Source: Verrucomicrobia bacterium IMCC26134
GTDB taxonomy: Bacteria > Verrucomicrobiota > Verrucomicrobiia > Opitutales > Opitutaceae
Length of the DNA stretch: 64,000 nt
Reading direction: 5' to 3'
NCBI GenBank assembly: GCA_000972765.1
Contig: CP011265.1
Location: 62,001-126,000 of the forward strand
A program made the position numbers and the translations under genes. Shown in pieces: positions 1 through 64,000 of this stretch (its first letter is position 1; each line of letters starts with the position of its first letter). Below the pieces are notes generated by a model that was not told where the DNA came from, did no database searches, and worked only from the letters and a program-made list of their open reading frames with translations.

Positions 1-1
1 G

Positions 2-367
2 GCCCTCGTCGCCATGGCCGATGAGCGGATGCTGCGCGTGGTGCTGACGAATCTGCTGGGCAACGCCTGGAAGTTCACCGGCCACCAACCCCGGGCCCGC
101 ATCGAGGTCGGCACCCGCGAACAAAGCGGCGAGCAGGTCTTCTTCGTGCGCGATAACGGGGCGGGCTTCGATCCGGCCTACGCAGGCAAGCTCTTCGGGG
201 CCTTCCAGCGCCTGCACAGCACGCAGGAGTTCAAGGGCAACGGCATCGGCCTGGCTCTGGTGCAACGCATCGTGCGCCGCCACGGCGGCCGCGTCTGGGC
301 GGAGGGCGCGGTGGGCCAAGGGGCCACCTTCCATTTCACGTTGGGAAAAAAGGAGTCAAAATTATGA
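2..367 (+). CDS. Sensor histidine kinase, C-terminal ATPase part (5' end outside window)
   Basis: The reading frame is open from the first base, so this is the end of a longer kinase; the ATG at 14 is internal. The visible 121 residues are a complete HATPase_c domain: N box [18 protein letters not shown]1 box [10 protein letters not shown] box around [10 protein letters not shown], and G2 box GNGIGLALV. The sequence type ([19 protein letters not shown]) is common in phytochrome-like and PAS/GAF kinases. It binds ATP and would phosphorylate a histidine upstream of the window. Its TGA overlaps the ATG of the next gene by four bases (364-367), so it is translationally coupled to the response regulator, its likely partner. 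Confidence 0.9.
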
Positions 368-813
368 ACCAAAAAAAAGTAATCCTGCTGGTGGAAGATA
401 ACCTCGACGACGCCGCGCTCACCCGCCGGGTCCTGGAAAAACACAGCGTCTACAACCAGATCGTCGAGGCCCACGATGGCGTCGAGGCGCTCGATTACTT
501 GTTCGGCACCGGCCTGCACGCGGGGCGAGATGTCAGACAGCAACCCGACCTCGTCCTCCTGGATTTAAAACTGCCCAAGATTGACGGCCTGGAGGTGCTG
601 CGCCGCATCCGGGCGGATCCCCGCACCCGTCTCCAACCGGTCGTCATCCTCACCTCGTCGAAGGAGGAGCAGGATGTCATGGCCGGCTACGCCCTCGGCG
701 TTAACAGCTACGTGCGCAAGCCGATTAACTTCACCGAATTCTCCGATGCCATCCGCCAGCTCGGACTCTATTGGCTCTTGTTCAACGAAACCCCGCCGCC
801 CTCTTACGTGTGA
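364..813 (+). CDS. Single-domain response regulator (CheY/Rcp1-like)
   Basis: A 149-residue stand-alone receiver domain. Acidic pocket LLVEDNLDD lies at residues 8-16, the phospho-acceptor is Asp67 in [13 protein letters not shown], and the conserved Lys is Lys119 in YVRKPI. The long insert [17 protein letters not shown] before the acceptor and the C-terminal [16 protein letters not shown] are typical of the Rcp1 class that works with phytochrome-type kinases (family knowledge). There is no output domain, so it probably acts as a phosphate shuttle in a relay. It overlaps the upstream kinase by ATGA and the downstream hybrid kinase by GTGA, so all these genes are one operon. Confidence 0.93.
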
Positions 814-2699
814 ACGCGAAAAATCCACCCCTGCGCTGTCTCCACGTCGAGGACTCGGAGGACGATGCCCGGCTCATCCTGCGCTCGCTCCAATCCGCCT
901 TCGACGTGACCTCGACCCGGGTGGAGACCGCCGAGGCCTTGCGCACCGCCCTGGCCGGCGGGCCGTGGGATATCGTCCTCTGCGATTACCGGATGCCCCA
1001 CTTCAGCGGCCTGGATGCGCTGGCCGTGGTCCAGGCCAGCGGCCTGGATCTGCCGTTCATCATCGTCTCCGGCAAGGTCGGTGAAGAGGCTGCCGTGGTT
1101 GCGATGCGCGCCGGCGCTCACGATTACGTGATGAAGGACAGCCTGGCCCGTCTCGTCCCCGTGGTGGAGCGCGAGTTGAACTTCGCCGCCTCACGGCACG
1201 CCCGCCGCCTCGCCGACGCCGAGTTCTTCGCCTCCGAGGTCCGGTATCGTCGCCTATTCGATTCGGCGGTGGACGGCATCCTCGTCGTCAACGCCGATTC
1301 CGGCACCATCCTCGACGCCAACTGCGCCCTGCTGGAGCAACTGGGCCTCGCCCGCGAGCAGCTCGTCGGCTTAAAAATCGGCACGTTGCCTTACTTCCAG
1401 GCGCTCATCCCCGACGACGCCGCCTTCGCGGCCTTGCAAGGCCAGCTCTGCTCCCTCCGCGACGACAGCCACCTCATCACCGCCACCGGGCAGCAGCTGG
1501 CGGTCGAGTTCGTCACCTCGCTCTACATCGTGGATGAGCACCGGATGATGCAGTGCAACATCCGCGATATCCGCGCCCGCCTGGCGACCACCGCCCAGCT
1601 GCGAAAGCTCTCCACCATCATCGAGCAAGCCCCGATGTCCGTCGTCATCACCGACCTCACCGGCAGCATTGAATACGTGAACCAGCGGTTCTGCACCGTG
1701 ACCGGCTACACCCTCGCCGAGGTGTTGGGAAAAAACCCCCGCATCCTGAACTCCGGCAAGACCCCCCTGGAGGTTTACCGCGATTTATGGACCACTATCC
1801 TTCGCGGCGCTCCCTGGAACGGCGAACTGCTGAACCGCAAGAAGAACGGCGAACTCTACCTTGAATCCGTCGTCATCGCCCCCGTCATGGATGCCCACGG
1901 CCAGGCCACCCACTACTTCGCGATGAAGGACGACGTTACCGCGCAAAGACGCATCGTGGCCGAGACCGAGGCCCTGCTCACCAGGGAGCGCGAGATGTCG
2001 GCGATGAAGTCGCGCTTCATCGCCGTCACCTCCCACGAGTTCCGCACCCCCATGGCCGCCGCCATGGCCTCCGCCGATCTCCTCCATAACCACTTTGACC
2101 GCATCCTGCCCGCCAAACGCGAGGAGCTCTTCGACCGCATCAACTCCTCCCTCTGCCGCATGACCAGGATGCTCGACGAGCTCCTGTTCCTGAACCGGAT
2201 CGAGGCCAGCCGCGTCGAGGTCCGGCTGGCCGCGCTCGATCTCTGCGATTTCATCCAAGGCACCATCGAGGAGATACGCCTGGGCGACCATGAGGCCCAT
2301 CGTTTTGAGTTCGCTGCCACCGACCCCGCCTTGCGCGTCTTGAGTGATAGCGACTTGCTCCACCACATCCTCTCCAACCTGCTCAGCAACGCCGTGCGCT
2401 ACTCCGCCGCCGACTCCGTCATCACCACTCATCTCGCCCTCACGCCTGAGCAGATACGAATCAGCGTCGAGGACCACGGCATCGGCGTGCCCGAGGCCGA
2501 CCGCGAGCGTATCTTCGAGCCCTTCGAGCGCGGCTCCAATGTCGGCGACATCAAGGGCACCGGCCTCGGCCTCAACATCGTCAAACGCATGTGCGGCCTG
2601 CTCGGCGGCACCATCGCCCACGAAAAGACGCCGTCCGGCGGCAGCCGCTTCGTTGTCCTTCTCCCGCGCCCGGCCGGGCCCGCCTCTCTCCTCTCATGA
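810..2699 (+). CDS. Hybrid sensor kinase: REC-PAS-PAS-HisKA-HATPase
   Basis: Receiver domain at about residues 8-125 (acidic pocket HVEDSEDD, phospho-acceptor Asp59 in VLCDYRMP), two PAS domains at roughly 142-255 and 265-380 (YRRLFDSAVDGILVVNAD; IIEQAPMSVVITDLTGSIEYVN), HisKA with His409 in TSHEFRTP, and HATPase_c with NLLSNAVRYS, EDHGIGVP and GTGLGLNIVKRM. The start chosen is GTG at 810, which overlaps the previous stop as GTGA exactly as the neighbouring junctions do; an in-frame ATG at 771 lies deep inside the previous gene. No membrane segment is visible, so it is probably cytoplasmic. The N-terminal receiver suggests its activity is controlled by the upstream kinase or regulator. Confidence 0.92.
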   Translation: MNAKNPPLRCLHVEDSEDDARLILRSLQSAFDVTSTRVETAEALRTALAGGPWDIVLCDYRMPHFSGLDALAVVQASGLDLPFIIVSGKVGEEAAVVAMRAGAHDYVMKDSLARLVPVVERELNFAASRHARRLADAEFFASEVRYRRLFDSAVDGILVVNADSGTILDANCALLEQLGLAREQLVGLKIGTLPYFQALIPDDAAFAALQGQLCSLRDDSHLITATGQQLAVEFVTSLYIVDEHRMMQCNIRDIRARLATTAQLRKLSTIIEQAPMSVVITDLTGSIEYVNQRFCTVTGYTLAEVLGKNPRILNSGKTPLEVYRDLWTTILRGAPWNGELLNRKKNGELYLESVVIAPVMDAHGQATHYFAMKDDVTAQRRIVAETEALLTREREMSAMKSRFIAVTSHEFRTPMAAAMASADLLHNHFDRILPAKREELFDRINSSLCRMTRMLDELLFLNRIEASRVEVRLAALDLCDFIQGTIEEIRLGDHEAHRFEFAATDPALRVLSDSDLLHHILSNLLSNAVRYSAADSVITTHLALTPEQIRISVEDHGIGVPEADRERIFEPFERGSNVGDIKGTGLGLNIVKRMCGLLGGTIAHEKTPSGGSRFVVLLPRPAGPASLLS

Positions 2700-3790
2700 G
2701 CCTCCTCCATTCCGTCACCATTCTGATCATTGAAGACGATGAGTCGGTCCGGCGCACCCTCGCGGATATCCTCGAAATAAACGGCTACGCCGTCCTCCTC
2801 GCCGCCGACGGCTCCGAGGGCCTCGCCGCGGCCAGACTTTACCTGCCCACCCTGATCATCACCGATATCAGCATGCCGGGATTGAACGGCTTCGAGCTCC
2901 TCGCCGCCATCCGCGCCGACGAGGCCCTCCGCGCCATTCCCGTCATCGTCATCTCCGCCAAGGTTGACCGCGCCGCCACCCGCCACGGCATGGAACTCGG
3001 TGCCTCCGACTTCATCACCAAGCCCTTCTCCGAGGAGGAGGTGCTGCACTCCATCGCCGCCCGGCTCGAACAGAAGGCGCTCCTCGATGAGCTCGACGCC
3101 TTTGCCCACACCGTTTCGCACGATCTCAAAAACCCGCTCTCCTCCCTCACCGGCCGTCTCGAGTTGCTCGGCATGGCTCTCGACAACGCCGACAAGGACA
3201 CCCTGCGGCACCAGCTCGACGAGGCCACCAAAGCCTCCATGCGGCTCAACGATATCATCGACGAACTGCTCATCCTCTCCGGCGTGCGACGCCAGGCCGT
3301 CGAAGCACTGCCGCTCTCCATGGCCGCGCTCGTCACCGAAGCCCTTGAGCGTCTCGAAAGCGTGCTGAAGCCGCGCGCCATCCGTATCGAGCAGCCCGCC
3401 ACCTGGCCTGCCGCCGTCGGCCATGGCCCCTGGATCATAGAGGTCTGGGTCAACTACCTGAGCAACGCGTTGAAATACGCCGGTCCCGACCCGCGGATAA
3501 CCCTCGGTGGAGAGACCAGCGCCGACGGCCGCACCGCCCGCTTCTGGGTGCAGGACCATGGTCCGGGCCTCGATGCCGCGGCGCAGTCGCGCCTGTTCAT
3601 CCCCTTCACCCGTATCTCCACCGCCCGGGCCGGCAGTCACGGCCTCGGCCTCTCCATCGTGCGTCGCATCGTGGAAAAACTCGATGGCACGGTCGGCGTC
3701 ACCAGCGCGCCCGGAGAGGGCGCCAACTTCTGGTTCGAGCTGCCCGTCGTCGCCCGCCGCAAACCCAAGAGCGCGCCTCCCGGCACGTGA
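2696..3790 (+). CDS. Hybrid response regulator / histidine kinase (REC-HisKA-HATPase)
   Basis: 364 residues starting at an ATG that overlaps the previous stop as ATGA. Receiver domain at 1-122 with EDDE pocket, acceptor Asp57 in LIITDISMPG and Lys109 in ITKPFS. HisKA follows directly, with His142 in HTVSHDLKNPL, the phytochrome-like form of the H box. HATPase_c has WVNYLSNALKYAG (N box), VQDHGPGLD (G1) and SHGLGLSIVRRI (G2). There is no sensor domain and no membrane helix: the input is phosphorylation of its own receiver. It is the last gene of the coupled signalling operon; about 130 bases separate it from the next gene. Confidence 0.92.
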   Translation: MSLLHSVTILIIEDDESVRRTLADILEINGYAVLLAADGSEGLAAARLYLPTLIITDISMPGLNGFELLAAIRADEALRAIPVIVISAKVDRAATRHGMELGASDFITKPFSEEEVLHSIAARLEQKALLDELDAFAHTVSHDLKNPLSSLTGRLELLGMALDNADKDTLRHQLDEATKASMRLNDIIDELLILSGVRRQAVEALPLSMAALVTEALERLESVLKPRAIRIEQPATWPAAVGHGPWIIEVWVNYLSNALKYAGPDPRITLGGETSADGRTARFWVQDHGPGLDAAAQSRLFIPFTRISTARAGSHGLGLSIVRRIVEKLDGTVGVTSAPGEGANFWFELPVVARRKPKSAPPGT

Positions 3791-3922
3791 CAATCACGCA
3801 GCCTCGAAGCCGGGGCCGCCCGAAGGCCCGAGGCACTCCAGCAAGACCCCGCCTTGCCCCGGCACTTTCCGCATTCGCGTATTGTCCGCCCGACGCGCAC
3901 CGGTCAGGGTTGCCGCCTCCCC

Positions 3923-4639
3923 ATGAAACTACTCCGTCACCTGGCCCCTGTTCTCCTCATCAGCCTGCTCGGCTCCGCGGCGCTTTCCGCCCAGACGATC
4001 ACCGCGCCCAATCTTGCCACCTTGCCCGTTCCGCGGAACGAGTGGATCGTGCGGCACGAGGGGTTTAACGCCATCGCCCAAAAGGGCGGCGTGGATCTGC
4101 TCTTCGTCGGCGACTCCATCACCGACGGCTGGCGCGGCGCCGGCAAAACCCTCTGGGCCGAGCGTTACGAGCCGCTCAAGGCCGCCAACTTCGGCATCGG
4201 TGGCGACAAGACCGAGCACGTGCTCTGGCGCCTGCAAAACGGCAACCTCGACGGCATCCAGCCCAAGGTCGCCGTGCTCATGATCGGCACCAACAACACC
4301 GCCCGCGACACCGCCCCGCAGATCGCCGAGGGCGTCACCGCCATTGTGAACGAGATCCATAAGCGCTGCCCCGCCACCAAGGTGTTGCTGCTCGCCGTTT
4401 TCCCCCGCGCGGAGAAGGCCGATAATCCCCTCCGCGCCAAGATCGCCGAGATCAACGGCACCATCGCAAAGCTGGATGACGGCCGGAAAGTGTTCTTCCT
4501 TGATATCAACCAGAAGTTCCTCGAGGCCGACGGCACCCTGCCCAAGTCCATCATGCCCGACGCCCTGCACTCCAACGCCGCCGGTTACCAGATCTGGGCC
4601 GACGCCATGCAGGAGAAAGTCACCGCGCTGCTGAAGTAG
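3923..4639 (+). CDS. Secreted SGNH/GDSL-family hydrolase
   Basis: 238 residues. The ATG at 3923 gives a clean signal peptide (MKLLRHLAPVLLISLLGSAA, cut near LSAQ), better than the longer in-frame start at 3854. Block I is FVGDSITDG with nucleophile Ser65, block II holds GIGGDKTEHV, block III is MIGTNNTARD, and block V is PDALHSNAAGY with Asp213 and His216. This is the catalytic set of SGNH esterases; closest in style to platelet-activating-factor acetylhydrolase-like enzymes often involved in carbohydrate deacetylation. The exact substrate cannot be read from sequence. It stands alone between the kinase operon and a small gene. Confidence 0.88.
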   Translation: MKLLRHLAPVLLISLLGSAALSAQTITAPNLATLPVPRNEWIVRHEGFNAIAQKGGVDLLFVGDSITDGWRGAGKTLWAERYEPLKAANFGIGGDKTEHVLWRLQNGNLDGIQPKVAVLMIGTNNTARDTAPQIAEGVTAIVNEIHKRCPATKVLLLAVFPRAEKADNPLRAKIAEINGTIAKLDDGRKVFFLDINQKFLEADGTLPKSIMPDALHSNAAGYQIWADAMQEKVTALLK

Positions 4640-4690
4640 GCAGCCCCCGGGTCCTGAGAAATTCCGCTGTCGCTTGTAAAAGCGGAAACC

Positions 4691-4706
4691 CTGGCAATGG
4701 TGTAGC
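4691..4706 (+). promoter_or_regulatory. Possible sigma-54 (-24/-12) promoter
   Basis: CTGGCAATGGTGTAGC keeps the GG-N10-GC spacing of sigma-54 promoters, with a perfect TGGCA at -24 but TAGC rather than TTGC at -12. It lies 70 bases before the 47-codon exported peptide gene. A 7-bp hairpin (TTCCGCT 4662-4668 with AGCGGAA 4681-4687) sits just upstream. The match is by eye and could be chance. Confidence 0.25.
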
Positions 4707-4775
4707 GTCTTATGATACGTGCGACCGACCATTCCGGTTGGAGGCACGTCCTCAACCCTAACTCATCAAAATCAC

Positions 4776-4919
4776 ATGAAGAAGACCCTCCTCGCCCTCC
4801 TTGCGCTCTCCCTGTCCGCCATCGCCTATGCCGCCGACGGCTGCGGCGGCGGTTGCACCAAAGACAAGACGCCCCCCACCGAGAAGCCCGCTGACAAGCC
4901 CGAGGCTCCCAAGTCCTAA
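4776..4919 (+). CDS. Tiny exported Cys-Gly peptide
   Basis: 47 residues beginning at the ATG at 4776 (MKKTLLALLALSLSAIAYA), a textbook signal peptide with an AYA cleavage site. The mature part is only about 28 residues: DGCGGGCTKDKTPP followed by a Lys/Pro/Glu tail. Two cysteines in CGGGC could form a disulfide or bind a metal. I do not recognise a family. A strong intrinsic terminator follows 26 bases after the stop, and a possible sigma-54 site precedes it, which supports a real monocistronic gene. Confidence 0.7.
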   Translation: MKKTLLALLALSLSAIAYAADGCGGGCTKDKTPPTEKPADKPEAPKS

Positions 4920-4945
4920 GCTCCCGGACTCACTTCCCGTTCTCC

Positions 4946-4974
4946 AAGCCGGCGCTTTATGCGCCGGCTTTTTT
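4946..4974 (+). terminator. Intrinsic terminator
   Basis: Perfect 10-bp stem AAGCCGGCGC / GCGCCGGCTT, 5-base loop TTTAT, then a run of T. It ends the small exported peptide gene. Confidence 0.9.
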
Positions 4975-5131
4975 GTGCCCGTCAGGGGGCGGGGTGCGTT
5001 TACCCCGTCCGGCTGGCATCCCGCATTGCGGGGCTCGGCAAGCGACGTCCCTGGCTGCGGTCGAAAGCGGCGCGCGCACCCAGGTGACGAGTGCGCGGGT
5101 GAAGTCGGGTGACACTGCCCGATGGCCCCGC

Positions 5132-7639
5132 TTACAAGCTGTCGAGATCCTTGAGGATTTCGCGGGGGCTAGAGCCGTTTTCGGGGCCGACGATGCCGCG
5201 CTCTTCCATGAGGTCCATGATGCGGGCGGCGCGGTTGTAGCCGATGCGCAGGCGGCGTTGCAGCGTGCTGGTCGAGGCGCGTTTGGTGGCCCGCAGCACG
5301 CCGAGTGATTTCTGGTAAAGTTTTTCGTCGTCGGCGTCCTCGCCGGCGGCGGCCTCCTCTTCGTCGTCGTTGTCGGGATTGGAGGCGGCGTCGTCGTCGA
5401 TCTGGTTTTGCACCGACTGGGCGTATTTCGGCGGGCCGTTGCGTTTGAGGAACTCGACGAACTCGGTGACCTCCTCGTCGGAGACGAAGGCGCCTTGCGC
5501 ACGCACGAGGCGGGAGCTGCCGGGGGGCGAGAAGAGCATGTCGCCGCGCCCGATGAGGGTGTCGGCGCCCTTGCCGTCGAGGATGGTGCGGGAGTCCACC
5601 TGCGAGGCGACCTGGAAGGCGATGCGCGAGGGGAGGTTGGCCTTGATGACGCCGGTGATGACGTTCACCGAAGGGCGCTGGGTGGCGATGATGAGGTGGA
5701 TGCCGGCGGCGCGGGCGAGCTGGGCGAGGCGGGCGATGCTGGTCTCGATCTCGGCGGGGGCGACCATCATCAAGTCGGCGAGCTCGTCGATGATCGCGAC
5801 GATGTAGGGCAGGCGGGCGGGCAGCTCGGCGATCTCGTCGGCGGTGGCGGCCTGGACGATGCCGTCGAGCTCGGCTTGCGGGCCGCCGCCGGGGGCTCCG
5901 GCGGAGGGCTTGCGGGTGTTGAAGCCGGCGATGTTGCGCACGCCGACCTTGGCGAAGATCTGGTAGCGTTGCTCCATCTCGCCGAGCAGCCACTTGAGCG
6001 CGGAGGGCACCTTCTTCGGCTCGGTGACCACCGGGATGAGCATGTGCGGGAGGCTGTTGAAGACCTTTAACTCGACGACCTTCGGGTCCACCATGATGAG
6101 GCGCACGTCCTTCGGGCTCTTGCGATACACGAGGGAGGCGATGATGGAGTTGATGCAGACGGATTTGCCCGAGCCGGTGGCGCCGGCGATGAGCAAGTGG
6201 GGCATCTTCGTCAGGTCGGAGATGAGGGGCTTGCCGGAGACATCCTTGCCGAGGGCGATGGGAAGCTCGCCCTTGTTGGAGACCCAGTCCTCGGACTCGA
6301 GGATCTCGCGCATGCCGACGGGGGTGGGGTGGCGGTTGGGGATCTCGACGCCGACGGCGGCCTTGCCCGGGATGGGGGCGAGGATGCGCACGGACTGGGC
6401 ACGCATGCCGAGGGCGATGTTTTTATCGAGGCCGGCGATCTTCTCCACGCGCACGCCGGCGGCGGGGGCCACCTCGTAGCAGGTGATGACCGGGCCGACG
6501 TGGATCTCGCCCGGGGTGACGGTGACGCCGAACTCGCCGAGGATGCGCACGAGGTCCTCCATGTTGCGCAGGTGTTCCTGATCGGAATCCTCGGGGGAGG
6601 TGATGGCCTGCTCCTTGAGCACGGAGAGCGGAGGGAACTGGTAGTCGGGCTCGGAATCGAGGCGGGCCGGGGACTTGGCCTTCTTGGTCTCCTCGGGTTT
6701 GACGATGGCGATGGGGCCGCCGGCGAAAGGAGGTGGAGTGCCGGCGCGAAGGACCCGGGCGGGGGTGTCGTCGGCGACTGGAGGAGGGGCGGCAAAGGGG
6801 TTTTCGACCGGGCGGGCGGGGGCGGCGAAGGGAGACGGTTGCGAAACGGGTGGCTCGAGCGGCGGGGCGAAAGGGTCGCGCGAGTTGCGGCCGGGGATGG
6901 CGAGTTTTTTACCGGCCACAGGGGCGGACACCACGGGGACCGAGAGGGGGGCGGGTGCGGCGGGGCGGGCGGGGTCCCTGGAGGTTTTCTCCGGGGTGCG
7001 GGTGCCAAGGAGCTCGGCGCGCAGGCTGGCGGCCTCGGCTTTGAGCTCTTTGCGGCGGACGCGCCAGGCCTGGAGGGCTTGGAATGCCCGCTCGAACTCG
7101 GCGCCGATATCGCTGGTCAGGATGAAAATGAGACTGAGGACGTAAATCAGGCCCAATAAAACGGCGGAGCCGAAACCGCCCATGAGTTGGTAGAAGAAGC
7201 CGTTGTATACGCCGCGCCCGACCAGACCGCCGAGATCATGAGGGAAGTAGTTGCCCTTGAAGCCGCCGATCATCGCGGCCAGACCGGCGCCGCTGATGAT
7301 GCACACGAAGATGGAAATGGAGCGGGCGACGACCAGCTGGCGGACATTGCGCAGCGAGACGTAGGTCATCCAGAAAAGGAAGGCGGGGACGAACCACGCA
7401 CAGATGCCGAGCCACCAGAAACTCCAGTAGGCGCTGTAGGTGCCAAAGAGCCCGACGGCATTGAAGCTGGTGGGGTTCGTGTTGTTGAGCGGAACCTGGG
7501 CCGGCCTGTAGTCAACGAAGCCCACGGTCAGCAACACGCCCAGCACGAAGGTGATGCTGGCGGAGAGCCAGCGGGATTGGGGGCGGGTCGGTTGAAAAAA
7601 GGGCCCTTGATTTGAGTTTGAACTCGCGGCTTTCGGCAT
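5132..7639 (-). CDS. ftsK: DNA translocase FtsK
   Basis: 835 residues. The N-terminal 190 residues hold several membrane segments (ITFVLGVLLTVGFVDY; WFVPAFLFWMTYVSL; FVCIISGAGLAAMIGG; AVLLGLIYVLSLIFIL), then a Pro/Ala-rich linker to about residue 330. The motor follows, with Walker A GATGSGKS near residue 483, Walker B IIDELADLMM, and the gamma DNA-reading winged helix at the end (LQRRLRIGYNRAARIMDLMEERGIVGP). It pumps DNA at the division septum so chromosome dimers can be resolved at dif, guided by KOPS. The length is typical of a short-linker FtsK/SpoIIIE. It is transcribed alone on the minus strand, divergent from manA. Confidence 0.96.
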   Translation of the reverse strand: MPKAASSNSNQGPFFQPTRPQSRWLSASITFVLGVLLTVGFVDYRPAQVPLNNTNPTSFNAVGLFGTYSAYWSFWWLGICAWFVPAFLFWMTYVSLRNVRQLVVARSISIFVCIISGAGLAAMIGGFKGNYFPHDLGGLVGRGVYNGFFYQLMGGFGSAVLLGLIYVLSLIFILTSDIGAEFERAFQALQAWRVRRKELKAEAASLRAELLGTRTPEKTSRDPARPAAPAPLSVPVVSAPVAGKKLAIPGRNSRDPFAPPLEPPVSQPSPFAAPARPVENPFAAPPPVADDTPARVLRAGTPPPFAGGPIAIVKPEETKKAKSPARLDSEPDYQFPPLSVLKEQAITSPEDSDQEHLRNMEDLVRILGEFGVTVTPGEIHVGPVITCYEVAPAAGVRVEKIAGLDKNIALGMRAQSVRILAPIPGKAAVGVEIPNRHPTPVGMREILESEDWVSNKGELPIALGKDVSGKPLISDLTKMPHLLIAGATGSGKSVCINSIIASLVYRKSPKDVRLIMVDPKVVELKVFNSLPHMLIPVVTEPKKVPSALKWLLGEMEQRYQIFAKVGVRNIAGFNTRKPSAGAPGGGPQAELDGIVQAATADEIAELPARLPYIVAIIDELADLMMVAPAEIETSIARLAQLARAAGIHLIIATQRPSVNVITGVIKANLPSRIAFQVASQVDSRTILDGKGADTLIGRGDMLFSPPGSSRLVRAQGAFVSDEEVTEFVEFLKRNGPPKYAQSVQNQIDDDAASNPDNDDEEEAAAGEDADDEKLYQKSLGVLRATKRASTSTLQRRLRIGYNRAARIMDLMEERGIVGPENGSSPREILKDLDSL

Positions 7640-7752
7640 GAGATTAGCGGTGGGTGGATACCCGGAGCGTATAACATTTCAACTCATCCATCGCCACCGT
7701 CAAAGGCAATCACGCCCGAAGCCCTTTTCAGTAGCCGCCTAATATCCAAGTC

Positions 7753-8703
7753 ATGAACGAAATCCTTCACTTTGAGCCTCTCTATCAAAAACGCGTCTGG
7801 GGCGGTCGCGGCTTCGAGTCCTCTCTGGGGCGGACCGTGCCCGGCAAAGATCCCATCGGCGAGAGCTGGGAAATCGTGGACCGGCCCGAGGCCCAGTCCG
7901 TGATCCGCGGCGGAAAATTCGCCGGCAAGACCCTTCGCCAGGTCATAAGCACCCAGCCGGTCGAGATCATGGGCCTGAAGTGGCCGAAGAAAAAAGAGTT
8001 CCCCATCCTCGTGAAGTGGCTGGATTGCCGTGAGCGACTCAGCCTCCAGGTGCATCCGCCTGCCGCCCTTGCGCAGAGTCTCAAGGGCGAGCCGAAGACC
8101 GAGACTTGGTTCATCGCCGACACCCAGCCGGGCGCCAGCCTCATCGTGGGCCTCAAAAAAGGCGTCACCCGCGAGCAGTTTGAAAAGGCCATCGCCGACA
8201 ACACCCTCGACCAGTGCGTGCACCGCTTCCCCGTCGCCGAAGGCGACAGCATCCTCGTGCGCAGCGGCCAGGTTCACGCCATCGACGGCGGCAATCTGAT
8301 CCTCGAGATCCAGCAGAACTCCGACACGACCTACCGCGTTTACGACTGGGGCCGGACCGGCCTCGACGGCAAGCCGCGCCAGCTCCACGTCGAAGAATCC
8401 CTCGCCTCCATCCAATGGGATGATTTCGAACCCTCGCCAGTCCGCGGCGCACCCACCAGCGGAGTGATCGCCGAGTGCGCGGAGTTCCGCATCCGGCGCG
8501 TGGTGCTCGATCGTGACGAAGGACTCTCTTTCGCCGCCGGCGAGCAACCGCGCATCCTGAGCGTCATCACGGGTGAACTTTCCGGACCCGGCAAAGACGG
8601 CATCCGCCGGGGCGAAAACGTCGTCCTGCCCTGTGCGGGCGCCTTCACCTTCAAGGCCGGCGCACCCTCGCTCGTGCTTGTCACGGAAAACTTCGCCGGC
8701 TGA
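7753..8703 (+). CDS. manA: Mannose-6-phosphate isomerase, class I (short type)
   Basis: 316 residues, the length of the compact B. subtilis-type ManA. Zinc-ligand motifs are visible: LQVHPP, KTETWF, and SGQVHAIDGG followed by NLILEIQQNSDTTYRVYD. N-terminal FEPLYQKRVWGG is diagnostic of the family. It interconverts mannose-6-phosphate and fructose-6-phosphate, linking glycolysis to mannose/GDP-mannose synthesis. It is divergent from ftsK with a 113-base gap and is separated from grpE by another 112 bases, so it is probably its own transcript. Confidence 0.93.
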   Translation: MNEILHFEPLYQKRVWGGRGFESSLGRTVPGKDPIGESWEIVDRPEAQSVIRGGKFAGKTLRQVISTQPVEIMGLKWPKKKEFPILVKWLDCRERLSLQVHPPAALAQSLKGEPKTETWFIADTQPGASLIVGLKKGVTREQFEKAIADNTLDQCVHRFPVAEGDSILVRSGQVHAIDGGNLILEIQQNSDTTYRVYDWGRTGLDGKPRQLHVEESLASIQWDDFEPSPVRGAPTSGVIAECAEFRIRRVVLDRDEGLSFAAGEQPRILSVITGELSGPGKDGIRRGENVVLPCAGAFTFKAGAPSLVLVTENFAG

Positions 8704-8815
8704 GGGCGGCCCGCGCCCCCTCGCGCCAAGGCCCGCCGCACTGCCCGAACGGCGGACGGTTGTCGGGGCAGGCTTGCGCCGGCGCGGAATGTGATTTGTA
8801 GATGAACCTTTTCCC

Positions 8816-9391
8816 ATGAGCCAACCCGACACCAACGAACCTTTGCCTGTGAACCCGGAGACCTCCGCCGCCCCTTCCGCGAACGAGCCCGCCGAGGCCG
8901 CACCCGTTCAGGAAGCAGCGCTCGAGGCCTCGCTCGCCGCCGCCCGCAAGGAAGCGGCCGACAACTACGACCGCTACCTGCGCTCCGTCGCCGATCTGGA
9001 AAACTACCGCAAGCGGGCCATCCGCGATCGTGAGGACGCCACCCACCGCTCCGTCACCCGCGTCCTGGAGGACCTCATCCCCGTGCTCGACACGCTTGAA
9101 CAGGGCCTCGCCGCCGCCAAGGCCCCCAACGCCGACCTGAAAACCCTCGCGAGCGGCATGGAGATGCTGGGCGTAAAACTCAAGGGCGCCCTGGCCGGCC
9201 ACGGCCTCACCGAGATCAGCCCGCTCGGCAAACCCTTCGACCCCAATCTGCACGAAGCCATCAGCCAGCAGCCCAGTTCGAACGTCCCGGCCGACTCCGT
9301 CGCCACCGTCGTGCGCACCGGCTACTCCCTCAACGGCCGTCTCGTGCGCGCCGCCAGCGTCGTCGTCTCCACCGGCGCCCCGGTCGTCTGA
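8816..9391 (+). CDS. grpE: Nucleotide exchange factor GrpE
   Basis: 191 residues: an acidic, Ala/Pro-rich disordered N-terminus, a long coiled coil (EAALEASLAAARKEAADNYD), the signature RSVADLENYRKRAIRDRED, and the C-terminal beta wing (GLTEISPLGKPFDPNLHEA, then VVRTGYSLNGRLVRAASVVV). It releases ADP from DnaK. It lies 43 bases before dnaJ, but neither dnaK nor hrcA is in the window. A candidate promoter TTGCGC (8774) - 17 - TGTAGA (8797) would give a very short leader; no CIRCE inverted repeat is visible. Confidence 0.95.
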   Translation: MSQPDTNEPLPVNPETSAAPSANEPAEAAPVQEAALEASLAAARKEAADNYDRYLRSVADLENYRKRAIRDREDATHRSVTRVLEDLIPVLDTLEQGLAAAKAPNADLKTLASGMEMLGVKLKGALAGHGLTEISPLGKPFDPNLHEAISQQPSSNVPADSVATVVRTGYSLNGRLVRAASVVVSTGAPVV

Positions 9392-9434
9392 GGCCGCCCG
9401 ACCGCGCATCCATTTAAATTACACATAAAAAGTC

Positions 9435-10613
9435 ATGGCCAACGAGGATTACTACACGCTGCTCGGGGTGGAAAAAGCCGCGAACGAGGAAGAATTGAAA
9501 AAAGCCTACCGCAAAAAAGCGGTGCAATTTCACCCCGATAAAAATCCCGGCAACAAAGAGGCCGAGGAGATGTTCAAGCGCGTCTCCGAGGCCTACGAGG
9601 TTTTGAAGGATCCGCAGAAGCGCGCCGCCTACGATCGTTACGGCCACGCCGCCTTCACCCAGAACGGCGGCGCCGGCCCGCGCGGCCCCGGCGGCATGGC
9701 TGGCGGCGGCGCCGGCGGCTTCCATGATCCCTTTGACATATTCCGCGAGGTCTTCAGCCAGCAGGGCGGCGGCGGGGGCGGCGGAGGGGGCATTTTTGAC
9801 GAGATGTTTGGCGGCGGCGGCGGCGGACGCGGTGGGGACCGCGACGGGGCCGACCTGCGCTACGACCTCGAGATCACCCTCGAAGACGCCGCGCGCGGGG
9901 TGGAGAAGGAGATTTCCTTCCGCCGGATGCAGACGTGCGAGCGTTGCGAAGGCTCCGCCGCCGAGCCCGGCTCCAAGAAGGTCGTGTGCCCGACCTGTCG
10001 TGGCGCCGGCCAGGTCCGCCGCAGCGGCGGCATCATCACCTTTACCCAGACCTGCCCGACCTGCGGCGGCGCGGGCCAGAAGATCGAAAAGCCCTGCACC
10101 GCCTGTCGTGGCGAGGGGCGCGCGCCGAAGGCCGCCAAGGTCACCGTCCGCATCCCCCCGGGCGTCGAGACCGGCACGCGTTTGCGTTCCAGCGGCAATG
10201 GCGAATCCGGCAAGGCCGGCGGCCAGACCGGCGACCTCTACATCGTGCTCAGCGTGAAGGATCACGAGCTCTTCGAACGCCAGGAAGACGATCTGTTCTG
10301 CGAGATACCGATCAAGTTTACCCTCGCCGTCCTCGGCGGCACGCTCGAGGTGCCCACGCTCTCCGGAAAGGCCTCGCTCAAGGTGCCCGCCGGCACGCAG
10401 AGCGGCACCACTTTCCGCCTGCGCGGCAAGGGCATGCCCTCGCTGCGTTCCCGCGGCGTGCAGGGCGATCAACTCGTGCGCGTGCAGGTCGAGGTGCCGC
10501 AGAGCCTCTCCTCCGAGCAACGCAAGATCATCGAGGAATTCGCCCGGGTGAGCGGCGACGCCGAGAATCCGACCTCCAAGGGGTTCTTCGAGAAGGCGAA
10601 GAAGTTCTTCTAA
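9435..10613 (+). CDS. dnaJ: Chaperone DnaJ
   Basis: 392 residues with the full type I layout. J domain at 1-70 ([13 protein letters not shown] at 33-35), a Gly-rich stretch of runs of G at about 80-140, a zinc domain at about 168-245 with four CXXCXGXG-type motifs ([32 protein letters not shown]), and the C-terminal substrate domains. The first motif has Ser-Ala instead of the usual final Gly. It stimulates DnaK ATPase and delivers unfolded clients. It sits directly after grpE and 17 bases before purN, so the three are probably co-transcribed. Confidence 0.96.
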
Positions 10614-10630
10614 ACCCCGCCGCCTGACCC

Positions 10631-11209
10631 ATGCGCGTCGTCATCCTCGGTTCCGGTCGCGGCTCCAATGCCGAGGCGCTCTGCATCGCTCAACAAGAGG
10701 GCGGTCTCGGGCGCGCCCGCATCGTGGCCATCTTCACCGACCGACCCGAGGCCGGCATTCTGGCGCTCGGCCCGCGCTTCGACATCGATGCGCGTTACCT
10801 CGACCCCGCGCCCTTCAAAACCAAGCTCGAGGGCGAGGGTGAGCGCCGCTACCTCGAGGCCGTCGCGGCCTGCGCGCCCGATCTCGTCGTGCTGGCGGGT
10901 TTCATGCGCGTGGTGAAGCCGGGGTTCCTCGCCGCCTTCGCGGGCAAGGTCATCAACCTGCACCCGAGTTTGCTGCCCAGTTTTCCCGGTCTCGACGGCA
11001 TCGGCCAGGCCTTCCGCCACGGGGTGAAATACACCGGCTGCACCGTCCATCACGTGACGCCCGAGATCGACGCCGGACGCATCATCGACCAGACGGTGGT
11101 GCGTATCGAGGAGGACGATACGCTGGAAACCCTCGCCGCAAAGATCCACGCCGCCGAGCACCGCCTGCTGGTCGGGGTCGTGGCCCGGCTCAGCCAGGAA
11201 TACGTTTGA
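10631..11209 (+). CDS. purN: Phosphoribosylglycinamide formyltransferase (GART)
   Basis: 192 residues. The N-terminal MRVVILGSGRGSNAEAL is the phosphate-binding loop. The catalytic set is present: Asn and His in VINLHPSLLPSFPGLDG and Asp in VTPEIDAGRII. It transfers a formyl group from 10-formyl-tetrahydrofolate to GAR in step 3 of purine synthesis. It starts 17 bases after dnaJ. Other purine genes (purC, purE, purK) lie elsewhere in the window, so the pathway is scattered. Confidence 0.94.
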   Translation: MRVVILGSGRGSNAEALCIAQQEGGLGRARIVAIFTDRPEAGILALGPRFDIDARYLDPAPFKTKLEGEGERRYLEAVAACAPDLVVLAGFMRVVKPGFLAAFAGKVINLHPSLLPSFPGLDGIGQAFRHGVKYTGCTVHHVTPEIDAGRIIDQTVVRIEEDDTLETLAAKIHAAEHRLLVGVVARLSQEYV

Positions 11210-11276
11210 CGCAGTTTGCGGCAAACGACGCTTGCGGGCGCGTCGGCTCGGGTAGAAAATGAGAACTCTTAAGGAT

Positions 11277-12224
11277 ATGAAAACCAAAGTCTTCGTCGAT
11301 GGGCAGGAGGGCACCACGGGGCTCCAGATTTTTGACCGCCTTGCCGCGCGGGCGGACATCGAGGTCATCCAGATCGATCCTGCCAAACGCAAAGACACCG
11401 CCGCCCGCGCCGCCTGCCTGAATGCAGCCGACGTCGCCTTCCTTTGCCTGCCCGATGCCGCCGCGCAGGAGTCCGCCGCCCTCGTCACCAATTCGCGCAC
11501 CTGCATCATCGACGCCTCGACCGCCCACCGGGTGGCGGCGGGCTGGGTCTACGGCGTGCCTGAACTCGCCCCCGCCTACCGCGCCGCGATTCGCGCCAGC
11601 AAACGCATCGCCAACCCCGGCTGCCACGCCACCGCCTTTGCCCTCGCGCTGCGTCCGCTGGTCCAGCGCGGCCTGGTGCCGGCGGATTACCCGCTCTCCT
11701 GCTTCTCCATCACCGGTTACAGCGGCGGCGGCAAGAAGATGATCGCCGACTACGAGCAGAACCCGCCGGACAAACTCAAGAGCCCGCGCCCTTACGCCCT
11801 CGCGCTCATGCACAAGCATCTCCCCGAGATGCGCGTCCACACCGGGCTGGCCACGCCGCCGATTTTCAACCCCATCGTCGCCGCGTTTTATCAAGGCCTC
11901 GCCATCACGGTGCCGCTGCCCCTGCAGCACCTGCCCGCTTCGCCGACTCCGGCCGCCTTGCACCATGCCTTGAGCGAGACCTACGCCGGCGAGCGCTTCG
12001 TGCGCGTGCTGCCCTTCGGTGACGAGAGCGTGCTCGATGGCGGGTTTTACGATGTGCAGGCCTGCAACGGCACCAACCGCTGCGACCTCGCCGTCTTCGG
12101 CCACGACGAACAAGCCGTCGTGATGGCGCGCCTCGACAACCTCGGCAAGGGCGCCTCGGGCGCCGCCATCCAGTGCATGAACCTGCACCTCGGTCTCGAC
12201 GAAGGACTCGGCCTCGTGGCCTGA
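11277..12224 (+). CDS. argC: N-acetyl-gamma-glutamyl-phosphate reductase, type 2
   Basis: 315 residues from the ATG at 11277, chosen because [15 protein letters not shown] aligns with the usual N-terminus of the short (type 2) ArgC family; an in-frame ATG at 11259 adds six residues. The NAD(P) loop is [10 protein letters not shown], the active-site cysteine is in [11 protein letters not shown], and the DASTAHRV and YGVPEL segments are typical. It reduces N-acetylglutamyl-phosphate to the semialdehyde in arginine synthesis. No other arg gene is nearby. Confidence 0.93.
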
Positions 12225-12230
12225 GCTAGC

Positions 12231-12286
12231 CAGTCTGATCAATCAGATCAGGCAGATTCGACTGATCAGGCTGAGCAGACCGATCA
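12231..12286. repeat. Degenerate GATCA-rich intergenic repeat
   Basis: The argC-prmA gap holds four GATCA cores (12237, 12246, 12264 and 12282) in 56 bases, including the inverted pair CTGATC / GATCAG around an AATCA loop and a repeated GATCAGGC. It has no T tract, so it is not an ordinary terminator. Confidence 0.4.
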
Positions 12287-12299
12287 TTCCCCCCCCTTT

Positions 12300-13175
12300 A
12301 TGCACCTCTTTGAACTGAAAGTTGAAATCGCCCCTGTCGCCGTCGATGCCGTGGACGAACTGATGCAGGAGCTCGGCGTCGAAGGCTGGAGCCTGCTTCA
12401 GGACGTCATCATCAACCGCGCCTGGATCGTCGGCATCTTTACCTCCGCCGAGGAAGCCCGCGCCCGCTGGTCGGAGCTCACGGCGCTCCTGCCCGCTGAA
12501 GCCGCCGCCGCCCCGGCGGTCGAGCGCGCGCTGGGCGACCAGGATTGGCGCGACAGCTACAAGGCCCACTTCAAGGCCTGGCGTTGCGGCCGCCTGCACT
12601 GGGTGCCGGTGTGGGAGCGCGCCACGCACGTCCTCGGTGAAGGCGAGTCGGCGATCTGGCTCGATCCCGGCCTGGCCTTCGGCACGGGCAACCACGAGAC
12701 GACCCGCCTGTGCGTGGAGCGGCTCGTCGCCCGCGCGGAAGCGAAGGGCACGGCCGGCCGGGTGATCGACGCCGGGTGCGGTTCCGGGATCCTCGCGCTC
12801 TCGGCGGTGCGGCTTGGCTGGCGTGACGTGGCGGGTTTTGACAACGACGCCGAGGCGGTGCGGGTGAGCGAGGAAAACGCCGTGTTGAACGACCTCGCGG
12901 GCGTGGTGCGGTTTGCGACCGCCGATCTTGTCACCGGCCTGCCGGCCGGCACCCAGGCCGAAGTGGTGCTCGCGAACATCCAGGCCGACGTGCTGATGCG
13001 CTTTGTGCCGCAGTTGGTCGGTGCGGTGGCACCGGGCGGTTTGCTGGTCTTGAGTGGCATCCTCGCCCATGAGAACGCCCAGGTGCGGGCCGCTTTCGCG
13101 CCGGCCACGGCCGGCTGGCAGGTGGAGCACCGTGAGATGGGCGAGTGGAGCGACGTCGCCCTGAGCCGGCCTTAA
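12300..13175 (+). CDS. prmA: Ribosomal protein L11 methyltransferase
   Basis: 291 residues. The N-terminal part ([21 protein letters not shown]) is the L11-recognition domain. The SAM-binding Rossmann core has [30 protein letters not shown] (motif I) and [11 protein letters not shown] (the NI catalytic-type motif). It trimethylates L11 on the large ribosomal subunit. It is preceded by a C-rich tract (CCCCCCC) just before the ATG and no clear Shine-Dalgarno. Confidence 0.93.
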
Positions 13176-13341
13176 ACCTGGAAAGGGCACCTGGATCGGG
13201 TTGTCTCGCACAACCTGTTGGCCGTCGGCCGCTCGCGTCACCCCCTCGAGGCACCAGCCAGGTGAACCTTGGGATTCCCCGAGCGCCATCCGACTCAACC
13301 TCTTGCGCGACACTCCGCCGCCCGACTGACCTTTCTAGGTT

Positions 13342-13381
13342 AAAAAACGAAAAAGGGGGCGCCGTTCGTCGGACGCCCCCT
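13342..13381 (-). terminator. Intrinsic terminator for accBC
   Basis: Read on the minus strand: GGGGGCG/CGCCCCC-based stem (13355-13380) with a short loop, followed by TTTTTCGTTTTTT. It lies 23 bases past the accC stop. Confidence 0.88.
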
Positions 13382-13403
13382 CTCCTCTGTTAGAGGGCCT
13401 GAA

Positions 13404-14786
<1,383 letters not shown>

Positions 14787-14804
14787 GGTATTTTAAAATA
14801 AGTT

Positions 14805-14876
14805 AACCACTGATAAACACTTATGGGCACTGCCAAGGAGACCTCGACCCGTGTGGACAAGCGCTTGTCAGTGGTT
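14805..14876. other. Inverted repeats in the accB-accC gap
   Basis: AACCACTGA (14805-14813) pairs with TCAGTGGTT (14868-14876), and GACAAGCGCTTGTC at 14856-14869 is a perfect 14-base palindrome. The left part reads as degenerate repeats of CACTGATAAA / CACTTATGGG / CACTG. It could be an mRNA fold between the two cistrons or a decayed intergenic repeat. Confidence 0.5.
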
Positions 14877-14892
14877 GAAGGGTTTGCTTAAC

Positions 14893-15393
14893 TTAGCCTT
14901 GTTTGACCTTGAAGAGTTTTTGGCCGTATTCGACGGGCTGGCCGTTTTCGATCAGGATCTCGAGAACGGTGCCTTTCACCTCGGACTGGATCTCGTTCAT
15001 GATCTTCATCGCCTCGATGATGCAGACCACGCTGGTTTCGGTGATCTTGGTGCCTATGTCGGCGAACGATTTGCTCTCCGGGGAGGGTGAGCGATAGAAA
15101 GTGCCGACCATGGGCGACTTTACGTAGATGATGCTGGCGTCGTCCGCAGCCGGGGCGGCCGGGGCGGGCGCAGCAACGGGGGCGGCAGCCTGGGCGGCGG
15201 GGGCCGGCGCTTGGGCCTGGTAGGCCGCGAAGGGATTGTTGGATCCGCCGTAGGAGCCACCGGAGCTGACTACGGGAAGTCCGTTGGAGCCGCGACGGAT
15301 CTTGAGCTTAAAACCCTCCTCCTCGACCGCGAATTCGGTCAGGTCGGAGCGTTTCATGAGATCGATGACGAGTTTGATTTGTTTTAGGTCCAA
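14893..15393 (-). CDS. accB: Acetyl-CoA carboxylase, biotin carboxyl carrier protein
   Basis: 166 residues. The start is a TTG (MDLKQIKLVIDLMKRSDLTEF matches the family N-terminus) with AAGG 8 bases upstream on the minus strand as ribosome site. An Ala/Pro-rich linker (residues about 50-85) leads to the biotinyl domain, with YVKSPMVGTFYRSPSP and the biotinylated Lys in IEAMKIMNEI (Ile where MM is commonest). It carries CO2 between AccC and the carboxyltransferase. First gene of accB-accC. Confidence 0.95.
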   Translation of the reverse strand: MDLKQIKLVIDLMKRSDLTEFAVEEEGFKLKIRRGSNGLPVVSSGGSYGGSNNPFAAYQAQAPAPAAQAAAPVAAPAPAAPAADDASIIYVKSPMVGTFYRSPSPESKSFADIGTKITETSVVCIIEAMKIMNEIQSEVKGTVLEILIENGQPVEYGQKLFKVKQG

Positions 15394-15733
15394 AGTATAG
15401 GCCTTGGTTAAGGTGAATCGGAACGGCTTTAGACCGTTCAGAATGGCATGTGTTCAATCACGTGACGATTTGAAGGCAAACATCAATTTTGGGCCTAAAA
15501 TCTGGTGGATTTTGCGGGAAACGGGCCTGAATCCGAGCGGAATTCAGGGTTTTCAAGAGGGGGATGATTATGGAAATAGCCTTACTCGGGGATCGGAGTT
15601 CCCCCGGAAAACCGATGAAAATCGCAAAAAAGATGCCCCGGAATGCAGAAAAACGCCCCCTAATCCATAAATCAGGATATTTTCCATCCAGTGACGCCAG
15701 GTCGGGGTCTAGCCTCCCCCGAACTGGGCCCGG
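15394..15733. other. Non-coding gap upstream of accB with two hairpins
   Basis: 340 bases between the accB start and the end of the oxidoreductase gene, both on the minus strand. An 88-codon plus-strand frame here has no family features. Two folds stand out: CCTGAAT-CCG-AG-CGG-A-ATTCAGG at 15526-15548, followed on the plus strand by GTTTTC, and CCAGgTCGGGG / CCCCGAaCTGG at 15697-15727, close to the oxidoreductase stop and possibly its terminator although no T tract follows on the minus strand. The accB promoter should lie here; I could not fix it. Confidence 0.5.
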
Positions 15734-16849
15734 CTAGATCTTGACCGGCCGGCCGGTGGCGTCGGATTCAAAGCAGGCGTCAAGCACGCGCTGGATTTCG
15801 GAACCCCGGGCGAAGTCGGGCTGGCCGGCAAGGCCGGTGCGGATCGCGGTGATGAAGCGGTGGTGGTTGTTTGGGGTGGGGCGGGCTTTGACGTCCTGCC
15901 ACTTGGCGGTGGCGGTATCGGCGCCGATGCAGGCCCGATAGGTGTCGGTGCCTGTATCGGAATCGAAACTGAAGGCGCCCTTGGTGCCATGAAGTTTGAG
16001 GGCAAGGCGGTTGGGGTGGCCGGTGGCCCAGCGCGTGGTGTGGATGGTGCCAAGGGCGCCGTTGGCGAATTCGACGTTGAGCACGGCGGAGTCGTTGGCA
16101 TCAAGGAGGTAGTCTCCGATGCGATTCTTCGGGGCCTTGGAAAAGGTTTTGAGCTGGCAGAAGACCTTCTTGATCGGGCCGGCGGGGAAGGTGGCGAAGT
16201 CAACGATGTGAACGCCGACGTCGCCGAGCACGCCCTTGGAACCGTGTTTGCTGGAAAGGCGCCAAAGCCAGCCCGGGCTGGTGCGCCAGTCTCCCCAGAT
16301 GGGGGCGGTGAGCCAGGTTTGAAGGTAACTTGCCTCGACGTGGCGGAGCTCGCCGATCTCTCCGGCCTGGACACGGGTGGCGATAGCCTGGAGCCCCGAC
16401 CAGTCCCGGTAGGAGAAGTTCACCATCGCAATGGTGCCGGCCTTGTGGGCGGCGGCGACCATGCGTTTGGTCTCGGCGTGGTTCAGGCCGAGGGGTTTTT
16501 CGCAAAGGACGTGCTTGCCGGCTTTCAGGGCCTGGATGGAGAGCGCGGCGTGGAAGGCATCGGGGGTGACGTTCGAGATCGCATCGCACGGGCACTCGCG
16601 GAGCAGTTTCGCGAAGTCGGTGTAGGCTCCGGCGCTAGGAATGCCCTGTTTGGCGCAGAAGGCCTCGACGCGGGCCCGGTCCACATCGCAACCGGCGACG
16701 AGTTGAACGCCTGGAATCTGCGCATAGAGCTCGGCGTGGCGGTTGGCCATGCCGCCGGTGCCCAGGATGGCTACGCGCACCGGTTTGGGGGCGGACTTGG
16801 CGGGCTTGGCTTTGGTGGATTTGGTGGATTTGGGCTTTGCGGAAGGCAT
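15734..16849 (-). CDS. Gfo/Idh/MocA family oxidoreductase
   Basis: 371 residues. A Lys/Pro/Ser-rich N-terminal tail (residues 1-23) precedes the NAD(P) Rossmann fold VRVAILGTGGMANRHAELY. The signature CEKPLGLNHAETKRMV gives the substrate-proximal Lys, and the C-terminal alpha/beta domain follows (GSKGVLGDVGVHIVDFATF). These enzymes oxidise or reduce sugars, inositols or amino sugars; the substrate is not readable. It begins 17 bases after the ThuA-like gene, so the two form an operon probably used for sugar breakdown. Confidence 0.9.
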   Translation of the reverse strand: MPSAKPKSTKSTKAKPAKSAPKPVRVAILGTGGMANRHAELYAQIPGVQLVAGCDVDRARVEAFCAKQGIPSAGAYTDFAKLLRECPCDAISNVTPDAFHAALSIQALKAGKHVLCEKPLGLNHAETKRMVAAAHKAGTIAMVNFSYRDWSGLQAIATRVQAGEIGELRHVEASYLQTWLTAPIWGDWRTSPGWLWRLSSKHGSKGVLGDVGVHIVDFATFPAGPIKKVFCQLKTFSKAPKNRIGDYLLDANDSAVLNVEFANGALGTIHTTRWATGHPNRLALKLHGTKGAFSFDSDTGTDTYRACIGADTATAKWQDVKARPTPNNHHRFITAIRTGLAGQPDFARGSEIQRVLDACFESDATGRPVKI

Positions 16850-16866
16850 GGCGGGGTCGGGCGGAC

Positions 16867-17646
16867 TTACTTATGGCCTGTATTGGAGCGCGCGTTTGCC
16901 TCGGGGTCGACCGGCAGGGGTTCGAGGGCTTTGGCGTTGAGGCAGGTGTCCTTGATGCGGAGACCGGAGAAGGCCCAGCGGACGCCGTTGGCGATCACGA
17001 GCTGGACCTGCGGGTGGTGGTAGGTCGGGTAGGTCTCGTGGCCGGGGCGGAAGTAGAAAATATTGCCATTTCCTCGCCGCCAGGTGGCGCCGGAGCGGAA
17101 GACCTCGCCGCCGGTGAACCAGGAAATGAAAATCAACTCGTCGGGAGTCGGGATGCCGAACGGTTCGCCATACATTTCCTCGGCGGGGATCTCGAAATAG
17201 GGGCCGATGCCCTGGACGATGGGGTGGGCGGGATTGACGACCCAGAGGCGCTCCTTGTCGGTGGCCTCGCGCCAGGTGAGCGAGCAGGTGTCGCCCATGA
17301 GGGCTTTGAAAATCTTGGAGTAGTGGCCGCTGTGGAGGACGATGAGCCCCATGCCCTCAAGCACGCGGGTGCGGACCTTGGCTACGATGGCATCGGAGAC
17401 CTCCCCGTGGGCCATGTGGCCCCACCAGGTGAGCACGTCGGTCTGGTCGAGAACCTCGTCGGTGAGGCCGTGGTCGGGCTCGTCCAGCGTGGCGGTTCGC
17501 ACGGCAAGGTCGGCGTGTTTGCCGAGGGCCTCGGCGATGGTCTGATGCATACCCTGCGGGTAGTGGGCGGCGACCTTGGGATTCTTTTTTTCGTGGCGGA
17601 ACTCGCTCCAGACGGTGACGCGGATGATGGGTTTGGCGGGGGGCAT
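16867..17646 (-). CDS. ThuA-like domain protein (trehalose/sugar utilisation)
   Basis: 259 residues of class I glutamine-amidotransferase-like ThuA fold: [13 protein letters not shown] at the start, [28 protein letters not shown], then [17 protein letters not shown] and a C-terminal [19 protein letters not shown]. ThuA proteins occur with sugar dehydrogenases and are linked to trehalose and related disaccharide catabolism (family knowledge). The Gfo/Idh/MocA gene follows at 17 bases. No signal peptide. Confidence 0.88.
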
Positions 17647-17802
17647 GGGGTTTGACGGAATAGGGACTGAACGAATGGCTCAAGCGACGCGCCAAGCCAT
17701 GATATTGAAGAGACCTTGGCAACGCCAAGGGTGAAGGAATCGGTGTCGCGCCACCCGAACGACCGGCGCGGGTAATGGAAGCCGCTTTCGGTTCGATCAA
17801 GC

Positions 17803-17819
17803 GTCAATCATTGATTGAC
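17803..17819. promoter_or_regulatory. Perfect 17-bp palindrome, candidate operator
   Basis: GTCAATCA-T-TGATTGAC has 8-base arms without a mismatch. It lies 33 bases before the ATG at 17853 of a small HTH protein and in the gap from the divergent ThuA operon. This is the position and form expected for an autoregulatory operator. Function is inferred. Confidence 0.5.
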
Positions 17820-17852
17820 TGGTGGTCTGGGGGTGTTTGGGTCGTCGGCACT

Positions 17853-18248
17853 ATGTCTATGCCTCCGGTCGGAATGGGTAAGGATGGGGTTTTTCCTGCA
17901 AGGGTGGGCGGGATTGTCGAGACACTGATCGAAGCTTCACGGGAGAACGCGGCGGCCAAGGCCAAGGGGCCGGCCAAGTCAAAGCGGGGACAAGTCCGGG
18001 GGGCGAGCCACGCGGCGGACGGTGCGCTGTGGCGGGCATTGAGCGCGCGGGTGGCTCCCTTGCTGGCCCAACGCGGGGCACAGGCGAAGCTTGGGCGGGA
18101 GCTCGGCGTCTCGCGGCAGCAGATTTATGCCTATTTCAAGGGACGCACGGCCGCGCCGGATGCGGAGCGTGTGTTGCGACTGATCGTCTGGCTGGCACTC
18201 GCCGAGTCCGAGGTGGCGGATAAGGCGAAGGCGGGTGAGAAGGGCTGA
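17853..18248 (+). CDS. Small helix-turn-helix DNA-binding protein
   Basis: 131 residues from the ATG at 17853. A longer in-frame start at 17775 would place the palindrome inside the gene and adds an unlikely Trp-rich leader. The N-terminal half is Lys/Ala-rich and unstructured. The C-terminal half has a Cro/C1-type HTH: LLAQRGAQAKLGRELGVSR then QQIYAYFKGRTAAPDAERV, the recognition helix being SRQQIYAYFKG. It is likely a repressor or small regulator. It is divergent from the ThuA operon, which it may control. Confidence 0.72.
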   Translation: MSMPPVGMGKDGVFPARVGGIVETLIEASRENAAAKAKGPAKSKRGQVRGASHAADGALWRALSARVAPLLAQRGAQAKLGRELGVSRQQIYAYFKGRTAAPDAERVLRLIVWLALAESEVADKAKAGEKG

Positions 18249-18336
18249 GCCAAGCCGCGCAAGAAGCACCGGGCACCAAGGTCTGAAAGGTCGCCGGGGA
18301 AACACGGAACCCTTACCCGTTGACGCTACGGAAGTG

Positions 18337-18357
18337 AACGAAGGGCTGCCCTTCGTT
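18337..18357. terminator. Hairpin between convergent genes
   Basis: AACGAAGGG-CTG-CCCTTCGTT, a perfect 9-bp stem with a 3-base loop, between the ends of the HTH gene (+) and the membrane protein gene (-). There is no T tract on either side, so it may be a bidirectional stabiliser rather than a true intrinsic terminator. Confidence 0.45.
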
Positions 18358-18434
18358 GGTGAAGCGACGGCGAGGGGCGCGTTGCGTCAGGCTTAGCGGA
18401 CCGGCGACGCGCGCGTGTCTCGCGGCCGCGGGGT

Positions 18435-18983
18435 TTACGCAGCGGCCTGGTCCGCAGCTGCGGGAGAAGCGGGCTTGGGCGTGTTGCCGCGGATAAGGCC
18501 TTCGAGTCCGCGGCCGAGGCGGGGTTTGCCGGCGGCGGAGGGGATGGTATCGGAGTCGATGGCGCGGACCGAGGGGTTTTCGGCCACGGCGAGCAGGATC
18601 TCGGCGCGGCGTTTGTCGTCCAGGGCGGCGAGGGCTTCGGTGAGTTTCGTGGTGAAAGAGGGGAGGGCGGCGGCGAGGCGCGCATCAACGGCCGAAGCGA
18701 CGTGGGCCGCGAGCGCGTCCGGGTTGACCACGGGGGAAGGGGCGGGCACCGGGGCCGCGTTGAGAGGGGTGGCACGGGTGTGGCGTTGCACGTAAGCGAG
18801 CGCGAAGGGCAGGGCGGCGCAAGCCCCGGCGGCTGCGGTGCAGGCACCGATACAGATCAGCTCGAGGGCATCGAGTTTGGTCGCGGTTACTCTCACGATG
18901 TAGGCCGCGGCGGCGGCAAAAAGACCGGCGGCGATGAGAAAAGGGATTTTGGATACGGACGATAACGGTGCGGAGGAGTGCAT
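18435..18983 (-). CDS. Membrane protein with ParB-like LGRGL motif, unknown function
   Basis: 182 residues from the ATG on the minus strand at 18983; a 75-codon upstream extension is Pro-rich and overlaps uvrC, so it is not used. Two hydrophobic segments, IPFLIAAGLFAAAAAYIV and LICIGACTAAAGACAALPFA, are followed by a charged cytoplasmic-like region with a helical stretch (LAAHVASAVDARLAAALPS; KLTEALAALDDKRRAEILLA). Near the end is KPRLGRGLEGLIRG, strikingly like the N-terminal ParA-contact motif of chromosomal ParB. It begins 58 bases after uvrC. I do not know the family. Confidence 0.72.
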   Translation of the reverse strand: MHSSAPLSSVSKIPFLIAAGLFAAAAAYIVRVTATKLDALELICIGACTAAAGACAALPFALAYVQRHTRATPLNAAPVPAPSPVVNPDALAAHVASAVDARLAAALPSFTTKLTEALAALDDKRRAEILLAVAENPSVRAIDSDTIPSAAGKPRLGRGLEGLIRGNTPKPASPAAADQAAA

Positions 18984-19041
18984 GCGGCGGGGCGCGCGCG
19001 AGGCGGGCCGTAGGTGTTGGTGGGGCGGGCGGGACGCGGGC

Positions 19042-20568
19042 TCAATCTTGAAAACCGGCGGCGGGCGGGGCGGCGGATCCGGCGGAGGGTCCGTTTGACG
19101 CGGGGCCGTGCAGATAGGCGTGGAGCTCTGCGGCGAGTTTGCCGCCGAAGCCGGGGACGTCGGCGAGCTGGGCGGCGGTGGCCCGGCGGAGTTTGTCGAT
19201 GTCGCCAAAGCGTTCCAGCAGGGCGGCGCGGCGCACGGGGCCGAGCCCGGGGAAATCGTCGAGCACGCTCTCGCGGATCTTTTGGGAGCGGAGGTCGGCG
19301 TTGTAGGTGTTGGCGAAGCGGTGGGCCTCGTCGCGCAACCGCTGAAGCAGGTGGAGCGCGGGGGAGTTGAGCGGAAGATTCAGGGGGGAGCGCTCATCGG
19401 GGAAGATGATGGTCTCGTGTTTTTTCGCCAGACCGATGAGGGCGGGCGGGGTGAGGTCGAGGGCGAGGAAGGCCTTGAGCGCGGCCGCGATCTGGCCGCG
19501 TCCGCCGTCGATGACGACGAGGTCGGGGAAAGGCTTTTGCTCCTCGGCGCGGCGGCGGTAGCAGCGGCCGACCACCTCCTCCATGGCGCGGAAATCGTCG
19601 TTGCCGATGAAGCTCTTGATCTGGAAGCGGCGGTAGAGGTTTTTGTCCGGCCTGCCGTCGGCGAAGTGAACCATCGAGGCCACGCAATAGGTGCCGCTGA
19701 TGTGCGAGATGTCGAAACACTCCAGGGTGCGCGGCGCGGGATCGAGACCGAGGGCGGAGCCGAGCTGGGCGATGGCGTCGGAATCGGGTGTGGCGAAGGG
19801 CTGGTCGCGCTCGAACTTGCGCGTCTTGGCGAGGGTTTTTTCGAGTGCGAAGACGATGTCGCGCAGCTCGGCTGCTTGTTCGAAGTTTTGTTTTTCGGCG
19901 GCGGCGGCCATCTCGGCGCGCAGGGTTTCGAGCCACTCGCGGGACTTGCCCTCCAGGAAGGCGCAGGCCTGCTCGACCCGGGTGCGGTAGGCGTCGGGAG
20001 TAACGATGTTGTGGATACCGTAGAGCTCCTCACGCACGTCGTCGTAAAGCTGCCAGGTGCCGTCGGGGAGCAGTTGCGGGGTGGCGTCGCCAAGCAGGAT
20101 GCCGAACTGGCGGCGCATTTGAGCGAGGGTTTTACGCAGGAGGCCGGAGTGGGCGAAGGGGCCGAAGTAGCGGGACCGGTCCTCCTTGCGCAGGCGGGTG
20201 AGGCGGAAGCGGGGGAGGGTCTCGGCGAGGTCCACGCGCACAAGGAGGAAGCGTTTGTCGTCGATGAAGTCGGTGTTGTATTTGGGTTTCCACTGCTTGA
20301 TCAGCTTGCCCTCGAGCAGGAGAGCTTCGGGTTCCGACTTCACTTCGATGGTGTCGAAGTCGTGGATGAGGCTGATAAGCGCGCGGATTTTCGGGTGCAC
20401 CGTCATGGCGCGCGAGGGGGTGAAGTAAGAGGATACGCGCTTTTTCAGGGCCTTGGCCTTGCCCACGTAAAGAATGCGACCCAGACGGTCTTTCATCAGG
20501 TAGACGCCCGGTTTGTCGGGAAGACGACGGACCTTTTCTTTCAGGTTTATGGGTTCGGACGCTGGCAT
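19042..20568 (-). CDS. uvrC: Excinuclease ABC subunit C
   Basis: 508 residues, about 100 shorter than E. coli UvrC, but all modules are visible. GIY-YIG nuclease at about 15-95 (DKPGVYLMKDRLGRILYVG), UVR helix pair near 200 (MAAAAEKQNFEQAAELRDIV), RNase H-like 5' nuclease at about 265-430 (ECFDISHISGTYCVASMVHF; PDLVVIDGGRGQ), and the two HhH motifs at the end (FPGLGPVRRAALLERFG; VPGFGGKLAAELHAYL). It makes both cuts around UvrB-bound lesions. The shortness comes from compact linkers rather than loss of a domain. It is divergent from cinA by 38 bases. Confidence 0.94.
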   Translation of the reverse strand: MPASEPINLKEKVRRLPDKPGVYLMKDRLGRILYVGKAKALKKRVSSYFTPSRAMTVHPKIRALISLIHDFDTIEVKSEPEALLLEGKLIKQWKPKYNTDFIDDKRFLLVRVDLAETLPRFRLTRLRKEDRSRYFGPFAHSGLLRKTLAQMRRQFGILLGDATPQLLPDGTWQLYDDVREELYGIHNIVTPDAYRTRVEQACAFLEGKSREWLETLRAEMAAAAEKQNFEQAAELRDIVFALEKTLAKTRKFERDQPFATPDSDAIAQLGSALGLDPAPRTLECFDISHISGTYCVASMVHFADGRPDKNLYRRFQIKSFIGNDDFRAMEEVVGRCYRRRAEEQKPFPDLVVIDGGRGQIAAALKAFLALDLTPPALIGLAKKHETIIFPDERSPLNLPLNSPALHLLQRLRDEAHRFANTYNADLRSQKIRESVLDDFPGLGPVRRAALLERFGDIDKLRRATAAQLADVPGFGGKLAAELHAYLHGPASNGPSAGSAAPPAAGFQD

Positions 20569-20606
20569 TTTGTAACAGAGTAAGCAGACTGTGACGTTCG
20601 CAACGT

Positions 20607-21962
20607 ATGCTTTCCAGCTCTTCGCAATCTCCTCTTGCCGGTCGCTCCGTGCAAAATGTCCGCTATGAACTCATCACCTTGGGTGATGAGTTGCTGCTCG
20701 GCCTGACGGCGAACACCCACCTGACCTTCATCGGCGCGGCCTTGGGCCGGCAGGGCGCGAGGCTTGCGCGCAATGTGACGATCACGGACGACGCCGATGC
20801 CATCGCGGCGCAGTTCCGCGAGAGCTGGGCGCGGTCGGACGTGGTCATCACCACCGGAGGCTTGGGGCCGACCTGCGACGATCGCACCCGCGAAGTCATC
20901 GCCGGCGTCCTGGGGCAGGAACTGGTATTTGAGGAATCGATACGAGAGGCCATCGAAGCGCGATTTAACCGGCTTGGCCGGCGTATGACGGACAACAATC
21001 TGAAGCAGGCCTACCGCTTTTCGCGCGGTGAGGTGCTGCCCAATGCCAACGGCACCGCGCCCGGGCTCTGGGTCGAGCAGGACGGACGTGTTTTGGTAAT
21101 GTTGCCCGGCCCTCCGAACGAGCTGAACCCGATGTTGATCGAGCAGGTGTTGCCGCGTATGGCCCGGCTCGGGCTGCTGGCGGAGCGCGAGGCATACGTG
21201 CAGATCCGCACCGCCGGGGTGGGGGAGAGCGCGTTGGAGATGCGTTTGCAGCCTGTTCTTGAGCCCCATGGCGAGGCGCTTTCGATCGCGTTTTGTGCCC
21301 ACGCCGGCCAGGTGGATGTGCGGCTGAGTTCTCCCTCGGGACTGCTTTCGTTCGCGGAGTTGGAGGCGGTGGCGGTGGAGTGCGCCCGTTTGCTGGGCGA
21401 GGACTTCATGTGCTATGGCCATGATTCGCTGGCAAAGGTTTGCGCGGATCTGTTGCGGGCGGGCGACCACACCCTTGCGGTGGCCGAGACGGCGACGGGC
21501 GGTTCGCTGGCGAATGCGTTCACCGATATCTGCGGGGCTTCGAAGTTTTTCGCCGGCGGCTGTGTATGCTACTCCAATGAATCGAAGATGCAGCTCCTCG
21601 ACGTGCCCGAGTGCCTGCTCAAGCAGCATGGCGCGGTCTCGGCCGAGAATGCGGTGGCGATGGCTGCGGGCGTGGCCGAGCGGCTGGGCGCGGATTTCGG
21701 ACTGGCGATCACCGGTTTCGCGGGGCCCTGTGGCGGCACCAAGGAGAATCCGGTCGGAACCATTTACATTGCCCTCTACACGCCCTGCGGCGTCTGGTCG
21801 CGCAAGCTTTGCCAGCCGGGGCCGCGGCCCACGGTCAAGCAGCGCGCGGTGAACGGTGCGCTGGACTGGCTCCGTCGTGAGCTGGTGCGCATGTCGAACG
21901 GCTGCAGTGAGACGCCGTTTGCGGGAGGCGATACGGCGTCCCAGCATAAGCCAGGCGCCTAA
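20607..21962 (+). CDS. cinA: CinA family protein (competence/damage-inducible)
   Basis: 451 residues. The N-terminal MoCF-like domain (YELITLGDELLLGLTANTH; VVITTGGLGPTCDDRTREV; MLPGPPNELNPML) and the C-terminal CinA amidase domain (VAETATGGSLANAFTD; ITGFAGPCGGTKENPVGTIY) are both present. CinA enzymes act in NAD recycling as ADP-ribose pyrophosphatase and NMN deamidase (family knowledge). The first 17 residues are poorly conserved and a GTG at about 20658 is another possible start. Convergent with purC. Confidence 0.92.
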   Translation: MLSSSSQSPLAGRSVQNVRYELITLGDELLLGLTANTHLTFIGAALGRQGARLARNVTITDDADAIAAQFRESWARSDVVITTGGLGPTCDDRTREVIAGVLGQELVFEESIREAIEARFNRLGRRMTDNNLKQAYRFSRGEVLPNANGTAPGLWVEQDGRVLVMLPGPPNELNPMLIEQVLPRMARLGLLAEREAYVQIRTAGVGESALEMRLQPVLEPHGEALSIAFCAHAGQVDVRLSSPSGLLSFAELEAVAVECARLLGEDFMCYGHDSLAKVCADLLRAGDHTLAVAETATGGSLANAFTDICGASKFFAGGCVCYSNESKMQLLDVPECLLKQHGAVSAENAVAMAAGVAERLGADFGLAITGFAGPCGGTKENPVGTIYIALYTPCGVWSRKLCQPGPRPTVKQRAVNGALDWLRRELVRMSNGCSETPFAGGDTASQHKPGA

Positions 21963-21967
21963 ACCCA

Positions 21968-21990
21968 AAGACCGCCGAGGGCGGCGCTTT
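21968..21990. terminator. Possible bidirectional terminator between cinA and purC
   Basis: AAAG-A-CCGCC-GAG-GGCGG-CG-CTTT, a 5-bp GC core extended by AAAG/CTTT, in the 49-base convergent gap. The T tracts are short, so the call is weak. Confidence 0.4.
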
Positions 21991-22011
21991 CCTGCTACGA
22001 CCGTCGAGCCC

Positions 22012-22923
22012 TCAGCCGAGTAGATTTCGCAGGGCTTGCAGGTATTTCTCCTGGGTTTTTGCGATGACCTCCGCGGGCAGATGCGGAGCGGGCGGACGCT
22101 GGTCCCAGGCGAGGGCGAGCAAGTGGTCGCGCACGAATTGCTTATCGTAGCTCGGGGGGGAGCAGTCGGGGCGGTAGGCGTCGGCGGGCCAGTAGCGCGA
22201 AGAGTCCGGCGTCAGAACCTCATCGATCAAGATGAGGTTGCCCTGGGCATCCGTGCCGAATTCGAATTTGGTATCCGCCAGAATCATTCCCGCGGCGCGG
22301 GCGCGTTCATGACCAAAGGAGTAAAGGGCGAGGCTGGCTGCCTTGACTTGGGCGTAGAGCGCAGGACCTACGATCGCGGACCCTAGGGCATCGTCGATGG
22401 GCGCGTCGTGCTCGCCCTTGGGCGCCTTGGTCGTGGGGGTGAAAAGTGGCGCGGGCAATCGGTCCGCCTGCCGGAGTCCGGGAGGGAGCACGTGGCCGCA
22501 GACCTGGCCGGTTTTTTGGTAGGAAGACCATCCGCTGCCCACCAGATAACCGCGCACGACGCATTCGATGGCCAAGGGGTTTAGCTTGCGCACGATCATG
22601 GAGCGAAGTTGCAGATCGCGGTCGCAGATTCCCCGGCGGGCGAATTCGCCGGCTTGGTCGGGCAGAAGATGGTTGACGATGAGTTCCTGTGTGCGGGCAA
22701 ACCACCAATGGCTCATCTGGGTGAGCAGGATGCCCTTGCCCGGGATGCCGTCCGGTAGAATCACGTCAAAAGCCGACAGACGATCGGTCGCCACCAGCAG
22801 AAGCGCGTCACCTAGGTCGAAGATCTCGCGAACTTTGCCTGAAGCGATACGCGGATAGGCGACGCCCTCTATGTGAGTGCGGGCTTGGGCTGGCAGGGCG
22901 GCGGCGATTTCAGCGGAGGTCAT
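22012..22923 (-). CDS. purC: SAICAR synthetase
   Basis: 303 residues from the ATG at 22923 (a GTG/ATG extension of six residues is possible). Motifs of the longer, yeast Ade1-like form: GKVREIFDLGDALLLVATDR, SAFDVILPDGIPGKG, ECVVRGYLVGSGWSSYQKTG, and KFEFGTDAQGNLILIDEVLTPDSSR shown here as two parts of one conserved block. It joins CAIR and aspartate in step 7 of purine synthesis. It lies downstream of, and in the same direction as, a small unknown gene, but a terminator separates them. Confidence 0.94.
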   Translation of the reverse strand: MTSAEIAAALPAQARTHIEGVAYPRIASGKVREIFDLGDALLLVATDRLSAFDVILPDGIPGKGILLTQMSHWWFARTQELIVNHLLPDQAGEFARRGICDRDLQLRSMIVRKLNPLAIECVVRGYLVGSGWSSYQKTGQVCGHVLPPGLRQADRLPAPLFTPTTKAPKGEHDAPIDDALGSAIVGPALYAQVKAASLALYSFGHERARAAGMILADTKFEFGTDAQGNLILIDEVLTPDSSRYWPADAYRPDCSPPSYDKQFVRDHLLALAWDQRPPAPHLPAEVIAKTQEKYLQALRNLLG

Positions 22924-22966
22924 GTTTGGATCGTATACCAAAACAGGGCGTGGCGTGAGCGGAACA

Positions 22967-22998
22967 CAAAAAAGGACGCCCCGTTAAAAGGGCGTCCC
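22967..22998 (-). terminator. Intrinsic terminator
   Basis: On the minus strand GGACGCCC...GGGCGTCC-type stem (22974-22981 with 22990-22997) then TTTTTTG. It ends the 197-residue gene at 23028. Its stem, loop and tail are almost the same as the terminator after the autotransporter at 37750. Confidence 0.88.
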
Positions 22999-23027
22999 AA
23001 ATTTCGTCCGAGATGGCGCGATTATGA

Positions 23028-23621
23028 TCAGGCAACGGTGGCGTAGAGGGCGCCCTTGCGAACCTGCAGCACGTAGTGACAGCCGACCTCGAAGGCGTAG
23101 GTGTCTTTGAGCTCTTTTTTCACGATCTCGAATTCAGCCTTCTTGGACTCGTCACCGCCGAGTTGGCCGGCGCGTTGACGCAAAGCCTGCAGTTGATCGT
23201 AAGATTCGGCGGTTTGGAACTCTGCGACCAGCGTGGCTTGCGCCTCATTATCGATGGGCTTGCCGGACTCGTCTACCGCCTTCTTCAACAGCGCGGAGTT
23301 AACGGGGCTGAGTAGGTAGTTATGCTGAACCGAGTAACCGTAATTCTTGGTCATGAACTGCATGTTCAGCGTGACACGCGCGTCGATCTGATTGAGTTGG
23401 CTCTGAAGCGCCGCGCGTTCTTCGGCGGTGGCGGATTTCGTGAGCGAGGAGAGCTTTTGGCGAACCTCAAGCAGCATGCGACGCTGTTGGCCGAGGACTT
23501 GTAGATTGTTGATGAACTGGGTGTTGGCGGCTGCGCCTTCGATAAAAGCAACCAGCTGGAAGGCTTGGTTGTCGCGGATAATACGTTGGGGAACACCTTG
23601 GCTGAGCATTTTGGTCGTCAT
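23028..23621 (-). CDS. Conserved-looking helical protein of unknown function
   Basis: 197 residues from the ATG at 23621; a longer frame to 23666 adds a weak leader. No signal peptide, no membrane segment. The sequence is largely alpha-helical with coiled-coil character (QQRRMLLEVRQKLSSLTKSA; EERAALQSQLNQIDARVTLN; YDQLQALRQRAGQLGGDESK) and ends in YVLQVRKGALYATVA. I do not recognise the family. It has its own terminator, a codon composition like its neighbours, and is divergent from the giant autotransporter across a 318-base gap. Confidence 0.72.
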   Translation of the reverse strand: MTTKMLSQGVPQRIIRDNQAFQLVAFIEGAAANTQFINNLQVLGQQRRMLLEVRQKLSSLTKSATAEERAALQSQLNQIDARVTLNMQFMTKNYGYSVQHNYLLSPVNSALLKKAVDESGKPIDNEAQATLVAEFQTAESYDQLQALRQRAGQLGGDESKKAEFEIVKKELKDTYAFEVGCHYVLQVRKGALYATVA

Positions 23622-23939
23622 AAGAATATAGGGTATACGCAGGATGCGGATGAGCGACGCGGTCAAGGAGATTTTAATGCTCTCAGAGTGGCTTGACGCG
23701 TCGTATCGGTTTTAAAATGCATGACATCGGAACTGGATCGGGGTGGCATGAATTGCATGTCGCTAGCGCGTGTCCGCTTTGTCACGTAACTTTTTGTTGC
23801 AATCCAGCTGGATAAGCACTTTACCTTGGGCTTATACGCTCATCCTACTGGCGCTAATAACACGTAATCATTGCTCTAATCCTATTTTCAGATTTCCCTT
23901 AAAGTCTTCATTGATAAACTAATAACTAGCAAATTAAAC
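23622..23939. other. Divergent promoter region upstream of the autotransporter
   Basis: 318 bases, clearly more AT-rich than the surroundings, between the helical protein (-) and the autotransporter (+). It must hold both promoters. Candidate elements such as TTGACG at about 23694 with TAAAAT 14 bases on have poor spacing, so I make no firm promoter call. No Shine-Dalgarno is visible before the ATG at 23940. Confidence 0.5.
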
Positions 23940-26900
23940 ATGAAATCCCGTCGTTCCTCCAGCCTCAGCCTCAATCGTAATCGTCGGTCCGCCGTGGCCG
24001 CCTTAGGCACAGTCGCCCTGACCGCAGGTGCAATGTTTAGCCCGCTGACGGGATCGGCTGCCACCCAGTTTTGGAACAGCGCCACCGCCGTCGGGGACTG
24101 GGATGTCGCCACCACTGCCAACTGGACCGGTGGCACCACTTGGACCAATGGCAACGTCGCCAACTTCACCGGTTCGAATAAGACCATCGAGATCGTCGGA
24201 TCCATACAGGTTTCGGGCATCACGGTCAGTGCTGTAGCCAGCTTCAACGACACCGATGTTTCTGGCGACTCCATCACCTTCATTGGAACGACTCGCTTCA
24301 TCAACTCCCCGGAAACCTTCAATCCAGGCAACCCGCTTGGTAACCAATTCAACGACGGTAATACCCTCTCGTTTAATCTCCCGATTTCCTCCGATGGCAC
24401 CAGCGCCCTGACCATCAACTCTGTCGTTAATCCTGACGCCACCCTCAATGGCGAGCAGTCCAAACCCGGCGAAATCATCCTCAACGCCGATAACACCGGC
24501 GTCTTGGGTGACGTCATCGTGAACGCAGGCACCCTTACGCTTGGCACCAATGGTCGCCTCAACAACGTCTCCTCGGTCGAGGTTAAGGCTAACATCACCC
24601 CGACGCTTACCACCGTCCTGAATCTCACTGCCCGTGAATCCATCGCCGACACCGCCACCCTCACGAACGCAGGTGTGGTGAACTTGAATGGCTCCGACGC
24701 CGACGCCACCACCGACGACGAGACGGTGGCATCCTTGGTCAATAGCGGCACGATCAATGGCAATGGCGTGGGTAACACCCTCGTCGCCGCCACCTACGCC
24801 CTGAACGACGGTTCCATCATCAACGCCAACCTCGGCAATGGCATCGTCACCGCCAACGGCACCGTCGCCCTCAACGGCACCGTCGGCCATACCGCCGCCG
24901 GCAACGCCAGCGTCATCAACGTCAACAGCGGCACCACCACCCTCGCCAACACTGCCTTCTCCGGCGATGTGAATGTCGATGCCGGCACCCTCACCCTCAC
25001 TGCCGCCCCCGCCGCCGGACTCACCGAGGCCATCACCGTCGATATCACCAACGACGGCACGATCAACACCGGTGCCAGCGAGCAGATCGCCGACACCGCC
25101 GACGTCTCCGTTGATGGCACGCTCCATCTCCACACCTTCACCGAGACTGTAGCGGGCGTCACCCTCGTTGCCGGCACCATTGATGCCGACACCGTCGGCG
25201 CGGCCACCCTGACTGGCACCAGCTTCGCCGTCGAGAGCGGCACCGTGAACGCCATCCTCTCCGGCGCAGCGATCGATCTGACCAAGTCCACGGGCGGAAC
25301 CGTCACCCTCAACGCGCAAAACACCTACACCGGCGACACCTTCGTCAACGCCGGCACCTTAGTCCTTGGTGATGCCACCAACACCCTCGATAATGCCACC
25401 GATGTAGTGGTAAACGGCGGCGAACTCGCGCTCGGCGCCAACACCGACACGGTCAATGGCGTCTCGCTCCAGTCCGGTTCCATCACCGGCACCGGCTCCG
25501 CTACCGAGGGGGTTTTGACCTCCTTGACCGACTTTGATGTCCGCAGTGGCTCCGCCTCCGCCAACCTTGCGGGCGCCGTCGGGCTCACCAAGACCACCGT
25601 CGGCACCGTCACCCTCACCGGGCAGAACGCCTACACCGGCACCACGACCGTCTCTGACGGCACCTTGGAAGTCACCGGCAGCGGCACCATCGCGGCCAGC
25701 AATGTCATCGACATCGCCACCGGCGCCACGCTCTCCACTGATGGCGGCGCACTGTCGCAGGACGCCATTGTCACCTCTGCCGGCACCGGCACGCTTGCCC
25801 TCACCGGCAGCGAGACGATCAAGGGCTTGAACGGCACCGGCCAAGTCAACCTCGATGCCGCCACCCTGACCGTCGATACCGATGGCAACGGCGGCGCTGC
25901 GGTGGACAGCGCCTATGACGGCGTGATCGCTGATGCGACCGGCGTGGGCACGCTCACGAAAGACGGAGCCGGAAGCTTTTTCCTTACCGGTGCTAACACC
26001 TACACGGGTGTCACCACCGTTAATGGAGGCACACTTTCAATCGTCAGCGGTTCGCTCTCCAGCACCGATATCCAAGTTAATAATGCGGGCAACTTCACCA
26101 CTGATGGCGGTCTCACCGATGCCGCTCAGGTTACCCTTAACACCGTCGCTTCTGTGCTTCGTGTCGTCGGCAACGAGCAAATCGACAGGGTCACCGGCAC
26201 TGGCACGGTTCGTATCAGCGATGCCGGTGATGACGGTGCGGGCAACGATGGCTTCACCCTCGCTATCAGCTCCTCAACCGATAGCACCTTCGATGGTGTA
26301 ATCGTGGATGATAATGCCACCAGCGCGGGTAATCTTACTAAATCTGGTAGCAACAAGCTTACCCTTGCCGGTGCCAACACCTACACCGGCACGACTAGCG
26401 TGACTGCCGGCACCCTCGCGCTTGAAGGCACGAGCGGATCCTTGATTCTCAACATCTCCAGCGGTGCGACGCTCACTACCAACCCGGGCGATCTTCTCGC
26501 CAATACAGCCGATATGACCAACGACGGCACCGTCGAAATCGGTGGCGACGACCTCATCGGCACCTACACCGGCAGCGGCACCTTGGATGGCACGGGCAAC
26601 ACCCTTACCGCGACCACCTACACGCTTAACACGGGCTCAGAGATCAACGCCAACATCGGCACCGGAGCCGTCACCGTCAATGGCGACACCACGCTCAATG
26701 GCGCCTCTGACGCCAGCACCGTTGATATTCTCGGTGGCACCCTGACCACCGGTTCGGACGAGTATCGCTTCAATACTTCCGTCGCCATCACGGTCACCTC
26801 TCCTGGCATCCTCGCCCTGGGTGGTAATGAGCAGGCCGGCAACATCGGCGGCACTGGCGACGTCCAGCTCGGCTCCTTTGGTCTAGAGTTGTATAGCCTT

Positions 26901-29900
26901 AACACAAAAACGCTTTCCGGGGTTATCAGCGGTGATGACAGCTCTTACTTTGAGGTGTATAACGGTGGCACGCAGACGATTTCCGGTGCCAACACCTATA
27001 CGGGCGATACCAGCGTATTTGGCGGATCCACCCTGATCCTTGGCGGCACTAACCAGTCTGCCTACTACCATGTAAGCGGGACTTCCATCCTGACCGCGAA
27101 TGGTGCGGATCGCATTTCTAATACCGCCGAGGTCGAAGTTGATGGCACCTATAACGTGCAGGGCAACGATACCATCGGTAGTTTGTCAGGCTTCGGAAGT
27201 GTCGTTCTCGGCGGTAACACCCTTACCTTCAACGGTAACGGCGATGGCACCGCTGACGAAGAGCTCGCCACCTTCGACGGCGTTATTTCCGGTGCTGGCG
27301 GTCAAATCGTCAAGACCGGCGATGACATTCAAGTCCTCTCGGGTGCGAATACCTACACCGGCGACACGGAAATCAACGCCGGCACGCTTCGCATCACCAA
27401 CAGTGCCGCCCTGGGCGGTGGTGCTGGCACGACGACCGTCTTCTCCACCGGCACGCTCCAACTCAGCAACGGAATAAGCATATCCGAATCCCTCGATCTC
27501 GCAGGCGCAGGTCAGGCAGTTACCTACACCGGAAATGATTCCGATCTCACCAACCGTGGAGCACTCAACAATCTCTCCGGCATCAATACGGTCACCAACC
27601 AGATCAATATCGGAAACGCTGCTGGGACGGCGACCACGATCGCAGCCGATGCTGGCACCCTCAATCTCACCGGCGACATCCTTGGTAATGGTGGCACGCC
27701 TACGCTGACCTTCCAGGCCGCGGAAGGCGCTTCCATCGTCGTGACTGGCAGCACCCCGGCCATCATGCTGGGTGCAGGCATCAAGGATCTGACCAAGACC
27801 GGACGTGGCACGCTCGATTTGTCTGATGTCGCTGGTAACGCATCCACTGGGGATCTCTACCTCAACGACGGACGTGTGATCGTCGATGCCCAGACTGATC
27901 TCGGTGGCAGCAAGGTCATTTTCGGCTCCACCGATCGCGGAACCCTGGTGGTTGAAAACAACGCCTTTGTCTCCCAGTATACTTACGCAGTCGGCGCCAG
28001 CAGCGGTGCATGGGAAGACTTTAAGTCCACTCAGTTTGACTTCAGTAATTTCGGCACGATCGAGACCAATAAGAACGTAGCCATCAAATACTCCAACATC
28101 CTGCCCTTCGGCTTGGGTGCGGGTAAGATGATCAAGGAAGGTGCGGGCGATTTGCTGATCGATCTCGATTTCATCAACAGCGTGCTTCCCACCATCCAAG
28201 CTAATTTGGGTGACATCTATTTCGAGGACCTCCCCGTTACCATCGCGGTCAACGGCCTTGACGGTGACGGCACGCTCGCCAACGGCGACCTGCAACTCGT
28301 GAGCACCAACCTGATCGTTAATCAGGCGGTGAATACCAACCCGGTTGAATACACCGGCAATATCACCACTACGGGCGATATCGAGATCAACGTCATCAAC
28401 GGTGCCGAAACCTTCGAGCTTTCCGGCAACCTCACCTTCGGCGAACTGGCTGTCGTAAGTGCTTCGACCAACCCCGTGACCTTCTCGGGTAGCTTGATCT
28501 CCAGTGGTGATATTACTGTCACGGCTGACAGCGATGCTAACCCTGACAACAATACCCTGACGCTCCGCACGCCTGGTAGTCTGAGCTTTCCCCTTACCAA
28601 CGCGGTTCCTTACACTTTCCCTAACCCCGATGTAGCAGAGGTTATCTTCTCGGGTGACAATCCCGGCTTCACCGGTGTCTTCACCGTCACGGGTGGCGAT
28701 GGTCTGGTGCACGTCATTCAAGCGCCTGGCGACACAACCCTCGGCTCTTCGCTCGCCAGCGACAATACCGTTATCCAGGAAGGCGGAGCGTTGGAACTGA
28801 GTTCCGGCAATGTCGCACAGACGACCACCTTTAATGAGCGTTTCACCATGTCCGGTGGCTCACGTCTCTTGCTTAACGATCCCGTGATCGTCGCAGGCAC
28901 CACCACGGTCCTCATGGGCACGGGTGACATTGCAGACATCGGCTCCGTCTCAGCCGCCCAGGTTACCGCTGATATTTTCACCGGTAATATTATCACCATT
29001 GAAGGTGCCAGCGTCGGTTTCAACACCCAGCCCGGTCAAGTTGGCGAGCTCCAGCTCAGCGGTCGTCTGCTCGGTTTCGGTGAAGTCCAGATCGGCGGTA
29101 TCGGCAACGGCGCGGTCATCATCGACGGCGGCAGCACCAATGTGCTCAACGGCTCCACCGTCCTGAATGACGGCGCAAATGTAGTCGTCGGCAAGAACAC
29201 CGCCTTTGGCACATCCTTCGTCACGATCGATAGCGATGCCACGATCAACACCATCGGCTCTCGCACGCTGGCTAACGGGATCGATATCTCGGTCGGCACC
29301 CTGACCATCGGCGACACGTCGCTCACCACTCTGGCCGACAACGCCGACGCTGATCCGACCAACGATACCGCCAATAACGATCTGCGTCTCACCGGCACGA
29401 TCCAAGGCTTTGGTGGCCTCACCAAGGGTGATGGCACCGGCACGCTGGTCCTCGCTGGCAACAGCACCTTTGTCGGCGACCTCACCATCAATGGTGGCAC
29501 GGTCGATCTGACCACCGGCAGCTTGCTCACTCCCGCCGTTGTAATCAACGCGAACGGCACCCTCATCACGGGTGGCGGCCTCAGCAGTAACGTGGATGTG
29601 ACCACGGCTGCTAACAGCGACTTCAATTTGGTGGGTAATGAAACAGTAGCCTCCATTGGCGGCGGCGGTGATATCAACCTCAGCAGCAAAACCCTCACGG
29701 TTGACAACGCCACCGGCGGCGATGTCTCGGGTGTCATCACGGGCACGGGCGGCGTGACGCTCACGGCGGGCATCCAGACTCTCTCCGGCGCCAACACCTA
29801 CACCGGCACGACCACCGTGAACGGGGGTGCCCTTATCCTCAGCGCAGCGAGTGCCTCGGCCTCCCTCGACATCAACGCCGGTTCGATCACCCTCAATGGT

Positions 29901-32900
29901 GCTTCCGGTGCGACGCAGGTTGATGTCGCCTTCGGCTCAACTCTTACCACTGGCGGCGTAGATATTCTAAGCGATAGTGCCGCACTTATCAACGCTGGCA
30001 CCATGACATTCGGTGGCGACGACACCGTTGCCAGCCTCACCAATCGCGGCACGCTCGCGGGTCCCGGCACCCTCACTTCCACCGCGGGCTATGCCCTTAA
30101 CGGTGGATCGATCGTCAACGTAAACCTTGGCGACGGTCAGATCACCACCAATGGCACCGTAGCCTTGAATGGTAACTCCGGCAATGGACCTCTGTCTGTG
30201 ATCACCGGCACAACCACGGTTGCCGGCACTTCCGCAGCCACCGTTGTTTCCGTTTCGAACGGAGCGACCCTGGCAACGAGCGCCTCTGATCTCATCGCTG
30301 ACGGTGCCACCGTCACCCTGAGCAGTTCAGGCACGCTCACCCTCGGCGGCTCTGAGACCTTCGCGGGCCTCGCTGGTCAAGGCGTCGTGAACGCCGGCGA
30401 CCTCACCGTCACCACCCTGAACGGGTCGGGCTCCATCGCCAGCACCGGCACGGTCACGGCCACTAGCGGCACCTTCGCCGGAAACATTAACAGCGGCGCG
30501 CTCACCAAGAGCAACGCCGGCACCCTCGCGTTGACGGGCTCGAACACCTTCACCGGCGCCCTCACGGTTAACTCCGGCACGCTCGATCTCACCACCGGAA
30601 CGGTCGCAACCAACACGGTGGTGATCGGCGCCGCCGGCACCCTTACCACCGGAGGCGGTCTGTCAGTCAATGCTTCAGTGACTAGCGCAGGTATCCTTGA
30701 CCTCGCCGGTGCCGAGACCATCGCCAGCATCACTGGCGCGGGTGCGGTCACCTTAAACGACAAGACCCTCACCATCGCCAATGCGGCGGGTGGCGATGTC
30801 TCAGGTGTCGTGAGCGGCACGGGTGGAGTCACCCTCACCGCCGGCACCCAGACCCTCTCGGGCGCCAACACCTACACCGGCACGACGGCCGTGAACGGCG
30901 GCGCGCTCACCCTCTCGGGCGCCAGCGCTTCGCTCACCCTCGACGTCAATGGCGGCACTTTGAACGTGAACAGCACGTCCGACGCCACCTCCGCTGACAT
31001 CTCCACCGGCGCCACCCTCACGGTCGGTGCAGGCGGTGATCTCACCAACTCCATCGTGATCGGCAACGCCGGCACGTTCACGCTCAACAGCGCCCAGACC
31101 ATCGGCACCATCACCGGTGCGGGTGCAGTTGGCCTGAATGCCAACACCCTGACCATTGGCGCCGGTTCCGGCGTCGCTTCCGGGGTGTTCAGCGGCACGG
31201 GTGGCATCACCCTCAATGCTGGCGAGATTACACTCTCCGGTGCTAACACCTACACGGGTGCGACCACGGTGACCGCAGGCACCTTGACCTTCACCAATGC
31301 CAGTGCTTCCGCGACCATCGCAGTCAACGGCGGTGTCTTCAACACCTCCGGCGATCTCGCGGCGAACGCTGCGGTCACGGTTGCCGGTGGAGCCATCGCG
31401 AACTTCAACGTATCCGACACCTTTGGCAGCCTGGCCAACAACGGAACCGTCAATGTGAACGGCGCCGGCACGATCCTGAACGTTAACACCTACACCCAGA
31501 CCAATGGTATCTTGGCTGGTGCCGGTAAGATCGTCGCCAGCAGCTACGACCTCAGCCAGATCAGTGTGTCCGCGGACACCACTCTCGGCGCGGGCACCCT
31601 CAACATCAACGGCAACACCTTGCTTAACGGCACGTCCTTGGCCAACACGGTTAATGTCGCCACTGCGACGACCTTGACCACGGGCTCCGCTGAGCGTCTG
31701 AGCGATGCGTCTACGGTTACGCTCACTGGCACCGGTGCCCTCCTCCTTGGCGGCGCCGAGACCATCGACACCCTTGCCGGCGCCGGCACGGTTAACTCTG
31801 CCTCCAACTTCACCGTCACGAACCTGAACGGTTCGTCCACGATCACGTTGACCGGCCCCAGCACCTTGACCGCTTCTGCCGGCGCCTTTGCGGGTGTCTT
31901 GGCCGATGGCGCGCTCACCAAGGTTTCCACCGGGACACTGACCCTCACGGGCACCAGCACCTCGACCGATGCCCTGAACGTAAACGCCGGCACCCTGGCC
32001 GTTAATGGCGCAAACGCCTCCACCGTGATCGGTGTTGCCGCCGGGGCCACCGTGACCACCAACGGAGCCGATCACTTCGCCAACACCGCCGCGCTCACCA
32101 ATGCTGGCACCGTCACCCTCGGTGGCGACGACACCATCGGTAGCTTGGTCAACTCCGGCACCGTCAGCGGCGCCTTCACCTTGACCGCCGCCACCTACGC
32201 ACTGAACAACGGTTCAAACGTCAGCGCCAATCTCGGCGCGGGCGTCATCACCACCAGCGGCACGGTTTCCGTCACCGGCAATACCGGCGCAGGCACCGTC
32301 AACGTTTCCGATGGCACCACCACCCTGGCCGGCACCACTGCCGCCACGTCAGTCAATGTCAACGGCGGCACCCTCTCCGTCACCGGCACGATCAATAGCG
32401 CGACCTCCGTCTTCATCGATGCTGACGCTAACTTGACCACCTCCGGTGCGAACAAGATCGGCGACACCGCCTTTGTGACCAACGGCGGCACCCTTGCTCT
32501 CGGTGGTTCCGACACGATCGGCCGCATCACCGGTGCGGGCGACATCGTCCTCGGCGCCAGCACGCTCACCATCGCAAACGCCACCGCCGGCGACAACGTC
32601 GCGGGCAGCATCAGCGGCACGGGTGGTCTCACCCTCACCGCTGGTTCCCAGATTCTCTCTGGTGCGAACAGCTACTCTGGTGCGACCAACGTGAACGGCG
32701 GTTCGCTCGCCCTCACCGGCAGCCTCGCCAGCACCACGGTTAACGTCGCTGCGGGCTCCTCGTTGAGCAGCACCGGCGGTCTCGCCGATGGAACTGCCCT
32801 GGCCAATTCGGGATCCGTCACCTTCACCGGCGGCGAGACCCTCGCAAGCTATAGCGGCGCAGGCAGCTTAACTGCAACCGGCCAAGACGTCGCCGTCACT

Positions 32901-35900
32901 GGCACCGTTTCAAGCACCGGGACGATCTCGGTAAACGACTTCAATGTCGGAACCTTGAACGGTAGCTCCGCCATCACCAGCACCGGCACGGTCACCGCAG
33001 CTTCTGGTTCCTTCGCAGGCAACATCCTGTCCGGTAATCTAGTGACCACCGGCAGCCTCACCTTGACCGCTGTGAATGCCACGTCCGGCACGGTTGAGGT
33101 AACCGCTGGAACCTTGGCCCTCAATGCGACCAACGCCCTCCAGAATGTTTCGAGCATCACGGTTGACGGCGGTGCAGCCCTCTCCACCAACGGAGCGGAT
33201 CGCATCAATAACTCCGCCGCTCTCATCAATGACGGCACCGTCACCCTCGGTGGCAACGAGACAATCGGATCGCTCGTCAACTCCGGCACGGTTAGCGGTG
33301 GCTTCACCTTGACCGCCGCTACCTACGCCTTGAATGACGGCTCGGTGATCAATGCCAACCTCGGCACCGGCACGATCAGCACCAGCGGCACGGTTGCCAT
33401 CAACGGCACCACCGGTGCTGGTGGCACGATCAACGTTGCCGACGGCACCACCACCGTTGCAAACACCTCCCTGGCCACCACGGTCAACGTCAATGGCGGC
33501 ACCCTGTCCGTCACTGGCACGATCAACAGTGCTACCTCTGTCTTCATCGACGGTGATGCCACCCTTATCACTTCTGGCTCGGCCAAGATCGGTGACAACG
33601 CGGTTATCGCTAACGCTGGTCTCCTGACCATCGGTGGTAACGAGACGGTCGACAGCATCACCGGCTCCGGCGACATCGTCCTAGGCTCCAATGTCCTCAC
33701 GATCGACAACTCGGTCAGCGGCGCCAACATCTCCGGCACCGTTCAGGGTCTCGGCAGCGTCCAGTTGACCGGTGGCAGCCTCACCTTCTCTGGTGCCAAC
33801 ACCTACACGGGTGGCACCTTGGTCACTGGTGGCGCCACATTGGTTCTCGCGCATGACGGCAATACCCTCTCGAACACTGGCACCCTCACGGTTGGCCAGG
33901 GTATCAGCACCGGTAACGTTGTCCTCAATACCAACACCGACACCGTCGGTCCTGTTGTTCTGGTTACCGGCACGATCACCGGCACGTCCGACATCGGCGC
34001 TTTCGGTTACGGCAATCAGGGCGTGCTGACCTCCACCGGTGATAACTTCACCGTTCAGCTCGGCTCCATCTCTGCCTCGCTCGCCGGCAACGTCGGCCTG
34101 GACAAGGTGGATAATGTTTCCACTGGCGGCGCTGACACGGTCACGCTCAGTGGTGTCAACACCTACATCGGTGACACCACGATCACCTCCGGCACCTTGG
34201 TGCTCGGTCATGCGACCAGCACCCTCGCCGACGATAACGATGTGACCATCAATGGTTCCACCGCGGTCTTGGCTCTCTTGGGCAACACTGACAGTGTCGG
34301 AACTGTAGTCTTGGTCGATGGTAGCATCACCGGCACCGGAAACGGCACCGCTGGCGTGCTCACCGCCACCGAGGCAAACTTCGATGTCCGTAACGGCACG
34401 GTTACCGCTACTCTCGCCGGTAATTTCGGCCTGGATAAGACCACTGCCGGCACCGTCACCCTCAATAACACACAGGCCTACACCGGTGACACCACCGTGC
34501 AGGCGGGCACCTTGACGGTTAACGGTTCGCTCTCCGACGTCACCGACGTAAGCGTCTCCTCCGGTGCGACTCTGAACTACAACGCTTCGGATACCTTCGC
34601 CACCTTGACGAACTCCGGTGCGGTTAACCTCGCCAACAACGTTGTGCTGACGGTTGGCACCGTCACCCAGAACGCCGGCACCCTCGGTGCTGCGGTCAAC
34701 ACGGGTGACTCAATCGTAGCCTCGATCTACAACCTCAACGGCGGCACGGTCCACACCGACCTCGGCGCCGGCACGGTCAACGTCGGTGGCAACACCACCC
34801 TCAATGGTTCGTCCCTTGCCTCCACGATCAACATCAACGCTGGCACCCTCACCTTGGGCTCTGGCCAGCGCCTGCTCGACACAGTCGCGGTTAATTTCGA
34901 CACCGCCAACACGGGTGGCCTGATCCTTGGTGGCAACGAGACCATCGGCTCACTCGCCGGCGGCACCTCCGTCGACAGCGTCAACATGGCCGGCTTCACC
35001 ATGACCCTCGGTGGTAATGGCGACGCCACGGTTGATAGCACCAGCTTCGCTGGCGTGATCTCGAACGGCACGCTCACCAAGACGGGTATCGATACGCAGG
35101 TGCTCAGTGGAGCCAATACCTACACCGGCACCACCACGGTCTCGGCCGGCACGCTCACCCTCGATGGCACCAGCCAGTCTGCCACCCTCGTGGTTAACGG
35201 CGGTAACTTGAATGTGAACGCGTCCTCCGCTGCCACCACGGCCTCGGTATCGTCCGGCTCACTCACTACGAACAACGGTTCACTGCTTGATTCGATCGAT
35301 GTCACCATCACCGGCGGCACCTTCGCTGTCACCGGTGGCAACGAGACGATCGATGCTCTTTCCGGCACCGGTGGCTCTGTTAGCATTGCCTCCGACACCA
35401 CCCTGTCGGTTGGTTCTGATAATGGCTCAGCCAGCTACTCCGGTGTCATCACCGGCTTCGGCGGTCTGACCAAGATCGGGGCCGGCACCGAGACCCTCTC
35501 CGGCGCCAACACCTACACTGGCGCGACGCTCGTATCCGCTGGAACACTCACCGTTGATGGTTCGCTGGCCCAGACCGACATCACTGTCGCCTCGCCCGCT
35601 ACTCTCAACTACAACGCCTCCGATACGGTCTCCAGTCTGACCAACTCAGGAGCGGTTAACCTCGGCGCGGGCGTCGTCCTCTCGGTCACCACCCTCAACC
35701 AGAACGCCGGCACCCTCGGCGCTCTGGTCGCTGGCGACTCAATCACAGCCACCGACTACAACCTCAACGGCGGCACGGTTCAGACCGACCTCAACGCCGG
35801 CACGGTCAATGTAGGCGGCAGCACTACCCTGAACGGCAACTCTCTCGCCGCCACGGTCAACATCAACACCGGCACCCTCACCCTGGGCTCCGGCGATCGC

Positions 35901-37718
35901 TTGCTGGACACCGCGGCTGTATCCTTCGATACCACCACCACCGGTGGCCTGACCCTCGGCGGTGCGGAGACCATCGGCTCTCTCGCTGGCGGCAACTCTG
36001 CCGACAGCCTTACCCTTGGCGCCTTCGCTCTCACCATCGGCGGCAATGGCAACGGCACGGCTGAAACCACCAGCTTCGGCGGTGTGATCAAGGGCACCGG
36101 CAGCGTGATCAAGAGCGGTCTTGATACACAAGTCCTGACCGGCACCAGCACCTACACCGGCACCACCACGGTCACCGGCGGCATCCTGAAGGTTGATGGT
36201 TCCATCGCCTCCAGCGCTACCACGGTCGCCACGGGCGCGAAGCTCATGGGTTCTGGAACCGTCGGTGCTCTCACGGTCGCTTCAGGTGCCACCTTGGCCC
36301 CCGGCAGCAGCCCTGGCACCCTCACCGTTTCGGGCAACTGGAGCCAGTCCGGCACCTATCAGGCTGAGTTGGCGTCCGCCTCCAGCTTCGATCAGGTTGT
36401 GGTGAGCGGCACCACTGCACTGAACGCAGGCAGCACCTTGGCCCTGACCAAGCTCAGCGGCTTCGAGGCTACCCTCGGCCAGCCCTTCCAGATCATCGAT
36501 AGCACCGGCGCAATCAGTGGCCAGTTCGCCACCGTCACCAGTGACTTCACCACCGGGCTGCTCTTCGATCTCTCCGACGGCACGCTCTACGGCACCGGTC
36601 TCACCGGTGTCGGTGCAAGCAAGCAGGTCGATCTGACACAGCTCGCCGGCTTGAATAGCAACTCCCAAGCTATCGTCTCTGCGGTGCAGGCCGATGCCTT
36701 GGTTGGCGATCCCGCCAACGGAGTCCAGTTCAAGTCCAGCACCTCGAGCGGCGCCGTGCTCAGGGCCCTCTTGACCTCCGGCAGCCCAGCCACGACCGCC
36801 AACCAGCTCTCGCCTGAGACCTATGCCGGCGACACCAACTACGCCATCCGCGTCAGCCGCAACTACGCTTCAACCGCTCGCAGCTTGGACCCTGTGCTCA
36901 AGACCGCGAAGTTCAGCCTCTTCGCAGGCTACAGCTCCTATAGCAGTGGCACGGAGAGCTCGCTCAACCAGGCGGATTATGATCTCACTAGCTCGGGTGC
37001 CTTGGTGGGTGCCAGCGTCGCTGTCGGTAGCAAGACCACGGTTGGTGTATTCGGTGCCTTCGATAACGGAGACATCAAGTCGACCTTCCGCAACGGTAAC
37101 ACCGATGGCCAGGTTTACGGCGTGTTCGGCGACTACGTCGTTAACGATAAGAATAACTTCAAGTTATCCGCCAGCCTGACCTCCGGTAGCTTCGCCACCG
37201 ATTCCACCCGCACCACCGCCCTGGGCACCGCTACCGCACGTAGCGTTGATTCCGACGCGATGGGCGGCTCGATCGGTGCAAGCTACACCGCGATCAAGAC
37301 CAAGCAGTATGCGGTCAGCCCCTATGCCAGCGTGAATTACACGAAGGGCAGCACAAACGGGTTTACCGAGACCGGTTCTGCTGACGCCCTGACGGTGCGC
37401 GATATCGACTACACCAGTGTTGAAGGCGAGATCGGTGCACGCGGTTACTACCTGTTCACCCGGACCTTTGCCTTCACCGGCGGTCTTGGTATCAGTCAGG
37501 AGTTCGGTGACCGTAATACCGATGTGACCGGTGGCTTCGATACCACCAGCTACACCGTCCGTTCTGGTGGGGTTGGTTCGACCGCCCTCTCCGGTAGCAT
37601 CGGATTCAGCGCCGCACTCACCCGCGTGCTTACCTTGGATGCCGGTTATAAGGGTTCCGTGGTCAATGATGGTAAGACCGCCAGCTCTGTCTTCATTGGC
37701 GGCAGCATGAAGTTCTAA
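23940..37718 (+). CDS. Giant autotransporter with PATR beta-strand repeats
   Basis: 4592 residues. Extended signal peptide at about 1-41 (basic SRRSSSLSLNRNRRS, then VAALGTVALTAGAMF, cut near GSAA). The passenger, about 42-4150, is a long beta-helix: around nineteen copies of the autotransporter-associated strand motif of the form GANTYTG-TTTV-NGGTL are spaced through it, mixed with repeated LGGNETIGSL and ATYALN.GS units. A linker with TLAPGSSPGTLTVSGNW (about 4120-4140) precedes the outer-membrane beta barrel at about 4301-4592, which ends in SMKF with the C-terminal Phe read by the BAM complex. It is a type Va surface protein, probably an adhesin or matrix-forming fibre. Ser/Thr/Asn/Gly dominate and Cys is essentially absent. 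The gene stands alone with its own terminator. No protease or pertactin-like catalytic motif is visible. Confidence 0.95.
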   Translation: MKSRRSSSLSLNRNRRSAVAALGTVALTAGAMFSPLTGSAATQFWNSATAVGDWDVATTANWTGGTTWTNGNVANFTGSNKTIEIVGSIQVSGITVSAVASFNDTDVSGDSITFIGTTRFINSPETFNPGNPLGNQFNDGNTLSFNLPISSDGTSALTINSVVNPDATLNGEQSKPGEIILNADNTGVLGDVIVNAGTLTLGTNGRLNNVSSVEVKANITPTLTTVLNLTARESIADTATLTNAGVVNLNGSDADATTDDETVASLVNSGTINGNGVGNTLVAATYALNDGSIINANLGNGIVTANGTVALNGTVGHTAAGNASVINVNSGTTTLANTAFSGDVNVDAGTLTLTAAPAAGLTEAITVDITNDGTINTGASEQIADTADVSVDGTLHLHTFTETVAGVTLVAGTIDADTVGAATLTGTSFAVESGTVNAILSGAAIDLTKSTGGTVTLNAQNTYTGDTFVNAGTLVLGDATNTLDNATDVVVNGGELALGANTDTVNGVSLQSGSITGTGSATEGVLTSLTDFDVRSGSASANLAGAVGLTKTTVGTVTLTGQNAYTGTTTVSDGTLEVTGSGTIAASNVIDIATGATLSTDGGALSQDAIVTSAGTGTLALTGSETIKGLNGTGQVNLDAATLTVDTDGNGGAAVDSAYDGVIADATGVGTLTKDGAGSFFLTGANTYTGVTTVNGGTLSIVSGSLSSTDIQVNNAGNFTTDGGLTDAAQVTLNTVASVLRVVGNEQIDRVTGTGTVRISDAGDDGAGNDGFTLAISSSTDSTFDGVIVDDNATSAGNLTKSGSNKLTLAGANTYTGTTSVTAGTLALEGTSGSLILNISSGATLTTNPGDLLANTADMTNDGTVEIGGDDLIGTYTGSGTLDGTGNTLTATTYTLNTGSEINANIGTGAVTVNGDTTLNGASDASTVDILGGTLTTGSDEYRFNTSVAITVTSPGILALGGNEQAGNIGGTGDVQLGSFGLELYSLNTKTLSGVISGDDSSYFEVYNGGTQTISGANTYTGDTSVFGGSTLILGGTNQSAYYHVSGTSILTANGADRISNTAEVEVDGTYNVQGNDTIGSLSGFGSVVLGGNTLTFNGNGDGTADEELATFDGVISGAGGQIVKTGDDIQVLSGANTYTGDTEINAGTLRITNSAALGGGAGTTTVFSTGTLQLSNGISISESLDLAGAGQAVTYTGNDSDLTNRGALNNLSGINTVTNQINIGNAAGTATTIAADAGTLNLTGDILGNGGTPTLTFQAAEGASIVVTGSTPAIMLGAGIKDLTKTGRGTLDLSDVAGNASTGDLYLNDGRVIVDAQTDLGGSKVIFGSTDRGTLVVENNAFVSQYTYAVGASSGAWEDFKSTQFDFSNFGTIETNKNVAIKYSNILPFGLGAGKMIKEGAGDLLIDLDFINSVLPTIQANLGDIYFEDLPVTIAVNGLDGDGTLANGDLQLVSTNLIVNQAVNTNPVEYTGNITTTGDIEINVINGAETFELSGNLTFGELAVVSASTNPVTFSGSLISSGDITVTADSDANPDNNTLTLRTPGSLSFPLTNAVPYTFPNPDVAEVIFSGDNPGFTGVFTVTGGDGLVHVIQAPGDTTLGSSLASDNTVIQEGGALELSSGNVAQTTTFNERFTMSGGSRLLLNDPVIVAGTTTVLMGTGDIADIGSVSAAQVTADIFTGNIITIEGASVGFNTQPGQVGELQLSGRLLGFGEVQIGGIGNGAVIIDGGSTNVLNGSTVLNDGANVVVGKNTAFGTSFVTIDSDATINTIGSRTLANGIDISVGTLTIGDTSLTTLADNADADPTNDTANNDLRLTGTIQGFGGLTKGDGTGTLVLAGNSTFVGDLTINGGTVDLTTGSLLTPAVVINANGTLITGGGLSSNVDVTTAANSDFNLVGNETVASIGGGGDINLSSKTLTVDNATGGDVSGVITGTGGVTLTAGIQTLSGANTYTGTTTVNGGALILSAASASASLDINAGSITLNGASGATQVDVAFGSTLTTGGVDILSDSAALINAGTMTFGGDDTVASLTNRGTLAGPGTLTSTAGYALNGGSIVNVNLGDGQITTNGTVALNGNSGNGPLSVITGTTTVAGTSAATVVSVSNGATLATSASDLIADGATVTLSSSGTLTLGGSETFAGLAGQGVVNAGDLTVTTLNGSGSIASTGTVTATSGTFAGNINSGALTKSNAGTLALTGSNTFTGALTVNSGTLDLTTGTVATNTVVIGAAGTLTTGGGLSVNASVTSAGILDLAGAETIASITGAGAVTLNDKTLTIANAAGGDVSGVVSGTGGVTLTAGTQTLSGANTYTGTTAVNGGALTLSGASASLTLDVNGGTLNVNSTSDATSADISTGATLTVGAGGDLTNSIVIGNAGTFTLNSAQTIGTITGAGAVGLNANTLTIGAGSGVASGVFSGTGGITLNAGEITLSGANTYTGATTVTAGTLTFTNASASATIAVNGGVFNTSGDLAANAAVTVAGGAIANFNVSDTFGSLANNGTVNVNGAGTILNVNTYTQTNGILAGAGKIVASSYDLSQISVSADTTLGAGTLNINGNTLLNGTSLANTVNVATATTLTTGSAERLSDASTVTLTGTGALLLGGAETIDTLAGAGTVNSASNFTVTNLNGSSTITLTGPSTLTASAGAFAGVLADGALTKVSTGTLTLTGTSTSTDALNVNAGTLAVNGANASTVIGVAAGATVTTNGADHFANTAALTNAGTVTLGGDDTIGSLVNSGTVSGAFTLTAATYALNNGSNVSANLGAGVITTSGTVSVTGNTGAGTVNVSDGTTTLAGTTAATSVNVNGGTLSVTGTINSATSVFIDADANLTTSGANKIGDTAFVTNGGTLALGGSDTIGRITGAGDIVLGASTLTIANATAGDNVAGSISGTGGLTLTAGSQILSGANSYSGATNVNGGSLALTGSLASTTVNVAAGSSLSSTGGLADGTALANSGSVTFTGGETLASYSGAGSLTATGQDVAVTGTVSSTGTISVNDFNVGTLNGSSAITSTGTVTAASGSFAGNILSGNLVTTGSLTLTAVNATSGTVEVTAGTLALNATNALQNVSSITVDGGAALSTNGADRINNSAALINDGTVTLGGNETIGSLVNSGTVSGGFTLTAATYALNDGSVINANLGTGTISTSGTVAINGTTGAGGTINVADGTTTVANTSLATTVNVNGGTLSVTGTINSATSVFIDGDATLITSGSAKIGDNAVIANAGLLTIGGNETVDSITGSGDIVLGSNVLTIDNSVSGANISGTVQGLGSVQLTGGSLTFSGANTYTGGTLVTGGATLVLAHDGNTLSNTGTLTVGQGISTGNVVLNTNTDTVGPVVLVTGTITGTSDIGAFGYGNQGVLTSTGDNFTVQLGSISASLAGNVGLDKVDNVSTGGADTVTLSGVNTYIGDTTITSGTLVLGHATSTLADDNDVTINGSTAVLALLGNTDSVGTVVLVDGSITGTGNGTAGVLTATEANFDVRNGTVTATLAGNFGLDKTTAGTVTLNNTQAYTGDTTVQAGTLTVNGSLSDVTDVSVSSGATLNYNASDTFATLTNSGAVNLANNVVLTVGTVTQNAGTLGAAVNTGDSIVASIYNLNGGTVHTDLGAGTVNVGGNTTLNGSSLASTININAGTLTLGSGQRLLDTVAVNFDTANTGGLILGGNETIGSLAGGTSVDSVNMAGFTMTLGGNGDATVDSTSFAGVISNGTLTKTGIDTQVLSGANTYTGTTTVSAGTLTLDGTSQSATLVVNGGNLNVNASSAATTASVSSGSLTTNNGSLLDSIDVTITGGTFAVTGGNETIDALSGTGGSVSIASDTTLSVGSDNGSASYSGVITGFGGLTKIGAGTETLSGANTYTGATLVSAGTLTVDGSLAQTDITVASPATLNYNASDTVSSLTNSGAVNLGAGVVLSVTTLNQNAGTLGALVAGDSITATDYNLNGGTVQTDLNAGTVNVGGSTTLNGNSLAATVNINTGTLTLGSGDRLLDTAAVSFDTTTTGGLTLGGAETIGSLAGGNSADSLTLGAFALTIGGNGNGTAETTSFGGVIKGTGSVIKSGLDTQVLTGTSTYTGTTTVTGGILKVDGSIASSATTVATGAKLMGSGTVGALTVASGATLAPGSSPGTLTVSGNWSQSGTYQAELASASSFDQVVVSGTTALNAGSTLALTKLSGFEATLGQPFQIIDSTGAISGQFATVTSDFTTGLLFDLSDGTLYGTGLTGVGASKQVDLTQLAGLNSNSQAIVSAVQADALVGDPANGVQFKSSTSSGAVLRALLTSGSPATTANQLSPETYAGDTNYAIRVSRNYASTARSLDPVLKTAKFSLFAGYSSYSSGTESSLNQADYDLTSSGALVGASVAVGSKTTVGVFGAFDNGDIKSTFRNGNTDGQVYGVFGDYVVNDKNNFKLSASLTSGSFATDSTRTTALGTATARSVDSDAMGGSIGASYTAIKTKQYAVSPYASVNYTKGSTNGFTETGSADALTVRDIDYTSVEGEIGARGYYLFTRTFAFTGGLGISQEFGDRNTDVTGGFDTTSYTVRSGGVGSTALSGSIGFSAALTRVLTLDAGYKGSVVNDGKTASSVFIGGSMKF
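32040..33830 (+). repeat. Segmental duplication inside the autotransporter (A/B)
   Basis: About 660 bases starting near 32040 (NGADHFANTAALTNAGTVTL) recur near 33170 (NGADRINNSAALINDGTVTL), an offset of about 1130 bases. Both copies run through GSLVNSGTVSG, TLTAATYALN and VNGGTLSVTGTINSATSVFI. The near-identity of the last segment implies a fairly recent duplication or gene conversion. Confidence 0.85.
34550..36185 (+). repeat. Segmental duplication inside the autotransporter (C/D)
   Basis: A block of about 600 bases from near 34552 is repeated from near 35586. Shared segments include LNYNASDT, QNAGTLGA, YNLNGGTV.TDL.AGTVNVG, LTLGSG.RLLDT and ETIGSLAGG. Offset about 1030 bases; it lies directly before the linker and barrel. 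Confidence 0.85.
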
Positions 37719-37749
37719 TCGGACCGCAGCGCACAAATCGTCTTAGCCC

Positions 37750-37780
37750 AAAGACGCCCCTTAACCGGGGCGTCTTTTTT
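37750..37780 (+). terminator. Intrinsic terminator of the autotransporter
   Basis: AAGACGCCCC / GGGGCGTCTT, 10-bp perfect stem, 6-base loop TTAACC, then a T run (37775-37780). It starts 32 bases after the stop codon. Confidence 0.92.
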
Positions 37781-38204
37781 GTGCCTACCGGCAGTTTAAC
37801 CCGAAACCCGCGATTGCTCGCCGCGCTTCGACGAGAGCTCCCGGATAGTTGACGATTTATTTGACGGCGCGATGCACTCACGAGTGCCCATCGTGCTTCA
37901 CGCGTCGCCATCTGCTCCGCGATCTTGCGTCGCCGCCTCGGCTCCAATCGCGATTTTTAGGTTTAAGCTATCGGTATCGGATCCGGCGGGAGTATCTTTT
38001 TCAAACGCACCAGCCCCCATTCGCGCGGGTTTCATCCAGCTGCGGTGCCTGATGGCGGGCACGCGTTAAGGCACAGCTCATGTTTCCTGAGATCGCGAGC
38101 GGTGGTGAATTGAGGCTAAATACGAGAATAGTCTCAGCCCGTTTTTAACGTCAGCGACTCTGCATGGCACCGCGCTTGGAAATCCCGGATGGAATTGGCG
38201 AGGT
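37781..38204. other. Non-coding gap
   Basis: 424 bases between the autotransporter terminator and the 3' end of the DUF3568 lipoprotein gene. Short plus-strand frames (65-67 codons) have no family features and no ribosome site. The only clear structure is the small inverted repeat GCACTC-AC-GAGTGC at 37874-37887. I see no RNA gene. Confidence 0.5.
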
Positions 38205-38624
38205 TTACCAACCGCCGCGGCTGGAAAGATTCTTGTCAATCTGGTCGTAAAGACGACGGGAGAAACTGCGATCACCTAGGACGTTTACCCGGATGCTTAG
38301 GCTGGACTGGCGGCTGTTTACCTCGGCTATGTTGACCGTGACTTTCTCATCCTTTGGGGTGCGAGCGGTGAGGGAAGCCTTGTAGGTTTCCTGGTCGAAT
38401 TTGAGCTGATAGAGGCCCAGTTGCTTGAAAGCCGTGCTCGTGGCCGAAGCCGCAGCGGCTGCGTTGCCATTCACCAGCATGCGGAATTCACCGGCAACGT
38501 AGGTCGCTTCCATGTCCCCTTGTTTGTCCAGCACAACGGTGCTGCAACCTCCGACCAGCACAAAGAGGGCAGCCAGACTGGCTGCGATCGACACCGAGCA
38601 TTTGCGAATGGTAACGTCTTTCAT
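38205..38624 (-). CDS. DUF3568-like lipoprotein
   Basis: 139 residues from the ATG at 38624 (MKDVTIRKCSVS); an ATG at 38639 is another option. The signal ends in LFVLVGGCST, a lipobox, so Cys26 should be lipidated. The mature part (GDMEATYVAGEFRMLVNG; TAFKQLGLYQLKFDQETYK; DEKVTVNIAEVNSRQSSLSI) fits the DUF3568 pattern of small periplasmic lipoproteins (recognition by eye). The likely location is the inner face of the outer membrane. It is divergent from purE. Confidence 0.72.
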   Translation of the reverse strand: MKDVTIRKCSVSIAASLAALFVLVGGCSTVVLDKQGDMEATYVAGEFRMLVNGNAAAAASATSTAFKQLGLYQLKFDQETYKASLTARTPKDEKVTVNIAEVNSRQSSLSIRVNVLGDRSFSRRLYDQIDKNLSSRGGW

Positions 38625-38729
38625 GGTAAATTGTGACATGGACTCATGTCGTATGAGTCGTTCTTCGTCAATCGTCACCCGCACCTTTCCTCTTTCCCCC
38701 GTGGGTTCGGGCGGTTCAATTTAGCAATT

Positions 38730-39221
38730 ATGGCCATCACTACACCGCTTGTCGGCATCATCATGGGTAGCACTTCCGATTGGGAGACTATGCAGCACGC
38801 CGCCTCCACGCTCGAACGCCTCGGCGTGCCTTATGAAAAGGATGTGGTTAGCGCACATCGCACTCCGGATAAAATGGCCGATTATGCCAAGGCCGCTGAA
38901 GCGCGCGGGCTGCGCGTCATTATCGCCGGTGCCGGAGGCGCCGCGCACTTGCCGGGTATGACGGCCGCCTTTACCGCGCTGCCTGTGCTGGGCGTCCCCG
39001 TGGAAAGCCACAGCCTCAAGGGGCAGGATAGTCTTTTGTCCATTGTGCAGATGCCCGGTGGTATTCCAGTCGCCACGTTCGCCATCGGTAAACCGGGCGC
39101 GATCAACGCCGCTCTTTTTGCCGCCGCCATACTGGCCGGCACCGATGATAAAATCCGTAGCGCGCTCCATGCGTTCCGCAGCGAGCAAACCGCCACTGTC
39201 CTCGCCGCGAAGCTCCCTTGA
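38730..39221 (+). CDS. purE: N5-carboxyaminoimidazole ribonucleotide mutase
   Basis: 163 residues from the ATG at 38730. Signature motifs: [26 protein letters not shown] (catalytic His), [14 protein letters not shown] and [19 protein letters not shown]. It converts N5-CAIR to CAIR in purine synthesis and, as a class I enzyme, needs PurK, encoded 54 bases downstream. Longer frames upstream overlap the divergent lipoprotein gene and are not used. Confidence 0.95.
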
Positions 39222-39275
39222 GCCGCCGCTCCACCTTTCCCGTTTTCAGTATCTCCGCTTTTACGTTCCCTCTGT

Positions 39276-40424
39276 ATGATCCTTCCCGGCAAAACCCTCG
39301 GTGTCCTTGGTGGCGGCCAACTTGGCCGGATGTTTGCGCACGCCGCCGAATGCCTGGGCTACCGGGTGCACATTTACGAACCCTCGTCTGACTCACCCGC
39401 CGCCGAGGTCAGCGCCCACGCCGTTCACGCTCCCTACGCGGATCTGGTGTCCCTTGAGGATTTTGTGCGCGGGTGTGATGTGGTTACCTACGAGTTTGAG
39501 AATATTCCGGTGGAGCCGCTGCGTCAGCTGGAGTCCGCCGCCGTCTTTCATCCGGGCTGGCGCATCCTGGAGATCGCGCAGAACCGGCTTCGCGAGAAAA
39601 CCTGGCTGCGTGAAAACGCCATTCCGCATGTGCGGTTTGCTGCGTGCGATGCAGGGGGGGATTTGGCCGCCGACATCCGCCGCATCGGTTTTCCCTGTGT
39701 GGTGAAGACCGCTGATTTTGGCTATGATGGCAAGGGCCAGCTCAAGGTCGTGGACGAGGCCGCTCTTGAGCAGGCTGTCGCGGCGTTCCAGGGACAGCGC
39801 GCAGTGGTCGAGCAATGGGTGGGGTTTAAGTGTGAACTTTCCGTGATCGTCGCCCGCTCGTCCGCTGGCGAGACGCGTAGTTTTCCAGTCGCGGAAAACA
39901 TCCACACCCGCCACATCCTCGACTTTTCCATTCTTCCCGCACGCATATCGCCCGAAGTCGAATCGAGGGCTCGCGCGCTGGCCGAGGCCATCGCCGCGCG
40001 TCTAGGCCTCGTCGGACTGCTCGCAGTGGAGCTTTTCCTGACTGATAGCGATGAGCTGCTCGTCAACGAGATGGCCCCCCGCCCCCACAACAGCGGTCAC
40101 TGGTCGCTTGATGGCTGCGTGACTTCCCAGTTTGAGCAACACGTTCGCGCGGTGGCCGGATTGCCGCTCGGTGCGGTGGGGCTGACCTCGCCCGCCGTAG
40201 TCATGGTCAATATTCTCGGCGATTCATGGAAGTGGTCAGGCGACCGTTGCCTCGGGGAGCCCAACTGGTCTGCGATCCTTGGCACGCCGTGCGCGCATCT
40301 TCATCTCTACGGTAAAAAAGAACCTCGCCTCGGTCGTAAAATGGGACACTTCACCGTGACCGCTGGCGACGTCGGGACTGCTCTCGATCTCGCCCGCCGC
40401 CTAAAGTCCGCTTTGCAGGCTTAG
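39276..40424 (+). CDS. purK: N5-carboxyaminoimidazole ribonucleotide synthase
   Basis: 382 residues of ATP-grasp type: KTLGVLGGGQLGRMFAHAAE at the start, VTYEFENIPVEPL, the ATP loop CVVKTADFGYDGKGQ, and the metal-binding ELFLTDSDELLVNEMAPRPHNSGH region (given here as ELFLTDSDELL and NEMAPRPHNSGHW). It makes N5-CAIR from AIR, ATP and bicarbonate. It follows purE closely, so purE-purK form an operon. Confidence 0.95.
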   Translation: MILPGKTLGVLGGGQLGRMFAHAAECLGYRVHIYEPSSDSPAAEVSAHAVHAPYADLVSLEDFVRGCDVVTYEFENIPVEPLRQLESAAVFHPGWRILEIAQNRLREKTWLRENAIPHVRFAACDAGGDLAADIRRIGFPCVVKTADFGYDGKGQLKVVDEAALEQAVAAFQGQRAVVEQWVGFKCELSVIVARSSAGETRSFPVAENIHTRHILDFSILPARISPEVESRARALAEAIAARLGLVGLLAVELFLTDSDELLVNEMAPRPHNSGHWSLDGCVTSQFEQHVRAVAGLPLGAVGLTSPAVVMVNILGDSWKWSGDRCLGEPNWSAILGTPCAHLHLYGKKEPRLGRKMGHFTVTAGDVGTALDLARRLKSALQA

Positions 40425-40503
40425 TCCTTCCGTCGTCACGCCTCTTGGTCGCTTCTCGCGCTTGCTCCTCATCCACCGTTCTACGTCATAGCGGTTTATA
40501 TCC

Positions 40504-42033
40504 ATGTCCGCCCTCGTTCATCTTCCACTTGGCCAGCGCATCCCTGATCGCCTGCATGCGGTTTCATGCAGTCTTCCGACCATGCAATCAGTGGTTGGTT
40601 ATGAGGAAAAAGACCCTGCCATCACCGCGCATTTGACCAGCGGTTACCCGCGTTTCGTCGTTCATCCGTTGTTGGTTCAGGTTGCCACCGCCTTGGTCCG
40701 GCGTGAACCCGCGCTAGCCGGTCGCTCCCTGTGGCTGGCTGCCGGCCCTGCCGCCGCTGCTTCCTTGCGCAGTCATCTCGGCGAAATCGGCGACATCTTG
40801 CCGCTGACGCCCTGTCTCACGGCGTTGGTTCTTCCTGCCGGTTCCACGAGCGAGCTTTCCACAACCGCCCGTCGATACCTTCAACACACAGGCGCTTTCG
40901 CCTCTTCTCGCGCCGCCGAAGATTGGCTTGTGGCCGCCGGCTTACTGACGGGAGTCGAACCGGAATCGCTGTTTTCGGGCACAGACTCCGCGGCCGCTTT
41001 GCATGTTTGCACGGCGGTCGCGGCCAGCTTCGGTCATGGTCTCGCCGCGCGAGAGGTGCATCTCGTGCCCAGCGGCATGGCCGCCACTTTCGCGGCGTTT
41101 CAGGCCGTGAACACCGTCCAGGCGCCGCGTGGTCGCACGCGTTGGATCCAGCTCGGCTGGCTCTACCTCGATACCATCGCAATCCTGCAAAAACTGACCG
41201 CCGCCCCCGCCGCTGATTATCTGCACCACGCCGACGTCTTCGATCTCGCGGGTCTCCGTCGTCTGCTCGAAGCCCATCGGGGAAAAGTCGCCGGCATCCT
41301 CGCCGAGGTGCCCACGAATCCGCTGGTGCAGACCCCCGACCTGCCTGCGCTGACCGCACTCTGCCGCGAACACGGTGTCGCTCTGGTGGTGGATCCCACC
41401 ATCGCATCACCCTTCAATCTCGATGTGCTTCCTTACGCCGATCTGGTCGCGAACTCCCTGACCAAATACACGGCCTCAGAGGGTGATGTTATCCTCGGTG
41501 CCGTGGCGGTGAACCCTGCCTCACCTTTTGCCGCCGACCTCCAGCCGGCGCTCGCCGCCGCTGCGGGCCTCGCCGCGCTTTATCCGCGCGATGTCGTCCG
41601 CCTCGCGGCTCAGATCGACGCCACTGCGGCATTGATCGAGCGCATCAACGTAACGACTCCGCTGGTTGTCGCCTTTCTTCAGCAGCACCCGCGAATCCTT
41701 TCACTGCACTGGTCCGGCCAGTCTGACTCTGCCGTCAACTACGCCGCGCTGGCTCGCAAACCCGGATCAGTCGGCAGCATGATCAGCTTCAGTGTCACCG
41801 GGGACGTCGCTTCTTTTTATGACCGGCTCCGCCTCGCCAAGGGCCCTAGTTTTGGCCTCACATCGTCATTGATCTGCCCGTTCATGTATCTGGCTCATTA
41901 TGATCTGGTGACAAATTCCGCTGGCCGTGACTACCTTGCCGCCAACGGCATCGATCCGGAATTGATGCGCCTTTCAGTCGGTATCGAACCGGTTGAGGAT
42001 ATCATCGCCGCCCTTGCCGAGGCGCTGGCCTGA
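40504..42033 (+). CDS. Cystathionine gamma-synthase, fungal (Str2/Met7) type
   Basis: 509 residues of a Cys/Met-metabolism PLP enzyme. The N-terminus LPLGQRIPDRLHAVSCSLPT, then VVGYEEKDP and SGYPRFVVHPLL, matches the layout of the long fungal cystathionine gamma-synthases rather than the short E. coli MetB (family knowledge). The PLP-binding Lys is in ANSLTKYTASEGDV; other cofactor regions include LVPSGMAATFAAFQAV, ILAEVPTNPLVQTPDL and LVVDPTIASPF. It should join an activated homoserine and cysteine to cystathionine on the way to methionine. It begins 79 bases after purK. Confidence 0.85.
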   Translation: MSALVHLPLGQRIPDRLHAVSCSLPTMQSVVGYEEKDPAITAHLTSGYPRFVVHPLLVQVATALVRREPALAGRSLWLAAGPAAAASLRSHLGEIGDILPLTPCLTALVLPAGSTSELSTTARRYLQHTGAFASSRAAEDWLVAAGLLTGVEPESLFSGTDSAAALHVCTAVAASFGHGLAAREVHLVPSGMAATFAAFQAVNTVQAPRGRTRWIQLGWLYLDTIAILQKLTAAPAADYLHHADVFDLAGLRRLLEAHRGKVAGILAEVPTNPLVQTPDLPALTALCREHGVALVVDPTIASPFNLDVLPYADLVANSLTKYTASEGDVILGAVAVNPASPFAADLQPALAAAAGLAALYPRDVVRLAAQIDATAALIERINVTTPLVVAFLQQHPRILSLHWSGQSDSAVNYAALARKPGSVGSMISFSVTGDVASFYDRLRLAKGPSFGLTSSLICPFMYLAHYDLVTNSAGRDYLAANGIDPELMRLSVGIEPVEDIIAALAEALA

Positions 42034-42040
42034 AGCCGCC

Positions 42041-42334
42041 GTGGCCAACGCCGCTCCATCACCAGTTTGCATCCTCGCGGTGAAGGCCGTGCCCAATGCA
42101 CCACGCAGCGAGGTTGTCGGCCGTCTCGGCGAGGCGGTGAAGATTAAGGTTCATGCGCCCGCGCTCGAGGGTAAGGCCAACGACGCCTTGTGCGCCTTTC
42201 TGGCCGCCGCCCTTGCTCTCCCGCGTCGCGCCGTCGTCGTGCAGACGGGCGATACCTCCCGCCACAAGCTCGTGCGCGTCGAGGGGCTGAGTTTGGCTGA
42301 AGTCGAGGCCCGCCTGGGTTTACCTCCTCGCTGA
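42041..42334 (+). CDS. DUF167 / YggU family protein
   Basis: 97 residues from a GTG at 42041, only 7 bases after the previous stop; a start at 41993 would overlap that gene. The family core is present: LAVKAVPNAPRSEVVG, VKIKVHAPALEGKANDALC, VVVQTGDTSRHKLVRVEGLS. Members are small alpha/beta proteins of unknown function. Probably co-transcribed with the cystathionine gamma-synthase gene. Confidence 0.85.
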   Translation: MANAAPSPVCILAVKAVPNAPRSEVVGRLGEAVKIKVHAPALEGKANDALCAFLAAALALPRRAVVVQTGDTSRHKLVRVEGLSLAEVEARLGLPPR

Positions 42335-42362
42335 CGACGGCGGCGGTCGTGCCCTCCGCCGG

Positions 42363-43724
42363 TCAACTGCGCGCAAAGCCGCGGAAGCGATTCGCGGTCG
42401 ATTGGTAGGCGGGGAAAACCTGGGCCAGGTCTTTTTCCGCCACTCCCATGTGGCGCACGCAGGCTTCGGCAAAAAAATCGCGGTAATCGGTCGTGATCGC
42501 CAGGTCGCGGCCTTCGTGGAGCTTATCCGGCGAAAGTCCCGGCCACTGCCCGAGCACCTTGCCGCCCTGCACCGTGCCGCCAAGGGCGAAGAAAGCCGTG
42601 CCGTAGCCGTGGTCGGTGCCTCGGTTGCCGTTCTGCCGGGCGGTGCGGCCGAACTCACTCATCGTGAGCACCATCACGTCCGACATCTTCGCTCCCAGAT
42701 CCTTGTGCAAGGCCGCAAGTCCGCCGCCAAACTCGGTCAGGCGCGTCGCCAACTGGCCCGCCGCCGAGCCCTGGTTGGCATGGGTATCCCAGCCGCCGAT
42801 CTCGACAAAGGCGATTTCGAGTCCGACGTCCGATTTGATGAGCTGGGCCACTTGGCGGAGCGATCTTCCGAATCCGCTGTTTGGATACGTCGAGCCGTTG
42901 GCGGGAGTGTAGTTCCGGGGGTTTACTTTTTTAAGCAGCCCCATCGCCTCGAAGCCCTCTTGCCCGGCGCCATGCAGTGCGTCGCCAACCGCGTTCTCGT
43001 AGATTTGCTCAAAGCCTTTGGATGCAGTGGAACCGGTCATGCCCGGGTCTTCCGGGCGGCGTTTGCGTCCAATCGCCGCGGTGCCGGTGCTCACGCCGAA
43101 GCGCTCCAGGTCGGCGAAGGCGATGGCCTCTTCTTTGCCTTGCAGGCTGCGGGGCATTTGCGCGGTCAGGGCCACCGCGCGTAACGCCGAGTGGTGCGCG
43201 GCATCCTCGGGGCAAACGCCGATCATGCGGTTCAGCCAGCCGGTCGCGAGGTTCTTGTTGTGCCCCGCGCCCGATTCCATGAGGTCCTGCGAATCAAAGT
43301 GCGAACGGGTGCCCTCGGGGTTCCCGCAGGCGTGCACCACCGCCAGCTCGCCCGCCCGGTAGAGCTCGTGCAAGGGCGAGAGTGCGGGGTGCAGCCCGAA
43401 CCTGCCGTCGAGGTCCAGCACGCCTGCCGCTCCCGCTTTGTGCGAAGGGGCGGCCAGCGCGATCTCGCTGCGCAGCTTGTAGTAATCTTTGTCGCCGTAG
43501 GGCACGACCATCGAGAGGCCGTCTGCCGCTCCGCGTTGAAAAACACACACCAGTATTTTACGTCCGCCCGTCGCGCGACGCGGCTCGGCGGCCAGCACCG
43601 AAGCCCGCAGAAAATCCGGACCGAACAAGGCGCTCGCGCCTATCGCGGCGAAGGCGAGCGCTCCACGTTTCACGAAAAACCGGCGGGAGACCTCGTGTCC
43701 GGGAGTGGGGATGATCGGATTCAT
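42363..43724 (-). CDS. DUF1501 protein with Tat signal
   Basis: 453 residues. The leader has a twin-arginine motif (SRRFFVKRGALAFAAIGASA). The core contains KILVCVFQRGAADGLSMVVP, VHACGNPEGTRSHFDSQDLM, EIGGWDTHANQGS, and MVLTMSEFGRTARQNGNRGTD (given in parts), giving the alkaline-phosphatase-like layout of DUF1501 (sulfatase-related) proteins. Its function is unknown; DUF1501 proteins are nearly always beside a DUF1800 gene, as here, 56 bases downstream of it on the minus strand. It is exported folded, probably to the periplasm. Confidence 0.9.
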   Translation of the reverse strand: MNPIIPTPGHEVSRRFFVKRGALAFAAIGASALFGPDFLRASVLAAEPRRATGGRKILVCVFQRGAADGLSMVVPYGDKDYYKLRSEIALAAPSHKAGAAGVLDLDGRFGLHPALSPLHELYRAGELAVVHACGNPEGTRSHFDSQDLMESGAGHNKNLATGWLNRMIGVCPEDAAHHSALRAVALTAQMPRSLQGKEEAIAFADLERFGVSTGTAAIGRKRRPEDPGMTGSTASKGFEQIYENAVGDALHGAGQEGFEAMGLLKKVNPRNYTPANGSTYPNSGFGRSLRQVAQLIKSDVGLEIAFVEIGGWDTHANQGSAAGQLATRLTEFGGGLAALHKDLGAKMSDVMVLTMSEFGRTARQNGNRGTDHGYGTAFFALGGTVQGGKVLGQWPGLSPDKLHEGRDLAITTDYRDFFAEACVRHMGVAEKDLAQVFPAYQSTANRFRGFARS

Positions 43725-43780
43725 AGGGGGGGTGGGGGAGTCAAAGAAAGCGGATTAGCCAATCGGGGGTTTTCGAATGT

Positions 43781-45658
43781 TTAGCGACGTTGGAATTCAG
43801 GTGCGCCGAGGATCAGTGCGAGGACTTTGGGCAGGTCTGCCACCGCAGGCGGCGCGCCGGCGTTTTTATCGGACGAGTCCGCCGCGCTTTGGGCAAGCAC
43901 CACGCGACGGGTCGAGTCGCTCAAGGGTCTGGCGAAGAGATTACGGGTGATGGCATCGACCGCTTCCTCCGCCATATCGGCGTCCTTGCCCGCGAACAGG
44001 GTGCGCGCATGCACCCGAGCGTCGCTCACTTGTCCGCCGGTGAGCGCAAGTGCGTAGTTGAGCCGGGATACGAGCGCTCCTGAGTTGACCCAGGTGGAGG
44101 AGTCCTCGGGGAATCCGGTGGGCGGGCCCCAGCCGTAGTTGGACTGGCCCATCTCGACCAGGTGGAGCGTGACTGTTTTGCGCGGCAGGCGGGACATGCG
44201 TTCCTGCCCGCGACCGAGCAAGGCGCCGGCCTCAAGCGCCCTCACGGGAACGCGTGGGGCTGGCCCGTTGGCGTCGACGAACTCCGCGCCTGAGGCGCGC
44301 AGCGAGGAGGAGGCGAATTCAAAGGGGGATTTGGTCTTTGCGCCGAAGTTTTCGGGTGCGAAAAACGCCTTGTCCAGGAACAGCGCCTCATAGGTGGCGT
44401 GCAGATTGCCGCCGCTGCTTAGGAACGCGGACGCGACACGCTTGACCAATTCCTCCGGGGGCTTGTCCGCGACGAAGCGCTGGCAAAGCTTATAGGCGAT
44501 GTGATGCGCGGTCGAAGGGTGGGTGGCTAGCAGGTCCAGGACGCGTTCGCCGTCTTTCTGGCCGCCGTTTGCGGGGAAAGTTTTTCCAAGGATGACTTTT
44601 TCGCCCTGGTCGTGCCACTGGGGGCGAAATTGAAACTCCGCTTTCTGCGGCAGGATCGTCCAACCGGTCAGGGCTCGTGCCACTTCCTGCACGTCCTTTT
44701 GAGAGTAGCCGCCGTCGACGCCCAGCGTGTGCAGCTCCATGAGCTCGCGTCCGTAGTTTTCGTTCAGCCCGCGGGTGGGTTTTGGCAGGGCGGCCGCCGC
44801 TTCCTCCGACATGCCGGTGGCTTTTTGTTTCAGGCGGCGGGCGATACGGGTCTCCGTCTCGCCAGGTTCGTAGGCCACGGTGCTGCGCCAGTTGTCCAGA
44901 TAGACCAGCATAGCCGGGCTCTTCGCGGTCGCGGCGAGCAGGTCCCGGAAGCTGCCCCACAAGTTCGGGCGGATGGTATCCTGCTCATGGGAAACGATCA
45001 GCGGCCGCACCAGTTGCTTGCGGGCGTCGACGTTGAAGTGATTGAACCAGAAATCGACCAGCACCTGTTCAAGTTGGCGTTCCGAATACACCGCCCGGAT
45101 CAGCTTTGCATGGTGTAATTCGCCTAGTGCCTGGGCTAGGGTGAGCTCGTTCTCACTTGGGCCTTCGAATGATCGCCGCACCTTGGTTGGCGCCGTCTCT
45201 GTGGGGGCTGACTTACCGGGCTCGGTTTGCGAAGACTCGCCCGTCATCTCGTCCATCATGGAGTGGGAATCCCCCTTGGCCATTTGGGCGTTCTCCTCTG
45301 CTTTACCTGCGGCGGCGCGTTCGCGATTGCGCGCTTGCCGTGCGCGGATCTCGGCCTGGTAGGCTTTCGTGAGTTCTTGGGGTGTTTTGTGGATGTAGGT
45401 GAGCTTGGCCACCATTTGCTCAGCCTTGCCGTCTTCGATTTTCTCGGGGGTGAGCTGGGTGCGTATCCATTTTTCCACCCCGAATTCTGCGACCCTGTCG
45501 ATTTCACCTGGTCGCGGACCGTAGCCTAGGCGGTTAAGGACATGGGCCGCTTTTTCGCGTTCGTTGAGAGGCGAACTCTCTGCCGCATGACCTCCGGTTA
45601 GCCAACCTGTTGTCATTAAGATTATTCCGAGCAACATCTTGGGCGTGGATGCTTTCAT
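43781..45658 (-). CDS. DUF1800 protein, exported
   Basis: 625 residues from the ATG at 45658 (MKASTPKMLLGIILMTTGWL), which gives a signal peptide; a longer frame to 45766 lacks one and overlaps the divergent promoter. Signature regions are HVLNRLGYGPRPGEIDRV, LVDFWFNHFNVDARK, LNENYGRELMELHTLGVDGG and EVARALTGWTI. A charged insert rich in Glu/Ala/Arg and Ser (about residues 90-160) interrupts the N-terminal part. DUF1800 function is unknown; it pairs with the following DUF1501 gene and the two probably act together at the cell surface. Confidence 0.9.
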   Translation of the reverse strand: MKASTPKMLLGIILMTTGWLTGGHAAESSPLNEREKAAHVLNRLGYGPRPGEIDRVAEFGVEKWIRTQLTPEKIEDGKAEQMVAKLTYIHKTPQELTKAYQAEIRARQARNRERAAAGKAEENAQMAKGDSHSMMDEMTGESSQTEPGKSAPTETAPTKVRRSFEGPSENELTLAQALGELHHAKLIRAVYSERQLEQVLVDFWFNHFNVDARKQLVRPLIVSHEQDTIRPNLWGSFRDLLAATAKSPAMLVYLDNWRSTVAYEPGETETRIARRLKQKATGMSEEAAAALPKPTRGLNENYGRELMELHTLGVDGGYSQKDVQEVARALTGWTILPQKAEFQFRPQWHDQGEKVILGKTFPANGGQKDGERVLDLLATHPSTAHHIAYKLCQRFVADKPPEELVKRVASAFLSSGGNLHATYEALFLDKAFFAPENFGAKTKSPFEFASSSLRASGAEFVDANGPAPRVPVRALEAGALLGRGQERMSRLPRKTVTLHLVEMGQSNYGWGPPTGFPEDSSTWVNSGALVSRLNYALALTGGQVSDARVHARTLFAGKDADMAEEAVDAITRNLFARPLSDSTRRVVLAQSAADSSDKNAGAPPAVADLPKVLALILGAPEFQRR

Positions 45659-45821
45659 ACACACAGAGACGCTCCCCCGCGAGGCGGGGTTACGGGGTGA
45701 ATTCCTCTTAGGGGAATCCATTCCGAGGCCCGAACCTAAGGTGCTTTTCGCAAGACACTTTCGCATTGTCCCGTTCGGAAGGTCGTATCAGGCTTCGTTT
45801 CCTTTGTCACATTTTCCCACC

Positions 45822-47081
45822 ATGAAGCTCACGCGTCTATTCGCCTCGTTTGCCTTGCTCATCGCCGCCCTTTCCCCGGGCTTTGCCCAGTCCACCGTCA
45901 CCACCGAGCGCACCGTCTCAGCCCCCGTCACCTCGGTCGAGACCCGCACGTTTGTGAACGCCGAGGGTAAAACCGTCACCGAGCGCGTCACCACTAATGT
46001 CCAGGTCGAGAGCGAAGCGGTTGCCGAGACCACCGCGCCCAAGAGCTACACGGCCGCGGTCGTTATCACCAACCGCGCCGGCAAGGACTACGACACCAAG
46101 ATTTCCGTCCTCGAGGACCTGCTCACCGCCCGCATCACCGATCTCGGGTTTCGTCTCCTGACCCGCGAGGTTGTGGTCGACAACCTGCGTAAGTTCGACC
46201 CCGCCACGGCTTCTGCCGGGCGCCCCGCCGATAGTCTTGAGGCTCAATTCACCGACCAGTCCTCCGCGCTGCGCCTCGCCCAGAATATGGGCGCCGACTA
46301 CATCGTTCAGGCCTCGATCACCAGCTATGCCGAAACCAAACGCGAGGTGAAGGCCTACAACACCAACTTCACCAACTACGACTACACCTTGCGCGTCACC
46401 TACAAGATTCTCGACGCCACCGGCGGCGGCTCCCTCACCGGCGACGTCGCCAAGGCCACCCGGACCGAGCAGGGCACCGCCAACTCCACGGCTCTCGTCG
46501 AGGGCATTTTCGACGACTTGCTCGACCAGACGACTAACCAGATCACGTCTTCCCTTCGCACCCGTATCGCCGCCGGCCGTATCACCGCGCCCAAGGCTGC
46601 CGCCAAGCTCGTCACCATCACCATCAAGCCCGAGGCCGCCGATCTCTTCATCCCTGATGTCCGAATCAACGCCGAGAATGTCGTCACCATCGGCGAGTCC
46701 AAGTTCAAGGTCACCCCGCTCAACGCCACCGTCGAGGTGGACGGCGTCGCCGTCGGCACCGCCCCCGGCCAGATCACCCTGCGCCCCGGCTTTAGCAAAC
46801 TCCGTCTCTCCCGCGAGGGTTTTGATTCTTGGGAACGCACGATCAGCGCCACCGATGGCCAGGTTCTCAATGTCGCGATGAAGATGTCCGCTGACGGCTA
46901 TGCCCGCTTCAAGGATGCCACTGCTTTTATCAACGATCTCAAAAATGGCGCCAAACTGACCGACGCCGAAGTCAAAAAAATCGAAGGCGAGGCCAAGATG
47001 CTCGAGAACTCGTTCTTCAAGGTCGATACCAAGGAGAACTTCCGCTTCATCCTGCCCGACCGTTACAAAGAGTCCAGATAA
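45822..47081 (+). CDS. Exported CsgG/LpoB-like protein with PEGA domain
   Basis: 419 residues from the ATG at 45822 (MKLTRLFASFALLIAALSPG, cut near GFAQ). Residues about 75-240 resemble the CsgG/LpoB fold: VLEDLLTARITDLGFRLLTR, then ALRLAQNMGADYIVQASIT. Residues about 290-375 form a PEGA-type repeat (VTPLNATVEVDGVAVGTAPG; ITLRPGFSKLRLSREGF). It ends in a Lys-rich helical tail. It is exported but has no lipobox, unlike later genes of the cluster. First gene of a five-gene set on the plus strand; divergent from DUF1800. Confidence 0.72.
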   Translation: MKLTRLFASFALLIAALSPGFAQSTVTTERTVSAPVTSVETRTFVNAEGKTVTERVTTNVQVESEAVAETTAPKSYTAAVVITNRAGKDYDTKISVLEDLLTARITDLGFRLLTREVVVDNLRKFDPATASAGRPADSLEAQFTDQSSALRLAQNMGADYIVQASITSYAETKREVKAYNTNFTNYDYTLRVTYKILDATGGGSLTGDVAKATRTEQGTANSTALVEGIFDDLLDQTTNQITSSLRTRIAAGRITAPKAAAKLVTITIKPEAADLFIPDVRINAENVVTIGESKFKVTPLNATVEVDGVAVGTAPGQITLRPGFSKLRLSREGFDSWERTISATDGQVLNVAMKMSADGYARFKDATAFINDLKNGAKLTDAEVKKIEGEAKMLENSFFKVDTKENFRFILPDRYKESR

Positions 47082-47129
47082 CCCTCCGCGCTCAATTTTA
47101 CCGTTCAACCACGACCTTCCTTTCCGTCC

Positions 47130-48044
47130 ATGAATTTTAAACTCACCTCCTTAAACGGCCTCCGTCTTTTCGTGACCGGCCTCTTCCTCGGTTCCGCTCT
47201 CCTCGCCCAGGAAACCGCTCCCGCCGCCACCGCCGCGCCCACTCCCGGCATCAAAACCCTCGCCATCGCCAAGGTGAAGGCCACCCCCGCCATCCTCGCC
47301 AACGCCGCCGGAGCCAGCCGCAAAAACTCCATCGACCGCATGACGCAGGCCCTCGACGGCCAACTCATCTCCGCCGTCCAGCAGACCCGCAAGTTCACCG
47401 TGCTCGCCCGCTCCGACGCCGATTCACTCGTCGAGGAGGGCGCTGCCACCGGCAAGGCCTTCTCCTTTGGCGACGCCGACTACCTGCTCGTCATCACCGT
47501 CGATGACTTCCAGGACTTCATCCAAACCGCCGAGTTCAAAGCCCTCGGCAAGACCGCCACCAAGCGCGTCATCCGCTTCTCCGCCGTCGGCAAGATCTAC
47601 GAGACCAAGACCAACAAGCTCCTCGAGACCGCCAACTTTCAGGAACAGAACCTCGACACCGAGGAGCTCCTCGCCAACTCCGCCAGCACCGGAGGCGAGC
47701 TCTCCGACGCCCTCCTCCTCAGCCTCACCCGCCGCATGAGCGAACAGGTCTCCCAGCGCGTCGCCGATGTCATCTACCCCGCCAAGATCATGGCCAAGAC
47801 CGGCAAGGTTGTGACCATCAATCGCGGCGACGGCACCGGCATCGCCACCGGCCAGCTCTGGGAGGTGTTTGCCCTCGGCGAGGAGCTCATCGATCCCGAT
47901 ACCCACGTCTCCCTCGGCCGTGAAGAAATGTCCGTCGGCAAGGTCCGCATCACCCGCGTCACCCCCAAGACCGCCCAAGGTGAAGTGAACGGCGAAGACC
48001 TCGGCATCGACAAGGGCGCCATCGTCCGCCGTGTCGTCCAGTAA
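47130..48044 (+). CDS. CsgG-family exported protein
   Basis: 304 residues with a signal peptide (LRLFVTGLFLGSALLAQE). The body has CsgG-type features: IKTLAIAKVKATPAI, SIDRMTQALDGQLISAVQQT, RKFTVLARSDADSLVEEG, DADYLLVITVDDFQDF, and a C-terminal segment with KVVTINRGDGTGIATGQLWE resembling a small beta domain. CsgG proteins form outer-membrane secretion rings or periplasmic scaffolds (family knowledge). No lipobox Cys is visible, so the protein may be soluble. It begins 48 bases after the PEGA gene. Confidence 0.7.
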   Translation: MNFKLTSLNGLRLFVTGLFLGSALLAQETAPAATAAPTPGIKTLAIAKVKATPAILANAAGASRKNSIDRMTQALDGQLISAVQQTRKFTVLARSDADSLVEEGAATGKAFSFGDADYLLVITVDDFQDFIQTAEFKALGKTATKRVIRFSAVGKIYETKTNKLLETANFQEQNLDTEELLANSASTGGELSDALLLSLTRRMSEQVSQRVADVIYPAKIMAKTGKVVTINRGDGTGIATGQLWEVFALGEELIDPDTHVSLGREEMSVGKVRITRVTPKTAQGEVNGEDLGIDKGAIVRRVVQ

Positions 48045-48105
48045 GCCACGCGCCTCCCGTTTTCCTTCGGTTCTCCACTCGGCATCAACTCTCATCTTCT
48101 TACCC

Positions 48106-49791
48106 ATGATCATTGCCACCCGCCGCCTCGTTCTCGCCGGCCTCTCCGCCGCCGCCCTCGCCCTCACCGGTTGCCAAACCTACACCGCCCAGACCGCCGT
48201 CCGCGATATCGCTGTCCGCACCGGCAATCTCGCCTTTGCCGCCTCCCAGGCCGACAGGGACGCCGAGAAACACAAGGACGACAAGGATGCCATCCTCTAC
48301 CGTCTGGAGCAGGGCTCCATCCTGCGCTCCGCCGCCCTCGCCAACATCCCCGACGACACCGCGAAGCCCGCCACCCAGCTCGACCAGACCGCCACCAATC
48401 AGGCGATCCAAGCCGGTAATCCCGTCTCACCCCGTATCGCCTACCTGACCCGCTCCATCGCCGCGCTCAATGCCGCCGAGGAGAAGATCAACGACTACGA
48501 GCAAAAGGCCAAAATCAGCATCGGCAACGAGACCGGCGCCATACTTACCAATCAGGCCAACCTGCCCTACAAAGGCCGCGCCTACGACAAGGTGATGCTC
48601 AACACCTACAAGGCGCTCAACTACCTCCAGCTCGGTGATGCCGACGCCGCCCGGGTCGAGCTCAACCGTGCCCTCCAGCGCCAGCGCGATGCCGTGGACG
48701 CCAACGCCAAGCACATCGAGGAGTCCAAGCGGCTCGCCGAAGACGCCCGCACCAATGGCACCAAGGACGAACAGGGCCGCTCCGCCGGTTCCTACGATGT
48801 CGATAAGGCCAAATCCAATCCCCGCACCGCCGCCGCCCTCGACTCCGTCGAGTCCGAGCTCGATTCGTCCATCCAGGCCTATGGCGACTATGTGAACCCC
48901 TTCGCCGTGTTCCTCGACGGCCTCGTCTTCACCGTCCAGGGCACCGACGCCTCCGATCTCGAGCGCGGACGCAAGTCTCTCGAGCGCGCCGTGTCCATGT
49001 CGCCTCAAAACCCCTACCTCCGCGCCGATTTGGACGCCGCCGAGGCTCTTGCTCAGGGTCGCTCTCCCGCCGCCGGCATCGTGACCGAGACCGCCCCCGC
49101 CGCCGCCGAGGCCGCTGTCGTCACCGCCCCCGCTGTCGTGGCCACCACCGAGGTCGCGCCCGCCGCGCCTGTCACCGCGCCTGTCGTCCTCCCCTCCGGC
49201 GATCTGGTTTACGTCATCTTCGAGACCGGCGCCGCCCCTTTCCGCGATCAGATCCGCATCGACATCCCGGTCATCCTCGTGACCAGCAGCCTCTCCTACG
49301 TAGGCGCCGCCTTCCCCAAGATTAAACTCGTCGCCGACTACGCTCCCTCGTTGAGCGTGATCAGCGGTGGTCAATCCTACCCCACCGCCGTCATCGCCTC
49401 GATGGACAGCGTCGTTGCCCAGGACTTCAAGAACGAGTGGCCCACCATCCTCACCAAGACGATGATCTCCACCGCCACCAAGGCCATCACCCAGGCCATC
49501 ATCCAGAAGCAGTTGAATGATCAAGGCGGCATGGCCGGCCTGATCGGGGCGGTCGCCATGGGCGCACTCAACGCTTCGACTAATATCGCCGATACCCGCA
49601 CCTGGCGCAGCCTGCCCAAGCAGTTCCAATACTCCCGCCTCCCCGTTTCACAGGACCGCCAGATCACCCTGGCCTCCGCTTCCGGTAATCAGGTCGTCAC
49701 CTTGGAACCCGGACGCGTGAACGTCGTCTACGTCAAGTCCACTGGCGCGACCACGCCTCTGTTGATCAGCCAGTTCTGCCTCAAGAAATAA
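48106..49791 (+). CDS. COG3014-like lipoprotein
   Basis: 561 residues from the ATG at 48106. The leader ATRRLVLAGLSAAALALTGC ends in a lipobox with the Cys in LTGCQTY. The N-terminal two-thirds is helical and TPR-like (YDKVMLNTYKALNYLQLGDA then DAARVELNRALQRQRDAVDA; a second repeat at LERGRKSLERAVSMSPQNPY). An Ala/Pro/Val-rich linker (about 325-365) leads to a C-terminal beta domain (DLVYVIFETGAAPFRDQIRI). This is the arrangement of COG3014 proteins found beside YcfL and LpoB genes, as here. Confidence 0.75.
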   Translation: MIIATRRLVLAGLSAAALALTGCQTYTAQTAVRDIAVRTGNLAFAASQADRDAEKHKDDKDAILYRLEQGSILRSAALANIPDDTAKPATQLDQTATNQAIQAGNPVSPRIAYLTRSIAALNAAEEKINDYEQKAKISIGNETGAILTNQANLPYKGRAYDKVMLNTYKALNYLQLGDADAARVELNRALQRQRDAVDANAKHIEESKRLAEDARTNGTKDEQGRSAGSYDVDKAKSNPRTAAALDSVESELDSSIQAYGDYVNPFAVFLDGLVFTVQGTDASDLERGRKSLERAVSMSPQNPYLRADLDAAEALAQGRSPAAGIVTETAPAAAEAAVVTAPAVVATTEVAPAAPVTAPVVLPSGDLVYVIFETGAAPFRDQIRIDIPVILVTSSLSYVGAAFPKIKLVADYAPSLSVISGGQSYPTAVIASMDSVVAQDFKNEWPTILTKTMISTATKAITQAIIQKQLNDQGGMAGLIGAVAMGALNASTNIADTRTWRSLPKQFQYSRLPVSQDRQITLASASGNQVVTLEPGRVNVVYVKSTGATTPLLISQFCLKK

Positions 49792-49830
49792 ATCGTCACC
49801 GCTCACTCCCGAACCGCTTCCCTCGTTTCC

Positions 49831-50241
49831 ATGAAAATCATCCTTCCCGTCCTCGTCCTTGCCGCGCTTGGCCTCACCGGCTGCGCTACCAGCGTCAACA
49901 CCGTCCAGCGCGCGAACGCCCAGGCCACCCCGAGCTACGTCGCCGACCAGCGCGTCATCACCGACAGCACCCTCGCCCGCAAACTCGCCACCGTTTCGGT
50001 GAACGAGGCCAAGGTCTCCGGCAACCTGCTCAAAATCCAGGTCACCTTGGAAAATCTCTCCAGCCGCCCCCAGGCTTTCACTTACAAGTTTGATTGGATC
50101 GCCGACGACGGCATGGAGCTCTCCGGCCCCACCGGCGGTTGGAAGCAGATCCAGCTTGAGGGCCGCGAAGTCCGCGCCATCTCCTCCATCGCCACCAATC
50201 CCCGCGCCGTGGACTTCCGCCTGAAGGTCCGCGAAAACTAA
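49831..50241 (+). CDS. YcfL-family (DUF1425) lipoprotein
   Basis: 136 residues with a lipoprotein signal (ILPVLVLAALGLTGC, lipobox LTGC). The body LLKIQVTLENLSSRPQAFTY and FDWIADDGMELSGPTGGWKQ, then LEGREVRAISSIA, is the YcfL pattern. YcfL sits next to lpoB in E. coli and relatives; its role is unclear. Here it is 39 bases after the COG3014-like gene and 51 bases before the LpoB-like gene. Confidence 0.85.
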   Translation: MKIILPVLVLAALGLTGCATSVNTVQRANAQATPSYVADQRVITDSTLARKLATVSVNEAKVSGNLLKIQVTLENLSSRPQAFTYKFDWIADDGMELSGPTGGWKQIQLEGREVRAISSIATNPRAVDFRLKVREN

Positions 50242-50292
50242 GCCACTCTCCGCGCCCGTTTTTTCTCCCGTCATTCTCCACTTTTTTCACCC

Positions 50293-50898
50293 ATGAAAAC
50301 CACCCGCCTCGCCCTCCTCGCCCTCTCCGCCGCCACCGCCGCGTTTGTCACCGGTTGCGCCTCCAACAACGCCAAATACGTCGATTCCCAAGGCCCGAAC
50401 ACCATCGTCTCGCTCAACTCCATCAACGTCCAGGACTGGAACACCGCCGCCGATAAGCTCGTGTCCTCCCTGCTCGCCTCCGGTGTCCTCGATCGCGCTC
50501 CCGAGCTGCCCTCGATCATGGCCATCTCCCGCATCCGCAACAACACCCAGCAACAGGTGGACACGGATTCGCTCACCAAAAAGATCCGCATCGCCCTCAA
50601 CCAGACCGGCAAGGTCGTCACCACCACCACCATGGGACCCGATGGCAAGGTTGAGGACGCCATGGCCGCCGACGCCGGCGCGATGGGCGCCTTCATGGCC
50701 GGCCAAAAGCAGGTCACCAAGCTCCCTTACTACACGCTCTCCGGCAAATTGCTGGAAGACCGCGTGAAAGCCGGCACCACCCGCCAGGTGACCTACACCT
50801 TCCAGCTCTCCCTGACCACCGTGAAGGATGGCCTCGCACTCTGGGAAGGCGAAGAGCAGATCACCAAGCAAGGCGAGCGCTCCAGTGTAGGTTGGTAA
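50293..50898 (+). CDS. lpoB: Penicillin-binding protein activator LpoB-like lipoprotein
   Basis: 201 residues. Signal MKTTRLALLALSAATAAFVT ends in VTGCAS, giving a lipidated Cys. Conserved LpoB segments are SINVQDWNTAADKLVSSLLA, PSIMAISRIRNNTQQQVDTD, LTKKIRIALNQTGKVVTTTT, and YTFQLSLTTVKDGLALWEGE. In E. coli LpoB reaches from the outer membrane to stimulate PBP1B. Whether this homologue activates a PBP in this organism is inference. Last gene of the five-gene cluster, closed by a terminator. Confidence 0.85.
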   Translation: MKTTRLALLALSAATAAFVTGCASNNAKYVDSQGPNTIVSLNSINVQDWNTAADKLVSSLLASGVLDRAPELPSIMAISRIRNNTQQQVDTDSLTKKIRIALNQTGKVVTTTTMGPDGKVEDAMAADAGAMGAFMAGQKQVTKLPYYTLSGKLLEDRVKAGTTRQVTYTFQLSLTTVKDGLALWEGEEQITKQGERSSVGW

Positions 50899-50949
50899 GC
50901 CACCTCTTCCTGACTTCGCAGAACCGAGCGTCGCCCGGTTTCTACGCTC

Positions 50950-50984
50950 AAGCCCGGCGCCCCTTGAGGGTCCCGGGCTTTTTT
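50950..50984 (+). terminator. Intrinsic terminator of the lipoprotein cluster
   Basis: AAGCCCGG / CCGGGCTT outer stem (50950-50957 with 50973-50980), inner CCC/GGG pair around TTGA, then a T run. It lies 51 bases after the LpoB-like stop. Confidence 0.9.
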
Positions 50985-51023
50985 GCGCGAACAGTCGGCT
51001 ACCGCATCACGCGTTCCGGCCGC

Positions 51024-51350
51024 TCACTTCACTGGGCGGCCGTCTTTATCGACTTCGATCTCCACCGGGACCTGGATCGTGCGTCCGTCCGATGTCACTT
51101 CGGTGCGCCAGGTGCGGATCACTCGACGGTCGTTTTCAAACGACTTCGCCGCCGCTCCCGATGCGCCTTCCCCTACGCCTACCACAAGGCCCGCTGCGTT
51201 GCCGACGACGGCTCCCGCCGCCGTGCCCACCGCGGTGCCAATGGCCGGCCCGGGCTGGTTCGTGTTCACGATCCGCGCATCCCGATTCGAGGCGCATCCG
51301 CTCAAGCCGATCAGGCCCAATGACACCAAGCTCAAAGTCGTGTAGTTCAT
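51024..51350 (-). CDS. Glycine-zipper lipoprotein
   Basis: 108 residues. Lipoprotein signal LSLVSLGLIGLSGCAS with lipobox LSGC. A glycine-zipper membrane segment follows (IGTAVGTAAGAVVGNAAGLVVG), listed here as GTAVGTAAGAVVG and NAAGLVVG. The tail WRTEVTSDGRTIQVPVEIEV is beta-rich. It is an outer-membrane or periplasmic lipoprotein of unknown role, on the strand opposite to the LpoB cluster and convergent with it. Confidence 0.8.
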   Translation of the reverse strand: MNYTTLSLVSLGLIGLSGCASNRDARIVNTNQPGPAIGTAVGTAAGAVVGNAAGLVVGVGEGASGAAAKSFENDRRVIRTWRTEVTSDGRTIQVPVEIEVDKDGRPVK

Positions 51351-51449
51351 GGTATGAAAATATGGCCTGCAGTATCGCCCTGCGTTGCCCGCAAGGCAAC
51401 TGCGTTTACGGGTTTGCAGTCTCGCTCTAACCTTGTCGGTGCAGAGGCC

Positions 51450-52379
51450 TCACGTCGTCAGCGCCAGAACCACCGCGAGAGCGCCCGCCGAGGCCAGGGT
51501 GCTGCCGACGATCGCCTGCGCCGCGAGGCCTTCAAAGTCGCTCATCTGGCCCGACATCGCATAGGAAATCACCGCAGTGGGGCACGTCAGCAGCACCAGA
51601 AGGGTTGTCCGCTCTGCGCCGACTATGCCCAGTGCCCACGCCACCGCCAGGCCCACCAGCGGGGAGATGAACACTTTTCCCGCCACCGCCCCCGCCGTCC
51701 ACAATCGTTCGCGCGTCGCCCCCAGCGGCATGGTCAACAAGATCGCGCCGATCGTCACCAGCGCGAGCGGCACCGCCATCAGGCCGAGTTGCGCCACGGT
51801 CACGCCCAAGACCGGGGGGAGGGTCCATCCCTGCCAGCGGCACAGCCCGCCGGCCAGGCTGGCGAGGATGATGGGATTACGCACCCATTCCGCCGCCAGT
51901 GCCCGCACCGTCCCGAGGCTGATGCCCTCCCGGCTCGCCACCAGCACCGTTATGGCGAGCAGGTTATAAAACAGCATCATGGGTGCCAGCATCAGCATGA
52001 CCGAAGCTGTCGGCACTCCGGGCATGTGTAGCAAAATCGGGAGCCCCACAAAGGCCAGATTGCCTCTGAAAAAAGCCTGCGTGAAGGTCCCGCGTCCTGC
52101 CCACGGCACCCCGATCAGCCCTGCCGTTATCCAGCCCGCGAGGGCCACCAGCAGCGTCGTGCCCAGCAACACCGTCAGGAGGTAGCCCGTCCGCCCGTCC
52201 GCCACCACATCGCCGGCGTCCGCCAGCCCGGAAAAAATCAGCGCCGGGAGTGCCACCCAATAACTCAGCCGGTTTAATCCCGTGACGACTCCTGTGCTGA
52301 AAAACCCGCCGCGTTGCAAAGCCGCGCCCAGCGCGATCAGCAAAAATACCGGCAGCAATAAATCCAGGACGAGTCGCAT
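51450..52379 (-). CDS. AEC family permease (auxin efflux carrier/malate permease type)
   Basis: 309 residues and about ten hydrophobic segments (LLLPVFLLIALGAAL; LTVLLGTTLLVALAGWITAG; VPLALVTIGAILLTMPLG). GLNRLSYWVALPALIFSGLA near the N-terminus is the family hallmark, with a second inverted half from about residue 160. Substrates of bacterial AEC proteins are small organic acids or amino acids. It lies 70 bases after the glycine-zipper gene in transcription-opposite order, so it is the upstream gene of that pair on the minus strand. Confidence 0.87.
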   Translation of the reverse strand: MRLVLDLLLPVFLLIALGAALQRGGFFSTGVVTGLNRLSYWVALPALIFSGLADAGDVVADGRTGYLLTVLLGTTLLVALAGWITAGLIGVPWAGRGTFTQAFFRGNLAFVGLPILLHMPGVPTASVMLMLAPMMLFYNLLAITVLVASREGISLGTVRALAAEWVRNPIILASLAGGLCRWQGWTLPPVLGVTVAQLGLMAVPLALVTIGAILLTMPLGATRERLWTAGAVAGKVFISPLVGLAVAWALGIVGAERTTLLVLLTCPTAVISYAMSGQMSDFEGLAAQAIVGSTLASAGALAVVLALTT

Positions 52380-52499
52380 TCCTCCGTCTTGCCGGCTTGG
52401 GCGCGCGGCGTCGAGCCTGCCCGCCTCGGGTTTTTCGGAAAAAAATCGTTCTCGTTCTCGTAATCGTTCTCGTTCTCCTTCCCTTTTTCTTCACCCACC

Positions 52500-52829
52500 A
52501 TGTCTTCCCTTCCCACCCAGTTCGCGGGCGTCACCGTCCACACCAAGGCCAATGTTTACTTCGACGGCAACGTCGTCAGCCACACCGTGCTTTTCGCCGA
52601 TGGCTCCAAGAAGACCCTCGGGTTGATCCGTCCCGGGACCTACTACTTCGGCACCGGAGCCGCCGAGCGGATGGAGATCGTCGCCGGCGACTGCAAGGTC
52701 ACCTTGAAGGACCAGACCGCCGTCTCCTCCTACGCCGCCGGCACCTCTTTTGACGTGGCCGCCAACTCCGGCTTCACCATCGAGGTGCCGTCCGGCCTCT
52801 GCGAATACATCTGCTCCTTCCTGTCCTAA
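52500..52829 (+). CDS. ppnP: Pyrimidine/purine nucleoside phosphorylase (DUF1255)
   Basis: 109 residues. The family pattern is VHTKANVYFDGNVVSHTVLF, GSKKTLGLIRPGTYYFGTGA, AERMEIVAGDC, then SFDVAANSGFTIEV and CEYICSFLS at the end. PpnP is a cupin-fold enzyme that splits nucleosides with phosphate (family knowledge). It is 18 bases before the FKBP gene, so probably co-transcribed with it. Confidence 0.92.
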   Translation: MSSLPTQFAGVTVHTKANVYFDGNVVSHTVLFADGSKKTLGLIRPGTYYFGTGAAERMEIVAGDCKVTLKDQTAVSSYAAGTSFDVAANSGFTIEVPSGLCEYICSFLS

Positions 52830-52847
52830 GAGGACTTTGCCTCGCTG

Positions 52848-53384
52848 ATGCGCACTCCCGTCTACCTGCTGTTGCTCGGTCTTATGCTGGGCACCGTCGC
52901 CATCGTGGTGCGGTCAGGGATTTTTATGCGTAAAAACCCCGGCGAGCCGATCAACGCTGCGATGCGTATCGCCCTCGCTGGTGTAGCCTATCAGTGGACC
53001 GCCGCTGATTTGACCCTGCTCGCCCGCGACTATGCCGGCGCCTATGATTCGCCCGGCGGGGCGCGATACCTCATCCGCAAGCCGGGCACCGGCGAACTCA
53101 CGCCCAAGGTCGGCCAGATCGTGACGATTCATTACGAGGGGCGTTTCCTCTCAAACGGCCTGAAGTTCGATGCCTCGGCCGACAACGGCGGCCCCTATAA
53201 CTTCGCCGTGGGGCGCAACCAGACCTTGTCGGGTTGGGATGAAGCCATCCTCACCATGAAAAAGGGCGAGCGCCGCACCGTCGTGCTGCCCTACTGGCTC
53301 GCTTACGGCGAGAAGGGCCTCCGCAACAAAGTGCCCGGCCGCATCTCGGTGGTCTTCGATCTGGAGCTGGTGGACTTCCGCTAA
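52848..53384 (+). CDS. FKBP-type peptidyl-prolyl isomerase, membrane-anchored
   Basis: 178 residues. An uncleaved N-terminal anchor or signal (PVYLLLLGLMLGTVAIVV) is followed by a linker to about residue 70 and one FKBP domain (PKVGQIVTIHYEGRFLSNGL, FDASADNGGPYNFAVG, GWDEAILTMKKGERRTVVLP, YGEKGLRNKVPGRISVVFDL). It should catalyse proline cis/trans isomerisation in the periplasm. The active-site loop keeps GW and the YG pair. Confidence 0.9.
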   Translation: MRTPVYLLLLGLMLGTVAIVVRSGIFMRKNPGEPINAAMRIALAGVAYQWTAADLTLLARDYAGAYDSPGGARYLIRKPGTGELTPKVGQIVTIHYEGRFLSNGLKFDASADNGGPYNFAVGRNQTLSGWDEAILTMKKGERRTVVLPYWLAYGEKGLRNKVPGRISVVFDLELVDFR

Positions 53385-53409
53385 GCGGGGCAGGCTCGTC
53401 TGGTGTAGC

Positions 53410-53431
53410 AACGGCCGGGCCGGCCGTTTTT
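53410..53431 (+). terminator. Intrinsic terminator after the FKBP gene
   Basis: AACGGCCG-GGC-CGGCCGTT, 8-bp stem with a 3-base loop, followed by TTT. The T run is short. Confidence 0.7.
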
Positions 53432-53498
53432 CAGGTCTTCCTGAACACGCCTGGCACGGGCGTGGCTACACGGATCAAAGTTCAGATGCCCGATAAAC

Positions 53499-56408
<2,910 letters not shown>

Positions 56409-56522
56409 GGTTGGGGGTTACCTTGTGACGGATCAAGGGTCGTGCAATCCGGTTTCTTCGCCCGCTGTTACGGGCGGTGAAGCGAAGTTGCGGAGCGCGT
56501 TTTTAGCGTCACCTTGGCGCGC

Positions 56523-57179
56523 ATGACGCTCGCCCAACGCGCCGCCCATATCGACGCCCGTCTCGCCTCGCTTTATCCGCAAACGCCCGTCCCGCTGGAT
56601 CATACGAGCGCGTATACGCTGCTGGTCGCGGTGCTGCTGTCCGCCCAGTGCACGGATAAGCGCGTCAACCTCCAGACTCCGGGGCTCTTTGCCAAGGCGG
56701 ACACTCCGCAAAAAATGGTGCGGCTCACGGTCGGGCAAATCGACGCGCAGGTGCGCCCGTGCGGACTGGCGCCGAGGAAAGCGCAGGCGATCCGGCGGCT
56801 CTCGGAGCTGTTAATCGAAAAGCATGGCGGCGAAGTGCCACGCAGTTTTGCGGAGTTGGAGGAGCTGCCCGGCGTGGGGCATAAAACGGCCTCGGTGGTG
56901 ATGGCGCAGGCCTTTGGCGTGCCGGCCTTCCCGGTGGATACTCACATCCACCGTCTGGCGCAGCGCTGGAAACTCACTCCGACGGGCTCCAACGTGGAGC
57001 GCACCGAGCGGGATTTGAAACGGTTATTTCCCGAGGCACATTGGAACGCGCTGCACCTGCGGATTATTTTCTATGGGCGGGAGTATTGCACGGCGCGCGG
57101 GTGCGACGGGTTGGTGTGTCCGCTGTGCCGGGAGCTGTTCCCCGAGCGCAAAAAAGCCGTGCGCGTGGTGAAGGCCTAG
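56523..57179 (+). CDS. nth: Endonuclease III with altered Fe-S ligand pattern
   Basis: 218 residues from the ATG at 56523 (a TTG at 56514 adds three residues). The HhH-GPD core is intact: LLSAQCTDKRVN, LPGVGHKTASVVM with catalytic Lys121, and FPVDTHIHRLAQRW with Asp139. It removes oxidised pyrimidines and nicks the strand. The C-terminal iron-sulfur loop is unusual: Cys at 189, 194, 199 and 202 (C-X4-C-X4-C-X2-C) instead of C-X6-C-X2-C-X5-C, and the canonical fourth Cys is missing. The cluster may be bound differently or be lost. Confidence 0.92.
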   Translation: MTLAQRAAHIDARLASLYPQTPVPLDHTSAYTLLVAVLLSAQCTDKRVNLQTPGLFAKADTPQKMVRLTVGQIDAQVRPCGLAPRKAQAIRRLSELLIEKHGGEVPRSFAELEELPGVGHKTASVVMAQAFGVPAFPVDTHIHRLAQRWKLTPTGSNVERTERDLKRLFPEAHWNALHLRIIFYGREYCTARGCDGLVCPLCRELFPERKKAVRVVKA

Positions 57180-57270
57180 CGGACCATCGGAGTAACGAGA
57201 AAAGCCGGGGGGTAAAATCGCCCTTGATTAGCACGCGGGGTGGCGACAAGGTCCGCGCTCCCCGATAGCC

Positions 57271-57347
57271 GGACGCCTAGCTCAGTTGGTTAGAGCACAT
57301 CCTTCACACGGATGGGGTCACAGGTTCGAGTCCTGTGGCGTCCACCA
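57271..57347 (+). tRNA. tRNA-Val (anticodon CAC)
   Basis: Cloverleaf read by eye: acceptor GGACGCC / GGCGTCC (57271-57277, 57337-57343), D arm GCTC...GAGC, anticodon stem CATCC/GGATG with loop TTCACAC giving anticodon CAC (57305-57307), T arm ACAGG-TTCGAGT-CCTGT, and encoded ACCA at 57344-57347. It decodes GTG. The accessory-looking region starts right after it. Confidence 0.97.
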
Positions 57348-57752
57348 TCTTGCATAGCAAGTGGTTATGGTTTCGGAATTGCTCAGTGGCAACGCAAAGT
57401 GGCAACATATTCGCCCTTGTGTTAGGTTGTTCGGCCATAGGTTTGGGCGGCCGGCGGCGGAGAGGTCGGCGACCCAATCGGACGGCTCGGACAGGTTCGG
57501 CTCGCTGTTCATCGTCATCGTCGCACCGAGCAAAAGCGCGTCACCGTGCGAGGTGCCGCGATCACCCGCGAACGTTGCGAGGGCAGACTCTTGGGTGGGG
57601 GAGGCGTTGACTGTGATTTGCTGCTATCGAGCACCCAACGTGGCCGCGTTTCTATTGGCTTGGGTTTCGTTCATGTGTGAGGATGGCCTTTCTCCGTAGT
57701 GCGCTAACCAATACAGGAAAATAATCCGGATTTCGCTCAAGAGACGAGGACT
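57348..57752. other. Non-coding gap after tRNA-Val
   Basis: 405 bases with no convincing gene. A minus-strand frame crossing the tRNA (57318-57533) ends in WWTPQDSNL, which is simply antisense tRNA. AGTGGCAAC occurs twice within 25 bases near 57384-57405. I found no copy of the tRNA 3' end further right that would mark an attachment site. Confidence 0.5.
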
Positions 57753-58010
57753 CTATTCCCCGTTTTTACCTCTCAGCTTGCCGAAGAGCAGCTCCATAAA
57801 CAACTGTGCACTTATCGGCGTGCCGTCGGGGTGCCAAAACGTCGTCATCATTATGGGCTGGATCGTGCGGGCTTTCCCATCGGCCAACTTTACTTTCACT
57901 TTTCGGCGCTGGTTGCACACGCACGGCTCTCCTGGGCATTCACAGGGGCTCTTGCCGCACACAGGACTGGGCTGTGACGGAGGCACTTCTGTAAGTGAAT
58001 TTGGGGGCAT
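57753..58010 (-). pseudogene. Fragment of type I restriction enzyme HsdR C-terminus
   Basis: 85 residues. After a Cys-rich start (VCGKSPCECPGEPCVC) comes KVKVKLADGKARTIQ, then MMTTFWHPDGTPISAQLFME and LLFGKL, which closely matches the C-terminal part of DEAD/DEAH-type HsdR subunits (recognition from memory of the family). The usual continuation (a region of the PEFFK...LRALW kind) is replaced by RGKNGE and a stop, and the large helicase/nuclease part is absent. It is therefore a remnant. No hsdM or hsdS is nearby. Confidence 0.6.
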
Positions 58011-58155
58011 CGTTTTAAGACAAAATCACCAACCGAAAAGTGGGATAATGCTAACAATTTTGCTAACGCGTCCAACTTTATGCTGGGCTGTGTTTGTTTG
58101 TGTTCTCTGTATCAGACCGAACACTACGTGACGGATACTTTCCGGAACTCATGCC

Positions 58156-58473
58156 ATGAAACACACATCAACAAAGCCCTTGCCTGTGTCTGAGAGCGGG
58201 ATGGGCAATCCCATTTCGCCATCCGGCGGCGGGCTCATCGAATGGGTAGAAAGCATGTGGGAGGATTTGACGCCTTTGCTGGCCAAGGCGGGTTTGCCAT
58301 CCGACCTCGATGCCCTTGCGGCCAAAAAATTGGCCAAAAAATCACCGGTAGTGCCACCGGCGCCTCACCGGCCTGTTACCGGCTCGTCACCGGCGGAACA
58401 GTGGCGGAACACTGGTGGAACACTGGCGCGCTGCCGGCTCGCCACTGGCGGAATTGTGGCGAAAAACTGGTGA
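58156..58473 (+). CDS. Small hypothetical protein overlapping the 11-bp array
   Basis: 105 residues from the ATG at 58156, with GGAA about 9 bases upstream. The first 60 residues (SPSGGGLIEWVESMWEDLTP; LLAKAGLPSDLDALAAKKLA) look like genuine protein; the rest (RPVTGSSPAEQWRNTGG and on) is just translation of the tandem array. No family recognised. It may be a real small gene whose 3' end has been overrun by repeat growth. Confidence 0.35.
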   Translation: MKHTSTKPLPVSESGMGNPISPSGGGLIEWVESMWEDLTPLLAKAGLPSDLDALAAKKLAKKSPVVPPAPHRPVTGSSPAEQWRNTGGTLARCRLATGGIVAKNW

Positions 58474-58498
58474 AAAACCGGCGCGCTACCGGCTCGCC
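58344..58498. repeat. 11-bp tandem repeat array, about 14-15 units
   Basis: ACCGG or a variant (ACTGG, AGTGG, GCCGG, TGTGG) starts at 58344, 58356, 58367, 58378, 58389, 58400, 58411, 58422, 58433, 58444, 58455, 58466, 58477 and 58488. After the first step of 12, every step is exactly 11 bases. The unit is roughly A-C-Y-G-G-C-plus five variable bases, often GGAAC. Since 11 is not a multiple of 3, the array cannot encode a simple peptide repeat in one frame with an 11-bp period. Confidence 0.92.
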
Positions 58499-58504
58499 CC
58501 CACC

Positions 58505-58789
58505 GTGACATCGGACAATACACCGGCAGACGCTGCCCATGAGGCCGGTATGGCTGTCCGCTTTCTAGTCGGTCTCTTGCAGGCGAACACCGACCGGGAT
58601 AGGGATGACGTTGCTCGCTTAGCCTTCACCGCAGGCATGCGACTAGCAGAGCTCAAGGCCATCCTGAACTCCCAACCTCCGATCAAAGCGAAGCCAAGAA
58701 GTCCGTTCTTTCCGTTGGCTAAGACCGCTTGGGAAAACTGCCTCGCGAAGAAAAAACCGGCGGCCGCGCCCCTCAAGACAAAGAGCTAA
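58505..58789 (+). CDS. Small hypothetical protein in the island
   Basis: 94 residues from a GTG at 58505, right after the 11-bp array. The sequence has ordinary protein character: HEAGMAVRFLVGLLQANTDR, DDVARLAFTAGMRLAELKAI, and a Lys/Pro-rich tail. Family not recognised. Another frame (58729-58938, with IAEMIALGMNEDGDVFGLAS) overlaps its end and also looks partly protein-like, so a frameshift in an older, longer gene is possible. Confidence 0.35.
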   Translation: MTSDNTPADAAHEAGMAVRFLVGLLQANTDRDRDDVARLAFTAGMRLAELKAILNSQPPIKAKPRSPFFPLAKTAWENCLAKKKPAAAPLKTKS

Positions 58790-59000
58790 TAGCGGAGATG
58801 ATTGCCTTGGGGATGAACGAAGATGGCGACGTCTTTGGATTGGCCTCAGGGAAAAATCGCACCCACCGGTTAAAAGCACGCTCCCTGCTCAATAATTTCA
58901 CGAGGTGGCGGAAATTATTCACGAATAGGCCCGAGTAGTGAATCGGGGCTGTTTACGTCATGGGGATTGAGGGCGTAGTCGTTTGGAAACTACAAACCTC

Positions 59001-59303
59001 ATGAATCACCCTTCACTTGGACAACGCTCCGCCGCCTTAAACGAATCCTCCAAAGCGCATCTGCCCCTGTGCGCCCCGCTCAAGCCCAGGGGTGGAGATC
59101 CCTATTTCGGGCTTTCCCGCAGCTATTGGTATAACTTGGAGCGCAAAGGATACATCGTCCTAAAGCGGCTGCGGATGCATGGGAACCGAAAGGGACGCGT
59201 GCTGCTATCCATGGAAGACGCCGAAAAGGCCATCGAGTTGCTGAGCCAAGATTCTAAAGTCGTTAAACTTGGGGGATGCCTCGGAACTTCTAATGATCAC
59301 TAG
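59001..59303 (+). CDS. Excisionase-like helix-turn-helix protein
   Basis: 100 residues from the ATG at 59001. The middle has DPYFGLSRSYWYNLERKGYI then VLKRLRMHGNRKGRVLLSME and DAEKAIELL, the AlpA/excisionase-type winged HTH layout in which a short HTH is followed by an Arg-rich wing. Such proteins usually accompany integrases on genomic islands (family knowledge). No integrase is seen in the window. Its stop is directly followed by an open stretch in the same frame. Confidence 0.6.
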   Translation: MNHPSLGQRSAALNESSKAHLPLCAPLKPRGGDPYFGLSRSYWYNLERKGYIVLKRLRMHGNRKGRVLLSMEDAEKAIELLSQDSKVVKLGGCLGTSNDH

Positions 59304-59636
59304 TGCGTTGGGTCCTTTGCGTGGGGGCAGGCACACCGAATTCCGATTTCGTCCGTGCTGGTGGGCGGGTATACCGGAGAGGGGCATCCGGAGGAAACCG
59401 TGGTATCGCTTCACCGGCAGACGATCGAGGCGGCCCTCGGTTTGATGCAGATGCCGCAGTGAATTGACGCGCGTGAACGAATCAAAAGCTCGTTGAGAAA
59501 AAGCTAAACCTGTCTGGGAGCGCGGGGGGAGCGTTGGGGTTTATCCGCCTCGGCAAGCTTGAGCGGAAGCATGAGGATGCGATTATTCTTGGACAGCCTG
59601 TGCAGCATGCAAAGGCCCCTCATGGCCGGGAAATAA
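59304..59636. other. Gap with possible gene fragment
   Basis: 333 bases. Bases about 59331-59462 are open in one frame and read as protein-like: RIPISSVLVGGYTGEGHPEE then TVVSLHRQTIEAALGLM, ending at a TGA. This could be the C-terminal shred of an unidentified gene; there is no start codon or ribosome site for it. The rest shows nothing. Confidence 0.35.
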
Positions 59637-59965
59637 TCAACAAATCTCGGCGTGACCCTTTTGATCGACCTGCTGGAGATTGATACGGCTCGCGACACCG
59701 AGGAAGAAACCGTCGCCCTGGCCCGCCTTGTCGCCGGCGAGCGGGCGGCGTTGGTCACTTCGGCTTACCATATGCCACGCGCGATGCGACTGGCGAAGCA
59801 CGCAGGCCTGGCGGCGGTGCCTGCCCCTCGGATTACTCGGACCGCGATGGGCAAAATACATTCGAGATGAGATTCTTCGTTTGGGATACGGAGTCCCTCG
59901 CGAACAGCACCCGCGCTTGGTGCGAATACATTGGCCTCACCTGGAGTAGCCTGCGGGGCAAATGA
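59637..59965 (+). pseudogene. Frameshifted, truncated DUF218 (YdcF/ElyC-type) gene
   Basis: Frame one gives DTARDTEEETVALARL, then RAALVTSAYHMPRAMRLAKH and AGLAAVPAP, the C-terminal half of a DUF218 protein. At about 59830 one base is missing from the codon after CCT GCC; moving by one frame restores SDYSDRDGQ and then TRAWCEYIGLTWSSLRGK followed by TGA, which is the expected C-terminal end. The N-terminal half is absent (an in-frame TAA is at 59634). It is a pseudogene with a single -1 frameshift. Confidence 0.72.
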
Positions 59966-60030
59966 GGTTCCTGAATCCAATTCGCGGAGAATCTAAACGG
60001 GGCAAAATTCAAGGAGTTGGGGCGTGACCC

Positions 60031-60091
60031 CATTTGGCCTGCCAGCCCATCTGGCCTGCCGCACCCCACTTGGCCTGCCCATTTGGTCTCC
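60031..60091. repeat. Four direct copies of a 13-bp GC-rich motif
   Basis: CATTTGGCCTGCC (60031), CATCTGGCCTGCC (60048), CACTTGGCCTGCC (60067) and a decayed CATTTGGTCTCC (60080). Starts are 17, 19 and 13 bases apart. The array lies between the DUF218 remnant and the 3' end of the caspase-like protein gene. Confidence 0.7.
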
Positions 60092-60231
60092 CGCGCCGAA
60101 GGCGTCCGGAGTTCGGGTAAGGATTGGGGACCACAGAAGGCCTATAAATTTAAAATTTCAGTTATCTGGTTAGAATTTGCGCCACACCACAGATTGAGGT
60201 CGGCATTGCCTTTATATCCCGTCCGATAGCT

Positions 60232-63200
60232 CTAAGGAGTAGCGACGACCTCTACCCGGTAGAATACTTTGCTTCGGGCGGATAGGGGGTCAACGACTTG
60301 GACCTGCGCGTCGGTGCCGACTATGCGGGTGTTGGGTAGCTCCGTCCAAGTTTGTAGGTCGGCGCTGGTCATCATCCGATAGGTAACGCCTTGGCGCGCA
60401 AGCCAGCGGAGGGTAAAGCCTGACGGGGTGATCGCGGCAAAATCCACCTTCAGCACATCAGTCGCTGAAGCTGGGTTGGTGCGGGCCACCCATTCGGCTT
60501 CGTTGGATTGGCCGTCGCCGTCGGCATCCTGCGTCCGTCCGCCCTGGGCAGCGTAGTCCGCGCCAAAGAGCCCTTGCGCCCAGGTTTCATAGGTTTCGAC
60601 TCCGGCAGAGATGGTGATGGTTCGATCAACCGGTTCAGCGGATTCCCAATCAGCGCTGCCATCCTGCAAGGCTCGTATGACGACTACGCCCACGGCGATC
60701 GGGTTGAGGGTGTTTCCGGACAGCGCGGCGAGACCGCTCACTACCGCAAACCGCACCGGCAGTCCGGAACTGGCGTAGGCCACCAGATTCAGGGCACCAT
60801 CGGAGAGGCTGCTGCTTGCCGGCGGAGTGAATGCGATTGTCTGCGTGGTAAGGTTTAGGCTGACCGCGGCCGCGGCGCCGGAATCATATTTGATAAAGGC
60901 CCGCACGCGGCAGCCTGCGGTTCCGGTGCCGGTGGCAAACGTTGCGCGCACCAGATACGAGCCATCCGCGGGAGCCTCCCAACTGCTGATGGTTTCCCCG
61001 AAGCCCACTCCCCACTGATCGGCGCTAGCCAGGACCTGTCCGCCCGCTCCGATCAGCTGCAAGGCTACGTCTCGCTGCGCCGTAACCTCCCTCGCTTCGA
61101 TCGCCACCCGCTGGCCGCGAACCAGATTGATCCGCCAATCCTGGCCGGCATCGGTCTCAACATCCATCGCCTGCCCGTCGGTCGGCAGGGCGAGCACGGG
61201 TAGTCCATCCGCAACAGGGGCCCCGGTGGCGGGCACGCACGCGTAGTGGACCTGCACCAGTGCAGGTGGAGTCGTCAGGGCGGGATCACCCTCGGTGCCC
61301 GCTTGGATGAAAATCAGGTAGCGGCCGGCTTCGGTGAAACCACCAAAGGCGCCTTCATAGCGCGCCTTGGCCACGTTTTGCCAAAGCCGGACCGTTCCCC
61401 TGCTTGTGCCATCGGGCCCCAGCACTTCGCCCCAGACATCCTGTGGCTCAGCTCCGGCAGGCATCACGATATCGGAGACCCAGAACCGGGCCGATTGGCC
61501 GGAGGCCACCGTCATTGCGGCGCTGGCCTTGCCGATAAACGGCGGGTCGTCGGCGGTCACGTAGGCGGAGCCCACGAAGGCATTGATCGCTTTTAGCCCA
61601 TCCTGGAGCTTGGTGAACATTCCGTCGCCGCTGTCGTCGAAGAGCGCGGGCACACTGCCCGCGATCCGGCCTGCTAGGTCGGCGGCTTCGCCGTAGCTCT
61701 CGCGCAAGTCGCGCCCGCGTGCGATGGCGTTCCAGATCCACCGCGTGACTCTGCCCCATCTGCCGCTTGCAAACGTGTTGCGCTGGGTGGGCCCGGTGCT
61801 CGAAACGATCACGCGCCGGTGGTTCGGGTTGCCTGCCCCTGCGACGAAGGCCCCCGAGTAGTCCGCATCGACGATGAGCTGCACCAGCGCGCCGCTGGCC
61901 TCCTGCTGGGTATCGAGCCAATCCTTGAGATCGGCCGGCGTGATGGTGTCTCCGTTGGCGCAGACGAGCCCTTGCTGACTGCCTTGGCCGACGAGAAACA
62001 CCGTAAGCGCGGAGAGTTGTCCGTCGGCGTTGGCCCAGGTTTCAATGGCGTTCTTGAGGGAGGCGGCGGATGCCACGTAGAATGAATCGACGCTGAGACC
62101 GGTGTCCGCAAACAGCTTGATGTCCTCGGCCCTCACGCGCCGGAGCAGCGCCGATTCCCGCGCATACTCCGCCATGCTCCCTGCCACGCTTGCCCCGCTC
62201 CAGGCGTCCTCGCCGGGGGCAAAAATAATCACGCGGTTGCGCACCGTAGCCTGCTGGACCCGGAGGAGCGAAGGCATGCTCACTTGCCCCCATACGTCGC
62301 GGGCCTGGACCAGCACCGTGTAGGGCGCTCCGCCTTCGCTAAACCCGCCCACGAGCGCCGTCCATTGCCCGGTTGCCGCGTCTTTGGCCAACTGGACCTC
62401 CGGTAGGTCGACCACCGGCTCGTCCCCGCTCGGACTGTAGTTGGGCGGCACGATAACGCCCCAGACCTTGTCTATGCCAAAGCCTGATTCCACATCTACC
62501 GTTAGCCGCGCCTCCTGGGTGCCTTGCAGCGAAATGTCCCCACTACTCGCGTAAACCACCGGGCGTCCCGAGCTCGCCACGCTCTCGAGCGCCAGCTTGC
62601 CGGCGGCCAGAACCGCGCCCCCGGTGCCGCTCTGCGGCGTCTGGAGACCGGCCATGGCCCCGATCGCATCGGCGTGGGCCGCGCCGAGCGATTTGCCGGA
62701 CGCAACACCGCTCCACCACAAAGAAGAATAACTGACCAAGCCGTTCGCGGCCAAGTGCGCCAGTTCATTGGCACCGCTGGAGCTGAACACCAACCGGCGC
62801 GCCGAATAGACATCCGTCGACATCATCGGTCCGGCGACACGCGCGCCAAAACAGCTTTCCACCACCACCACCACGGACAAACTCGGACGGGTGGATTGCA
62901 GTGTATCGAGCCAGTTATCCAGTTCGACGCCACTTACGCTTTCATTTTCAGACAGCAGGAAGAGCCCGTCGCCGTTGGGTGCGACGCGGCCGTGGTCTAC
63001 AAGGTAGACCAGCAGCACGTCGGTGTCGGCCTCCACCGCGCCGCCGCCGAGCGCGGAGGCGAGACCTGCCCGCGTGGGCACTGCATCCGCCTCGGCGCCA
63101 TGGCCGAGCCAGCGGATTTGCCCGTCGCTCAGGCCACGGTATTTCAGCACCTCCCGGGCCCGGGAGTTTAAGGCATGGGCGGCCGGCCACACCGGATCAT

Positions 63201-64000
63201 TCGGCCCACGGCGCCCATCCACCAGCAAGGCACGCCACTTGAGTCCCGCCTGACCGCCGCGCTGGACGACATTCACCCAGGCCACTCCGGTCCGGCCGGC
63301 GGCGTTGCGCGCGACCACTTGATCAATACCTGGGGTGTTGCCGGCCACGTAGCGCCCGGTCGCCGCCTGAATGCTGCCGCCGCTCCGCGCGGGGCCCATG
63401 CTCCAAACCAGTGTGCCGTCGTTGTTGATACTTGCGAAGTCGATGCTCTCGCCCGTGCCCACCGTCGCGACCGTGGGGCTGATTTGCAGATGGCGAGCCG
63501 GGTTGCGGAGGAAAATGAGCGCGCCATCCGTGCCACCGCCGATGATGTCCGGGTCCCCGTCGCCATCGAAGTCCATCACCGTCGCCGTTAGCCCGGCGCG
63601 GAAGCCGTTGAAGGTGCCGCCCCAAACTTTGCTTTCGAGCAGGAACGAGCCGTCCGCCTGGCCAAGGAAGCGCCACAGGCGGCCGGCGGAATCGGAGGCC
63701 AAGACGTCCGCTCGCTGGTCGTCATTCGTATCCGCCACCGATAGCGCCGTGCCGCCGGTCACAGGTATGCCGAGTAGGTTTGGCTGGGTGGCGGGCAAGG
63801 CGTAGGGCAGCTCGCCGGAGGTTTTTGCGAAGTGCAGGACGGTGGATTCGTTAAGGACGAGGAGGTCGGGGCCTCCGGATTTTACCCAGAGCGTCGGGCG
63901 GACTGCGCCGGTGCCGATGGCCAGATTGCCCACCCACTCGAAAGGGGCCGCCCCGCCGCTCGTGGCGCGGTAGAAACGCAGGAGGCCGTCATTCGACCCC
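60232..64000 (-). CDS. Large surface/secreted protein with tandem caspase-like domains (5' end outside window)
   Basis: At least 1255 codons; the frame stays open to the right edge, where GSNDGLLRFYRATSGG looks like another FG-GAP repeat, so the gene continues. Numbering from the GTG at 63933: FG-GAP/VCBS repeats at 1-150 (calcium-type DFDGDGDPDI at 121-130); first caspase/gingipain-like (clan CD) domain at about 233-435 with His314 in VYLVDHGR and Cys361 in VVESCFGARV; beta domain; second domain at about 566-760, in which the matching positions are Gln650 (FLVGQGSQ) and Asp691 (IVDADYSGAF); further beta domains including a PPC-like one near 960-1040; and a C-terminal DADGDGQSNEAEW repeat. 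The first domain could be an active Cys protease; the second is a pseudo-protease. The end (LFGADYAAQGG; FTLRWLARQGVTYRM) is of a kind common in large verrucomicrobial surface proteins. Confidence 0.85.
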   Translation of the reverse strand, partial: GSNDGLLRFYRATSGGAAPFEWVGNLAIGTGAVRPTLWVKSGGPDLLVLNESTVLHFAKTSGELPYALPATQPNLLGIPVTGGTALSVADTNDDQRADVLASDSAGRLWRFLGQADGSFLLESKVWGGTFNGFRAGLTATVMDFDGDGDPDIIGGGTDGALIFLRNPARHLQISPTVATVGTGESIDFASINNDGTLVWSMGPARSGGSIQAATGRYVAGNTPGIDQVVARNAAGRTGVAWVNVVQRGGQAGLKWRALLVDGRRGPNDPVWPAAHALNSRAREVLKYRGLSDGQIRWLGHGAEADAVPTRAGLASALGGGAVEADTDVLLVYLVDHGRVAPNGDGLFLLSENESVSGVELDNWLDTLQSTRPSLSVVVVVESCFGARVAGPMMSTDVYSARRLVFSSSGANELAHLAANGLVSYSSLWWSGVASGKSLGAAHADAIGAMAGLQTPQSGTGGAVLAAGKLALESVASSGRPVVYASSGDISLQGTQEARLTVDVESGFGIDKVWGVIVPPNYSPSGDEPVVDLPEVQLAKDAATGQWTALVGGFSEGGAPYTVLVQARDVWGQVSMPSLLRVQQATVRNRVIIFAPGEDAWSGASVAGSMAEYARESALLRRVRAEDIKLFADTGLSVDSFYVASAASLKNAIETWANADGQLSALTVFLVGQGSQQGLVCANGDTITPADLKDWLDTQQEASGALVQLIVDADYSGAFVAGAGNPNHRRVIVSSTGPTQRNTFASGRWGRVTRWIWNAIARGRDLRESYGEAADLAGRIAGSVPALFDDSGDGMFTKLQDGLKAINAFVGSAYVTADDPPFIGKASAAMTVASGQSARFWVSDIVMPAGAEPQDVWGEVLGPDGTSRGTVRLWQNVAKARYEGAFGGFTEAGRYLIFIQAGTEGDPALTTPPALVQVHYACVPATGAPVADGLPVLALPTDGQAMDVETDAGQDWRINLVRGQRVAIEAREVTAQRDVALQLIGAGGQVLASADQWGVGFGETISSWEAPADGSYLVRATFATGTGTAGCRVRAFIKYDSGAAAAVSLNLTTQTIAFTPPASSSLSDGALNLVAYASSGLPVRFAVVSGLAALSGNTLNPIAVGVVVIRALQDGSADWESAEPVDRTITISAGVETYETWAQGLFGADYAAQGGRTQDADGDGQSNEAEWVARTNPASATDVLKVDFAAITPSGFTLRWLARQGVTYRMMTSADLQTWTELPNTRIVGTDAQVQVVDPLSARSKVFYRVEVVATP

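Follow-up and report, generated by a model that had tools for sequence, protein, structure and literature searches.

The 11-bp tandem array in the window (the whole analysed stretch of 64,000 nt, contig CP011265.1, 62,001-126,000, whose positions are used for array coordinates) is a real, head-to-tail repeat far above chance. It is probably a minisatellite that arose by tandem duplication in a decaying accessory gene, here called X, and then underwent neutral drift. A striking repeat would thereby be explained as a local duplication in a decaying gene, and a family of elements consisting of an integrase, a variable X and an Xis-like gene becomes definable. The interpretation offered in a preliminary description of this DNA is partly supported: the feature is real, its explanation is mostly ordinary, and one functional rival is live. 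The features concerned are the following, in window positions.

57318..57348, + strand: attL core, formed by the 3′ end of tRNA-Val; its 31 bp recur as an exact direct repeat at the far island end (from the repeat match)
58156..58341, + strand: presumed 5′ part of gene X, frame 1, 62 codons from the ATG to the array (from position, length and composition)
58320..58342, + strand: 12-bp tandem duplication GGCCAAAAAATT, 1.9 copies, abutting the array (from Tandem Repeats Finder and the sequence)
58343..58498, + strand: 11-bp array, 14 cores with a 55-bp higher-order repeat (from the sequence and Tandem Repeats Finder)
58481..58789, + strand: middle part of gene X, frame 2, beginning inside the last array units (from homology to the X of a relative)
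58762..58938, + strand: 3′ part of gene X, frame 1 (from homology to the X of the same relative)
58983..59303, + strand: predicted Xis-like winged-helix gene, 106 aa, TTG start with an ATG at 59001 (from the structure model and kinship)

The 11-bp array

The sequence bears out the fourteen cores at 11-base steps, only the first step being irregular, that were originally described. The cores (n=14) stand at 58343 and 58355 and then at a spacing of 11 bp up to 58487, so that, as read from the sequence, one step of 12 bp is followed by twelve of 11 bp. All 13 regular units keep GG; 11 of them read C[C/T]GG and two GTGG. Tandem Repeats Finder, proposed earlier as a check, detected both 11-bp and 55-bp rows in the window; its best row is a 55-bp repeat (58377-58498, 2.2 copies, score 174) whose unit amounts to five 11-mers. 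Within the array the self-match reaches 0.62 for a lag of 11 and 0.71 for one of 55, compared with 0.16-0.33 at the lags from 2 to 59 that are not multiples of 11. The duplication that abuts the array on the left has a length that is a codon multiple. Two of the three forward reading frames are open nearly throughout the array, frame 2 having no stop past 58351 and frame 0 none inside it, and the third is open to 58470.

The lag-11 score of the array is 91 (over 143 positions), compared with a maximum of 64 (mean 58.7) in 100 simulated 64-kb sequences (first-order Markov) and of 60 in 20 stretches sampled from this genome (400 kb in all, about 10% of it), none of which held an equal of the array. 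A DNA search placed the array sequence at a single site in the 4.0-Mb, one-contig genome. With up to 2 mismatches allowed, the unit pattern was found in this genome only, that is, in one of 150 family genomes and one of 288 phylum genomes; the exact pattern was absent from viral contigs and a DNA search of plasmids did not recover the repeat, although pattern searches of this kind would miss arrays built of another unit. A DNA match with the whole X region in 57 relatives likewise returned this genome alone. Folding of the array region was weak for both RNA and DNA (z -1.98 and -2.16, respectively), an Rfam search returned only the tRNA, and promoter and terminator scans were near chance level.

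The array is a degenerate minisatellite, and it is old or unconstrained. Adjoining units share a mean identity of 66%, and the two 55-bp copies are mismatched at 10 of their 55 positions. At lags 11, 22, 33, 44 and 55, exact matches extend over 10 bp at most. Given that the units are only 66% alike, the array gives no sign of present copy-number change. Parsimony changes fitted an even distribution over the array columns (p=0.76), and conservation was not significantly raised in any six-column core (best p=0.58), both being weak tests with 13 units. The array had been described as in phase with the DNA helix. Its spacing is indeed about one turn, but at 10.5 bp per turn the helical face rotates by 17 degrees with every 11-bp unit, which amounts to about 223 degrees across the array (13 steps of 11 bp).

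Gene X and its array-free relative

In the window X consists of three pieces in two frames. These were recognized by comparison with G258, an uncultured Verrucomicrobia MAG (CAIVDS010000034.1) that matches the ORF to the right of the array at E 1e-20. G258 carries, in this order, an integrase (382 aa, matching PF00589), an unbroken X (211 aa), whose start overlaps the integrase stop, and an Xis-like gene (124 aa). The middle part of X in the window matches residues 64-163 of the relative's X at 52-55% identity, to near 58786, and the 3′ part matches residues 157-211 at 44%. Residue 64 corresponds to window position 58481, where the alignment starts, within the last array units. The G258 locus has no 11-bp array; the sole row that Tandem Repeats Finder reports there is a 12-bp pair immediately ahead of the integrase.

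To the left of the array, exactly 62 codons lead from the ATG at 58156 to its start, versus about 63 in the relative's X. Since this stretch is only weakly similar to residues 1-66 of the relative's X (shuffle p=0.18 local, 0.04 global), the start of X rests on position, length and composition, GC by codon position pointing to frame 1 for the 5′ part, frame 2 for the middle and frame 1 again for the 3′ part. The flanking X alignment, the 62 codons and the composition together suggest that the 5′ part belongs to X and that the array is an expansion of ~139 bp at codon ~63 of that gene. Differences between the window and G258 fall mostly at third codon positions (by codon position, 28/19/52 over 77 codons of the middle part and 20/16/30 over 48 codons of the 3′ part), which argues that X was once under protein selection. 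Between the middle and 3′ parts lies a -1 frame change, one base being missing relative to G258 near 58750. A run of six A (58751-58756) sits at this point, where base loss and slippage are indistinguishable, and reading of the sequence revealed no standard in-frame slippery site. Because the array shifts the frame and a second frame change follows downstream, X looks to be decaying, and its function has presumably been lost.

We propose that the array was generated at codon ~63 of X by successive tandem duplications, first in 11-bp steps and then in a ~55-bp step, through either slippage or unequal exchange. Its net length of about 139 bp (1 mod 3) would have put the remainder of X out of frame. 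After this growth the array, presumably unselected, would have drifted until its units were a third different and long exact copies were gone. The preliminary description had reasoned that a period that is not a codon multiple makes selection on a peptide unlikely; as the array appears to have grown inside a gene, that argument points the wrong way: comparison with the one relative puts the array at codon ~63 of X, in what used to be coding DNA, where it shifts the frame. Three observations weigh against neutral expansion: the array is open in frames 2 and 0, as would also be expected of a translated repeat, GG is kept in 13 of 13 regular units, and tandem repeats whose period is not a multiple of three (non-3n repeats) are commoner near modules of this kind.

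When the ORF to the right of the array served as protein query against 252 family genomes, six gave matches at E <= 0.01, and those in the genome itself and in G258 were the only convincing ones; the other four were dropped (E 0.002-0.009 over 35-51 residues). G273, which matched at E 5e-4 and is one of two matching among 372 order genomes, was also dropped, its ORFs being unlike X by eye. Two X peptide patterns searched over 84,980 species genomes hit one locus, again G258. Viral scans for X yielded no relative, and a protein search of plasmids no homologue. Given this single convincing homologue, the array-free state may not be ancestral. A structure model of X alone had a mean pLDDT of 42.9 and was left unused. 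Among the tblastn matches listed for an integrase relic beside the array, none was better than E = 1.

The island, the Xis-like gene and the element family

The surroundings of the array are a 27.6-kb tRNA-Val-borne integrative island with its own integrase, and the mobile island postulated earlier is thus confirmed by 31-bp direct repeats and an integrase. The far end lies beyond the window, at genome C1:146945-146975, 27,627 bp from the tRNA-Val copy; a direct repeat of the tRNA 3′ end is found at both ends, and a tyrosine recombinase is encoded inside. This island integrase is an unbroken ORF of 404 aa (C1:146836-145622) that begins about 109 bp inside the far end and is 48% identical to the G258 integrase. 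The integrase (C1:145622-146836) and the X-xis genes (window 58156-59303) lie far apart, one at each end of the island and on different strands, while in the relative they are adjacent and co-directional; inversion or a composite origin is a possible cause of the split.

The island also carries other cargo. In locus L066, two near-identical transposase-like ORFs of 278 aa, which we take to be IS3-type, lie inverted inside the island (16506-17342 and 18466-19302). A 3019-aa ORF composed of many similar repeats (L066 6235-15294) lies beside a 1099-aa ORF with a different repeat type, and from their sequences both are perhaps surface proteins carried by the island. The Xis-like gene is followed, before the next large ORF, by a DUF218 fragment (PF02698, E 2e-12; window 59652-59870), and a second non-3n tandem repeat of the island, of 17-19 bp and about 3 copies, lies at window 60027-60081.

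For the product of the downstream gene, originally taken for an excisionase-like HTH gene, the model indeed predicts a winged helix of Xis/MerR type (mean pLDDT 73.5, with residues 31-90 at about 82-94). VIA-align gave mycobacteriophage Pukovnik Xis as the top structural match (Z 5.8, rmsd 2.2, 53 residues), with SoxR (5.6), a Klebsiella putative excisionase (5.5), an E. coli island protein and GlnR tied within 1 Z; the best Z being under 6, the fold call is modest. Foldseek detected no match to the model at E <= 0.001, a sequence search of solved structures gave one match (E 0.65), and PHROGs and NCBIfam yielded no family for the protein and Pfam none that was credible. We use the name Xis-like on account of the winged-helix structural match and the position after the integrase in relatives. 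The product of 58983-59303 is predicted to be Xis/MerR-like by fold and by that place, and its function is likewise a prediction. It is 56% identical to its G258 counterpart and belongs to a family present in 21 of 252 family genomes; in 23 fetched loci of that family there was no 11-bp array besides the window's own.

The integrase family is wider, occurring at E <= 1e-40 in 58 of 252 family genomes. We fetched 30 integrase loci, some of which end early at contig ends; by eye, nine of the 30 have an Xis-like ORF within about 1.5 kb past the integrase, and eight of these nine have an ORF of 197-364 aa between the two. The proteins at the X position are hardly alike (best E 4e-4 among 12 examined of the 30). 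Judging from these sequences, the integrative elements of this family would have, between integrase and Xis-like gene, a fast-evolving accessory gene, X.

Non-3n tandem repeats numbered two in the 400-kb own-genome sample (scores 52 and 54), three in the 30 integrase loci (117.7 kb; scores 183, 87 and 69) and two in the island itself (scores 174 and 73). Those of the other loci are a 52-bp repeat (L071 665-781) and a 31-bp repeat with a 21-bp sub-period (L082 589-649), each between the X-position gene and xis, and a 22-bp repeat about 0.3 kb after xis (L084 4019-4081); their periods are near multiples of the helix turn. These elements may tend to carry helix-spaced repeats close to xis; since the background is a single genome, we treat the excess as a lead. 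It hints at some common cause beyond neutral drift.

Alternative readings and comparison with known systems

The strongest rival to neutral expansion is an operator for the island's excisionase-type protein: the Xis-like protein would bind head to tail, one per 11-bp unit, as an RDF filament that represses the X-xis transcript or shapes the DNA for excision. We consider this rather unlikely. Direct repeats spaced by 10-11 bp, about one helix turn, have a precedent in phage 186 Apl, for which the available portion of the source describes five sites at att and seven between promoters pR and pL (PMC7498355), and the 11-bp spacing fits this arrangement. The winged-helix model with Pukovnik Xis (Z 5.8) ahead of SoxR and others, the GG of 13 of 13 regular units and the non-3n tandem repeats near xis in three of 30 other loci of the family point the same way. 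To that extent the binding protein suggested in the preliminary description gains from the RDF precedent and the Xis/MerR-like model; it loses somewhat from a search for sites. A unit-matrix scan for unit-like tandem pairs at attL (482 bp), at the integrase/attR end (390 bp) and in the X-xis gap gave a best score of 8.4, against 16.8-23.4 in the array, in stretches of about 60-480 bp and with degenerate sites missed; elsewhere in the island the best pair reached 12.2, below every 20-kb background maximum (12.4-20.8). The scan is not decisive, as weak sites are missed and as for RdfS itself the accessible text of its report describes binding to att and to its own promoter, each molecule covering about 10 bp, but no consensus motif (PMC11963761). 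Moreover, the array is 995 bp from the att core and 485 bp from the xis start, lies inside the former coding sequence of X, drifts in helical phase by the rotation given above and shows no excess conservation of its cores (a weak test), and neither G258, despite its 56%-identical Xis-like protein, nor the other Xis-like loci fetched have an 11-bp array. A bolder version, in which the 14 one-turn sites nucleate an excisionase-type filament, the body of X has been taken over and excision is controlled through a large operator, we judge improbable. If binding were nonetheless the true reading, the array would be a natural test bed for RDF filament nucleation on long arrays, and with a filament the operator would be far larger than the five to seven sites of phage 186 Apl.

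Three further readings start from the reading frames or from the island's past. Gain or loss of 11-bp units could shift the frame of X and so act as a phase-variable on/off switch, since 11 is not a multiple of 3 and the array lies within X; frame arithmetic shows that one unit more or two fewer would align the 5′ and middle parts. The repeats are, however, too diverged to slip readily (10 bp being the longest exact run at five lags), and even with the array in frame the tail of X would stay cut off from its middle by the frame change near 58750; we regard such a switch as unlikely. That the array is translated as an 11-residue-repeat linker within X, a single chain being made by frameshifting at the array and at the A-run, is very improbable. 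An 11-bp unit does encode the same 11-residue repeat in every frame, and the open forward frames noted above would permit it; but the ribosome would have to shift frame twice, once in each direction, the second site has no standard slippery heptamer in the right frame, and the relative encodes X without frame changes. An iteron-like replication origin from a former plasmid stage of the island is hardly credible: an idealised array peptide weakly matches a stretch 92 bp before the replication initiation gene of a Thiothrix plasmid, but only at E = 0.3, a comparison of six neighbouring ORFs with Pfam revealed no replication initiator, and the array is located inside X. The matched stretch of that plasmid, pThCT3_1, is unannotated, precedes the replication initiation gene (L043 1501-1629) and perhaps consists of iterons.

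Set beside the arrays of phage 186 Apl, as far as the available portion of that source describes them (PMC7498355), the window array is alike in its direct repeats one turn apart and in the nearby gene for a predicted Xis/MerR-like winged helix. It differs in having 14 units rather than five or seven, in being intragenic and about 1 kb from att, and in that the stretches scanned at attL, attR and the integrase start yielded no matching sites. With phase-variable contingency loci it shares an intragenic non-3n unit, but its copies are much too diverged and a second frame change persists. Degenerate bacterial VNTRs in coding sequence resemble it in their short direct units, higher-order repeat, adjacent second duplication and single occurrence per genome, and differ in that the window's units are 66% alike. 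The element in G258, finally, is akin in its integrase (48% identical), the middle part of X (52-55%) and the Xis-like protein (56%), whereas in the window's island the integrase lies 25 kb off on the opposite strand and X is broken and carries the array.
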